Below are positions 1 through 64,000 of a stretch of 64,000 bases of DNA, piece by piece; positions within the stretch are counted from its first letter, which is position 1; the number at the start of each line of letters is the position of its first letter. The notes under the pieces were generated by a model. That model worked only from the letters and a program-made list of their open reading frames with translations. It ran no database searches and was not told where the DNA came from. This DNA is from Onthophagus taurus (lineage: Eukaryota; Arthropoda; Insecta; Coleoptera; Scarabaeidae). The stretch covers positions 17,856,001-17,920,000 of the forward strand of contig NC_091968.1 in NCBI RefSeq assembly GCF_036711975.1, in the 5' to 3' direction. Made by a program: the position numbers and the translations under genes.

Positions 1-327
1 TAACTGGTTCGTTAGAACTTTTTTAGGGTCCACTATTTGTATTTAATTGTCTAATTTTGTCTAATTTTATATTGTCTTTCATTGTTTTTTAATAGTCAAC
101 ATATTTTTTTATGTACAATTAAAAAGTGTAATAAAAACTGTAACATTCCATTTAAAATAACGAAGTTATGGTCTACTTCCGGTAGACCGGAAGTGGCAGC
201 TATCTTGAAAATGTTTTAGATCGAAAGTTCCGAATGAACAACCTATGATGTCAAAATTTCAAACCTCTATGAATAGTGAAACCTTAAAAAGTTTTAACGA
301 ACCAGTTACGTGAGACACGCTGTATAC
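1..327. mobile_element. Mariner-type terminal module with inverted repeats (edge of window)
   Basis: The first ~24 bases and positions 286-308 are near-perfect inverted repeats (TAACTGGTTCGTTA and its complement), with weaker pairing for about 25 more bases. Beyond the right arm is GAGACACGCTGTATA, like the CAGGGTGTCTC ends seen at 53212 and 55127. At 172-196 lies a palindrome of ACTTCCGGT and ACCGGAAGT that recurs in four other places in the window. No coding capacity is seen. Its left edge may lie outside the window. Positions 328-633 hold AT-rich DNA in which nothing is recognised. Confidence 0.5.
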
Positions 328-633
328 ATATATTATAGTATATAAGTGTATATCACTTATTGTTAGGGTACATGAAATAAATGTACCATGTTTTCGGAGT
401 TACATTAGCTTGAACATCCAACCCAACCCACAACAAAACTTTTGTGTCGCTTTTATTTCCAAATATTCGTTTCAAAATCCTAATTTTGTTTTAATCACTG
501 TTTTAGATGAAATAAATCCTAGCTAACCATTAAGGAGATATGATAATGATATTAAACATTTTCAACTTCATTTAGTTGTAATTAGATTTTTGGCCAGATA
601 TTCATAATTTCCTAACACTGTGCGCCGCGCCGC

Positions 634-1004
634 TTGGTTCCTGTGATACTTTTTATCAATAACAGTCGAAATGATCACCGTTGGTCTGAGATTAATCCGC
701 ATGCCAGTGTTGAAACAAATTTTAAGGTAAAATTCTCTGTAAATGTATATTGTGGAATGATTGACAATAACTTAATTCGGCCTTTCGTACTACCCGAGCG
801 TCTAACAGCGGACAGATATTTAGAGTTCTTGTGCAATGAGCTTCCAATACTGTTAGAAGATATTCCTTTGCCTACCAGAGCCAATATGTTCTTCCAGCAC
901 AATGGGGCCCCTGCTCACTACTGCCGTCAATATAATTATCTGCTTAAAATAAACAAATGTATAACATATTAACGTATGTACCATTCCTCATGAAACACCC
1001 TGTA
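634..1004 (+). pseudogene. Truncated mariner-like transposase (DDE part) with element end
   Basis: An open frame to 972 (112 codons) matches the catalytic part of insect mariner-like transposases of the kind with an N-terminal DUF4817 helix-turn-helix region. Recognisable parts are the NPH stretch, the VYCGMI strand, the RYLEFLCNELP segment and FFQHNGAPAH with the second catalytic aspartate position changed to Asn (normally FQxDGAPAH). After that motif the protein leaves the family and ends. An ACACCCTG terminus followed by TA lies at 995-1004. It lacks the N-terminus and the third catalytic region, so it is a dead, internally deleted copy. Compare the fragments at 55884, 53949 and 62344. Confidence 0.75.
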
Positions 1005-1225
1005 TAATTTGGGCTAGGTGTTGCGTCATTAATGGAATATTTTATCAAGTATGTTTTATCGTTCAGGAGATAATAAAGCACGTGCTTTTTATACAACTGT
1101 ATTGATTCAACAATTTACGAGTTATCATTATCATTTATATATAATGAACACAACATAAGAAAATAAATAACAACATTTTATTAAGAATTATAAAATTTAA
1201 AAAAGTACATACTTCCAAACACAAT

Positions 1226-1233
1226 AAAAAAAA
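1226..1233 (-). terminator. RNA polymerase III terminator of the tRNA-Leu gene
   Basis: Eight consecutive T on the minus strand, starting seven bases after the 3' end of the tRNA: the usual Pol III stop signal. Confidence 0.8.
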
Positions 1234-1239
1234 GATTTT

Positions 1240-1322
1240 GTCAGGTGTGGGGTTCGAACCCACGCTCCCGTTTGGGAACCAGAGCTTAAATCTGGCGCCT
1301 TAGACCGCTCGGCCAACCTGAC
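1240..1322 (-). tRNA. tRNA-Leu (anticodon UAA)
   Basis: An 83-nt cloverleaf reads on the minus strand. The 7-bp acceptor stem GTCAGGT/ACCTGAC is perfect, and the A box GGCCGAGCGGTC is standard. The anticodon stem CCAGA/TCTGG has loop TTTAAGC, giving anticodon UAA. There is a long variable arm as in leucine tRNAs, and B box GGTTCGAACCC. It has no intron. It delivers leucine to UUA codons. Confidence 0.95.
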
Positions 1323-1679
1323 TTCAAAGTTATTTCAAATATATAGCTTAATTGCGTTCGTGTTCTTCTTTATAATTTGTTTTAATTTTTTTACGTACTC
1401 ATATCTACCAAAATGAAGTGTTGTAATCGCGTCGAAATTCGGTATCAAAATAGAAATCAAATGTATAGTTAAATTAATCTAAAAACATGTTAATGTTCAT
1501 CCGAACTGCGCATGTCATTAAGAAAGAAGAGATACCTAAAACAATCTCAAAGATTATAACCTGGGCTTCAGTAAACTGTGTTCTATTTCCATGACAACCC
1601 CATCGTTAGCTTTTCCTGTTAGAAATCATACTATATTGGAAAAAGTCACAAATAATCCCCATATACAACAGAGAAAATA
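1323..1679. other. Intergenic DNA, nothing recognised
   Basis: AT-rich sequence between the tRNA gene and the LINE remnant. No open frame, repeat or motif stands out. Confidence 0.5.
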
Positions 1680-2830
1680 GGAAGGAGTGCGGGAATTACA
1701 AAGGGTCATCACTGATGACGTTACACTTACATCAGTGATGACTCATCACTTGGAAAATTATACGGACGAGTCCTGAAAGCTAGAATAGAAAGAGAAATTT
1801 AGGAGAAAGAGGAACAAAGTGCTTTCAGACCTGGAAGATCTTACGTAGATCATTTATTCACACTTAGACAACTATACAAGAAATACATATTGCATATATA
1901 GATCTGAGAATAATGTTCGAATTTGTCCAGCTTCAAAAATTATGGATTGCTTTGACAGATGCAGGCATCGACAGAACTGACATCCATGCTGTGAAAGCGT
2001 TATACAGAGCTGATAACGCGGCAGAGGTTGAGATAGGAAAACACAACTGATGCATTCTGTCCTCCGTCAGGCGTCAAACAGGGATGCTACCTCTCACACA
2101 ATATTCAAGATCTATATCCAGTCAATAATAAAACATTGGAAAAGGAAATGCAACCGATGGGAATATGAGGTATATGCTAAATAAAATAGAAGAAGAATAC
2201 AATAAATGGGGTTAGAAATGAACAGAGATAATACCCAATATATTATGGTAATTGGAGGAACGAGAAAGGAGATACAATACGAAGACGGAAAGGACAATAA
2301 AGATGTAATGAGGAAAATTTGCAGAGGAAAAGAAAGCGATAAAGACAATGCATTCGATTCCGTGGTATAATAACCTAACGATACTAACGAAGAAAAATAT
2401 TTTTAGGGCCATTATAACCATTAATGACGTATGGGTCAGAAGTGTAGGTGAGAGACAAAGACTCAACTCGAAGAGTGCTAGCAACAGAGATGATGTTTTG
2501 GAGAAGATGCTGCGGCATAACGATGCAGGACCGAGTTGAAAATGAGGAAATAAGAAGAAGAATGACGGCACAAAACTCCATAATAGACATTACAAATGAA
2601 AAGCAACTAAAATGGTATGGACATCTACGCCGAATGATTAAACAGAGAATCCCACTTAAGGTTTGGAACTGGGTGCCAGCAGAAGAAACAGAAAAAACAA
2701 AAGAGGTAGGCCTAGGAAAAAATGAATAAAGGATATCAATGTGGAGATGAAGAGGATAGGACTGGGTGAAGATGATTGGAATGATTTTGGTGTGATGAAT
2801 TATGAATGCAAAATTTGTGAGGACTATGTT
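1680..2830 (+). pseudogene. Decayed RTE-like LINE (reverse transcriptase fragments)
   Basis: Several short frames resemble one non-LTR reverse transcriptase. EQSAFRPGRS..DHLF is near 1815-1850. ALTDAGIDRTDIHAVKALY is near 1950-2010. A 93-codon C-terminal piece lies at 2448-2729 with NEEIRRRM and KQLKWYGHLRRM, which is typical of the C-terminus of RTE-like elements. The frame is broken by stops and shifts and the central catalytic part is missing. The remnant is old and not functional. Confidence 0.75.
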
Positions 2831-3240
2831 GAGTTAAATATGAAACAAACTAATCATTCCATGTATTTTGGAAAACGTCTGTGAGCTATTACCTTGATGT
2901 ATATCTTGGGCATAAACACATATTATATACAGAAGCCAAATACTATACGCATTAGCAAAATATACTGAAAACCATAATAATGATATGTGCAGAAACAAAT
3001 CACAATGCGCAAAAGCAAAATGTTATGAATATAAACAATATGGTATGTAAATTCAGAATGTGTATCTTGTATAGAAACAATTCCATGGGAAACTACAGAA
3101 AAAAATACACAAATTCTTGTTATTTAACACGTCTCTATTCGTTGACTAATTCTGGAGCTAAGACGTTGTTTAGTTGGCCTTTATGGGAAAGGTTGCATGA
3201 AGAGCCATTTTTCTTAATAAATAACATCAGCAACATACGA
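2831..3240. other. AT-rich DNA, no gene recognised
   Basis: Contains an open stretch (2980-3267) without similarity to any family I know and with no splice context. I treat it as chance. Confidence 0.4.
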
Positions 3241-3880
3241 CATATACAGTGGTATATATCGTTTTAAAGAGGATACCTTTAGCTTTAATTTAATACAAAA
3301 ACTAGTTCTTAATCATTAAAAACAAATTTGATGTGATTGTCTAAAGTTTGATATTTCTCCTTAACAAATTAGATTAAAATCAAAATTGCAACTCTTTAAA
3401 AAAAAAATCATTTTGGAGGATAATTATAATAAAACGGTAATGTGGTATATATCGTTTTAAAGAAGATAGTTTTAGCTTTAATTTGGCACAAAAACTAGTT
3501 CTTAATCGTTAAAAACAAATCTGATGTGATTGTTTAAAGTTTGACATTTCTCATTAATAGATTAGATTAAAATCAACATTGCAACTCTTTCAAAAAAAAA
3601 TTATTTTTGAGGATAATTATAATAAAACGGTAAATATATCGTTTTAAAGAAGATAGTTTTAGCTTTAATTTGGCACAAAAACTAGTTCTTAATCGTTAAA
3701 AAGAAATCTGATATAATTGTTTAAAGTTTGACATTTCTCCTTAATAGATTAGTTTGTAATAAAAATTGCAACTCTTTCGAAAAACATTATTTTCTTTGAT
3801 AATTATAATAAAACACTAAAGTGGTGTATATCAATTTAAAGAAGATACTTTTAGCTTTAATTTAAAATAAAAGCTGTTTT
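3241..3880. repeat. Tandem repeat family S2 (~190 bp), first block
   Basis: Three to four copies of a ~187-193-bp unit. Markers are GGTATATATCGTTTTAAAG, ACTAGTTCTTAATC and ATTGCAACTCTTT. The same family recurs at 5400-5870, 22851-23118 and 24183-24262, each time just downstream of an aminopeptidase 3' end. Confidence 0.85.
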
Positions 3881-3962
3881 TCTACAAACAAAACTCCACC
3901 AAGGGCGATTTGTTAAAATACATAATTTATTTTTTAGCTTTACACAGAATTAATTTTTAAAA
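3875..3962 (-). other. Third copy of the aminopeptidase 3' flank
   Basis: The stretch with ACAAACAAAACTCCACCA, a TATTTT-rich run and ACACAGAATTAATTTTTA matches the 3' flanking sequence of both APN genes (about 5870-5950 and 24263-24348). No APN exon follows here. This may be a relic of a further gene copy, or a duplication of the flank alone. Confidence 0.6.
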
Positions 3963-4330
3963 ATACGTACTTCATTTCTAATCTTTTTCAATTAAAATTT
4001 TGCAATTTTTTAAAGATTTTTATTTCAGATTTACACTGTTTATATTTTTAAATAAATAATATTTACATAAAATAATATAACTTTATGATCATCATTATGT
4101 GGACCACGTTAACAAAAAATTAATAAGAAAATACATATATTATATTGAAATGCATCTTACAGAAACTGAGCTTGTCTGGCTTTGTGTTTAGCAAATTGCC
4201 CTACTACTAAATCTATATTTGCCAATCTATCTTATTCCGGAGTAGACCGCAGTTAATTTTGAATTATCTTTAATTTTTAAAATGATCCCTCTGCTGTAGC
4301 AACTGACACTGGAATTGTTAAAAATCCGTA
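3963..4330. other. AT-rich spacer, nothing recognised
   Basis: Spacer between the orphan APN 3' flank and the S1 array. No coding or structural signal is seen. Confidence 0.4.
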
Positions 4331-5400
4331 GAGAAATATAGATACATATTGACTTTATTTATAGGAACTAAGAAACGACTTTCATCTTAAATTAAAGTTT
4401 AAGCTTTGATCTTCGTACGTACGTATAATAAGTAATACATTTGATGATAAAGTTGCATTGTAAAATTGAAGAATGTCATTGCTTAATTATAGCAAAAATC
4501 GAAAATATTTATTAAAATTTAAAAAATCATATCTACTTTATTTATGGGAACTAAGAAACGATTTTTATCTTAAATTAAAGTTTAAGCATTGGTCTTCATC
4601 TATATGTATAATAAGTAATACATTTGATGATAAAGTTTCATTGTAAAATCAAAAAATGTCATTGCTTAATTATAGCAAAAATCGAATGTATTTATTAAAA
4701 AATCGTATCTACTTTATTTATAGGAACTAAGAAGCGACTTTTATCTTGAATTAAAGCTTAAACTTTGATCTTCATGTCTATGTATAATAAGTAACACATT
4801 TGATGATAAAGTTTCGTTGTGAAATCGAAAAATGTCATTGCTTAATTATAGCAAAAATCGAAAATATTTAATAAAATTTAAAAAATCATATCTACTTTAT
4901 TTACAGGAACTAAGAAACGACTTTTATCTTGAATTAAAGCTTAAACTTTGATCTTCATGTCTATGTATAATAAGTAATACATTTGATGATAAAGTTTCGT
5001 TGTAAAATCGAAAAATGTCATTGCTTAATTATAGCAAAAATCGAAAATATTTAATAAAATTTAAAAAATCATATCTAGTTTATTTATAGGAACTAAGAAA
5101 CGACTTTTATCTTGAATTAAAGTTTAAACTTTGATCTTCATGTCTATGTATAATAAGTAATACATTTGATGATAAAGTTTCTTTGTAAAATCGAAAAATG
5201 TCAGTGCTTAATTATAGCAAAAAACGAAAATATTTGTTAAACTTTAGAAAATCATATCGACTTTATTTATAGGAATCAAGAAACGACTTTTATCTTGAAT
5301 TAAAGCTTAAACTTTGATCTTCATGTCTATGTATAATAAGTAATACATTTGATGATAAAGTTTCTTTGTAAAATCGAAAAATGTCAATACTTATAGCAAA
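4331..5400. repeat. Tandem repeat family S1 (~183 bp), downstream of APN copy A
   Basis: About six units spaced 183 bp apart (one 176). Markers are GTCATTGCTTAATTATAGC, TTTATTTATAGGAACTAAG and ACATTTGATGATAAAGTTT. The much larger array at 18371-22850 is the same family. Confidence 0.9.
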
Positions 5401-5951
5401 ATTTTTTCAAAAAAACTTTCGAGAAATATTATTTTTATAGATAATTGAAATAAAACTGTAAAGTGGTATATACTATACGATAGTATATAGAGCATTTTAA
5501 AGAGGATAGTTTTAGCTTTGTAAACTCGTAAAATGTCAATACTTAATTATAGCAAAAATTTTTCAAAAAAACTCTTAAGAAAAATATTATTTTTATGGAT
5601 AATTGAAATAAAACGGTAAAGTGGTATATATCATTTTAAAGAAGACAGTTTTACCTTTAATTTAGTACAAAAACCAAGTCTTAATCATTAAAAATAAATC
5701 TGGTATGATTGTTTAAAGTTTGACGTTTTACCTTTACAGATTATAATACAAACAAAATTGCAACTCTATCGACAAACATTATTTTCATGGCTAATTAAAA
5801 TAAAGTGGTAAAGTGGTATACATCCTTTTAAAGAAGATAGTTTTAGCTTCAATTTAAAATAAAAATCATTTCTCTACAAACAGAACTCCACCATAGGCGA
5901 TTTTTTAAAATATATAATTTAATTTTTAACTACACAAAATTAATTTTTTAT
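5401..5951. repeat. S2 repeats running into the 3' flank of APN copy A
   Basis: Two to three S2 units, then the 3' flank conserved between both APN genes. The AATAAA found in copy B (24313-24318) reads AATTAAA at the equivalent place here. Confidence 0.7.
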
Positions 5952-8900
5952 CTAAAAGATTTGAATCATAATGGACGTTATTAAAAGATAAAATGAGATA
6001 TAAATCATCGAAGATGATCCCACATACAACGTAATATCCTTTTTATTTTCGTTCATCCAATTTAAATTCTTTTTCCCAGTTTCCTTTGCATTAGCAACAA
6101 CTTGTTTTAAAGACGGTGTAAACGAAGCGGAATTGTGGGATTCAAATGAATTAAACTAAAAAGAAAGTTTTTATTAAGACAAAAAAGGAGAAATGAAATG
6201 AGATTACCAAATCAATGTGTTGTTGTGTAGTCATTCTAGCTGCGAGATTAGAAATAATTGTTGAAACACTTCCAATTCTACAATAAAATAATTATTAATA
6301 AATTAAAAAAATTATTTTATTAATAAATAAATTACTTTGTGTTGATTTGGGTGAAATTTTGGTCTAAGTATTCCAAAAAGAATTTAACACCATCGTCTCC
6401 ATTATTATTCAAAATCGAATTAATAGCGGTTAATTTATCGTTTTGCGACAAAACGTTTTGATTAATCAAGTTGTTTAGCAACGTATTGAAACTTGAATTA
6501 GTCCCAACGCAACCCAATCCATTCGCAATCCTAATTTTTTCATTATATTCACTCGAATTTGCGTATTTTTCAAAAACGGTTTCAATTTTTTCCGGATTCT
6601 TTTTCAACCCATAACAATAAACGTAAGATTGCATATCCGGTTGAATCATTTCACCCCCATCAATCCATTTATCGAAATAAACTTTACTTTCATTCAAACA
6701 TTTCTCAAATCCATATTTGCACAACGCCTCATTAACATTATTCTTAATCAATTTACTTAAATGTTCATCATTTCGATTAATAACAAAACCATATTTGTTA
6801 TAAATTGGTTCTAAACAATTAATAGCGTAACTTTTTATGTTTTTGTGATGCGAATGCCCCGTTGATAAGCGATCTAAATAACTCAAAACTGTGTTGAAAG
6901 TTGAAATTGGAACATAATGAGTTTCTTTTTTTATTTTTTCTCCTAATTCTAAAGGAATTGTGTAGTTTAAGTAACCTCCTCGTGCTAAATTAAATGAGTC
7001 GTCGATTAATTGGGCTCGATTTTCGACTCTGAGGTTAAAATTGTACATATTGTTATCCGTTATAAGCATCCTCCAATTTCTTTCGTCGTAATTCACTCGA
7101 TAAAACCCTTTACGATAATCATTAAAAACAATCCAAGTATTATCGTTGAATTCTTTTAAATTAAGCGTTATTGATGCCGATCTTGAGTTTAACCAAATAT
7201 AAGGAGAACTCCCTATACTCGATTGGGTGAAATAATTGAGTGGAATTTGCCATAAACTTTGTGCAGTTGAACTTGAGTTTTCTTTGTTAATAAGAAATCG
7301 TTCTTGTTCTAAAGTAATTGACACAACATTACCAACACCATATTTTCTTGTAACCGTTACAACCGGATACCCAGCTTGCGTCTCCCAACTTTTTAAAAAT
7401 TCGCTTATATTAATATTATCTGTAGGTCTTTGTAGGCTTTCATAAAGTTTCGTTGGATTTACGTTGCCGAACATGTTCAAGTTAAGATAACTGCGGAGGT
7501 TGATCAAGAAAAATGCTGACCCTAAAAGGCGTTCCGTCATTCTAAGAACGGAAGCGGCTAAAAATAAATATAAAAGCATAAAATATAAAGTTATAAAGAA
7601 TTAAATCACCTTTTTCGTAAACAATCGTGTCGTAAATTCCTGCGATTTCATCGGTGGTTTCGACTTCTCTCGTCATTGGTCTGCTGTTTTCGAGAGAATC
7701 GGCGTCTAAAGCGGGTTGAAATATTTCGGTGATGAATTGTAGGTCCAAATCCCAAGAGGTTTCAATCTAAATACAATTAATTAATAATAAATAATTAAGT
7801 AAGTTTTGAAAGTACAAATTTAAAAAGTCGTATCTTAAGAATGAATTGAGATAAAATGATGAAACGGCGATCATTTTAAAGCAAATTTAATAAAGATTAA
7901 TTGTGCAAAAAATAATTTCTTAATTCCCATAAACATCGCTGTTATGATTTTTTAAATCCAACTCAATATATTTGATTGTTTAATTTATTAAGTAGAAATT
8001 TAAAAAGTCGTATCTTAAGAACGAATTGAGATAGAATGATGAAATGGCGATCATTTTATAGCAAATTTAATAAAGATTAATTGTGCAAAAAATAATTTCT
8101 TAATTCCCATAAACATCGCTGTTATGATTTTTTAAATCCAATTCAACATATTTGATTGTTTAATTTATTAAGTAGAAATTTAAAAGATCGTATCTTAAGA
8201 ACGAATTGAGGTAGAATGATGAAATGGCGATCATTTTATAGCAAATTTAATAAAGATTAATTGTGCAAAAAATAATTTCTTAATTTCCATAAACATCGCT
8301 GTTATGATTTTTTAAATCCAACTCAACATATTTGATTGTTTAATTTATTAAGTAGAAATTTAAAAGATCGTATCTTAAGAACGAATTGAGGTAGAATGAT
8401 GAAATGGCGATCATTTTATAGCAAATTTAATAAAGATTAATTGTGCAAAAAATAATTTCTTAATTCCCATAAACATCGTTGTTATGATTTTTTAAATCCA
8501 ACTCAACATATTTGATTGCTTAATTTATTAAATAGAAATTTAAAAGATCGTATCTTAAGAACGAATTGAGGTAGAATGATGAAATGGCGATCATTTTATA
8601 GCAAATTTAATAAAGATTAATTGTGCAAAAAATAATTTCTTAATTCCCATAAACATCGTTGTTATGATTTTTGAAATTCAACTCAACATATTTGATTGCT
8701 TAATTTATCAAGTAGAAATTTAAAAAGTCGTATCTTAAGAACGAATTGAGATAGAATGATGAAATGGCGATCATTTTAAAGCAAATTTAATAAAGATTAA
8801 TTGTGCAAAAAATAATTTCTTAATTCCCATAAACATCGTTGTTATGATTTTTTAAATCTAACTCAACATATTTGATTGCTTAATTTATTAAGTTGAAATT

Positions 8901-11900
8901 TAAAAGATCGTATCTTAAGAACGAATTGAGGTAGAATGATGAAATGGCGATCATTTTAAAGCAAATTTAATAGAGATTAATTGTGCGAAAAATAATTTCT
9001 TAATTCCCATAAACATCGCTCTTATGATTTTTTAAATCCAACTCAACATATTTGATTGCTTAATTTATTAAGTTGAAATTTAAAAGATCGTATCTTAAGA
9101 ACGAAATAAGATATGATGAGGAGATAATGATCGTTTTAAAGCTAATTTAATAAAGATTAATTGTTTAAAAAATAGTAAGATAATATTATTGAAATTTTCA
9201 GGAAAGCAATGTTAACGAAGAAATTGACGAATTTATAAATGAGAAATAACGAAATTTTCAAAAAATCATATCGACTACATTTTTAAAACTCAAGATGTGA
9301 TATGTATGTTAAATTGATGCTTATAAGTTTTGGTTTATGATATTAAACAAAAATTACAATACAATATTATTGAAAATCCTAGAAAAACAATATTGAAGAA
9401 GAAATTGTCAAATTTATAAAACAAAAAAATATGATATTTTCAAAAAATCATATCGGCTGTATTTTTAACGATAATGATATCATATATTTGTTAAATTGAA
9501 GCATAAAGATTCTAGTTTATGATATGATATAAAACCTGTAAGATAATATTATTGAAATTTTCAGGAAACCAATGTTAAAGAAGAAATTGACGAATTTATA
9601 AATGGAAAATAACGATATTTTCAGAAAACTAGATCCACTACATTTTTAAGAGTCAAGCTATGATATGTATGTTAACTTGATGCTTATAGGTTCTAGTTAA
9701 TAATATAATACAAAAATTATAAGATAATATAATTGAAATTCCCGGGAAAAAAATATTGAAGAAGAAATTGTCAAATTTATAAAACAAAAAATTATGCTAT
9801 TTTTAAAAAATCATATCGGCTGTATTTTTAACGATAATGATATCATATATTTGTTAAATTGAAGCATAAAGATTCTAGTTTATGATATGATACAAAAACT
9901 GTAAGATAATATTATTGAAATTTTCAGGAAAACAATGTTAAAGAAGAAATTGACGAATTTATAAATGAGAATAACGACATTTTCAAAAAATCATATCGAC
10001 TACATTTTTAAGAGTCAAGCTATGATATGTATGTTAAATTGATGCTTATAGTTTCTAGTTTATGATATTAAACAAAAATTACAATACAATATTATTGAAA
10101 ATCCCAGGAAAAAAATATTGAAGAAGAAATTGTTAAATTTATAAAACAAAAAAATATGATATTTTCAAAAAATTATATCGGCTGTATTTTTAACGATAAT
10201 GATATCATATATTTGTTAAATTGAAGCATAAAGATTCTAGTTTATGATATGATACAAAAACTGTAAGATAATATTATTGAAATTATTGAAACAATGTTAA
10301 AGAAGAAATTGACGAATTTATAAATGGAAAATAACAAAATTTTCAAAAAATTAAATCCATTACATTTTTAAGAGTCAAGATATGATATGCGTGTTAAATT
10401 GAAGCTTATAGTTTCTAGTTTACGATATGATACAAAAATTATAAGATAACATGATTGAAATTCCCAGGAAAAAACTATTGAAGAAGAAATTGTCAAATTT
10501 ATAGAAAAAAAATATGATATTTTCAAAAAATCATATCGGCTGTACTTTCAAGGATAATGATATCATATATTTGTTAAATTGAAATATGATATAAAAACTG
10601 TAAGATAATATTATTAAAATTTCCAGGAAAACAATGTTAAAGAAGAAATTGTCGAATTTATAAATGGAAATAACGAAATTTTCAAAAAATTAGATCGACT
10701 ACATTTTTAAGAGTCAAGATATGATATGTATGTTAAATTGAAGCTTATAGTTTCTAGTTTATGATATGATACAAAAATTATCAGGAAAAAATATTGAAGA
10801 AGAAATTGTCAAATTTATAAAAGAAAAAAATATAATATTTTCAAAAAATCATATCGGCTGTATTTTTAAGGATAATGATATCATATATTTCTTAACTTGA
10901 AGCTTAAAGATTCTAGTTTATGATATGATACAAAAGCTGTAAGATAATATTATTGAAATTTTCAGGAAAAGAATGTTAAAGAAGAAATTGTCGAATTTAT
11001 AAATGGAAAATAACGAAATTTTCAAAAAATTAGATCGACATTTTTAAGAGTCAAGATTATCAGGAAAAAATATTGAAGAAGAAATTGTCAAATTTATAAA
11101 AGAAAAAAATATAATAGAAAAGTAACGAAATTTTCAAAAATCATATTGTCTATATTTTTAAGGATCAAGATATGATATGTATGTTAAATTGAAGCTCATA
11201 GGTTCTAGTTTATGATATAATACAAAAATTATATAATAATATATTTGAAATTCCCAGGAAACAAATATTGAAGAAGAAATGGTCAAAATTATAAAACAAA
11301 AAAAAATGATATTTTCAAAAAATCATATCGGCTGTATATTTAACAATAATGATATCATATATTTGTTAAGTTGAAGCATAGAGATTCTAGTTTATGATAT
11401 GATACAAAAACTGTAAGATAATATTATTGAAATTTTCAGGAAAACGTTGTTAAAGAAGAAATTGTCGAATATATAAATGGAAAATAACGAAATGTTCAAA
11501 AATCATATTGTCTATATTTTTAAGGATCAAGATATGATATGTATGTTAAATTGAAGCTCATAGGTTCTAGTTTATGATATAATACAAAAATTATATAATA
11601 ATATATTTGAAATTCCCAGGAAACAAATATTGAAGAAGAAATGGTCAAAATTATAAAACAAAAAAAAATGATATTTTCAAAAAATCATATCGGCTGTATA
11701 TTTAACGATAATGATATCATATATTTGTTAAGTTGAAGCATAGAGATTCTAGTTTATGATATGATACAAAAACTGTAAGATAATATTATTGAAATTTTCA
11801 GGAAAACGTTGTTAAAGAAGAAATTGTCGAATTTATAAATGGAAAATAACGAAATGTTCAAAAATCATATTGTCTATATTTTTAAGGATCAAGATATGAT

Positions 11901-14900
11901 ATGTATGTTAAATTGAAGCTCATAGGTTCTAGTTTATGATATAATACAAAAATTATATAATAATATATTTGAAATTCCCAGGAAACAAATATTGAAGAAG
12001 AAATGGTCAAAATTATAAAACAAAAAAAAATGATATTTTCAAAAAATCATATAGGCTGTATATTTAACGATAATGATATCAAATATTTGTTAAGTTGAAG
12101 CATAGAGATTCTAGTTTATGATATGATACAAAAACTGTAAGATAATATTATTGAAATTTTCAGGAAAACGTTGTTAAAGAAGAAATTGTCGAATTTATAA
12201 ATGGAAAATAACGAAATTTTCAAAAAATTAGATCCATTACATTTTTAAGAGTCAAGATATGATATGCATGTTAAATTGAAGCTTATAGTTTCTAGTTTAT
12301 GATATGATACAAAAATTATAAGATAACATGATTGAAAATCCCAGGAAAAAACTATTGAAGAAGAAATTGTCAAATTTATAAAACAAAAAAATATGATATT
12401 TTCAAAAAATCATATCGGCTGTATTTTTAACGATAATGATATCACATAGTTGTTATATTGAAGCATAAAGATTCTAGTTAATGATATGATATAAAAACTG
12501 TAAGATAATATTATTGAAATTTCCAGGAAAACGTTGTTAAAGAAGAAATTGTCGAATTTATAAATGGAAAATAACGAAATTTCAAAGCATCATATCGACT
12601 ACATTTTTAAGAATCAAGATATGATATGTATGTTAAATTGATCCTTATAGGTTCTAGTTTATGATATTAAACAAAAATTATAAGGTAATATAATTGAAAA
12701 TCTCAGGAAAAAAATGTTGAAGAAGAAATTGTCAAATTTATAAAACAAAGAAATATAATATTTTCAAAGAATCATATCGGCTGCATTTTTAAGGATAATG
12801 ATATCATATATTTGTTAAATTGAAGCATAAAGATTCTAGTTTATGATATGATATAAAATCTGTAAGATAATATTATTGAAATTTCCAGGAAAACGTTGTT
12901 AAAGAAGAAATTGTCGAATTTATAAATGGAAAATAACGAAATTTTAAAAAAATTAGATCCATTACATTTTTAAGAATCAAGATATGACATATATGTTAAA
13001 TTGAAGCTTATAGTTGCTAGTTTATGATATGATACAAAAATTATAAGATAATATAATTGAAATTCCCAGGAAAAAGATATTGAAGAAGAAATTATCAAAT
13101 TTATAAAACAAAAAAATATGATATTTTCAAAAAATCATATCGGCTGTATTTTTAAGGATAATGATATCATATATTTGTTAAATTGAAGCATAAAGATTCT
13201 AGTTTATAATATGATATAAAAACTGTAAGATAATATTATTGAAATTTTCAGGAAAACAATGTTAAAGAAGAAATTGTCGAATTTATAAATGGAAAATAAC
13301 GAAATTTTCAAAAAATTAGATCGACATTTTTAAGAGTCAAGATATGATATGTATGCTAAATTGAAGCTTATAGTTTCTAGTTTATGATATGATACAGAAA
13401 TTATAAGATAATATAATTGAAATTCCCAGGAAAAAATATTGAAATGAAATTGCCAAATTTATAAAACAAAAAAATATGACATTTTTCAAAAATCATGTTG
13501 GCTGTATTTTTAAGGATAATGATATCATACATTTGTTAAATTGAAGCTTAAAGATTCTAGTTTATGACATGATACAAAAATTTAAGATAATGTTATTTAA
13601 ATTTCCAGGAAAACAATATTAAAGAAGAAATTGTCGAATTTATAAATGAAAAGTAACGAAATTTTCAAAAATCATATCGTCTATATTTTTAAGGATCAAG
13701 ATATGATATGTATGTTAAATTGAAGCTCATAGGTTCTAGTTTATGATATAATACAAAAATTATATAATAATATGTTTGAAATTCCCAGGAAACAAATATT
13801 GAAGAAGAAATGGTCAAAATTATAAAACAAAAAAAATGATATTTTCAAAAAATCATATCGGCTGTATATTTAACGATAATGATATCATATATTTGTTAAA
13901 TTGAAGCATAGAGATTCTAGTTTATGATATGATACAAAAACTGTAAGATAATATTATTGAAATTTTCAGGAAAATAATGTTAAAGAAGAAATTGACGAAT
14001 TTATAAATGAGAAATAACGAAATTTTCAAAGAATCATATCGACTACATTTTTAAGAATCGAGATATGATATGTATGTTAAATTGATGCTTGTAGGTTCTA
14101 GTTTATGATATTAAACAAAAATTATAAGGTAATATATTTAAAAATCCCAGGAAAAAAATGTTGAAGAAGAAATTGTCAAATTTATAAAACAAAAAAATAT
14201 GATATTTTCAAAAAATCATATCGGCCGTATTTTTAACGATAATGATATCATATATTTGTTAAATTGAAGCATAAAGATTCTAGTTAAAGATATGATATAA
14301 AAACTGTAAGATAATATTATTGAAATTTCCAGGAAAACAATGTTAAAGAAGAAATTGTTGAATTTATAAATGGAAAATAACGAAATTTTCAAAAAATTGG
14401 ATCGACTACTTTTTAAGAGTCGAGATATGATATGTATGTTAAATTGAAGCTTATAGTTTCTAGTTTATGATATGACACAAAAATTATAAGATAATATAAT
14501 TAAAATTCCCAGGAAAAAATATTGAAGAAGAAATTGTCAAATTTATAAAACAAAAAAATATGATATTTTCAAAAAAACATATCGGCTGTATTTTTAAGGA
14601 TGATGATATCATATATTTTTTAAATTGAAGCATAAAGATTCTAGTTTATAATATGATATAAAAACTGTAAGATAATATTATTGAATTTTCCAGGAAAACG
14701 TTGTTAAAGAAGAAATTGTCGAATTTATAAATGGAAAATAACGAAATTTTCAAAAAATTAGATGGACTACATTTTTAAGAGTCAAGATATGACATGTATG
14801 TTAAATTGAAGCTTATAGTTTCTAGTTTATGATATGATACAAAAATTATAAGATAATATAATTGAAATTCACAGGAAAAAATATTGAAGAAGAAATTGTC

Positions 14901-17401
14901 AAATTTATAAAACAAAAAAATATGATATTTTCAAAAAAACATATCGGCTGTATTTTTAAGGTTAATGATATCATATATTTGTTAAATTGAAGCATAAAGA
15001 TTCTAGTTTATGATATGATATAAAAACTGTAAGATAATATTATTAAAATTTCCAGGAAAACAATGTTAAAGAAGAAATTGTCGAATTTATAAATGGAAAA
15101 TAACGAAATGTTCAAAAAATTTGATCATTACATTTTTAAGAGTCAAGATATGATATGTATGTTAAATTGAAGCTTATAGTTTCTAGTTTATGATATGATA
15201 CAAAAATTATAAGATAATATAATTGAAATTCCCAGGAAAAAGATATTGAAGAAGAAATTATCAAATTTATAAAACAAAAAAATAATATATTTTCAAAAAA
15301 TCATGTTGGCTGTATTTTTAAGGATAATGATATCATACATTTGTTAAATTGAAGGTTAAAGATTCTAGTTTATGACATGATACAAAAATTTAAGATAATG
15401 TTATTGAAATTTCCAGGAAAACAATATTAAAGAAGAAATTGTCGAATTTATAAATGAAAATTAACGAAATTTTCAAAAATCATATCTTCTACATTTTTAA
15501 GAATCAAGATATGATATGTATGGCAAATTGAAGCTTATAGGTTCTAGTTTATGATATGATATCAAAATTATATGATAATATAGTTAAAGTCCCAGGAAAA
15601 AAATATTAAAGAAGACATTGTCAAATTTATAAATCAAAAATAATATGAAATTTTCAAAAAATCATGTCGACTGTATTTTAAGGATAATGATATGATATAT
15701 TTGTTAAATTGAAGGTTAAAGGTTCTTGTTTATGATATGGTATGGTATGAAAACTATAAGCTAATATTATTGAAAATTTGAAATGTTTAACATTTAAAAT
15801 AACGATTTTGTGGTCTACTTCCGGTGGACATGAAGTGATGACCATGTTAAAAATACTTTGGATTGAAGGAACATCCCATATAAACAATATTTCAGAAGCG
15901 TAGGTGATTATATTCTATACGTATTCGGAGAAATGATCATGATTACAACTAGAACAAATAAAAGTAATCTCGACAGAACAGACGCTAATCAATAATATTA
16001 ATTGTTATATTTTTAAACGAATCTATTAACTACAGTAACTTTTTATCCCATAAACTCCAAAAACACCACCGATGAAACACCGTTTGATGATCCTCGATCA
16101 TCATATATTCGAAACTAAACTTACATATTCGCGATCTTTCAAATATGACTCAAAAAAAGTATCATACCAAATCAGTAGCAAAGTGTTCGAAAAACGTCGC
16201 AAATCCCTCATTTAACCAAATATAACTCCACCATTCCGGCGTAACCAAATCCCCAAACCATTGATGTGCAAATTCGTGGGCAATAATAGTGGCGACTTTT
16301 TGTTTTTCTTGAGCCGTTGAGAAATCGCTGTTATACATCAACATTCGTTCTCGATAAGTAACCATCCCCCAATTTTCCATTGCCCCGATTTTGTAATAAT
16401 CATTCGGAACAGGAACTTGATCCATTTTCGCTAACGGATATGAAATTCCAGTTGCATATTCCATTTGTTCGATCGCCGCGGGACCGATTTTTAAGGAGTA
16501 TAGACCATCTCCGCGCATTAAAAGCTCCGGACGTCCAAAAGTTCGAAACACTTTCCCGTTAACCTCCATACTGAGACTTGAGTATTCAGAAACCATAAAA
16601 GCAATGAGATAAGTCGACATTGTTAATGTTGTTTTGTAAACGTCCATTACGTTGTTAGAGTTTGTTATTCTAAAAAATTAATTAAAATGATATCCTAAGA
16701 ATGCGGATGTTTATTTAATTTACGTTTCTGTTTTTTCTAAATCCATATTAGATGAAGTAACTTGCGATTTTTGCCTGATTAGGTTAATTTGGAATTTGGC
16801 TTTAAAATTGGGTTGGTCGAAGCATGGAAAAGCTCTCCTTGCGTTTGTAGCTTCTAAATGAGTTACAGCCATCGTTCTATTAAATTAATAACTAATTAAT
16901 TAATCCAAAAATTTTTTTTAACTTACTTATTAACTTTATTCTCATCTAAATAATAAGCGCGATAATATCCAACATTTTCCTTACCTAGATTACCTTGAAA
17001 TTTAATTTCTATTTGGTAAGAAAAAGTAGGCATTAATTGAGTATCCGAATTAATAATTAATAAATCGGATGTTGTATTAAAAGAATGCCTAATTCCTAAG
17101 GGGGTATTTTGATTCGATAAAGTCACATTTTGAATTGTTAAATCTTTAGAATGCAAATAAATTATGTTAGTTACAGAAGAAGCTTTAACATCGATTTTAA
17201 CAGTTCCAGAAAATCTTAAGGTAACCAAATCGGTATCGATGGTTAAATAATAATTTTCAGGTTTCACTGTTTCGGGTAATTTTTGAGATTGTATTGCAGA
17301 AAAAGTTGTGGTTAATAAAATAAATAGCACTTTAATAAAGAAATCTAAAAATTAAATTATATTATTTTGGACAATTATAAATAAACAATAAGCTTACCCA
17401 T
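5952..17401 (-). CDS. APN: Aminopeptidase N, M1 zinc metallopeptidase, copy A (8 exons)
   Basis: Membrane ectopeptidase that removes N-terminal amino acids from peptides. Insect members are midgut brush-border, GPI-anchored enzymes (family knowledge). Exons read by eye: 17398-17401, 16927-17344, 16724-16876, 16168-16669, 7610-7766, 6336-7557, 6208-6277, 5952-6155. All have GT-AG borders and sum to 2730 nt, giving 909 residues with no stop. The ATG sits in a 4-nt coding piece of exon 1. Residues 1-20 form a signal peptide. GAMEN is at 287-291, HEFAH at 323-327, the third zinc ligand Glu at 346 and the catalytic Tyr at about 409. The usual K-G-A after this Tyr is K-A-A. The C-terminus is a hydrophobic GPI-type tail. 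Intron 4 is 8.4 kb of satellite. It is a tandem duplicate of the gene at 24349-33807. A 4-nt first coding exon is the least certain join. Confidence 0.93.
7767..9180. repeat. Tandem repeat family S3, exact 180-bp period (intron 4 of APN copy A)
   Basis: Seven to eight head-to-tail units spaced exactly 180 bp. Markers are TCGTATCTTAAGAACGAATT, ATGGCGATCATTTTA and CCCATAAACATCGC. Units differ by a few percent, so the array was recently homogenised. It is absent from the corresponding intron of copy B. Confidence 0.95.
9181..15785. repeat. Satellite family S4, ~180-bp monomers in ~360-bp dimers (intron 4 of APN copy A)
   Basis: About 6.6 kb in which two monomer types alternate. One has TAAATGGAAAATAACG and GTCAAGATATGATATG; the other has AAAATCATATCGGCTGTA and GATAATGATATCATAT. 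Both share TCTAGTTTATGATATGAT and CAGGAAAA...GAAGAAATTGTC. The dimer period is about 355-362 bp. Isolated S4 monomers also occur at 58100-58167 and 61736-62030. Confidence 0.92.
11141..12226. repeat. Three near-identical 362-bp higher-order units within S4
   Basis: TCATATTGTCTATATTTTT starts at 11141, 11503 and 11865, a strict 362-bp spacing. The units differ at only a few bases, far less than their neighbours. This indicates a recent local amplification of one dimer. Confidence 0.88.
15786..15910 (+). mobile_element. Copy of the TTCCGGT terminal module next to S4
   Basis: Begins TTTAAAATAACGATTTTGTG and carries ACTTCCGGT, then a degenerate second half, then GGAACATCCCATA and CAGAAGCGTAGG. 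The complement of the same ~120 bases is at 57765-57890. It is non-coding. From 15911 to 16167 there is intron sequence with nothing else recognised. Confidence 0.65.
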
Positions 17402-17545
17402 TTCGTTGTACAAATAATCGAGCAAAATAAATGAATTAAAGTATTGCAACAATACATTTATCTCGCTTATCTTATCTTTATTTACTAAGAAATTTCGATT
17501 GTATAATTATAAATTAAGATTTATGAGTATAGTTTTGAGCACGTG
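17402..17545 (-). promoter_or_regulatory. APN copy A upstream region with GATA-type sites
   Basis: About 57-80 bases upstream of the ATG the minus strand reads AGATAAGATAAGCGAGATAA, three WGATAR-type sites within 20 bases. GATA factors drive midgut genes in insects (established knowledge). The region is conserved in copy B up to about 17545/33969, where similarity between the duplicates stops. No clear TATA box or initiator was identified. Confidence 0.5.
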
Positions 17546-18370
17546 AGGTAAAAATTAAAAAATCGCAATGATTATGTATCTTGATAATGTTTCTAATCGA
17601 TTAGTAACATTTTGACACACACTAACCAGCAATTTCTATTTTTTGATACCATTGAAACACTTTGATAAAACGTCAATAACTTGATTTTTAATTTATTTAT
17701 GGTTATTAAGTATGCTGAGCACATTTTTAACCATTTAGAAACATTTTTATTTGTCGATACCTTTGAAACATTGTGTTTTAATTATTTATGCTTAATAAGT
17801 ATCCCAAGGATTATTTTAATCCATTAACAAGTAACATTTTGACAGGTAAGTATATATAATATATTTCGATATCTTTGAAACACTTTCAAAACATACCAAA
17901 ATCTTATTTTCTCATTCTTTTATGTTTATTAAGTTGTTTATTAAGTGTCAATTCAGCAATATTTCCGATGAATCTGAAAAAAACCATAGTAATACCGATT
18001 TATAACAAGTCTGTTACACGATGCACAACATAAACAATAATTTTTAACATTATTTGCCATAGATGTCCAAAGTAATCTTTCTTTGATTAGCGCCAATGTT
18101 CTTGCCTGGCCACAAAGACCCGAGAATGGTAAATCATGATAATCTTGAGAACCTCTCGAACTAACGATTTAGGAACAACCATTAATTCTCTCCCTGAGTC
18201 GCCCAATATAAATAAAAGGTTATCGCTGTCGATAAAATAATTAGTTTTCAAATCATTATGTTCATCTTTAATTTAATAAGCAGAATTCATCCTTTTTCTG
18301 TTCAGCTAAAAACACATCTCTATCCCTGACTGGTGTCACTTTATTTTCATTAATTTGAAGTACACTTTCG
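17546..18370. other. Intergenic spacer, no gene recognised
   Basis: Unique AT-rich DNA between the APN copy A promoter and the S1 array. It includes degenerate short repeats around TTTGAAACACTTT and AACATTTTGACA. No open frame of interest. Confidence 0.45.
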
Positions 18371-21300
18371 TTTTTAACGTTTAATTGTAGTAAAAATCGA
18401 AAATATTTGTTAAACTTTAAAAAATCATATCTACTTTATTTATAGGAATTCAGAAACGACTTTTACCTTAAATTAAACTTTAAGCTTTGGTCTTCATACC
18501 TATGTATAATAAGTAATACATTTAATGATAAAGTTTCTTTGTAAAATCGAAAAATGTCAGTGCTTAAATATAGTAAAAATCGAAAATATTTGTTAAACTT
18601 TAAAAAATCATATCGACTTTATGTATAGGAACTAAGGAACGACTTGTACCTTAAATTAAAGTTTAAGCTTTAGTCTTGATAGCTATGTATAAGAAGTAGT
18701 ACATTTGATGATAAAGTTTCTTTGTTACATTAGAAAATATCATTGCTTAATTATAGCAAAAATCGAAAATATTTGTTAAACTTTAAAAAATCGTATCGAC
18801 TTTATTTATAGGAATCAAGAAACGACTTTTATCTTGAATTAAAGCTTAAACTTTGATCTTCATGTCTATGTATAATAAGTATTACATTTGATGATAAAGT
18901 TTCTTTGTTACATCAGAAAATGTCAATGCTTAATTATAGTAAAAATCGAAAATATTTGTTAAATTTTAAAAATCATATCGACTTTATTTATAGGAATCAA
19001 GAAACGACTTTTATCTTGAATTAAAGCTTAAACTTTGATCTTCATGTCTATGTATAATAAGTATTACATTTGATGATAAAGTTTCTTTGTAAAATCGAAA
19101 AATATCAGTGCTTAATTATAGCAAAAATCGAAAATATTTGTTAAACTTTAAAAAATCATATCGACTTTATTTATAGGAATTAAGGAACGACTTTTACCTT
19201 AAATTAAAGTTTAAACTTTGATCTTGATGTCTATGTATAATAAGTATTACATTTGATGATAAAGTTTCTTTGTTACATCAGAAAATGTCAGTGCTTAATT
19301 ATAGCAAAAATCGAAAATATTTGTTAAACTTTAAAAAATCATATCGACTTTATTTATAGGAACTAAGGAACGACTTGTACCTTAAATTAAAGTTTAAGCT
19401 TTAGTCTTGATAGCTATGTATAAGAAGTAGTACATTTGATGATAAAGTTTCTTTGTTACATCAGAAAATATCATTGCTTAATTATAGCAAAAATCGAAAA
19501 TATTCGTTAAACTTTAAAAAATCGTATCGACTTTATTTATAGGAATCAAGAAACGACTTTTATCTTGAATTAAAGCTTAAACTTTGATCTTCATGTCTAT
19601 GTATAATAAGTATTACATTTGATGATAAAGTTTCTTTGTTACATCAGAAAATGTCAATGTCAAATTAAATTAATTATAGTAAAAATGGAAAATATTTGTT
19701 AAACTTTAAAAAATCATATCGACTTTATTTATAGGAATTAAGGAACGACTTTTACCTTAAATTAAAGTTTAAACTTTGATCTTGATGTCTATGTATAATA
19801 AGTATTACATTTGATGATAAAGTTTCTTTGTTACATCAGAAAATGTCAGTGCTTAATTATAACAAAAATCGAAAATATTTGTTAAACTTTAAAAAATCAT
19901 ATCGACATTATTTATAGGAATTAAGGAACGACTTTTACCTTAAATTAAAGTTTAAACTTTGATCTTCATGTCTATGTATAATAAGTATTACATTTGATGA
20001 TAAAGTTTCTTTATTACATCAGAAAATGTCAATGCTTAATTATAGTAAAAATGGAAACTATTTGTTAAACTTTAAAAAATCATATCGACTTTATTTATAG
20101 GAATCAAGAAATGACTTTTATCTTGAATTAAAGCTTAAACTTTGATCTTCATGTCTATGTATAATAAGTATTACATTTGATGATAAAGTTTCTTTGTTAC
20201 ATCAGAAAATGTCAGTGCTTAATTGTAGCAAAGATCGAAAATATTTGTTAAACTTTAAAAAATCATATCGACTTTATTTATAGGAATCAAGAAACGACTT
20301 TTATCTTGAATTAAAGCTTAAACTTTGATCTTCATGTCTATGTATAATAAGTATTACATTTGATGATAAAGTTTCTTTGTTACATCAGAAAATGTCAGTG
20401 CTTAATTATAGCAAAAATCGAAAATATTTGTTAAACTTTAAAAAATCGTATCGACTTTATTTATAGGAATCAAGAAACTACTTTTATCTTGAATTAAAGC
20501 TTAAACTTTAATCTTCATGTCTATGTATAATAAGTATTACATTTGATGATAAAGTTACTTTGTTACATCAGAAAATGTCAGTGTTTAATTATAGCAAAAA
20601 TCGAAAATATTTGTTAAACTTTAAAAAATCATATCGACTTTATTTATAGGAAATAAGGAACGACTTTTACCTTAAATTAAAGTTTAAGCTTTAGTCTTCA
20701 TAGTTATGTATAATAAGTAATACATTTGATGATAAAGTTTCTTTATAAACTTGAAAAATTTCATTGCGTAATTATAGCAAATATCGAAAACATTTGTTAA
20801 ACTTTAAAAAATCGTATCGTCTTTATTTATAGGAACTAAGAAACGACTTTTATCTGAAATTAATGTTTAGGCTTTGGTCTTCATACCTATGTATAATAAG
20901 TAATACATTTAATGATAAAGTTTCTTTGTAAAATTAAAAAATGTCAATGCTTAATTATAGTAAAAATCTAAAATATTTGATAACTTTAAAAAATCATATC
21001 GACTTTATTTATAGGAACCAAGAAACGACTTTTATCTTGAATTAAAGGTTAAACTTTGATCTTCATGTCTATGTATAATAAGTATTACATTTAATGATAA
21101 AGTTTCTTTGTAAAATCGAAAAATATCAGTGCTTAATTATAACAAAAATCGAAAATATGTATTAAATTTTAAAAAATCATATCGACTTTATTTATAGGAA
21201 TCAAGAAACGACTTTTATCATGAATTAAAGCTTAAACTTTGATCTTCATGTCTATGTATAATAAGTATTACATTTGATGATAAAGTTTCTTTGTTACATC

Positions 21301-22850
21301 AGAAAAAGTCAGTGCTTAATTATGGCAAAAATCGAAAATATTTGTTAAAGTTTAAAAAATCGACTTTATTTATGGGAATCAAGAAACGACTTTTATCTTG
21401 AATTAAAGCTTAAACTTTGATCTTCATGTTTATGTATAATAAGTATTACATTTGATGATAAAGTTTCTTTGTTACATCAGAAAATGTCAGTGCTTAATTA
21501 TAGCAAAGATCGAAAATATTTGTTAAACTTTAAAAAATCATATCGACTTTATTTATAGGAATCAAGAAACGATTTTTATCTTGAATTAAACCTTTAACTT
21601 TGATCTTCATGTCTATGTATAATAAGTATTACATTTGATGATAAAGTTTCTTTGTAAAATCGAAAAATGTCAGTGCTTAATTATAGCAAAAATCGAAAAA
21701 GTTTGTTAAACTTTAAAAAATCATATCGACTTTATTTATAGGACTTAAGGAACGACTTTTACCTTAAATTAAAGATTAAGCTTTAGTCTTCATAGGTATG
21801 TATAATAAGTAATACATTTGATGATAAAGTTTCTTTGTTACATCAGAAAATGACATTGCTTAATTATAGCAAAAATCGAAAATATTTGTTAAACTTTAAA
21901 AAGCATATCGACTTTATTTATAGGAACTAAGAAACGACTTTTATCTTAAATTAAAGCTTAAACTTCAATCTTCATGTCTATGTATAATAAGTATTACATT
22001 TGATGATAAACTTTCTTTATAAAATCCAGAAATGTCATTGCTTAATTATAGCAAAAATCAAAAAAAAAAATTTGTTAAACTTTAAAAAATCATATCGACT
22101 TTATGTATAGGAATCAAGAAACGACTTTTATCTTGAATTAAAGCTTAAACTTTGATCTTCATGTCTATGTATAATAAGTATTACATTTGATGATAAAGTT
22201 TCTTTGTTACATCAAAAAATGTCATTACTTAATTATAGCAAAAATCGAAAATATTTGTTAAACTTTAAAAAATCATATCGACTTTATTTATAGGAACCAA
22301 GAAACGACTTTTATCTTAAATTAAAGCTTAAACTTCGATGTTCATGTCTATGTATAATAAGTATTATATTTGATGATAAACTTTCTTTATAAAATTGAGA
22401 AATCGAGAAATGTCATTGTTTAATTATAGCAAAATTTGAAAATATTTGTTAAACTTTAAAAAATCATATCGACTTTATTTATAGGAATCAAGGAACGACT
22501 TTTATCTTGAATTAAAGCTTAAACTTTGATCTTCATGTCTATGTATAATAAGTATTACATTTGATGATAAAGTGTCTTTGTTACATCAGAAAATTTCAGT
22601 GCTTAATTATAGCAAAAATCGAAAATATTTGTTAAACTTTAAAAAATCATATCGACTTTATTTATAAGAATCAAGAAACGACTTTTATCTTGAATTAAAG
22701 CTTAAACTTTGGTCTTCATGTCTATGTATAATAAGTATTACATTTGATGATAAAGTTTCTTTATAAAATCGAGAAATGTCATTGCTTAATTATAGCAAAA
22801 ATCGAAAATATTTGTTAAACTTTAAAAAATCATATCGACTTTATTATCAA
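18371..22850. repeat. Tandem repeat family S1 (~183 bp), 4.5-kb array between the APN genes
   Basis: About 24 units at 182-184-bp spacing (for example GCTTAATTATAG at 18745, 18928, 19110, 19293, 19476). Core markers are AAAAAATCATATCGACTTTA, TCTATGTATAATAAG and GATGATAAAGTTTCTTTG. It lies downstream of APN copy B, as the smaller S1 block lies downstream of copy A, so the repeat was part of the duplicated unit and then expanded here. Confidence 0.95.
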
Positions 22851-23118
22851 ATAATAAAGTTTCTTTGTAAACTTGTAAAATGTCAATACTTAATTATAGG
22901 AAAAATTTTTCAAAAAAACTCTTAAGAAAAATATTATTTTTATGGATAATTGAAATAAAACGGTAAACTGGTATATATCATTTTAAAGAAGACAGTTTTA
23001 GCTTTAATTTAGTACAAAAACCACGTCTTAATCGTTAAAAATAAATCTAGTATGATTGTTTAAAGTTTGATGTTTTACCTTTACAGGTTAGATTACAATC
23101 AAAATTGCAACTCTATCG
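22851..23118. repeat. S2 repeat, left part, broken by an insertion
   Basis: S2 sequence matching 5530-5775. It stops abruptly after CTCTATCGAAAA and resumes at 24183 with ACATTATTTTCAT, which are adjacent in the intact unit at 5763-5790. Confidence 0.85.
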
Positions 23119-24182
23119 AAAATAGTCATTTATGTACCAAGTCGGCAAAGTGATGCTTTATCGAACGAGTCTGAGTTTGCGAGTCGAGCGAGCGAAGCGA
23201 GCGAGGCGAGTAAACAGGCGAGTTCGATAAAGACACTTTGCTGACGTGTTGCATACAACATTTTATCGCCAACCGCAAAATTTAACGATATGAAGATATT
23301 CTAACTTACGAATATTATGACATGTGTCAAACGATTTGTTTTGTTAATATACCTCGGTAAAGGTACACTACGTATCAAAGGTCGGTAGTATAGTGGAGAG
23401 GGAAGTGCGCTTTCATACAGAAGGTACCGGGTTTAAATCCAGCTGTTCAACGGCATTTTTTTCAAATTGACAGCAATTAGCGGCAGGTAATAATATATTA
23501 AAAAACAAGTTTCGTAAAACACGCTTAAATGCACGAATTCAAGTTGAAAAACGAGTGGCGAAGCCACGAGTTTTTTAATGAATGAATGCTTTAAGTCTTA
23601 TGAAACGTGTTTTTTATGCTATTTTTTGTAATTCGCGTTTTTATAGTTTTTTTTAACAAAAATAAAGTAAATTTTGGCAATGTAGGGAAATAGGTATGTA
23701 GCAGTTGGTAACACCGGAACACTCGAAAATAGAAACTTTGAATTGACAATTAGAAACTGTCAAAACACAAAATATATTCACCTGAAAAAAATGTTTGATG
23801 TACACCTCCCAAAATAAGAGAAATTGCTCAGAGTCCATGTCCTCATCATTGTGGACCTTGTATTTGATGCTAAGAACGTGTTTAAACATCCATAGACAAA
23901 AATTGTCACATTGACAACTAGAAAAATTAATGACCCAATGTCACCAACTTGAACTGGTTCCATAAAATGTTACTAAAATCTCATTACAGCATCGGATGCT
24001 GTAAAGAGTCTCATTACAGCACCCGTTTGAGTACTGTTATAGCTTCCATTATCGTAGCGAATTACAAAAAGTACTTTGTCTGCCGCTAAATGCACAGTTT
24101 ACTAGATAATAGCACAAAGTGTCACTTTACTGCCGCAAATGGATAGCATAAAGTATGGTTTTGCTGCCGGTTGGCGATAAAC
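23119..24182. mobile_element. ~1.06-kb non-autonomous insertion with subterminal hairpins
   Basis: Interrupts an S2 unit, so the edges are known within a few bases. TTATCGCCAACCGCAAAAT on the left is mirrored by TTTTGCTGCCGGTTGGCGATAA at the right end. A 26-bp-arm hairpin lies at 23132-23245 around a GAGCGAGCGAAGCGAGCGAG run. The right end carries repeated TTTxCTGCCGC motifs. A second imperfect hairpin spans about 23500-23620, centred on GTGGCGAAGCCAC. Overlapping short frames at 23653-23963 give no recognisable protein. The superfamily is not assigned. Confidence 0.65.
23378..23453 (+). other. tRNA-like Pol III promoter remnant
   Basis: TAGTATAGTGG matches the A box of Asp/Gly tRNAs. GGTTTAAATCC, 36 bases on, is a two-mismatch B box, followed by a T run. 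The acceptor and T stems do not pair, so this is not a working tRNA. It may be the head of a tRNA-derived SINE inside the insertion. Confidence 0.35.
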
Positions 24183-24348
24183 ATTATTTTCATATGTAAT
24201 TAAAATAATGCAGTAAAGTCATATACATCGTTTTAAAAAAGATAAAATTTAAAATAAAAATCATTTCTGTACAAACAAAACTCCACCAAGGACGAGTTTT
24301 TAAAATATATAATTTATTTTTTAACTTTACACAGAATTAATATTTTAA
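24183..24348. repeat. S2 repeat remainder and 3' flank of APN copy B
   Basis: Continuation of the S2 unit after the insertion, then the APN 3' flank. On the minus strand AATAAA lies at 24313-24318, 31 bases after the stop of copy B, a plausible polyadenylation signal. Confidence 0.7.
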
Positions 24349-27300
24349 TTAAAAGATTTGAATCATAAGGGACGTTATTAAAAGATAAAATGAGATATAA
24401 ATCATCGAAGATGATCCCACATACAACGTAATATCCTTTTTATTTTCGTTCATCCAATTTAAATTCTTTTTCCCAGTTTCCTTTGCATTAGCAACAACTT
24501 GTTTTAAAGACGGTGTAAACGAAGCGGAATTGTGGGATTCAAATGAATTAAACTAAAAAGAAAGTTTTCATTAAAACAAAATAGGATAAATAAAATGAGA
24601 TTACCAAATCAATTTGTTGTTGTGTAGTCATTCTAGCTGCGAGATTAGAAATAATTGTTGAAACACTTCCAATTCTACAACGAAATAATTATTAATAAAT
24701 TAAAAAAATTATCTTATTAATAAATAAATTACTTTGTGTTGATTTGGGTGAAATTTTGGTCTAAGTATTCCAAAAAGAATTTAACACCCTCCTCCCCATT
24801 ATTATTCAAAATCGAATTAATAGCGGTTAATTTATCGTTTTGCGACAAAACGTTTTGATTAATCAAGTTGTTTAGCAACGTATTGAAACTTGAATTAGTC
24901 CCAACGCAACCCAATCCATTCGCAATCCTAATTTTTTCATTATATTCACTCGAATTTGTGTATTTTTCAAAAACGGTTTCAATTTTTTCCGGATTCTTTT
25001 TCAACCCATAACAATAAACGTAAGATTGCATATCCGGTTGAATCGTTTCACCCCCATCAATCCATTTATCGAAATAAACTTTGCTTTCACTCAAACATTT
25101 CTCAAATCCATATTTGCACAACGCCTCATTAACATTATTCTTAATCAATTTACTTAAATGTTCATCATTTCGATTAATAACAAAACCATATTTGTTATAA
25201 ATGGGTTCTAAACAATTAATAGCGTAACTTTTTATGTTTTTGTGATGCGAATGCCCCGTTGATAAGCGATCTAAATAACTCAAAACTGTGTTGAAAGTTG
25301 AAATTGGAACATAATGAGTTTCTTTTTTTATTTTTTCTCCTAATTCTAAAGGAATTGTGTAGTTTAAGTAACCCCCTCGTGCTAAGTTAAATGAATCGTC
25401 GATTAATTGGGCTCGCTCTGCCACTTTGTTTCTTAAAGAAAATAAATTGTCGTAATCCTTAATTATCATCCTCCAATTTGTTTCGTCATAATTCACTCGA
25501 TAAAACCCTCTCCGATTATTATTAAAAATAATCCAACTATTATCGTTTAATACAGTTAAACTTATCGTTATTGATGTCGATCTTGAGTTTAACCAAATAT
25601 AAGGAGAACTCCCTGTACTCAATGGGGTGAAATAATCGAGTGGAATTTGCCATAAACTTTGGTCAATCGTACTTTTGTTTTGTTTATTAATAAAAAATCG
25701 TTCTTGTTCTAAAGTAATTGACCCAACATTACCAACACCGTATTTTCTTGTAACTGTTACAACCGGATACCCAGCTTTCGTCTCCCAACTTTTTAAAAAT
25801 TCGCTTATATTGATTGAAGTTGTCGCTTTTTGAAGGTTTTCATACAGTTTCGTGGGATTTGCATTCCCAAACATGTTTGAGTTAAGATATTCGCGGAGTG
25901 CCCCCAAGAACAATGACGTACCTAAAAGATGTTCCGTCATTCTAAGAACGGAAGCGGCTAAAAATAAAAACAATTAAGTAAAAATAAAATTATGAATGAT
26001 GAAATCACCTTTTTCGTAAACAATCGTGTCGTATATTCCTGCGATTTCATCGGTAGTTTCAACTTCTCTCGTCATTGGTCTGCTATTTTCGAGGGAATCG
26101 GCGTCTAAAGCGAGTTGAAGAATTTCGGTGAGGAATTGTAAGTCCAAATCCCAAGAGGTTTCAATCTAAAAGTAACTTACATGTTCAGCTTTACATGTTT
26201 GATTGTTAGAGTTTTGAACAATAAAAATTAAGATATAACAATAAAGTAAACCGCGTTCAAAAGAAAAGATATTTCTAAGGATTCGTAAGGGAATTAAGGA
26301 TTTTAAGATAATTTCTTTATATATTCACTGGTATTTAGGGAATTCTAATGAAACTGAGTTATACCTTTACTAATTCCTTAATCAGGGATTATTTCCGATT
26401 TTTCAAAGATATTTGTATATAACAAGAAGTTTTGTAAGTTAACATTTTCAAAGATTTTTTTATGCAATTCGTAAGATTTTTCAATGACATTTTACGATTT
26501 TTAAATATTGTTAGGAATTTCTAGATATTCCCAAAAATTTACAAAGGATTTTCAAGGATTTTAGGAAAATATCTTAGAATTTTCAGGTGTAGTAAGGGTT
26601 TTCTGAAAGAATGGAGGAATTCATAGATATTTAGAAACTTAGAGATTCCTAGGAATTTCCAAGAGTAAGGTTTCCCAAAAACAGTTAGGGTTTTCAAAAG
26701 TTTATACACATTTCCAGAAATTTGTCTTCAAGATTTCAAAGATTTCATGACAATTTCTTAGTATTTCCAATGGTATCTTAGAGCATTACTAAAGAAACTG
26801 AGGTCTAACTTGAATGTCTAATGATTTCAAAGGACTTAAAATGGATTTTCAACGGTATTTAGTAGTGATGGAACGGATAGTGATTTTGCGAAAAGCCGGA
26901 TACCGGATATCCGACCATTGTGGTTATAATTTCTGGTGCATTTCTGAAGTGACACCCTACATTGGCACATTATAGCGATATTTGAATAAAAATGAAATTA
27001 ATAAGAAAGCCGATAAGATATGTCAAGTTACTTTGATTCAAGATACAAAATGAACATTTTTGATGCTGATTTAACAAAGCAAAAAAAGAGGATACTTTAA
27101 TTAACAATTAGCGATATTTCCACAAGGTTCCTTCAAGAAATGAATTTTATAGCGAATTTTGAAAGTTATCGATGAAAATTGCAACATCGAAAATTTTATC
27201 AATACTCCAAGTATTGTTTTCTCAAAAACTAAAAGGTATTTTTCAAAACGGGTTGGTTCATTGGAAAGAGGACACTCTTATTAATACTTTGAGAAATTTT

Positions 27301-30300
27301 CATACTCAGATTCCAAGAAGTTGATTTTATACGAATTTTTAAAACTTAATCGGCGAAACTTGCAAAATTCTAAAAAATTGTCGATTATTTCAAAAATTTA
27401 TTTCTCATAAACTTAAAGTAATTTTTCAAAACGGCTTGTTGCATTAAAAAGAGGATGCTTTAATTAATAATTGGTGATATTTCCACAAGGATCCTTCAAG
27501 AAATGAATTTTATAGCGAATTTTGCAAGTTATCGGTGAAAACTGCAACATCGAAAATTTTATGTTAAGATATTGTTTTCTCAAAAACTGAAAGATATTTT
27601 TCAAAACGGATTGGTTCATTGGAAAAAAGACACTTTTATTATCACTTTGGAAAATTTTCATACTCATATTCCAAGAACTGGATTTTATACGAATTTTTAA
27701 AACTTAATCGACAAAAATTGCAAAATTCGAAAAAATTGTCGATCATCCTGGAACGGAGGAGCTCATTGATCCTACCGATGGCGGTGTGCACTCCAACCCT
27801 GAAGAGATTGTCAACATACAATCTGACTACCTGGAAAGTGTATTCACCTTTACCGAGGATGTTTCGTTTTGTTCCCACAATAAAAACATTATAGATAATT
27901 GGTACGAATCCGCATTTTTGACACCGTTCGAGACACCCGAAGATGCTCTCATGTTGGAAGACGAATATTTTACTCTTCTTGGACAGGGAAAAGATACCGC
28001 TCCCGGTTATGATAACATCACAAGAAAACTGCTTAGAAGTCTAGATCTTAACATCCATGGCTTTATCAGAAAAATAATTAACTTTTGCCTTACGACTCAG
28101 CATTTCCCGCGCGACTGGAAGACGTCAATTATTACTTGTATTCCCAAGAAGGATTCTTCTCTATCTGATCCAGCCAACTATCGCCCCATCTCACTGCTCC
28201 CAGTAATTGGAAAACTCTTCGAGACGCACTTGAAGAACAAGCTCCTGGCTGCGGTATCAAAGAAAATTCCGCCTTACCAATTTGGCTTCCAATCCGGCAA
28301 ATCAACGTCCCAGCCACTAACTATTCTGGTTTCCAACTTCCAGGCGGCACGTTTTGTAAAACTGAAATCTGCAGCAGTGTTTCTGGACGTCCGAAAGGCC
28401 TTTGACTCCGTGTGGCACAAAGGATTGCTATTTAAACTGGATAAGCTAAAAACGCCATACTACCTTCTAACCCTGATAAACCAATTCCTGTCGAATCGCT
28501 CCTCCATCGTGAAGTTGAAAAATCACTTCTCCCACAGCTTCTCCGCTCAGCAAGGCCTTCCTCAGGGTTCGCCTATCTCTCCCGCTCTATACAATCTATT
28601 CTGCCACGATCTTTACAACGACAACCCAGACGCCTTTAACCTCACTGCATACGCACTTCTTTACGCCGACGACACAGCATTGGTCTCGCACAGTAGGGAT
28701 ATCACTTCCTCGGTCCGTAAGCTGCAGACGCTCATAAACGAAACGGAAAATTGGTACCGAAAATGGCGCATCCTACTCAATCCCACAAAAACACAATTTT
28801 TTGTCCCATTCCTCTCACCCCGCGCTCCCTCTCCCACAATTACAATCCAATCAACGGCAATCTCCGTCTCACCAACCTGCAAGTATCTTGGCATAATACT
28901 TGACAGAACGCTTAAGTTTTCCACTCATGCAACCAAGGTGAAGATGAAAGTAAAGACACGCGCCAAACACTTTAAATCTCTCTCGTTCAGCGGTCGCGGA
29001 ATCTCTACCTCATGTGCCTCGCACATGTACAAGACCATATGCAGGCCCATCGTAGAATATGGATCAATACTGCTGAGCAACGCACCAAGAAGAACGAAGT
29101 ACCACCTGGAAGTAGCGGAAAGATCTGCACTGAGATCCATCACCCGAATTAGGAACCCCCGTAATCCCCTCTTTAACCCTAGCAACGATCTGCTATACCA
29201 ACTTACCGATATACCCCCTATCCATACCCGTCTTCAATCTTTGTCCGATAAATCCATTCTAAATTTTCCTACCAATGCCTTGCAACACACGCTTATATCG
29301 CCTCGATTACTCCACCCTCGCAACAACCCACCTCTTCTCTTCCAAAAACTCCTGGCCGTCAGAGAAGACTGAAGCAAGCCGCCGACTACAAAAATCACGG
29401 GCAGAAAGACCTTGGTCGGTAGCCCTATTCTCACCCCTTAACTTTTTTATTTTTGTTGTATATACATTTAGATATTTTTATTGTTATTCTTATTTTTTTT
29501 ATGTAGTGGGTACAGAATAAAATTTGTTTTTCTTCTTCTTGCATCATCGAAAATTTTATCAAAACTTCAAATATTGTTTTCTCAAAAACTAAATGTTATT
29601 TTTCAAAACGGGTTGGTTCATTGAAAAGAGGACACTCTTATTAACACTTTGGGAAATTTTCATACTCATATTCCAAGAAGTGGATTTTATACGAGTTTTT
29701 AAACTTAATCGGCGAAAATTGCAAAATTCGAAAAAATTGTCGATCATTACAAAAATTTATTTCTCAAGAACTGAAAGTGACTTTTCAAAACGGCATGCTG
29801 CATTAAAAAGAGGATACTTTAATTGATAGTTGGCGATATTTCCACAAGAATCCTTCAAAAAATGAATTTTATAGCGAATTTTACAAGTTATCGATGAAAA
29901 TTGCAACATCGAAAATTTTATCAAATCTTCAAATACTGTTTTCTCAAAAACTAAAAGTAATTTTTCAAAACGGGTTAATTCACTGGAAAGAGGACACTCT
30001 TATTAACACTTTGGGAAATTTTCATACTCATATTTCAAGAAGTGGATTTTATACGAATTTTTAAAACTTAATCGGCGAAAATTGCAAAATTCGAAAAAAT
30101 TGTCGATCATTACAAAAATTTATTTCTCATAAACTATACGTGATTTTTCAAAACGGCTTGTTGCATTAAAAAGAGGATACTTTAATTAACAATTGGTGAT
30201 ATTTCCACAAGGATCCTTCAAGAAATGAATTTTATAGCGAATTTTGCTAGTTATCGATGAAAATTGCAATATCGAAATTATTACCAAAACTCCAAGTGTT

Positions 30301-33300
30301 GTTTTCTCAAAAACTAAAAGTTATTTTTCAAAACGGGTTGGTTCATTGGAAAGAGAACACTATTATTAACACTTTGGGAAATTTTCATACTCATATTCCA
30401 AGAAGTGGATTTTATACGAATTTTTAAAACTTAATCGACGAAACTTGCAAAATTCGAAAAAATTGTCGATCATTTCAAAAATTTATTTCTTAAAGACTAA
30501 AAGCGATTTTTCAAAACGGCTTGTTGCATTAAAAAGAGGATACTTTAATGAATAATTGGTAATATTTCCACAAGGATCCTTCAAGAAATGAATTTTATAG
30601 CGAATTTTGCAAGTTATCGATGACAATTGCAACATGAATATTTTATCAAAACTTCAAATATTGTTTTCTCAAAAACTAAAACTTATTTTTCAAAACGGGT
30701 TGGTTCATTGGAAAGAGGACAGTCTTATTAACACTTTGGGAAATTTTCATACTCATATTCCAAGAAGTGGATTTTATACGAATTTTTAAAAGTTAATCGG
30801 TGAAAATTGCAAAATTCTAAAAATTTGTCGATCATTTCAAAAATTTATTTCTCAAGAACTGAAAGTGATTTTTCAAAACGGCTTACAGAAGACTTAATAC
30901 AGCTACTGAAGACTATACTGCTACTAGAAGACTATATATTACTAATACGAGATAATACACTGCTAGCCGATAATTGCAACAGATAAAATATTGCTTCCAG
31001 AAAACCAGATACAGCTAATCCAAGACGATATACTGTTAACATAAGGTTAGATACTGTTTTCAGAAGACTAGACTTTGCTGGCCGACTAACATACCGCTGG
31101 CAGCTGGTAAAATATTGCTTGCAGAAAACTAGAGTCTGCTAATTGAAGACCAGATACTGCTTGAAAAAGACTACATACTGCTTGCAGAAAACTAAATACT
31201 GCTAATTCAGGACTATATATTACTAACAGAAGATTAAATATTGATTGCAGAAGACGCAATTATGCAATTATTTTTTAATTTATGTGTTCAAAAACGTTTA
31301 ATTTGATTTATTTCAGTTGTTTTAGTCTTTTGGTAAACATATATAAAAATAAAAAACAATTTAATATTAGAAAAATTATTTAAAAAATATATCAACTTTA
31401 ATTTAAAATGAAGAGTCCATTGGCTCTTTTCGCCAACTTTTGCCAACTTTTCGTCAACATTTGTCAAGTCTTGATCCTGCATTTTGTCAAAAAGTAGTCT
31501 ACGCGTTATCACTTTAAGCCTTGATGTATCCTATGATTCTTAAACAAAATGAGAATTCGTTTAAAAAAAAAAGAAGAAAATAGTAAAACTAGGCGGACTT
31601 GTACTATCATTCATTGATCTTGAAAACTATGATTAGGTGAAATACTTGGTTCTATGTAAAAACTAACAAAACTAAAGGTACGGGTCCTGAAGTATAACAA
31701 AATCCTTTTTAAATGCAAAAAAAGAATTTACTAATACAGCAAACATTTCAATTTACCAATACTCAATCTTTTTTTCCTAGATTTACATAAAACTTAGTAA
31801 TATTTACTTATGATTACCTATTACACTTAGTTCCAACAATTAGAGCGATATGTCAAATCTAGAATAACACGTGCCTGCTTAAATAGAGCGAGGGGTTGCA
31901 CATTGTTCTATAGCTATTCAACATTTGCAGGCAGTTTTTTATTTTTACCTAAAACACATTTTAAATTTTGTATTTTTGGCCGCCTAAATCGTGGAATTAC
32001 GCCTATGTGCGACGGCTAGATACTCGTTGCAACGAATAAAATACTGCTGGTGGAAGACTTGAAGTTGCTAATTCTTGTTAGCAGACTACAAGCACATTCA
32101 TTTAAATGTAGTCTACCTTTTATTAGGTAGACTACATTTACCTAATAAAAGGCTAGGTATTGTTTACAGAAGACTAGATACTGCTTGCAAAAGACTAAAT
32201 TTCACAGGTAAAAGACTAGCAAAAGACCTACACAACAAAACAATCTTTTTGTGAACTTCTTCGGGATCGTCTCGGTCTTTTAAAATACCAACGTCATCAT
32301 CTTTTATTGTCTTGCCTCGTTTTACATTTTAACATTGTATTCAAATTTTATATATCAATCATTTTATTAATTATATCAAAAAAATAATTCAAAATTATTA
32401 CTCAATTAGATTTACCTATCTTGTGTTAAGTTGATAGACATACGCGATGATATGATCATGTTTATAATTAGTAATCTCGACAGCACAGACATTGAAATTA
32501 TGATAAGCTTATAAATCAGCGCATAAACAAAAAAAAATAAAACAATAAAAATAATACGGAATAAAGATCATACCAAATCAGTAGCATAGTGTTCGAAAAA
32601 CGTCGCAAATCCCTCATTTAACCAAATATAACTCCACCATTCCGGCGTAACCAAATCCCCAAACCATTGATGGGCGAATTCGTGGGCAATAATCGTGGCG
32701 ACTTTTTGTTTTTCTTGAGCCGTTGAGAAATCGCTGTTATACATCAACATTCGTTCTCGATAAGTAACCATCCCCCAATTTTCCATCGCCCCAATTTTGT
32801 AGTAATCATTCGGAACAGGAACTTGATCCATTTTCGCTAACGGATACAAAACTTTAGTTGCATATTCCATTTGTTCGATCGCCGCGGGACCGATTTTTAA
32901 GGAGTATAGACCATCTCCGCGCATTAAAAGCTCCGGACGTCCAAAAGTTCGAAACACTTTCCCGTTAACCTCCAAACTGAGACTTGAGTATTCAGAAACC
33001 ATAAAAGCAATGAGATAAGTCGACATTGTTAATGTTGTTTTGTAAACGTCCATTACGTTGTTAGAGTTTGTTATTCTAAAAAATTAATTAAAATTATATC
33101 CTAAGAATGCGGATGTTTATTTAATTTACGTTTCTGTTTTTTCTAAATCCATATTAGATGAGGTAACTTGCGATTTTTGCCTGATTAGATTAATTTGGAA
33201 TTTGGCTTTAAAATTGGGTTGGTCGAAGCATGGAAAAGCTCTCCTCGCGTTTGTAGCTTCTAAATGAGTTACAGCCATCGTTCTATTAAATTAATAACTA

Positions 33301-33807
33301 ATTAATTAATCCAAAAAATTTTTTTAACTTACTTATTAACTTTATTCTCATCTAAATAATAAGCGCGATAATATCCAACATTTTCCTTACCTAGATTACC
33401 TTGAAATTTAATTTCTATTTGGTAAGAAAAAGTAGGCATTAATTGATTATCAGAATTAATAATTAATAAATCGGATGTTGTATTAAAAGAATGCCTAATT
33501 CCTAACGTGGTATTTTGATTCGATAAAGTCACATTTTGAATTGTTAAATCTTTAGAATGCAAATAAATTATGTTAGTTACAGAAGAAGCTTTAACATCGA
33601 TTTTAACAGTTCCAGAAAATCTTAAGGTAACCAAATCGGTATCGATGGTTAAATAATAATTTTCAGGTTTCACCGTTTCGGGTAATTTTTGAGATAGTAT
33701 TGCAGAAAAAGTTGTGGCTAATAAAATAAATATCACTTTAATAAAGAAATCTAAAAACAAAATTATATTATTTTGGATAATTATAAATAAGTAATAAGCT
33801 TACCCAT
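24349..33807 (-). CDS. APN: Aminopeptidase N, M1 zinc metallopeptidase, copy B (8 exons)
   Basis: Tandem paralogue of the gene at 5952-17401, with the same role and the same exon plan: 33804-33807, 33333-33750, 33130-33282, 32574-33075, 26009-26165, 24733-25957, 24605-24674, 24349-24552. All borders are GT-AG. The sum is 2733 nt, or 910 residues, with no stop. The signal peptide, GAMEN, HEFAH, third zinc ligand and GPI-type tail are all present. Exons 2-4 and the last ~230 residues of exon 6 are almost identical to copy A (only a handful of changes such as GEMIQ to GETIQ). The first ~180 residues of exon 6 differ widely. Intron 4 (6.4 kb) is unrelated to that of copy A and contains a Jockey LINE and the S5 array. 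The stop codon is TAA rather than TAG. Confidence 0.93.
26166..27087. other. Intron 4 of APN copy B, unique AT-rich part
   Basis: Degenerate short motifs (AAGGATTTTC, TTTCCAAGG) recur, suggesting an old slipped repeat. Around 26870-26925 a GATGGAACGGATA/CCGGATACCGGATATCC stretch looks like debris of a mobile element. No exon-like frame is seen. Confidence 0.4.
27088..27746. repeat. Tandem repeat family S5, left part (362-bp dimer)
   Basis: Units with CATTGGAAAGAGGACACTC alternate with units carrying CATTAAAAAGAGGATACTT. Both contain TTTTCAAAACGG and AAAATTGCAA. See 29548-30885 for the rest of the array. Confidence 0.9.
27747..29542 (+). mobile_element. 5'-truncated Jockey-type LINE with open reverse transcriptase frame
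   Basis: Open from the left junction (27747) to a TGA at 29370-29372, about 541 codons without a break. It encodes a non-LTR reverse transcriptase. Visible blocks are [16 protein letters not shown], motif [13 protein letters not shown], motif [15 protein letters not shown], motif C YADDTAL and the thumb region CKYLGIILD. The endonuclease half is missing (5' truncation). The 3' end carries AATAAA and a TTCTTCTTCTT run. ATCAT flanks both ends (27742-27746, 29543-29547), probably the target duplication. It lies antisense in intron 4 of APN copy B, splits the S5 array, and is richer in GC than its surroundings. The intact frame points to recent insertion. Confidence 0.92.
29548..30885. repeat. 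Tandem repeat family S5, right part (362-bp dimer)
   Basis: GGGTTGGTTCATTGG-type landmarks recur at 29610, 29972, 30335 and 30697 (362-363 bp). Each unit consists of two diverged ~181-bp halves. Confidence 0.93.
30886..31262. repeat. Degenerate ~30-bp minisatellite (GAAGACTAGATACTGCT type)
   Basis: Roughly a dozen imperfect copies of AGAAGACTAGATACTGCTTGC with about 28-30-bp spacing. A second block of the same repeat is at 32010-32225 in the same intron. Confidence 0.7.
31263..32009. other. Intron sequence between two minisatellite blocks
   Basis: AT-rich, no recognisable exon, transposon or RNA. It separates the two GAAGACTAGATACTGCT blocks. Confidence 0.4.
32010..32225. repeat. Second minisatellite block with overlapping hairpins
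   Basis: Further GAAGACTAGATACTGCT-type copies. Within it, 32103-32150 holds two overlapping inverted repeats. AAATGTAGTCTACCT pairs with AGGTAGACTACATTT, and CCTTTTATTAGGTA pairs with TACCTAATAAAAGG. The second uses part of the first. From 32226 to 32573 there is plain intron. Confidence 0.6.
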
Positions 33808-33970
33808 TTTGTTGTACAAATAATCGAACAAAATAAGAGAATTAAAGTATTTAAATGATAACTGATTACAACAATACATTTACCTCGCTTATCTTATCTT
33901 TATTTACTAAGAAATTTCGATTATACAATTATAAATTAAGATTTATGAGTACAGTTTTGAGCACTTAAGG
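33808..33970 (-). promoter_or_regulatory. APN copy B upstream region with GATA-type sites
   Basis: Same arrangement as copy A: on the minus strand AGATAAGATAAGCGAGGTAA about 80-95 bases before the ATG. Two GATA sites are intact and the third is changed to GAGGTAA. An insert of about 15 bases near 33850-33862 lengthens the leader relative to copy A. Confidence 0.5.
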
Positions 33971-34459
33971 TCCAAATTAAAATCATTTCTTTTTTTAAAT
34001 CTTACTCAAATAAATACTTCATAAAATAAAAGGTATAAGTATCAAGACCAAAATATTACGGATGTGGTCTCTTCGGATGTGGTTAATAATCGCGGAGTGT
34101 TTATGAAAATTAAATAAAATATTAGGAAAGATCACAATTTACCAAAGTGTCTGTTTTGAAAGTCTTTATTGAAATGCCATTTCATTGCACAAATAGTAAT
34201 TATGTTTGTACCTCTTGACACGCTATGTGTAATATCAGTATTTAGTTATAATTTTTAGTTATTTTATGACTACTTATTTCATATCTGAACTTGGGTTCAG
34301 TTTCATTTTACTTTCGTTTTTAAGTTAAAATTTATCATAAAAAAAATACTTCTAGTAAAAATACAAATTATGTTACTTTAATAACCTGCTACCTTTACTT
34401 GCCTTAAATGTAATTGTAGCACTCATATTCTATTAATTTATAACAAACTTTTTTCTTTC
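33971..34459. other. Intergenic DNA, nothing recognised
   Basis: Unique AT-rich sequence beyond the edge of the APN duplication. No feature can be supported. Confidence 0.4.
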
Positions 34460-34860
34460 TCTTAAATTTTATTGCAATTTGGTCAGTCTTGACCAAAGAA
34501 TAATTCTATTCCAATTTATGTTATTACTACAAAATAATTTTAAAGTATGTTTAAGTCTTTTGAGTATTCTCACTAGCTGTGAATTGCCCAGGAGTTCAAA
34601 ACTATCAGTATTCATGTGACGATTAAGTCTCTCTTCATCTCTTTTAGCAGAACTTGTGATAATTTCATTCACTGTTTCCACTTTCAATTCTTCTGGAAGA
34701 GCGGAACGCTGTGAGGAGTATTTCAAGGAATTGGTGAATCTGGCCGAATAATGAAGACGACAGCTTGGAGATCCTCCGTAACCTGAATGAAAAATCATAA
34801 AGTGGCCAGTGAAGAGCTGATAATAACTTAAATGACAGACTTGCCTCACTGATTTCTTAA
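34460..34860 (-). pseudogene. Possible LINE C-terminal (RNase H/zinc-knuckle) fragment
   Basis: A 144-codon minus-strand frame (34469-34903) contains LFTGHFMI...SPSCRLHY, which loosely resembles the C-terminal region of R1/LOA-type LINEs. The usual cysteine pattern is incomplete. It may be debris or chance. Confidence 0.3.
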
Positions 34861-36966
34861 AGATGGCAGTAAGAAAAGATGCCCAAGGAAGGGGACACGG
34901 CACTTATCTGTCCCATTCACAAAAAGGGCTGAAAACTACAATGCTGGAATTACCGAGGAATGTGTTGCGTGGTGGCATCAATGAGAAAGATGAACCGAAC
35001 AAGACCGAGACGACCGGGGCTGAGCAGTCCAGCTTAGTTTCTCCCTTGGTTAGATTGGAGGCAGTTTCTACGTCCATGACCACTGAGCGGAGAAACCACC
35101 GGCTCAGAAAGGGCGAAACCAGTGGGCACCTCGCACAGGTCGTCTTCGAATCTATCCGACTCAATGTTGATGACTCCCACCTGCTCCCCAAATACAGATG
35201 CCTAGAGAGGAGTTTGGAGAGGACCCTGCGACATTAAGGGTAATACAATGCAACTTGCAAAGTGGCAAGGCTCCAACTGCAGTATTATGCAGGCACCTTG
35301 ACATGATGCAAAACACCATTGCTCTGATTCAAGAGCCATAGACTATCAACTCGAATGTTTCTGGTTTCGGTTCTCTTAGCGGTTCTGTTTTCTTTTTCAG
35401 TACTCAGGATCGACCAAGAGCTACAATCTACATTCCTAGACATATCTCCGCGTATCTCCTGCCGGAAGAATCAAATCAGGACTATATTGTAGTCAGGATT
35501 CAATACTTCCTAGCGAAGAAGAAAACGACGCATCTGTCTACCTGCCTATAGAAGAGATGGCTCCTACTGCGGCTTTGACAACATTAGTCAACGCTAGTAA
35601 GGTAAATAAATGGCTACTCATTGTAGGCTGCGACTCCAACGCTCATTCTGTTGCCTGGGTATGTGACGATGGAAACTTTAGAGGTAAGACCTTGCTTGAA
35701 TTTATTACGAATAATGACTTGGAAATAATCAACCAAGACTGTGAACCCACGTTCTTCAATGCTAGGTGTCAGACGATTATTATTTTAACCTTGGCATCGG
35801 CGAACATATCTCAAAAGATTAGCAACTGGTGTGTCTGCCAGGAGGCGTCTATGTCTGACCATAGATGGATCACTTTTGATTTAGGACCAATTATGCTCTT
35901 GAGAAAGAGGGTCCGGGATCCAAAGCGGACTAACTTGAACATTCTTGCAAGCTGTCTAACTGAGCAATTGCGAGATTTCCCAGATGACCTTCCTGGAAAT
36001 ACCGATGAATTGACACACTAACTCAGGCCTTCCGCAGTGCATGTCCTAAGAAAATTGTGGAGGAGAGAAGAAGGGCTACACTTTGGTGGACTCCTGATCT
36101 ACATTCACTGAGGGTCACTTGCAGAAAAGCTTTTAATAAAGCAAAACAAACTAGACTGAATTCTGACTGGACCTTGTTCATAACACACCAGTCAGAATTC
36201 AAACGTTTAGTACAACAAAAGAAACGACAAGCCTGGAGAGGTTTTTGTGAAGAGGTGGAGAGCGCTGCTGAGACCTCACGCCTAAACAAAATAAAGGATC
36301 CAGAAGAATCATTGCATTTACTAATGGATGTTCATTTTCCAGGTTCTTTGCAAGATTTTTCAATGCTTCTACACTAACGATAAGTGGAATTTAACAACTC
36401 TCCTAGCAGCCAGGACTGGCAGATAGCTAACCAGGTTGTACGGAATTAGTTGGTAGAGTGGGCCGTCGGCAGTTTTGAGCCCTTCAAAACACCCGAACCC
36501 GACGGTATATTTCCTGCTCTTCTTCAATGGAGTCTACAGGATATAAAAATACACTTGATAAGAGTTTTTAAAGCCTGTTTAGCCTTTAATTACGTTCCCA
36601 TCAGCTGGAGAAAGGTTACAGTAACCTTTATATCAAAGAACGGAAAAAAGGACCCAGCGGACCCCAACGCCTTTCGACCAATTAGTCTCTCATCATTTCT
36701 TTTAAAGACGCTTGAAAGACTATGTGAACATTACATTAGAGAGAATGTACTTAAAGCGTTTCCTTTGCACTTGCATAACATGCTTCTATCAAAGGTAAAT
36801 CTGTGGATGCGCCCCACATGGTAGTGGGGCGCATCGAACGAGCACTTGATTCGAAAGAGTCTATTCTGGGAACTTTCCTGGACATAGAGGGAGCGTTTGA
36901 CAAAACCACCTTTGGTAGCATTAACCTGGCACTGGAATCTCGAAGAGTGCCATTGGTCATGTTAAT
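34861..36966 (+). pseudogene. Decayed LINEs: short RTE-like piece, then R1/LOA-like endonuclease and reverse transcriptase
   Basis: At about 34885-34980 a shifted frame reads GDTALICPIHKKG...NYRG, an RTE-like block. From about 35250 the frames resemble an R1/LOA-type ORF2. The endonuclease start has QCNLQSGKAPTA and IALIQEP. The endonuclease body is at 35557-36021 with GCDSNAHS and SMSDHRWI. The linker is at 36057-36377. The reverse transcriptase start is at 36450-36824 with PDGIFPALLQ and FRPISLSSFLLKTLERL. Motif A survives as FLDIEGAFDKT near 36880. Several frameshifts and stops break the frame. It ends near 36966, before the catalytic YxDD box. Confidence 0.8.
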
Positions 36967-36969
36967 GTA

Positions 36970-38135
36970 ATAATTATTATCGGTATAGATTGTAGATACG
37001 TCCTTTATCTAACAGGTTGTCAGCCAATGTAAGAACTATTTTTTCAGGAGAAGGCTGGCTTGCTGTTTTGTCCTCCTTTCCGTAATAAACTTGAAAATTA
37101 TACGTGTATCCTTTGTCGACACATAGTTTATATAGTTTGATGCCAAACTTGTGCCGTTTGTTACTAATGTATTGACGGCTTTTGGAAATTTTTAATTAAT
37201 AAATTTGACCAAGAAGCAATTTTTTGTAACTTATCTTCAGTTATTACTTCATTATGAAAATTCCATGTTTTCAGCTACAACTGGAATCGATTACGAGGAA
37301 TTAGATCTTTGATTTTATTAGCGTACAGAACACTGCTGGACCAGTATGATTCAATGGAGAGACACTGGCAGGGCCCATCCAAATCACAATTCGAATGAAA
37401 CATTTAATTTCCTCTTTATTTGTGTCATGCTATTCGTGAATCCTGGCTTTGGGTAATTTTTTGGTAGCTCTGCACTGGGCTGCATATCTGCTTGTCTCTG
37501 TTACCATTAGTTCTATGACCTCGAAGGTTAGAAATAATTTGAAAAACTCATACGGACCTTTATCAAAATATTCACTGTGTATTTCTTCCAATACACTAAC
37601 ATTTGTCTCAGTAAAATGAAATGATTTTCAATTTATTCCAGTTACGTCGTCCCATAACAGCTGGTAACTATAACAGTAGTTCGCACTATTCTCATCACTA
37701 CTTTCTTGCATATTTGCTCCAGAATCCTCAAATGGTTCATAACCGTCTTCGTCTGAAAGACACTCCTGCCACAATTTTTGTTGTTCTTCGTCGTAACTCA
37801 TTTTTACAGACACTTTTTATACCAAAAACTAAACACTACCACCTAAATTCAACATATACGACTAAACGTATCATTCATATAGCACTGCATTTTTGCATGA
37901 ACAGACTTGTTTTCTTCTAAACCACGGTATGATTCACACGGCCAGTACGGCAATTTTTATCTGGGAGGCCGCGTTAATTATATGCTGCTTTTCGACTAAA
38001 AACAATAAAAAACATGAGTTTTTGATAAAAAAAATGATGATTTGTAATTTACTATCCTATTGTTAGCCTATTTCATTTTATAATTGTTCCCGCCAGAATG
38101 GATAGATTTTAGTGACTATTGCAGCAGTCAACGTG
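36970..38135 (-). pseudogene. piggyBac-like transposase remnant with one element end
   Basis: The start ATG is at 37799-37801 and begins an acidic N-terminus (QECLSDEDGYEPFEDSG). After frame breaks, the minus strand gives ESYWSSSVLYANKI and KFGIKLYKLCVDKGYTYNF, then KIVLTLADNLLDKGR near 37000-37180, all typical of the piggyBac DDE domain. The C-terminus is missing. TTAA at 38136-38139 follows AGTCAACGTG, consistent with a piggyBac terminus and its TTAA target. Confidence 0.8.
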
Positions 38136-38139
38136 TTAA

Positions 38140-38880
38140 ATAGGCAGATTGTGTAGTATTTCTCCAATTATCAGGTCAAATCCTGGTGACTTTTTTGCGT
38201 TAATGTCCTCTTTAATCTCTTTGGCGACCTTCCTTGGAGAATAAGTTTTCTTCGTTATTTTAAGACAGATCAGATTTTTTCAGAGTGTTTTGATTCAAAT
38301 AGGTCAGCTTTTTGTTGACTGCTTCTTGCCCATTTTTCATTTTCAGTTCTTAGTGGAGGGATGCATAATGGATCTTTTTAATCTCTTTGTTGCTTTCCAA
38401 CAGTAGTCAGTTAGTAGTTTCTGCTACTATCGATAGTAAGTTCATTTTGGTATGTATAGAAAGAACCCTTTTTTGATTGGTTTATTTCTCTTTTTAGTTG
38501 AAAACTTGTTGTTTTCTAGGGGTGTTCTTCTTTGCTGCCATCTTCTTCCCGGTTTCCTTTTTTCCTTATATAGTTTGTCTAATGATATGTCTATATAATG
38601 TCTTTGGATAGTTATTACCTGCAACTTTTCTTCTAAGTGTGGTCAGTATATTTATTGACTAACGTAGGATTACCTGGTTTCTATATGACGTTTTGACTTA
38701 GAGTTAAAATAGTTGGAGAGTGATCTGAGTCCATATCCTACGTCTATTTTACATTTAGGTAGTTTGTAGAGATGTTTTTGACTATGTAGAAGTCTATCAA
38801 ATTAATTTTTAGCTAAGTTCTTGGCATTACAATCACCTCCAATAACAAATCCATCACTTTATTTCTTATTAAAATAGACT
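38140..38880 (-). pseudogene. Jockey-type LINE fragment (endonuclease end to reverse transcriptase start)
   Basis: Minus-strand frames give DFYIVKNIS and DMDSDHSPTILTLS (end of the endonuclease), then TLVNKYTD, and finally KKSPGFDLIIGEILHNLP (start of the reverse transcriptase). Many stops are present. The piggyBac end at 38135 abuts it, so piggyBac probably inserted into this LINE. Confidence 0.7.
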
Positions 38881-40050
38881 GATTTTCTTTCAAGCGTAAA
38901 TTTCTATATATATTAGTTATATATTGAATGTATAATGTTTTATTGAATTACCAATTCATATCGTTTCAAGTTATTATATTTTGACCAGTCTTTTAAAATT
39001 GTAGTAAGAAAATTTTTGGTCGATCACAGTAAGTATATCAATAATACGTGACATTGTCCCATAGATTAAGATCAGAATCACTTAAAAGCAACGCCGTGTA
39101 TTATTCAATATCGTTTGTAAATAAATACAATTTATAATGACTTAAATAAAGTACAATTAAAATTACTTTCAAGATTGTAAATCATTATCAGCATCCTCAT
39201 TGTTTTTTGTTAATTTTAACTTTTCGTTACATGTTTTATATTATCATATAATTTATCGCTTGGACTTTTTTACATCGAGTGTAATATATACGAACGTATA
39301 ATTGCGTTATCTACATACAATGTGTTATTAATAACGAAATTGTACAAACAAAGATCATTGTGTTAGACGCAGAAGAATGACTGTTAGGCAGACAAAGAGA
39401 AACAAACAAAATATATATTAAAGAATTACGAAAGAATGGTTAAGAATGTTATATTAACAAAGAATAAAGCGGTAAGGCACGAAGAAAAAAATTTGAAATT
39501 TGACATAGAACCCAATACGTAAGCCAAATAAGGAAAGCCAAAAAGGAACGGAAAGGTGTAGTCAATGAAGTTCTACCGAAAGAGAGATTGTTCGGTAGAG
39601 ATAAGTGTAAATAGATTACACCATCCTTCAGCTAATATTCGGCTACAGGTACTTAGATAGTAACAAGAAGTTATAGAGAAAAGGCACTAAACACTCATTC
39701 ATATGGATAAACATATTCAATTCTTCATAGAATGCAATTCTATGATATCAGAGGTATTTGCAAGTCGCTACATTGATTCAAAAGCTGGGTCATTTTGAGG
39801 ATTTCAATTTTCATATTGATTTTCATAGACTTATTATCCTTGAGAAAGTATCTTTCCCTGCCCTGTCATATTTTCACTACTTTTTCACAAAGTTTGAGTA
39901 TTTCATGGATTATATCCATGAAATACAGACGATTTTATCCTACCAAAAACTGAATTCCTTTCAAGATTAATAGTATTTTCTTGGACTTTTTGTTGTTATG
40001 CCATTTCACACAACTATCTCTCTGTTTGCCTGCCTGGTATTAACTGGCAT
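38881..40050. other. Unique AT-rich DNA, no gene recognised
   Basis: No family could be assigned. Short frames (for example 39758-39970) lack context and are taken as chance. Confidence 0.4.
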
Positions 40051-40059
40051 GAAAATAAT

Positions 40060-40370
40060 AGGACTGACAGCGAAGACCAGAGTGGATTCAAGCCGGGCAA
40101 TTCTTGTACGAACAATTTGTTTATAATGCAACAAATTTTGGTGAAATGCAGACAGGACAAGAAGCACATCTAGAATTTGTCGATTTGGAGAAGGCTTATG
40201 ACTCCATTCCTAGTTGCAAACTGTGGCAAGTATTAACAACCACTCAAACAAACCCTCATTTAATAGCTATTACAAAGTGCCTATACACAGATAAAGTAGT
40301 CTACCTGAAAATAGGAAAAGAGTTTCTGTTCAACATTGATACAATATATATCTCTCATTTAAAGTAGGTG
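40060..40370 (+). pseudogene. RTE-like reverse transcriptase fragment
   Basis: One frame gives EDQSGFKPGNSCTNNLF. The next frame (40104-40367) gives FVDLEKAYDSIPSCKLWQVL, the motif A region of RTE-like reverse transcriptases. A frameshift lies between them. Only about 300 bases survive. Confidence 0.8.
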
Positions 40371-40373
40371 CTA

Positions 40374-41590
40374 CAACATAATAATAATAAGTTTATTGCC
40401 CCCAAGATTTAATCAGAAAATACAGAAAAATATACATTATTCCATAACATTAACATAAGATTGACAAAAGGTCAATTTATCGCCAGAGGCGATGTTTTCA
40501 GAGAGACCCAACCAGCAATGTAGGTATGGAATTAAGATAAATAATTAATATAGCAAGTATGGGGAAAAAAGCAATAACAAAGAAAATAAGTTTACATGTG
40601 AAGTAACAGAAAAAGAATAGGAGAGAACAGGAAAGAAAGAAAATCTGATTAAGCGAAAAATGATTGGATAGGAGCAAATAAAGCTGTTAGCTGAAGAGGA
40701 AAAAGAGGAGAAGCAGATCACATCAAAAATCAGTCTCAGAAAACTGTAGAGACAACAGGTGATTTCTTAGCGAAGGTTTGAATACGAAAAAGTTACGAGC
40801 ATTACGCAATTCCACAGAATAAATTGGGTAAATTAATCCACAGAGTTATAACTTGTACAGTAAATAATCTGTGATATATTTCAGTATGATAAACGGGAAA
40901 CATGAGTGAGACATCAGACTGTGCTCTAGTAGGAAGACCGCGAGATGCCATGAACTGAAATGCAGTGAACATGTAAATTGGAGATTGAGAGGAAAGTATC
41001 TTATATAAGGCAGTTAACATACGAAAGGATCTACGCCTCTCAACGGTGAACATCTCGAGATGATTATCATATGGTGTAACATGAACATACTTTCTCAGGT
41101 CGAAAATAAAGCGCAGACAATTATTTTGTAACCTTTCTAATTTGTTACGTACACTAATCGAGAGATCTGGGTACATGGGATCAGCATAGTCCAAATGGGG
41201 GAGAATTAAAGAGTAACAGAGTAACAAGTTTGGGTAAGGAATAGAAACAGAAATAAACCTTCCTGTAGACAGACTGAATCTGGGGCGGCCAGGACAATGC
41301 AAAATCTATCATCACCCCCAAGTTTTTAACTGTTTGAGAGAATTGTATGATGTTACCATCAAGTGTCAGACGGATATTATTGATGGAGTAAAATTTTGTT
41401 TGCAAAGGTCTTGATCCAAAAGCAATAAATAGCTTGAGTTTGAATACAGCAAAGACTTAAGCTATAGCATCTAGACCAGTCTAGAAGTCTAGTAAGATCC
41501 CTATTAAGCCGCATTACCGCTGCTGGAAGTTCATCCACAGCTGCAGACGTATAAATTTAGAGATCGCCTGCATATAGGTGAACTTAATTA
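40374..41590 (-). pseudogene. 5'-truncated CR1/Jockey-like LINE with TTA-repeat tail
   Basis: Minus-strand frames start with a damaged YADD box (YAGDLQIY-like, near 41570). They continue through LNRDLTRLLDWSR, a thumb piece at 41181-41405 (KNLGVMIDFALSW) and a C-terminal piece at 40802-41302 (LILPHLDYADPMY, RLQNNCLRFIFDLRKY, YKIL). The 3' untranslated end reads CAATAAAC followed by TTATTATTATTATG at 40374-40395. Frameshifts separate the pieces. Confidence 0.82.
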
Positions 41591-42423
41591 TCTTACAAGG
41601 GAAGTATCAGAACTGTCCCTCGCCGATTTTGTTGAAATTTGGTACAGCGATAGCATGGCCAAAAATAAAGTTTACGTATTTTTTTATACGTGCTAATAAA
41701 GCCCCTGGAGCGAGTTATAAGGGTTGGAAATAGGGGCGAAATATACATATATAAATATATATATTCGCTTATAGGCTGAAAACGAAAATAGCTATCGAAA
41801 TGTGGTAAAGAGCTTTCCATTGATATATCACACATATATCTGAGGGCTTCAGGGAGTAAACTACCCCTAGTTTTTTGGAATATTTTAAAAACAACCCTGT
41901 CGATTTTGGCGATATTATGTGTCCTTATAGTACGTTTAAAAATATTAATGACGTGTTTTTTCTTATTTGCCTCTGACCATCCTCTACAAAATTACGGGGT
42001 ATGATAAATAACCCCTTTTCTTAAGAATAATGTGATAAACTGTTACACTTTTGAACAATGTTTTGAAGAAAACCATAAATTAGATATAAGTTAAGATTTA
42101 CGCAGTAAATGCTGGGGTTAACTACCCTAATCACCCCAAAAATTAATTTTTTTTGCGAAAATTGTTTGTCGATTTTGGTGCAATTTCCCACTATGATTTT
42201 TTTATATGTTAGGTAGTACTATTGTAAGAACTTACAAGGGTTAGAAGTTTGGGGTAGAAAATATATTTTCACTAATAACTTTCATGAAAAATGTTTTTTA
42301 TCCTTATTCTATTTAAATAACACAAAAGTTAGGATAATTATATAAATATTTATTAGTAATGAGTTAAAAAGTAACTGACAAAAGAATGGTTGACTATCAC
42401 AAATTGTATGCTACATTATTAAT
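41591..42423. other. Unassigned repeat-like DNA
   Basis: Contains repeated phrases such as CGATTTTGxxGAAATTTGG and CGATTTTGGTGCAATTTCCC, and a TA-rich stretch around 41745-41765. It looks like an old mobile element. No coding sequence was recognised. Confidence 0.35.
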
Positions 42424-42732
42424 TTAATTTCTTTTTTTTTTACTTTCTTTATTCAATATATTGTTGGCAATAATGAAAATCATGGAAAAATGTTTGAAAC
42501 ACAACGATTGTTTACACCATGCACAAGTTATAACAGCTATATTTCCACAGATATCGCACGTAGGTTGTTCATTGGAAAAGCAAACCTCCACAGGATTTTC
42601 AAACTGTTCTGGTCTCTCCTCTATATATCCAGATGCAAAACAGGCGTATTTAAAAACATTAATAAACCGTGGGGAAGACAACTGGTTATGCGTTAAGGAT
42701 TGCAATTTTAAAATATTATCTCGCTGATGCAA
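42424..42732 (-). pseudogene. Cysteine-rich transposase C-terminus, candidate piggyBac type
   Basis: A 102-codon minus-strand frame ends in CDICGNIAVITCAWCKQSLC-F-KHF, a CxxC...CxxC...CxxH pattern like the cysteine-rich tail of piggyBac-related transposases. The preceding FKYACFASGYIEERPEQF is consistent with the tail of such a protein. No DDE region is attached. Family assignment is tentative. Confidence 0.45.
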
Positions 42733-43089
42733 ATTGACTCAATTTTTTCTCTCAATTCAGTACATTTTTTTCAATTTCAGTACGTATTTTGTAAAACTTT
42801 TTCTTGCGTGCGGCAACACTATCTGACACATATGGCACGGAACGTAAATAATGAAATTACCACTTAAACTATTACCGTATATTCTCGAATCTAATACGCA
42901 CCCTTTTTACAAATTTTATATGCTCTAAAATCAAATGCGGATTACAATCGAGTGCGGATTAGATTCGCAGTCGTATAGTTGCGATTTGAAAAATAGTAAA
43001 ATAAAATCGCATTATAACAATAACACTGTTAAGGGTTTTAGAACGATATTTACATTTTTATGTATCATTTTCTGCCCATATTACGTCAT

Positions 43090-43740
43090 CTTCGGATCTG
43101 TCCAAAGCATTGGTTATACAAAACTTCTTAAATGATGTTATAATATTGTTTTCAGGGATCGTTTTCCATGTGTGTTCCTGGTCTACGACTCCATACTTAT
43201 CTTAACCGTTCCATCATAAGCTTTTCTATTATCCATCCTTTTTGTTGTGCCCTAACTAAGACGTCATTCGGGAAGTCTTTCGGATATCAGATTGGTTTTT
43301 TTCTCAATATTAGTAATGACAGCAATTTTTCCCTATCACTTGTTACTGCTAGCATCAATGTTATGCGCAATTTTTCGCAACCACTCGTTTCTAAGGAAAT
43401 TTCCCACACACCTCTTCTTTCCAGTGCGTAATTGGGAGACATATCCAGATATACTGCCATTTCGTCGGCATTCACAGTTTGAGACAAATTGAAATTTTTT
43501 TGAAAATCATTAGGAGCTTTTGGGAAATTGTAGTTTGTCCAACCTTTGCTAGTATTAAAAATTTTTTAGTCTCTCCTTCCGTTTTTCTTGAGAGAACCAG
43601 AAAACTGCCTCGTCAATTTCATGAAATCGTCTCTTCTTTGACCCGGTAAATTTTTTGCACGATGCCTCACAGTCTGCAATAGCTGCCTTGTCTCTTCGAT
43701 TTTTGCTACTTTTTTTCCATAATTACGCTGTTATATGTAT
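43090..43740 (-). pseudogene. pogo/Tigger transposase fragment
   Basis: Minus-strand reading gives NYGKKVAKIEETRQLLQTV, GWTNYNFPKAPNDFQKNF, then the 43287-43487 frame with NADEMAVYLDMSP and TLMLAVTSDREKLLSLLI, then DFPNDVLVRAQQKGW. These are the N-terminal/linker and first DDE blocks of pogo-type (DDE_1) transposases, with the first catalytic Asp region as NADE. Stops break the frame and the C-terminus is absent. Confidence 0.75.
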
Positions 43741-44362
43741 AATTAAACACACACCACGTTCGAGCTACTATGAGGTCGGTATATGAACTGAATTCGTGCT
43801 AGGCATTACTATTTATTTTTAAAATTATATTTATTTTCCAATTTTTTCTGGCTTGGTAAATTTAAAGTTTAGTCCAATAAAAACTCGTCGTAAACAAGGT
43901 TTCTTTAGGTGCATCAGCGTCAGTCAACGGAAAAAATATACAGGGTGAGTCAGAAAGAATGGGAAATCCGAATACCGAAGATACTAGACACCAAAATATG
44001 ACGACTTAGGCCCACTTTTACCACCTCCTGTCATTCTAGCTGTTAGCATTACAGGAGGTTAGCGCGTAACATTAGGAGGTTAAGTTTATTGCAAGGTTAG
44101 GAGATATATCTAGGGGAATCTTATGAAGACGGTTGGCCGAACGTATAAATGATCTAAAATTGGATTATTTGTAAATGTTTGCAAACAACTCTTTGACAAG
44201 TGACATTTCTTAGCGATTGTCGTTGTGCAGTTGTCGTGATTAGAAAACTAAGAGAAAATGGCTATGGATTCCATTCAATCAACTTCAGGCGACAAAAAAC
44301 GTCCGCGATCAGTTAATTTTAACCTAACATGTCTTATACAAATGTCGGTGGTTTTTAATACA

Positions 44363-45597
44363 CAGGGTGTTGAAAGTTAAATTTTTATTTTGAAATTTCT
44401 TGATAATTTTGAAGCTTTTTGTACTATTAACATAAAATTTGGTAGTTAGATGTTTTCGAGCATGAGAAATACGAATTTGATATTTGTTTTGTGATTACTC
44501 GTAGAGGGCGCTAGATACACACTGTACGTTTGAGATATCAAGTCATGACTATTTCAGACTATTTTGTCAGTTGAGGTATGGTGAATTAGAACCAGAAATC
44601 TGAAGGAGTTTTCAATTCTGCACAAAAAAGGTACTCTTGCTTACATTGCCTAAGTCTACTGGTTTCCAAGTTATCTGCTTTTAATTGTTTCAAAGTAATT
44701 TTAAGGTTAACATTTAAAATCAATAACACACAGAAACTATAGTAATTAGTATCGATAATAATAACAATTAATTAATAACAATAGAATATTGTAACCATTT
44801 TCAAAAATCCAGTGGACTTAAATCTGGATTTCTCACTATTAAAAAAAACTCATTATGTCGTGACATTTTCAAATTGGTAATAACTTTATTCTTGGTAAAA
44901 ATGATCATTGCACACGGAAATTAGATCAATGTTGACAATTAACAGGCAATTGTCGAAACATAAGCGGAGAAATAACCCAACTTTGCTTATGTTAAAAAAT
45001 AAATATTTTAGAAGAAAAAATACATTTAAACATTTAAAAGTAAATAATTCGAAAACCGATAGACTTAGACAATTTCAATAAGAGTACCTTTTTTATGTAA
45101 AATTGAATGCTCTTTGTGATTTGCAGCTCTTATTGGTCGTAGCTGTCGAGCCAAAAAACTTATGATTTGATTTATCAAACAAGCAGCGTGTATCTAGCGC
45201 CCTCTACGAGCAATAACAAAACAAATTTCAAATTTGTATTTCTCATGCTCGAAAACATAAAACTACCAAATATTATGTTAACCCAGATATGCCTAGCGCC
45301 CTACATGTAGGACACCAGGAACAAGTTGTAACACGATTTAGGTACTAGTAATTTTTCAGTAATTTCTTCAGTAACAACTACACCGTCGTATGAGATCATC
45401 GTGGGTTTATAAATCGGTAAAAACGATAAAATACATCGATTACGAGATCATGTTTAAATACTGTTTTCTTAGATAAAATATCATTCCAACAGTAAATTAT
45501 ATTTAATATTAAGTGTTTAAGCATGTCTGGGTTAATAGTACAAAAACCTTCAAAATTGTTAAGAAATTTCGAAACAAGAATTTAACTTTCAACACCT
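44363..45597. mobile_element. Inner foldback element with long arms
   Basis: CAGGGTGTTGAAAGTTAAA at the left pairs with TTTAACTTTCAACACC at the right. Complementarity continues through GAGGGCGCTAGATACAC and GGTACTCTTxxTT blocks for over 300 bases per arm. It has no coding capacity. The right arm has itself received a 250-bp insertion. Confidence 0.8.
45282..45531. mobile_element. 250-bp piggyBac-type MITE at TTAA
   Basis: The ends are CCCAGATATGC and GCATGTCTGGG, flanked by TTAA at 45278-45281 and 45532-45535. The opposite arm of the host palindrome (about 44425-44440) preserves the uninterrupted site, which contains one TTAA. CCC ends with TTAA duplication are the piggyBac signature. Confidence 0.88.
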
Positions 45598-45819
45598 TAT
45601 GCCTCGAAAATCACTGACATTTGTATTAGAGATGTTACGTTAAATCATCATATTTTGGCGTCTAGTATCTCCGGTATTCGGATTTTCCATTCTTTCTGAC
45701 TCACCCTGTATATTTATGATTGACAACAAACATCGCATCGTTTTGGTGTTGTCGAATTGCTCAGAGAAAGATGCGGATTACATTCGCAAACAAATTTTTT
45801 TTACCACTATGCATTTTTA

Positions 45820-46010
45820 AAATATCCCTATTGTGACATATTATTATTTTTTTTTTCTCTTATTTTTGTTCTGAATTTATCTGAATTGTTATTAATTTTT
45901 GTTTTGTGCGCTTCACATCTTACTTTACCTTTTTTTTTTCTTTGTTGTAAGTTCCTGTAATTTGGTCTTCCTGTTGGATAATAAAGAAAAATATTATTAT
46001 TATTATTATA
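45820..46010 (+). mobile_element. LINE 3' end with ATT-repeat tail
   Basis: T-rich 3' untranslated sequence ends in GATAATAAAGAAAAATATT followed by an ATT run to about 46010, the 3' form of CR1/Jockey-type LINEs. No coding part is retained. Confidence 0.6.
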
Positions 46011-46051
46011 AAACGATCAACAAACGAACAAAATTTTTTAAATCCTTAAAA

Positions 46052-46057
46052 TTTATT
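46052..46057 (-). promoter_or_regulatory. Polyadenylation signal AATAAA of the zinc-finger gene
   Basis: Canonical hexamer on the minus strand 40 bases downstream of the stop codon at 46097. Confidence 0.6.
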
Positions 46058-46096
46058 TGTTTATATAAAATACATTATAAATACTATACATAAACT

Positions 46097-47710
46097 TTAT
46101 AAAATATGATTTTTGAACGCATCATTTTTATTATTAGCACTAACAATCACACTCGCACAATTCTCACTAACAGTCCTCAACTCAGTATACGTTTTTCCTG
46201 CACTTTCAATGATATTCGAATTAAATTCATCCGATTGATTCTCATGCAAATATTTCTCTTTATTCATCATCAATTTAAATTTAAAAACTTTATAAACATC
46301 TTCTTGATCATCCCTTTCCACCGATTTCTTCCCAATCTCCTCCTCAACATCATTTCTTTTCGAAATAATATTATTCGGCAACAAAATCTTTTCGTAAATA
46401 TTAACATTATCTTCAGGCTCAATATTCCTTTGAATATTATAAGTATTTTTAAACGCGGATGTTTTAAACGCCAATTTAAAGGGGCCGTTTATTACAGGCG
46501 GCGTTTTTATGCAATCTTTCGATGATGACGTCGATTTTGATGATGTTATTACGTTGATTGCGTTTGGGGTGTCGATTATTTTCGATTGCGGTTTGGATTT
46601 ATTAATTGATGTTTTTTCGGAAGGAAGTTTCTTCCCTGGGTGGGAATTTCTTATATGTCTATGTAAGTTATCTTTTCTACGGAATGGGATTTTGCATTCC
46701 TCGCAATTATATAATTTTTCTTCTAAAATTATCTTTAATTATACACAATTTATTGTCATACCAAAGATTTAACTTACCTGAATGCACCAATGCGTGTCTT
46801 TGTAAATCTTTGCGATTAAAAAAAGCTTTTGGACAACTCTCGCATTGATATGATCGATAATTTGAGTGAACTTTACGATGTATCATGAGAGTTGCTTTTA
46901 ATTTAAAGCGTTTTCCGCATTGATCGCACATATGAACACCCTCCTCTACAATTAATTAAACCAAAACAAAATTAATCCAATTAATTAAGTTCTTTTTATC
47001 TCTAACTTACTTAAATGTACTGAAAGATGTTTTTTTAAATTCGATGAGTTATTAAACCTTGCTTTACACTGTTTACAACCAAAAGGTTTTTCTTTGCTAT
47101 GCGTTAAATGATGTACTTTAAGTTTATCTTTGCTGAAAAATGATTTTCCGCACGTTGTACAAACGAAAGATTTATCGCCAGAATGCATTAATGAGTGTCG
47201 TTTTAATTTGCTTTTAGTAACGAAGGTTTTATTACATTCCGCACAAACGTGCGGTTTTTTCTCTTCATGCGATAATAAGTGAACATGAAGATGTGATTTT
47301 GAAACGAATTCTTTTAAACAAGTTTTACATTTTAACGGCATTTTACCACCAACGCAATATTGATGGAACTTTACGTGCCCTTTCGTTTTAAATTCCTTTT
47401 TACATATTTTACAAGAATAAACACCATTATTAAAACTAACATGATTTGGTACAATTATCGGTTGGTAACTACGTTTTTCAAAATCGTTGGGTTTGCTTTT
47501 AGACCCATTAGGTTGACTACTTTCGTACTTTATAACCCCTTTATTACTATTTGTATTACTTAAATTAGTTTGTGGTTTTGAAAAACATTGTTTACACTTT
47601 TCCGAATCTCCAAGAAGGCAAATTCTACATTTTTGGTGCCCACACGAATCTTGAACTAACCGTTGGGTTGGTTCTGATATCTCACTGTTACATTGAGGAC
47701 AATTTGGCAT
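46097..47710 (-). CDS. RING-like plus C2H2 zinc-finger protein (3 exons)
   Basis: Probable nuclear DNA-binding regulator; I do not recognise the orthologue. Exons 47011-47710, 46778-46945 and 46097-46722 join in frame (1494 nt, 497 residues), with ATG at 47708-47710 and stop TAA at 46097-46099. Residues 4-42 form a C3HC4-type pattern: C4-x2-C7, then C23-x-H25-x2-C28-x2-C31, then C39-x2-C42. Residues about 98-236 hold five zinc fingers, the first a variant ending HxxxxC. Exon 2 adds two fingers and exon 3 one (YNCEECK...HIRNSH). The remaining ~180 residues are polar and probably disordered. An AATAAA lies 40 bases past the stop (46052-46057). Transcription is divergent from the peptidase gene at 50712. 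Confidence 0.92.
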
Positions 47711-47870
47711 CTTTTAATCATCCAATTTCTTACTCAATTTAATTAATAAAGGGGTTTTTGATTTTACTAAAAAAATTAAAAAAATTCCTTTAAATAATAA
47801 TTTTTGAAGGATACTTACATTCTTCTTGGAAGAATAAATTTCGACCTCATTTCTTCGTGCTTTAAGCACT
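47711..47870 (-). promoter_or_regulatory. Likely 5' leader of the zinc-finger gene with a small intron
   Basis: On the minus strand a good donor (AAT|GTAAGTATCC, near 47820) and an acceptor (TTTTTTTAG near 47767) frame an intron of about 50-60 bases in the leader. An upstream ATG before the donor opens a short frame that ends before the main ATG. Inferred from sequence only. Confidence 0.4.
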
Positions 47871-47879
47871 TTAAAGCAA

Positions 47880-50300
47880 ATTAAAGTTTTAGAAAATTGT
47901 AAATAAAGTTCTAAATGTTAGGTTAGGTTGAACGTAAGTGGTGACATCTCTTGTTGTCAAAATAATAATTTATAATATTTATAACATTTTAATTAATCTT
48001 AAATAAATAATTACTTAAAATGAATTATTATAGCAACTTTTATTAACTTTTAATTAATTTAAAAAAAATAATAATGAATTTGATTATTTAAGTTGATTTA
48101 TTTAATCCGGTAGTGGCGACATCTTTAAATATAATAAAATACTATATTTTATTTTTTATTTTAATAATTTATTTTTATTAAATATTATCAATGTAATATT
48201 ATCAATAATCAATTAATGTTATTTATAATGACTTTCTCACATTAAATTAAACTCTTTACTTAATTAAAAAAAGTATTTTGTCATTATCCCAAACTATACA
48301 GTATACTAATGTTTAATTAAAATTTAATTCAATAAATAGTCTCATTGTATAAATAAATAATTAATTAAACCCAATTTTTATTAACACTCAGTTAATTTTT
48401 AAATAAATAATCATTAATTTGATGATTTAATTTAATCCGATAGTGGCGACATCTTTTATTGTAATAGAACTACTATTTATTTAACATTAAATTTCAATTT
48501 AATTACTTATTTTAATTAAATATTAACTGCGAGTATAATAATTAATTAATGTTATATTTATAACGATTTTTCACATTCAATTCACCTGTTTAATTAATTA
48601 CAAAAAATATTTAAACATTATCTCAATTTATACAGGCTACTCTAAAACACTTCTATACTTTTTATTAAAATTAATTTAATACATGTTCTTATTGTATAAA
48701 TACATATTTAATTAATACGAATTATTATAGCAATTTTTATTAACGCTCAATTAATTTATAAATAAATAATCATGAATTTGTTGATTATATTTTATCCGAT
48801 AGTGGCGACATCTCTTGTTGTGGAAATTATAATTTTGTAATATTTAACAAATTTAATTAATCTTAAAGGAATAATTACTTAAAATGAATTATTATAGCAA
48901 CTTTTATTAACTGTTAATTAATTAAAAAAAAAATAATGATGAATTTGATTATTTAATTTGATTTATTTAATGCTGTAGTGGCGACATCTTTCAATATAAT
49001 AAAATACTACATTTTATTTTTTATTTTAATAATTTATTTTTATTAAATATTATCAATGCAATATTATCACTAATTAATTAATGTTATTTAAAATGACTTT
49101 CACACATTAAATTAACCTCATTAATTAATTAAAAAAAGTATTTTGACATTATCCCAAACTATACAGTGTACTCTAAAACACTAACGTTTAATTAAAATTT
49201 AAATTAATAAATATTCTCATTGTATAAATAAATAATTAATTGAACCCAATTTTTATTAACGCTCAATGAATTTTGAAATAAATAATCATTAATTTGATGA
49301 TTTTATTTAATCCGATAATGGCGACATCTTTTAATATAATAGAATACTATTAATTTACCATTAAATTTCAATTTAATAACTTATTTTAATTAAATATTAA
49401 CTGCAAACATAATAATTAATTAATGTTATATTTATAATGATTTTTCACATTAAATTCACCTCTTTAATTAATTACAAAAAGTATTTAAACATTATTCCAG
49501 TATATACAGCGTACTCTAAAACACTTCTTAATATTTAATTAAAATTAATTTAATAAATATTCCTATTGTATAAATAAATATTTAATTAATACGATTTGTT
49601 ATAGCAATTTTTATTAACGCTCAATTAATTTATAAATAAATAATCATGAATTTGTTGATTTTATTTATTTTAATTAATCCGGTAGTGGCGACATCTTTTA
49701 ATGTAATAAAATACTATTTATTTAACATTAAATTTCGATTTAATTACTTATTTTAATTAAATATTAACTGCAAACATAATAATTAATTAATGTTACATTT
49801 ATAATGATTTTTCACATTAAATTCACCTCTTTAATTAATTAAAAAAAGTATTTTGACATTATCCCAAACTATACAGTGTACTCTAAAACCCTAACGCTTA
49901 ATTAAAATTTAATTTAATAAACATTTTTATTGTATAAATAAATAATTAATTAAACCCAATTTTTATTAACGCTAAGTTAATTTTTCAATAAATAATCATT
50001 AATTTGTTGATTTTATTTAATTCGATAGTGGCGACATCTTTTAATGTAATAGAATACTATTTATTTTACGTTCAACTCCATTTAATTAATTTTTTAAAAT
50101 CAATCATTAATTATTATTACATTTATAATGACTTTTTTACATTAAATACATTAAATTCACTCTTTAATTAATTAAAATAAAGTATTTTTACATTATCGAA
50201 AACTATACACAGTGTACTCTAAAATTAGCGAACTTACTTAAAAACTTATGTATTTATAAATGTTTAATTAAAATTAATTTAATAATACATAACAATTTTT
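47880..50300. repeat. AT-rich array with conserved GTGGCGACATC block
   Basis: The block TAGTGGCGACATCTTTTAAT recurs at about 48111, 48441, 48800, 48976, 49316 (one base changed), 49683 and 50026, spaced 330-367 bp with one spacing of 176 bp. A variant GTGGTGACATCTCTTG is at about 47938. Other shared landmarks are CCAAACTATACAGTGTACTC and ATTGTATAAATAAATAATT. It fills the whole space between two divergently transcribed genes. Confidence 0.9.
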
Positions 50301-50399
50301 TATTATTAACAGACTTAGAGAGAACTTATCTTTTAAAATAACAATTTTTTATAGTTAATTTAAAATGAAATTATATTCGAAATTCTAATTTTCGATCAA

Positions 50400-50711
50400 C
50401 GTAAAATTAGTGTCCTATAGAATCCGTTCTTTTGTTGACATGTGACAGCATCCTAGTGAGTTTCTTTTTCGCCCCAGATTCAACTCGCCCGTCTAACAGT
50501 TGAGGTTATCTCAGAAATTTAGGTCAAAAAAAGGCGAAAATCATCGCATCTCGTCGAAAATCGCGGGTGTGGATCTATTAAAATCGCGTCGTGTGGCTAA
50601 AATGCGTCCGCCGCGGTCCCCTAAACCATCGTAGCGCATCATTCCGGTGCGGTTACTTGTATTCATTCAGAAAGTGGGGCTTATGAAGTATCTATTTCTG
50701 GATTGACCGAT
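50400..50711 (+). promoter_or_regulatory. CpG-rich promoter/leader of the dipeptidyl peptidase gene, with two upstream frames
   Basis: Base composition changes sharply from AT-rich satellite to GC/CpG-rich sequence (CGCGTCGTG, CCGCCGCGGTCC), as at housekeeping promoters. Two short upstream frames precede the main ATG. One is at 50602-50634 (10 codons) and one at 50683-50706 (7 codons, stopping six bases before the main ATG). Whether both lie in the mRNA depends on the unknown start site. Confidence 0.6.
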
Positions 50712-53700
50712 ATGGAAGAAGATCTGGAGACCAGACTCAGTTGGTCGGAGCTGAAAGGAATCGTAGGGGATCTAAGGAGACAACTTTCAGGTTTATCCAC
50801 GATGATTCCTTCTTACATATCGTTCAGACCATTACCAGACGGACGAACAAGAATCTATTTTCTGAGTACCCCCCAAAACGGTTGGGAAACCACATTACTA
50901 TACGCCGATGTTTCGCCTGGTCAAAACTCCCCAGCTAAATTAATTTGGCATTCTGTGTTGGAATCAAATTTTCCGAGTGCTAATAAATGTAGTAGAGAGG
51001 AACAATTACAATTTGAAAGGCGTAGGTTAGCTACGTGGGGGATAAATTCGTATGAAATTCATGAGAAATCTGGGAAAATCGTTTTTCCCGCATCTGGAGC
51101 TTTATTTCAATGCATTGATAGTGGATATTTATCAGGACCATTGTTTCCTACTAAACTTCGAATAACCGCTCACGGAGCCAAATTAAATCCATTAATATGC
51201 CCTTGGGATCCCGATGTGGTCGCGTACATTTGTAACCATGATATTTGGGTATCTCATACTGTTTCTGGTTGTACCGTACGGCTTACTTATGCTCATAAGG
51301 GAAGTAGATCTTTGGAAGATGATCCGTTATCAGCTGGTGTTCCATCTTATGTTATGCAAGAAGAGTTTTCAAGGTAAATTAGTAATTGTTGCTTTAAATT
51401 GTACCTTTATTAATATATTAATATTCTGAGTTTTATGATTAAATCATGCTTTAAGCATAATGTATCATATTATTACAAAATTAATTTTAAAAAAATCAAA
51501 TTTAGTTCTAATAGATTTCAATAGATGGCTAATAACAGCTAATATAAGAAGAAATCTTTTTTGAAGGTGATAAATTGTAGTTTTGTGTGTTGTGTTTTAA
51601 TTTTGCCTACAGGTAAGAATTTTTTCTTTTTTGAAATTTTTATTGTTGACAATAAATTCTTCTTAATAACATCAATAACGATTTATAAGTATTTCTACGT
51701 TTCTCAAGATTGTAATACAAAATATGTAAAATGAAGGGAAAGGAAGCAGACAATGAGGGGATTAAATTGGTTATGCAACAAATGAGGTAAGAGGTGGTTG
51801 ATCAAATGAAGGTCATAAATGATACTATGTGATTAATGATTGAAACTATAAGTAAGAGGAATGAGAGAAGAATAACAAACGAAACTAAAAACGCGGTAAA
51901 TAAGAAAATGGAACAAGTGGAGAGTAGAATGGAGAAGAAGTTGTTAGAAGCTTGGATGCTAATAAAAGAATGCAAGCATGGGCATAGTCAGAATTTGGTC
52001 TAGGGGGGAGCGAATTAGACTTGACATCTTGGAGACTTGCATGACCGGGCGAGGTGTGGGGGGTTTCAACAATTAATTTCGTTAATTTAAACAACACATA
52101 CTTTATTTATAATAATCGCCTAGGATTTTCAGAAAATGTTTCTATGACTTCTACTTTATCTCATTCTTTTTTCCGGCACAAGATTTTTATGCACACTAAT
52201 TAAACATAGTCCATTTAAACAGTTTTCCCCCATTGTAGATCTTAACCATGTTTCTTAATGTGCTAAATGATCTTTCTATTGTACTTGTGGAACAAGGCTG
52301 CGTTATTGAGATCATTAAAGCATTTTTTATACCGGGAAAGAATATATTAGCTTCTTTAATCACTTCAACTATTTCCAGATCTTTAAGATCTGTCTACCAA
52401 GGTTTTTCCCAGCTCACACATGATACCACAATTCTGTTTCAGACTGAAGCTCTTTCAGGTCGTACAATTCAGCAATACATTTTGCTCTGTTTAAAATCTT
52501 CAAATTTAGCATAAGATAAGGATGTAGGGATAATATAGAAAAGGCCGGTACGTTTTCTACAGAAAATCTGTTCTCCAACGCTGACGTTAAAGAGTCCAGG
52601 TACGGAATAAGTATCGTACGTTTCCAATACTCAGCAGGTGAATCTGCAGGAGTGTTTGAACGATGCTATTGGTGCTTTACTATTCCGGATGGATGAAGAG
52701 TTCTATTTGTATTTCCTCCGCAATCCTATTGGTAGAAGCAAAGAGATCTTTCATAATGGCATCCGTAGTTTGGCGATGAACTTTCACTACTTCAACAATT
52801 TTCTTAATGTGGTTCGTACATTGAAGGAGATCTAAACCCTTTGACTGCAAAACATTTGCAACAGGTTCCAGTAAAGCAGAGTACTTAGATATAATGCAGG
52901 CGGAGATAATAATACAGGTTTCGTGGCGGCACAATGCAGCTGAAAGGCTGTCTTTCTTGTAGCAGTGTTTCCTTCCTCTGCAAATCTCTCTAGACCATGT
53001 ACGATTCCTAAGAAGTTTAGCATGAAGATAGAAATACTTCGGTATTTTTGAGACCAACTTTTCATAACAACATCAAACCCAATCGAGCGATGAAACACGT
53101 ATAGTCAAAAACTAAACTTTATGACTAAGTCGTAAGTCCTGCACAGATGAAAAGCGGAACTTGTATCTATCCTTGACTAATCCTTGTCTATCCTTGATTA
53201 CCGACAATATACAGGGTGTCTCAGCGAGACCGGTCATTAGACGTTTCTGTAGTTCTGGCCAAAATAAAAAATTGAGAATTCACACTTAAGTATTATCAGT
53301 TACGTTCTCTTCGTCTAAAATATTTTCAGATTTCTAGCACTTCCGGTTATACCGGAAGTCGCCACCTACTTTATTTTTTTAAATGGAACACCCTGTATAT
53401 TTTTACATATTTGGATTTGTCTGTTTTGAAGGCTTATAAATAACTTTACTTTTTGTAATTTGATTCGGCCGTTCTCGAGTTATTCGATTTTTTCTAGAAA
53501 AATCTGCTCCAGCGGACATTTGTTCAAAAAATCATAGAACACTCGATTTTTGAGATCAATTTAGGATTCAGAACATGCTTAGACAACATGATGGAGTATG
53601 TTTTGGTGCCAAGAACGGCTGTCTAGATCGTTTGGTCACTTTACTATGACACGTTAACTTTTCGAAATTTGGAACTACAATAACTTAATTTTTTTAAATG

Positions 53701-56700
53701 GCAAAATATGGGAGATTTTATTACTTAGTCGTCTTCGGCGTCTCATTTTACATCTTTTATACTCCATATGTCCTATGCCTAACATTAATAGTTTGAGAAA
53801 TAATTAGGGTTTTTTGAAAAATGCTCACATATCATATCGACATTAACCTAGTGTGCCATGAAAAACAAATGTTTAATGACTTATTGACAAACGTCAAAGT
53901 CTGATTTACGTTGTTTGATGCTTGTGAGTCTGAAACCAGATAAAATGGATATTAATAACGTAAATAATGTTTATACAAATAAAGAAATCCATAATTTATT
54001 ATAATTTATTTTTTGTGCACGAAAAGTGCGACAAAGTTCTTAGTAGAACTTGCAGAATGTTTAATGAAAATTATCCGCATTTACCTCCGATGACAAAAGG
54101 TAAATTTAGAAAAATAGAAGCAAATTTTTTGCATTTTGGACGAATTAATCACGTGTTAAACTGACCAAAAAATGTAGTAGATAATGCAACGGAAGAGGTG
54201 AATGCCTTGACTTATTTCGAGCCCAGTCCCAACACCTCAATTCGAGCTGCCAAAGAAGATCTAGGAATCATACTACGAACTTTGTCGCGCTTTTTATGCA
54301 TAAAAAATAAATTAAGAATTTCTTGATTTGTGTAAATAGTACTTTCGTTATTGTTATCGATTTTAACTCTTTTCAGTACTAATATTAAGGGACATAACAG
54401 ATAATTATTTGCTCACATGCATCAAGTGAGGTAAACAAGTGAGTCTTTGACAAGAACTCATTGAGAAGGCTTGTTTTTCATGGCACACTAGGCTAAATAT
54501 CCATATGATATGTGTGCATTTTTCAAAAAACCCCAATTATCTCCTAAACTATTAATGTTAGGTATGGGACATATGGGATATAAAAGATGTAGAATGAGAC
54601 GCCGAAGACGACTAAGTAATAAAATATGGGGGGTGCCATTTAAAAAAATGAAGTTATGGTACTTCCAAATTTTGAAAAGTTAACGTGCCATAGTAAAGTG
54701 ACCAAACGTTCTAGACAGCCGTTCTCGGCACCAAAACATACTCCATCATGTTGTTTAAGCATATTCTGAATCCTAAATTGATATCCCAAAAATCGAGTGT
54801 TCTCTGATTTTTTTAACAAATGTCTGCTGGAGCAGATTTTTCTAGAAAAATTCGAAAAACTCGAGAACGGCCGAATCAAATTGCAAAAAGTAAACTTATT
54901 TATAAACCCTGAAAACAGACAAATCCAAAGATGTAAAAATATACAGGGTGTTCCATTTAAAAAAATAAAGTAGATGGCGACTTCCGGTATAACCGGAAGT
55001 GCAAGAAATCTGAAAATATTTTAGTCGAAGAGATCGTAATTGATAATACTTAAGTCTGAATTCTCAAATTTTTATTTTCGCCAGAACCCCAGAAACGTCT
55101 AATGACCGGTCTCGCTGAGACACCCTGTATATGTACCGTGCAAGGCCAATAGATGTCGTAATTTAATCCAATTCTGCGATAATTCTGACTGTGCCTCGAC
55201 ATTACCACTTCTGACAATGATAAATGAATACCTTTTCTATGTTAATACGCAACTACTATCTTTACTTTAAAGCTGAAGCAGCAGACAGTTTATGCCAAGT
55301 CCGTGCAAAAGAAAATCGTGTAGTTAGACGTCTAAGTTAACTTTTTGAAACTAAAAAGGTGTTGTAATTGCTTACAGCCAATACCAGGAAAATACATTTG
55401 CCTTTGGTAGAGTTGTTATTCAGTTTTCTGTATCAAATGCAAGTTCAAATTATTTTATCAAAGCCATAATTTTACTGTTTATATGTTTATAATGTTATCG
55501 TGATTTATTTTGTAATAAAATGTCTTATAAATATACAGCCAATACCAGGAAAATACATTTGCCTTTGCTAGAGTTGTTATTCAGTTTTCTGTATCAAATG
55601 CAAGTTCAAATTATTTTATCAAAGCCATAACTTTACTGTTTATATGTTTATAATGTTATCGTGATTTATTTTGTAATAAAATGTCTTATAAATATACTAA
55701 TCGCATTTTTTGTATCCTTTTTAGTCTCAACGAGGAAGACACATTTTAGTACCAAATATCAATAAAAAGCTATTCAAAAAGATATGTACAAGATGCGGCA
55801 AAACAGGTTAAACAGTTTTGGGCATTGTGTCATTTAGGAATCATGTTATTTTAAAAATAATGTCTTCAATATGGCAGCCATTATCAGCAACATACTGTTG
55901 GAGGTCCTACATCACTCCTCAGAGAGCTGTGTAAGGTGTAGCTCCGTCTTGCTGGAAACACATCCTCAATATTTGTTCTTCCTTTTTTTTCACTCTTGCC
56001 TGCAAGAAATTTCGTAACATTACCACATATCGTGCCAAATTCACGATCACAGTGAGATTCTTCCTCAAAAAGTATGGGCCTATGGCGCCATTTTGTGATA
56101 CGGCAGCCCACACCGTAAATCCCCGTCGTTCTGGCATATTAGCGTGCTACCTGATATCTTTAGCTGTCTAACCTAGGACTGATTTGTGTTCCCATTAGAT
56201 ATAACAATGTTGGGCAGAATGTTGAAGTATCGCCAAAGTGTTTTCTGTGTTACGACTACATGGCAAAGCCACAATGTGGTTTGTTCCAAAATATATTGAG
56301 CTTATGGCTCGATGATTTTTATTGTTGCCACTTAAAGTATGCGCAACCTATGCTCCACACTTCTAAACTTTTCCCATTGAGTGAAGATGCTTCTCCCTTT
56401 TTTCTATCAATTCACTTGTTGTTTAACTCAATTGAACGACCAGAACGAAACGGGTCTTTGAGATCAAAATCCTTTTCCATGCAAAAAGGAGAGATTAAAT
56501 TAATGATATATATAGTCCATACAACGAGTAATACAAATGACTAATCAATGAAGTTGTGTTACTCATTTTCTCCTATTTATTAATTTAAATTTACTTCTAT
56601 TTATTTAATTTATATACAAATATTAATTTGATTTATTATTAATTTAGATATCAAGGATACTGGTGGCAACCAAAAAGTACAGATGGAATATTTCGAATTT

Positions 56701-57500
56701 TATACGAAGAGGTCGACGACGGCGACGTAAAACTATTCTGTTTCCCAAGTTCGCAAGGAGACGCTTCGGACGTCGAAGAATTTCGCTTCCCGCGAGCCGG
56801 ATGTGCCAATTCTAAATCGTATTTAAAAATGATCGAATTCAAAGTTAGCGAAACGAAACAAATCGACGATGTGTGCATGTTAGAACTTCAATTCTCCTTA
56901 TCCGTACTGTTTCCATGGATGGAATACGTCGTAAGAGCTGGATGGACCCCCGACGCCAATCACATTTGGGTTCAACTTTTAGATCGACGTCAACAACGTT
57001 TAGAAATTGTTCTTTTATCACTTAGTAATTTCACGGAAGTTTTGCCAATGTACGATGACTCATCCGGTAGTACGGAAGCGGGAAGTCCTTTGGTTCAAGT
57101 ACTTTATTGTCAAGAATCGAACGTTTGGGTGAATATTCACGATTTATTACGGTTTTTACCAAGTCAGGAACCGCACGAAGTCAAATTTATTTGGGCGTCT
57201 CAAGATACCGGATTTAGACACTTGTATTTGGTGACTGCTCAGATTTTAATGGAAGCGCCGGAAACGTCGGAGTGTTTGTTTTTGCAGCCCAGGATTATTA
57301 GTAATATTGCGTTAACTCAAGGAAATTGGGAGGTTTTATCCAGGGATATTTGGGTTGATGAAAAACGGCAGTTGGTTTATTTTATGGGATTAAGAGAAAC
57401 TCCGTTGGAAAAACATTTGTATGTTGTTTCGTTGAAGAGGCCAGGGGAGGTTAGATTATTAACCAGACCTGGGTATTCTTATGTTGTTGATTTTAATGAG
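50712..57500 (+). CDS. DPP8/9: DPP8/DPP9-type dipeptidyl peptidase, N-terminal half (gene continues beyond window)
   Basis: Cytosolic serine peptidase of family S9B that cleaves dipeptides after proline. Exons are 50712-51373 and 56648-57500, joined in frame, giving 505 residues. The donor TTTTCAAG|GTAAAT and acceptor TTTAG|ATATC restore EEFSRYQGYWW, a conserved segment of the family. Further family matches are SWSELKGI, REEQLQFERRR, LTYAHKG, SAGVPSYVMQEEF, VRAGWTPDANHIW, LLDRRQQRLEIVL, VWVNIHD and the GFRHLYLVT stretch, all from the beta-propeller region. The exon ends at GATTTTAATGAG|GTAAGA. The alpha/beta-hydrolase catalytic domain is not in the window, so intron 2 exceeds 6.5 kb. The ATG at 50712 has a purine at -3 and G at +4; an in-frame TTG nine bases upstream is not used. 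Intron 1 (5.27 kb) is full of transposon debris. Confidence 0.93.
51728..52020 (+). pseudogene. Possible LINE ORF1 (coiled-coil) fragment
   Basis: Reading from ATG at 51732 gives a charged sequence with stops (KGKEADNEGIKLVMQQMR; then VNKKMEQVESRMEKKLLEAW), like the coiled-coil start of a LINE ORF1/gag protein. Weak support. It lies inside intron 1 of the peptidase gene. Confidence 0.3.
52205..53100 (-). pseudogene. hAT-family transposase remnant (ZMYM1-like)
   Basis: Minus-strand frame 52680-53057 gives SAALCRHETCIIISACIISK, VANVLQSKGLDLLQCTNHI and ASTNRIAEEI, then further down IPYLDSLTSALENRF and, near 52240-52300, STSTIERSFSTLRNMVK. These are the middle and C-terminal dimerisation blocks of hAT transposases like those in zinc finger MYM-type 1 proteins. 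The frame is broken and the N-terminal zinc finger and first catalytic region are absent. Confidence 0.8.
53212..55127. mobile_element. 1.9-kb foldback element with TA target and ~650-bp arms
   Basis: CAGGGTGTCTCAGCGAGACC starts at 53212 and its complement ends at 55127, with TA outside each end. The arms pair for about 650 bases (53212-53872 with 54470-55127). Each arm begins with a ~185-bp module (53212-53397, 54944-55127) that itself has CAGGGTGT/ACACCCTG ends and contains the ACTTCCGGT/ACCGGAAGT palindrome. The loop (53873-54469) holds a transposase fragment. Confidence 0.9.
53949..54320 (+). pseudogene. Transposase N-terminal helix-turn-helix region captured in the foldback loop
   Basis: Reading from ATG at 53945 (NVYTNKEIHNLL, a stop), then the next frame (53967-54164) FVHEKCDKVLSRTCRMFNEN and FRKIEANFLHFGRI, another stop, then ATEEVNALTYFEPSPNTSIR and AAKEDLGIILRTLSRFL. 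This is the order of the DUF4817-type region plus the second HTH of insect mariner-like transposases. No catalytic domain is attached. Confidence 0.7.
55374..55695. repeat. 161-bp direct tandem duplication
   Basis: ACAGCCAATACCAGGAAAAT starts at 55374 and again at 55535. The two 161-bp copies differ at two or so positions. It is a recent duplication in intron 1 of the peptidase gene. Confidence 0.92.
55884..56140 (-). pseudogene. Mariner-like transposase fragment (catalytic core)
   Basis: Minus-strand frame 55919-56137 gives PERRGFTVWAAVSQNGAIGP-Y, ARYVVMLRNFLQ and CFQQDGATPYTAL, the first beta-strands to the second catalytic Asp of DUF4817-class transposases. The frame then runs out after a deletion. 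It is not functional. Confidence 0.75.
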
Positions 57501-57710
57501 GTAAGAATTATTTTTTTAACTTAAATTTGTTTTTATTATTAATTGACGTTTCCGGTATTTTTGGGTTTGTAATTAAAAAAATGGTAAAAATGTAACACAA
57601 TGGTAACTGCCCGCTTTTCTATGAAGCTACCGTTGTAATTTTTAATAAACCATTAATTTTGATGTAACTTTACGTGAAACTGCAATTACAATGCATATAT
57701 TATACAGTGT

Positions 57711-57890
57711 CCGCCAAAAAGTCAGCAACACTCTGTTTTTTTTGGGTCTATTACACCTACGCTTCTGAAATTTTGGTTCTATGGGATGTTCATCCCGGTC
57801 TTTCGATCTGAAATATTTTCAAGATGGTCGCCACTTCCGGTTTATCGGAAGTAGACCACAAAATCGTTATTTTAAATGGAATGTTGTGGT
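57711..57890 (-). mobile_element. Inverted copy of the TTCCGGT terminal module
   Basis: The complement of 15786-15910: CCTACGCTTCTGAAAT, then GGGATGTTCATCCC, GTCGCCACTTCCGGTTTATC-GGAAGT and ATTTTAAATGGAATG. It starts near ACAGTGTCCGCC at 57711. Non-coding. Confidence 0.65.
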
Positions 57891-58167
57891 TTTTTTTTCA
57901 TATTCAAATTCTTTATGCTAAAATAGTTTTGCAATGAGTTTATTTAAACCGTATTTCTTAGCCACTATACAAGCAACTAAGTTGAAGTATGTCAAATTAC
58001 GCTGCAAATGGAACGCAATTAGTTGTATTGGTCAATTTTATGCAGAATGGTCAAAAATTGAATTACCAATTTTCGTTATTTAATTGCAAAGAATTGAAAG
58101 TTTAAATAGAATGCCCATATGTTATTAGTTATTAGTCTAGCTTAAAGATTGTAGCTTATGATATGAT
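57891..58167. other. Intron 2 of the peptidase gene, ending in an S4 monomer piece
   Basis: Mostly unique AT-rich DNA. From about 58130 it reads CTTAAAGATT..TTATGATATGAT, the S4 landmark, cut off at 58167 by the foldback insertion. Confidence 0.6.
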
Positions 58168-58499
58168 ACTGGTGTGAAGTTATCCATAAATCCCAGCAAT
58201 AAACTTAAAACATTAATAATTCCGTAACTAATACGATTTGGGTAACCAAATTTCACACAGAGGTCACTCCTACCCTCAAGAACAGCTTACCACCCCCATT
58301 TGGTAAAAAAAATTTGTTTCAACCCCCACCCCCGAAAAAGGGATGTTTTCGCCCTGATGGGCACCTTCGAATTAAACCAAATTCTACCACATAATAGAAC
58401 ACAGTTCTAAGTATTTTTATCCATTTTCAAAACACCGTAACCCCTTACGGTTTTCGAGAAAAAAAAATCATTCTTATAAACCGCGGATGGGACTTTAGG

Positions 58500-59240
58500 G
58501 GTGAATTTGACACCGTTGGGCACCTCCAAAATTGATGAAATTTTAGGATGATTTAGAGGATGCCTTTAGCGATTTAAACCGACCATCCAAACACCGTAAG
58601 GTATAACGGTTTCCGAGAAAAAAAATTTGTTATTAGGCTAGAGGTATACAGCGCGGCGCGGACTTTGGGGGTGAATTTGACCCCGTTGGGCACCTCCAAA
58701 ATTGATGAAATTTTAGGACGATTTAGAGAATGCCTTTGGCGATTTAAATCGACCATCCAAACACCGTAAGGTATAACGGTTTCCGAGAAAAAAAAATTGT
58801 TATCAGACTCTATAAGTATACACCGCGGCGCGGACTTTGGGGGTGAATTTGACCCCGTTGGGCACCTCCAAAATTGATGCAATTTTAGGATGATTTAGAG
58901 GATGCCTTTAGCAATTGAAATCAACCACCCAAACACCGTAAGGTATAACGGTTTCCGAGAAAAAAAATTTGTTATTAGACACTATAGGTACACAGCGCGA
59001 CGCGAACTTTGGGGGTGAATTTGACCCCGTTGGGCACCTCCAAAATTGATGAAATTTTAGGACGATTTAGAGAATGCCTTTGGCGATTTAAATCGACCAT
59101 CCAAACACCGTAAGGTATAACGGTTTCCGAGAAAAAAAATTTGTTATCAGACTCTATAAGTATACACCGCGGTGCGGACATTGGGGGTGAATTTGACCCC
59201 GTTGGGCACCTCCAAAATTGATGAAATTTTAGGATGATTT
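58500..59240. repeat. Left-arm tandem repeats of the foldback (~172 bp)
   Basis: Four to five units with TTTGGGGGTGAATTTGACCC, GGCACCTCCAAAATTGATG, GACCATCCAAACACCGTAAG and TATAAGTATACACCGCGG. Spacing is exactly 172 bp between most copies. Open frames at 58574-58882 and 58975-59181 are products of the repeat, not genes. Confidence 0.92.
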
Positions 59241-59297
59241 GGAGGGTGGATTTTTGATAGAAAAAAAAACTTTTGATAGAGAATGAAATTTATTATA

Positions 59298-60049
59298 TTA
59301 ATGGTCTGTTTTACTTATAATTAAATTGTGTAATGGATTGAGAATATTATTATAATTACTTGCTGCCGCTTTCCAGACCGCTTCCAATCCTTGTTCATTT
59401 AAGTGAATGCCATCCCTGTGTAGAAATTTGTATTAAATACATAAGAAAAGAAAAATTTTCACGTTGTGTTACCCTTCCATTATGTTTCTGTTAACAATTG
59501 CTTCAATGTCGGTACAATTGATTTGCTTTTCAGCACAAAACCGTCGAATGTAATGATTGATTTCCTATAAAGGCATGGAGAGTATTTATTTATAGCATGA
59601 CATAGAAATTATAATATCTTACGTTCACAGACTCGAAGTTTTTGCAGGGAGGAATTGTGCAAATTTGTATTCCTTTAGGATTTAAGGAAAGAAGGAAGCG
59701 GAAGAGTTGAGAATATTGGGACTTCAGTTGGGATGGTGATGTTTTGTGGAGTATATCGTTAGTTCCTATCATTATAACGATATGTCGTTCAACAATATCT
59801 CCACAAAACCAAGGGGAACATGTTTTTGGAATACACTTTGCGCGCCGCAAAAGTTTTAGTATTGTTTGACCGCCTACTGCTAAGTCGAGGAAATATTTTC
59901 CGTTGCTTGTCCATTTTGATTGTCGTCCTAAAAATATATACCATTAGTAGGAATTAACTTCACATCTGTTAAAACAAATACTTACTTTGTATAATACGTA
60001 GCATTCGGCAAAAATTACTATCGCCCAAAAACAGTAATTTCGTCGGCAT
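59298..60049 (-). CDS. SGNH/GDSL-type hydrolase, four exons, inside the foldback element
   Basis: Predicted small serine esterase/acylhydrolase of 192 residues. Exons 59986-60049, 59623-59927, 59473-59564 and 59298-59415 join in frame (579 nt), all with GT-AG borders. Block I is LFLGDSN at residues 6-12 (nucleophile Ser11). Block II is the AVGGQT glycine near 40-41. Block III is MIGTND at 74-79 (oxyanion Asn78). Block V is DGIHLNEQG at 155-163 (Asp155, His158). No signal peptide is visible, so it is probably intracellular. ATG is at 60047-60049 and the stop is TAA; AATAAA follows three bases later (59289-59294). A TATA/initiator pair lies upstream. The substrate cannot be told. SGNH domains are known in ORF1 of CR1-type LINEs, but this gene is spliced and sits in a DNA foldback, with no LINE sequence next to it. 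Confidence 0.88.
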
Positions 60050-60088
60050 CTTCACTGGTCACTGGTTTTAACAAGAGATAAGCAGAAC

Positions 60089-60124
60089 AACTGATCTCTG
60101 CAATAGCTGAGGAACCTTTATATA
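60089..60124 (-). promoter_or_regulatory. TATA box and initiator of the SGNH hydrolase gene
   Basis: On the minus strand TATATAAAGG (TATATAAA at 60117-60124) is followed by ATCAGTTG, whose A (60092) lies 32 bases from the first T of the TATA box, the standard arthropod TATA-to-TCAGT spacing. The predicted leader to the ATG is 42 bases. Confidence 0.65.
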
Positions 60125-60279
60125 TTATTAAGTTCTTACCTGTGTTACAGTAATATCCCTGGCTATGATTGGTCAAAGCCGGTGTAAGTGTACTTACAAT
60201 GCACTAACTCGTAAGCCACGTACCTGCTTAAGTGACCTTTTTACTGAAAAAAAGTTAAAAAGGAATTCCCTGTACATTT

Positions 60280-60900
60280 ATTAACATCAAAAATAAGTTT
60301 CTGAATATCACTATTTCTTTATTAACTTCGCGCTTCTAAATGAAGACGTCGTTACCTCGGCAAAATATTAATATATATATATTATATATTTAATTAAATA
60401 TAACTATATTTGTAATTTATAATTTATATTATATATAAATATAATAACTTATTTATACACAATATATTATATACCTAAAAATATTAACGAAAATATCGAA
60501 GCAGATTGATTCTAAAAAGAACCGATAAAATATCCATAAAGCGCGAACTACCGCAAAATATATCAACTAGTGATCTCCGTCCCCAATAGAATAGTTTAAG
60601 CACATTTATAAGTTTACTCCTCACCCTTCTGGCAAAATCTAAAAAATGTGTATAACGCTCTAAAACAACGCCGAATAAGTCGGCAACTATTTTCCCGGAA
60701 TGCACTTATAATGCAAAAAATATAGACATATTTTTTCCTTAATACCTGCGCCTTTTGTAACTGCACGTGGCGGAGTACTTACCCTTTGTCAGTAACGACT
60801 AAAAGCTCATAAAACTACAAAATGCCTTTCTTAACAAAATTTATTTTTTCCATGAAATATTAAGAGTTTCGCAGTTTTCATAATCTATTAAAATCGCTAA
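60280..60900. other. Right centre of the foldback, unexplained open frame
   Basis: A TA-rich run (60360-60480) is followed by a minus-strand 73-codon frame (60484-60705). It is preceded directly by an in-frame stop and has no ATG. Its composition (LERYTHFLDFARRVR and SRFMDILSVLFRINLLRYF) looks protein-like. I cannot assign it. It could be a degraded exon of a second gene or chance. Confidence 0.35.
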
Positions 60901-60959
60901 AGGCACCTGCTATCTGGTCTACATACGTGTACAATTTAATAACAAAATTTTTTCTCTGA

Positions 60960-61400
60960 AGCCGTTAAGGGTTACGGTGTCTTGATGGTCGATTTAAATC
61001 GCTAAAGGCATCCTGTAAATCCTCCTAAAATTGCATCAATTTTGGAGGATCAAATTCACCCCCAAAGTCCGCGCCGCGGTGTATACTTATAGAGTCTGAT
61101 AACAAATTTTTTTTCTCGGAAACCGTTATACCTTACGGTGTTTGGATGGTCGATTTAAATCGCCAAAGGCATCCTCTAAATCGTCCTAAAATTGCATCAA
61201 TTTTGGAGGTGCCCAACGGGGTCAAATTCACCCCCAAAGTCCGCGCCGCGGTGTATACTTATAGAGTCTGACAACAAATTTTTTTTCTCGGAAACCGTTA
61301 GACCTTACGGTGTTTGGATGGTCGATTTAAATCGCTAAAGGCATCCTCTAAATCATCCTAAAATTTCATCAATTTTGGAGGTGCCCAACGGGGTCAAATT
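60960..61400. repeat. Right-arm tandem repeats of the foldback (~172 bp, inverted)
   Basis: Two to three units complementary to the left-arm repeats (CCAATTTTGGAGGTGCCC-type and CTTACGGTGTTTGGATGGTC landmarks). One unit has a short internal deletion at about 61052. Confidence 0.88.
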
Positions 61401-61735
61401 CACCCCTAAAGTCCCATCCGCGGTTTATAAGAATGATTTTTTTTCTCGAAAACCGTTAGGGCTTACGGTGTTTTGAAAATTGATAAAAATACTTAGAACT
61501 GTGTTCTATTATGTGGTAGAATTTGGTTTAATTCGAAGGTGCCCATCAGGGCGAAAACATCCCTTTTTCGGGGGTGGGGGTTGAAACAAATTTTTTTTAC
61601 CAAATGGGGGTGGTAAGCTGTTCTTGAGGGTAAGAGTGACCTCTGTGTGAAATTTGGTTACCCAAATCGTATTAGTTACGGAATTATTAATGTTTTAAGT
61701 TTATTGCTGGGATTTATGGATAACTTCACACCAGT

Positions 61736-62040
61736 GATATGATATAACAACTATAAGATAATATTATTGAAGTTTGCAAGAAAAAATTATTAAAGAAATT
61801 GTCAAATTTATATATCAAAAATAATACGAATTTTCAAAAAATAATTCGACTGTATTTTTAAGAATCTTGATATGATATATATGTGATTTAGCATATATAT
61901 GTGATGTATATGCTAAATTGTGGCTTAAAGATTCTAGTTTATGATATGATACAAAAATTATATTATAATATTGAAATTCTAGGAAAAATTATTAAAGAAG
62001 GAATTGTCAAACTTATAAATAAAAATATAATTGAAATGAG
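61736..62040. repeat. S4 satellite monomers in intron 2 of the peptidase gene
   Basis: Continues the monomer cut at 58167. It has TATAAGATAATATTATTGAA, AAGAAATTGTCAAATTTATA, CGACTGTATTTTTAAG and TCTAGTTTATGATATGATAC, the same landmarks as in the 6.6-kb array at 9181-15785. Confidence 0.85.
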
Positions 62041-62109
62041 AAGAAGTTTAAAGCTTCAAGCAGAAACCGTGATCGCAAAAACAGGCCAAAACCCGCCTCT
62101 TTTGTGAAC

Positions 62110-62275
62110 CTCGAGTTTTGATATGATGACTCATCTACCAAAAGTTAATGAATGGTATCACATCATTTATAAGTCGATTCATTATCAATTTGAAAACCAG
62201 GGGATTTATGGAATCTCCTTGACTTATTCCTTCGTTAATTATTAAGTCTTCTGTCATTTCTTAGTTGGTCTTTAT
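62110..62275 (-). pseudogene. LINE reverse transcriptase fragment (motif B)
   Basis: Minus strand reads DLIINEGISQGDSINPLVF followed by KLIMNRLINDVIP, the QGD (motif B) region of an RTE-like reverse transcriptase. Only about 40 codons remain. Confidence 0.65.
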
Positions 62276-62333
62276 TCTTGTATTCAACGCTAATCGCATT
62301 TTTCTTTTTGTAGTACGCCAATAAGTCTAGAAG

Positions 62334-63160
62334 TCTAGATAGTTTACTTGTTTCGGCTGTTCTTGACGAAGCGCATTCTGGAAGTCCAATTTTGGGCCAC
62401 TTTTTTGAGCATTGCTGGCCGTATGTCACGAATAACATGAACAATGTTGGCCTCCAAGGTGTCAATTGTTGCTGGTTTAACAGCATAAACCAATGACTTC
62501 ACGTGGCCCCACAGGAAATAATCGAGAGGTGTCAAATCGCACGACCTTGGAGGCCAATTGGCATGTCCATTTCTCGAAATCATCTTATCGCCAAATTTTG
62601 ATTTCAATAAGTCGATGGTTGCGGTCGCCGTATGGCACGTAGCGCCGTCCTGTTGAAACCACATCTCGCCCAGATCAATGTCATCCATATTTTCAAACAT
62701 AAAATCATGGATCATGGTGCGGTAACGATGTCCATTCACCGCAACGTGAGCTCCGACTTTATTTTTGAAGAAATAAGGTCCAATGATGCCACCAGCGTGC
62801 AAACCACACCAAACGGTGCATTTTTCTCGATATAATGGAGTCTGTAGGGTCTGTTGTGGATTGGTTTCACTCCATATGCGGCCCGTTAAGTCAAAAATGA
62901 GCCTCATCGCTGAACACAATTTTGCGATAAAACATGGGATCAGTTTCCAACTGCTCTATAGTCCAATCGGCAAAAGAACGACGCATATGATGGTCTCGTG
63001 GTTTTAATTCATGCATCAGCTGGATCTTAAACGGGTGTAGGCCAAGATCTTTGGGCAAAATTTTCCACGTAGTGGACGAAGAGAGCCCTAATTCCTGCGA
63101 CCGACTTCCGGATAGCCAAGATACAGGAGGTGCCTGAAAATCGTAAATTTCAAACACTCC
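62334..63160 (-). pseudogene. Mariner-like transposase, nearly complete catalytic part, one frameshift
   Basis: Frame 62891-63157 gives the linker (LSSSTTWKILPKDLGLHPFK; MRRSFADWTIEQL) and the first catalytic Asp in FSDEAHF. After a small deletion with frameshift, frame 62344-62919 continues RIWSETNPQQTLQTP, GGIIGPYFF, WFQQDGATCHTA (second Asp) and WPPRSCDLTPLDYFLWGHVK (third Asp), to VAQNWTSRMRF and a stop. This is a DD34D-type transposase of the insect DUF4817 class. Six to nine codons between HF and RIWS are missing. It is the least decayed transposase in the window but cannot make a full protein as it stands. Confidence 0.88.
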
Positions 63161-64000
63161 CCGTATATCAAAAACGAAGAAGGCTATGAAAATTTAGTTT
63201 GCGCCATTGTAAGTTTCACAAAAAAGTAGCTCAGGTTCGCGAAAGCCGCAACTTTCTATGTTTCATAATAACTGAGATACCCTGCAAACCCATCGAAATT
63301 TGGACACCTGTACATAGAGTGATCCATCAATGGATAAAATGAGTTTAGCTTGTGCTTTTTTAATTTTGTCTTCGTCAGTTTCTGTACCTAATATTCATTT
63401 ATCCAATCCATCTAATATTAACAAATTTTGTATGGCGAATGTTCATTCGTCGTAGTTTATTCTACCTTTTAATTTTGGCACGTTACTAAAAAATTCACGG
63501 CAGCCATTTCTGTTCTAACCTCTTTCGTTTCTTCAGTTATTTGTTTATCCATAAACACCCACTAGTTACGTTCTGGGCCCATAACCTTTTATTCTGGGAT
63601 TCTTTTATGATTGTTTAAAAAGGTTTTATTACGACTTGTTTTATAAAACATACAGCGATTCGTTTTTACCAAGTTGACAAGTTTTATCTTGTATACAACT
63701 TAACAGTGTAATAGTTTCTCTTTTCTACCGTTAGATGTCGCTTGCATCGCTTTCATTAACAACAATCACGACGTATATTGAAAAATTGCAACTCTGGAAT
63801 TGCAAAATTTTACCATGCAATTATTCCTGCGTTTCTAAATTAGGTTTCAAAGCTATTTTTAAGGACACTAATAATATGAAGAATAAAATATCAAACCATT
63901 TGCAGCTCCTCGTGCGATAATAACATTTGTAAGTTGGCCACAGATCCTTTTTGTATTAAAATAGATGAGGTACCAGAAATTTTTCAAAGCAAGTTTATAA
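63161..64000. other. Intronic or intergenic DNA, nothing recognised
   Basis: Short frames only (for example 63735-63920), without family resemblance. The next exon of the dipeptidyl peptidase gene was looked for here and not found. Confidence 0.4.

Follow-up and report, generated by a model that had tools for sequence, protein, structure and literature searches.

A spliced SGNH hydrolase gene carried by a foldback DNA transposon family in the dung beetle Onthophagus taurus

A foldback DNA transposon of Onthophagus taurus carries a spliced gene for an SGNH hydrolase as a regular payload. We describe this arrangement from the window, a stretch of 64,000 nucleotides of contig NC_091968.1 (positions 17,856,001 to 17,920,000 of assembly GCF_036711975.1), and from copies elsewhere in the genome. 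Foldback transposons are already known, and what is new within the literature searched is that a conserved, spliced gene for an enzyme is carried by them regularly: titles and the beginnings of abstracts described no foldback element with a regular spliced SGNH payload (Repbase and Dfam lie outside that scope). We consider it reasonably probable that the window holds a non-autonomous copy of the Mutator/Foldback type, moved in trans, and that its insect-derived hydrolase is mainly a passenger.

Spliced, the four exons of the gene (minus strand, 60049–59298) give an intact frame of 192 codons plus stop, with three predicted GT-AG introns of 58, 58 and 57 nt. The protein carries the SGNH catalytic blocks GDSN, GGQ, GTND and DGIH, with their Ser, Gly, Asn and His, and matches the Pfam families Lipase_GDSL_2 (PF13472; E = 1.9e-12, 48.5 bits, cut-off 32.9) and PF00657 (33.2 bits, cut-off 23.6). 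By profile and by catalytic blocks it is a member of the SGNH/GDSL hydrolase superfamily, with a predicted enzyme activity; the original prediction of four exons encoding an unbroken 192-residue protein with four SGNH blocks was thus confirmed by splicing and by Pfam. The possible TATA box and polyadenylation signal (Table 1) also stand at the positions first proposed for them. The OSK domain family (PF17182) reached 26.1 bits, just below the Pfam cut-off of 27, and there is no LOTUS domain in the 192 residues, where Pfam finds hydrolase families only. Used as a query against a database of size 5.8 billion, with the sequences sharing words as candidates (46 scored), the spliced protein had a sole match at E ≤ 1e-3, the O. 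taurus gene model P0001. This model is 92% identical to the window protein over 89% and shares with the window gene the joins between exons 2 and 3 and between exons 3 and 4. In four unspliced gene calls the similarity drops near the position of intron 3, and these were left out as evidence.

Table 1. Features of the foldback element and of its SGNH gene, in window positions.
Feature	Position	Strand	Basis or remark
Left target-site duplication GATATGAT	58160..58167	+	same 8 bp on both flanks
Whole foldback element, 3,568 bp	58168..61735		inverted repeats; termini common to 20 other loci
Left terminal arm (ACTGGTGTGAAGTTATCC...), 299 bp	58168..58466	+	99% complementary to right arm
Left tandem array, ~172-bp units, 5 counted	58445..59253	+	repeat analysis
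AATAAA, possible polyadenylation signal of SGNH gene	59289..59294	-	read by eye in sequence
SGNH exon 4 (DGIH block, stop codon)	59298..59415	-	spliced reading
SGNH exon 3	59473..59564	-	spliced reading; joins to exons 2 and 4 also in P0001
SGNH exon 2 (GGQ, GTND blocks)	59623..59927	-	spliced reading; genome exon-2 search
SGNH exon 1 (start codon, GDSN block)	59986..60049	-	spliced reading
TATATAAA, possible TATA box of SGNH gene	60117..60124	-	read by eye in sequence
Central part without recognised gene	60125..60885		2 ORFs (73, 54 aa) tested against Pfam
Right tandem array, left array's ~172-bp unit inverted, 3 counted	60886..61444	-	repeat analysis
Right terminal arm, 299 bp	61437..61735	-	99% complementary to left arm
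Right target-site duplication GATATGAT	61736..61743	+	same 8 bp on both flanks

The gene lies in the centre of an element measured at 3,568 bp with inverted arms, in agreement with the 3.57-kb palindromic element first proposed. The label 'giant' given to it then was dropped, because complete copies range from 2,553 bp (L044) to 11,751 bp and the window copy is therefore a short one. No stop-free stretch longer than 117 aa exists inside the window element, neither of two central ORFs tested (73 and 54 aa, between 60125 and 60885) matched a Pfam family, and an Rfam search gave no match; DNA folding of one 172-bp unit yielded a z of -1.96. The element is inserted in a direct repeat of about 207 bp (window 61735–62025 and 58140–58169), whose copy at 61923–62025 looks like the uninterrupted target. 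Both window arms are of the promoter-side type and differ by five changes, compared to 6–15 in 14 other A-type elements (see below) with both ends; the shared type and the fewer differences suggest arm homogenisation. In the flanking DNA, a dipeptidyl peptidase IV-like exon (56643–57524, plus strand; DPPIV_N, E = 9.7e-44) lies about 650 bp from the element, and broken ORFs at 62344–63193 (minus strand) resemble, by eye, a mariner/Tc1-type transposase, with no significant Pfam match.

The 18-base terminus of the element had 214 matches in the genome (107 + 107, with at most one mismatch) and the control had none. When the first 100 of these termini were paired, with the other 114 left unpaired, 42 complete elements (2,756 to 11,751 bp) resulted and 16 ends stayed single. 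Exon 2 lies inside 40 of these 42 complete elements, so that copies rarely lack the gene; the spliced hydrolase on a palindromic element in which no transposase was recognised, as originally predicted, is thus a regular payload of the family, and no other gene was recognised as belonging to the element itself. Two elements lack exon 2. In L072 the middle (1,501 of 3,148 bp) consists of inverted arrays only. In L071 the middle (1,701 of 3,504 bp; C6:1793000–1794700) contains two stretches that resemble each other, and the one tested matched a piggyBac-type transposase domain (DDE_Tnp_1_7, E = 1.2e-17). These two centres indicate that the payloads of the family can differ.

Close inspection covered 21 loci, the window and 20 others retrieved by their termini, with both ends present in 18. 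All 20 other loci have at least one arm with arrays (both arms in 17; in the other three, one end lies within the retrieved DNA) and this, together with the 214 termini against none in the control, indicates that the element is not a product of chance. The hydrolase core is full in 18 of the 21 loci and partial in two (L044 and L055); the retrieved stretch of L049, which covers part of the element, has none. Target duplications are exact in 17 of the 18 two-ended copies, window included: 9 bp in 13, 8 bp in two (the window and L053), 10 bp in one and, inside an AT repeat, 11 bp in another, with an imperfect duplication in L044. Arms, arrays and core explain all 21 loci except for 2.7 kb in L039, 0.8 kb in L056 and the last 387 bp of L049; we recognised no transposase of the family in the 21 loci, where only these extra segments leave room for one. 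By eye, the segment in L039 (2565–5263) is a truncated Gypsy-like retrotransposon, with a short duplication, in the foldback centre. That in L056 (4873–5700) is an array insert with a short ORF (5146–5355, minus strand) resembling, also by eye, the end of a hAT transposase.

Long inverted arms with tandem repeats and duplications of 8–11 bp, mostly of 9 bp, are Mutator/Foldback traits, and in its duplications, long arms and arrays the family fits this type. Target duplications of 8–9 bp are found in other superfamilies too. Close known systems are Rehavkus and, grouped with it, the FB/NOF-type foldback elements of insects. The architecture has a precedent in Tm1, a Mutator/Foldback family of root-knot nematodes that, in the sections of PMC3169594 drawn on here, likewise has composite inverted arms that vary in length and contain internal repeats, target duplications that are mostly 9 bp long and members that are mostly non-autonomous, with a distinct conserved non-transposase payload in one class. 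According to the same sections, the payload of that class, Tm1-HH, is a histone-hairpin motif and not an enzyme, the Tm1 repeat has about 14 bp whereas that of the Onthophagus element has 172 bp, and Tm1 includes a member with a FLYWCH/MULE transposase, unlike the 21 Onthophagus loci, where none was recognised (PMC3169594). Rehavkus also shares 9-bp duplications, inverted ends of 26–400 bp, a minisatellite and arthropod hosts (Table 1 of a Mutator survey, PMC6446971), but it has a PHD-finger transposase, with no such protein seen in the Onthophagus element, and its entry in that table lists no SGNH gene.

A genome search with exon 2, in which all 122 candidates were scored, produced 112 matches (59–100% identity) at 101 places; 62 of them were ungapped and full length, 18 with 97–100% identity and 44 with 92–94%. 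Wherever the DNA was inspected (49 of the 101 places) we found element copies or remnants, the weaker matches L059–L070 and L073 corresponding to decayed or partial copies. Likewise, a firefly relative used as query had 68 matches, all of them at exon-2 places already found. No separate intact host gene appeared among the 101 exon-2 places (DNA of 49 inspected) or the firefly-query matches and, at the sensitivity of these searches, the SGNH gene appears in O. taurus solely as transposon cargo. Within that scope we rejected a matching single-copy host gene; the outcome that was to count against the original prediction, copies without the gene and a single-copy host match, did not appear, with 40 of 42 complete elements holding exon 2 and matches at 101 places. 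At C7 of G000, four hydrolase fragments (30796912, 30809441, 30821655 and 30835059) lie some 12–13 kb apart, spaced as in a large tandem duplication.

The copies belong to three types, A (which includes the window), B and C. Integrity was analysed in 41 distinct copies whose core is complete; these were mostly picked as best matches and are therefore not a random sample. Frame, splice sites and catalytic motifs are intact in 18 of the 41, all of type A, and these intact copies retain every splice site and every catalytic motif; in the others, either only the frame (seven copies), only the splice sites (five) or neither (11) is intact. Type B, with 13 near-identical copies among the 41, carries the changes G76R, N78K and H158Y, by which the catalytic Gly76, Asn78 and His158 are gone, and its intron-1 donor is off its aligned place. 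That type B amplified without catalytic residues shows that amplification does not require an active enzyme in cis. Type C, older than the others and with deletions, retains GTND, and L064 has a DDIH remnant; compared to the window copy, the exon-2 stretches of L061, L064 and L070 show 90–94% identity, and that of L069 81% with gaps.

The dN/dS ratios varied widely: 0.95–2.41 between the window and eight A copies, 0.36 between A-major and L043, 0.76, 1.04 and 1.57 between three A copies and B, 0, 0, 0.13 and two undefined values between B and five B copies, and 0.51 (p = 0.28) between A and C. With few changes per pair, no comparison across copies departed significantly from neutrality and, because the counts are small, we draw no conclusion on selection.

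As we picture the movement of the family, a Mutator-like transposase encoded elsewhere would bind the arms and move the elements in trans, and the arrays would change in length through slippage or recombination. The hydrolase would have entered as DNA, introns included, from a family of insect SGNH proteins that are OSK-like and stand-alone, and would then have spread with the element. Subfamily A probably still makes an esterase that, if expressed, would act on lipids or acyl groups; the hydrolase would be mainly a passenger, perhaps of occasional benefit in trans. Decay would be expected of a passenger; 18 copies are nonetheless intact, although these are young and nearly identical.

It is possible, though rather unlikely, that the hydrolase is instead an accessory enzyme encoded by the element and helping it, perhaps through an action on membrane lipids or acylated proteins; similar proposals exist for the esterases that non-LTR retrotransposons and rotifer retroelements encode. 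The near constancy of the gene (40 of 42 complete elements) speaks for such a role, as do the catalytic motifs and splice sites intact in 18 of 41 copies, the GTND and DDIH remains of the older C lineage and the ratios of 0.36 and 0.51 between lineages; those ratios, though, derive from few changes and are not significant, other pairs lie at or above 1, and subfamily B amplified without its catalytic residues. Other mobile elements do bear such esterases. In the parts of the sources used here, ZfL2-1 has an SGNH enzyme, an active and lipid-binding ORF1 esterase, but is a non-LTR retrotransposon, unlike the Onthophagus DNA element with its inverted ends (PMC3905857), and rotifer Terminons carry a GDSL esterase as an accessory gene but are giant telomeric retroelements with reverse transcriptase (PMC6431247).

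We regard it as quite improbable that a host gene was captured recently and by accident, in the manner of Pack-MULEs and with no lasting association. The retained introns agree with capture at the DNA level, and two of the 42 elements do differ in payload, which in one of them includes a piggyBac-like stretch. The three lineages A, B and C nevertheless have the payload in common, with C exon-2 stretches 81–94% identical to the window, and no parental host gene appeared among the matches at 101 places, a distant or lost parent being conceivable. A chance juxtaposition of an SGNH gene and unrelated inverted repeats has nothing in its favour and can be given practically no credence, refuted as it is by the copies, which show the same order in the retrieved loci (bar deletions, inserts and partial loci) and exon 2 in 40 of 42 end pairs.

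The mainly passenger hydrolase that we favour has relatives in other insects. A first profile of five sequences, namely four transposon sequences and P0001, retrieved 17 proteins at E ≤ 10 from 7,995 candidates scored. The best after P0001, all stand-alone, were a protein without species label (1.1e-13), two from Aquatica leii (6.6e-11 and 1.8e-7), one from Photinus pyralis (2.0e-10) and a second protein without species label (1.3e-8). Another profile, built with a thrips protein named oskar among its sequences, retrieved 847 proteins at E ≤ 1; among the best 120 of the 847 are proteins from Thrips palmi, Abscondita and Homalodisca (partial) and several from Frankliniella fusca, 31–87% identical to the thrips query. 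On the Pfam OSK domain, ten insect or insect-like relatives scored 28–71 bits, all over the cut-off of 27, and ten bacterial-type proteins 28–45 bits, one of them without a match. Eight of the ten insect or insect-like proteins outscored the best bacterial-type protein, and the transposon protein (26.1 bits) fell below nine of the ten bacterial-type ones. All four catalytic letters (Ser, Gly, Asn and His) are present in firefly proteins P0003, P0004, P0006 and P0018 and in thrips proteins P0010, P0019, P0021 and P0028. The first block is missing from the leafhopper record, and P0020, P0026 and P0034 stop short of the end. In P0034, from Aquatica leii, a single gene model joins an OSK-like stretch to a following retropepsin-like domain.

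In flies, Oskar is the protein responsible for making germ cells. When the transposon protein was profiled together with its relatives, the profiles matched the OSK domain of Oskar better than 4c1b, the structure of an ORF1 esterase, both with the thrips oskar protein included (4.3e-13 vs 1.5e-5) and without it (1.4e-9 vs 0.015); the transposon sequences alone matched neither. These matches disfavour a CR1-type origin of the enzyme, and the link to CR1-type ORF1 esterases drawn at the outset found no support. Membership of the element among non-LTR retroelements was also rejected, given its inverted ends, the absence of stop-free stretches over 117 aa and the distant match to 4c1b. The transposon protein differs from Oskar in retaining the catalytic residues, which are lost in the OSK domain of Oskar according to the part of PMC13389597 used here, in having no LOTUS domain and in its OSK score of 26.1 bits, under the cut-off of 27. 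A thrips OSK-like query had no match in the O. taurus genome (27 candidates scored), and none of the 13 stretches of viral contigs that matched a sequence pattern encodes a relative.

A direct bacterial source was proposed earlier for the OSK half of Oskar. In the portions of the two reports considered here, earlier searches for OSK relatives retrieved no similar eukaryotic sequence by BLAST and, by profile, fungal ones only, which in the first report are CAZ3 proteins (PMC7250577; PMC3084197). Oskar is defined by both of its domains together in the text consulted of PMC8662646, and stand-alone relatives would thus have been passed over. In a figure legend of PMC7250577, transposable element activity is mentioned solely as something that may have caused bacterial DNA to integrate, and among the titles and beginnings of abstracts searched there was no proposal linking the OSK domain to transposons. 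Stand-alone insect relatives with catalytic motifs do exist in fireflies and thrips, partially in a leafhopper and, found only on a transposon, in O. taurus, which makes a proper test of the origin of OSK worthwhile.

A tree of 46 rows separated insect from bacterial-type proteins weakly (75/75), with two unassigned rows on the insect side; support for this split rose to 98/97 with 43 rows (three unassigned rows left out) and to 100/100 with 38 (five more bacterial-type rows left out), also when Oskar was removed from the latter. In the 38- and 43-row trees, Drosophila Oskar, the only true Oskar included and on a long branch, groups with thrips proteins inside the insect group. In AU tests of a placement of Oskar among the bacterial-type rows, p was 0.078 and 0.025 on the same 38 rows and 0.073 with 43 rows. 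In a quick tree of 121 rows (split support 85) the nearest rows to Oskar by path were bacterial-type. Six of the insect-labelled rows and most of the bacterial-type ones have no source label, and the bacterial-type rows were chosen by similarity to the search profile. The grouping of the transposon and insect proteins with the OSK domain of Oskar, apart from bacterial-type proteins, is a lead and not a result.

A common origin of the OSK domain of Oskar and the mobile gene is unproven but testable. We think it unlikely, on present evidence, that the OSK half of Oskar came from an insect family of active mobile SGNH genes, through the fusion of a transposon-borne hydrolase to LOTUS. If true, the dung-beetle gene would be a living cousin of the source of OSK, with its catalytic motifs intact. 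In all, the mobile esterase gene points to another possible source of part of Oskar, one that can be tested, and the origin of a prominent example of bacterial-to-animal gene transfer becomes directly testable.
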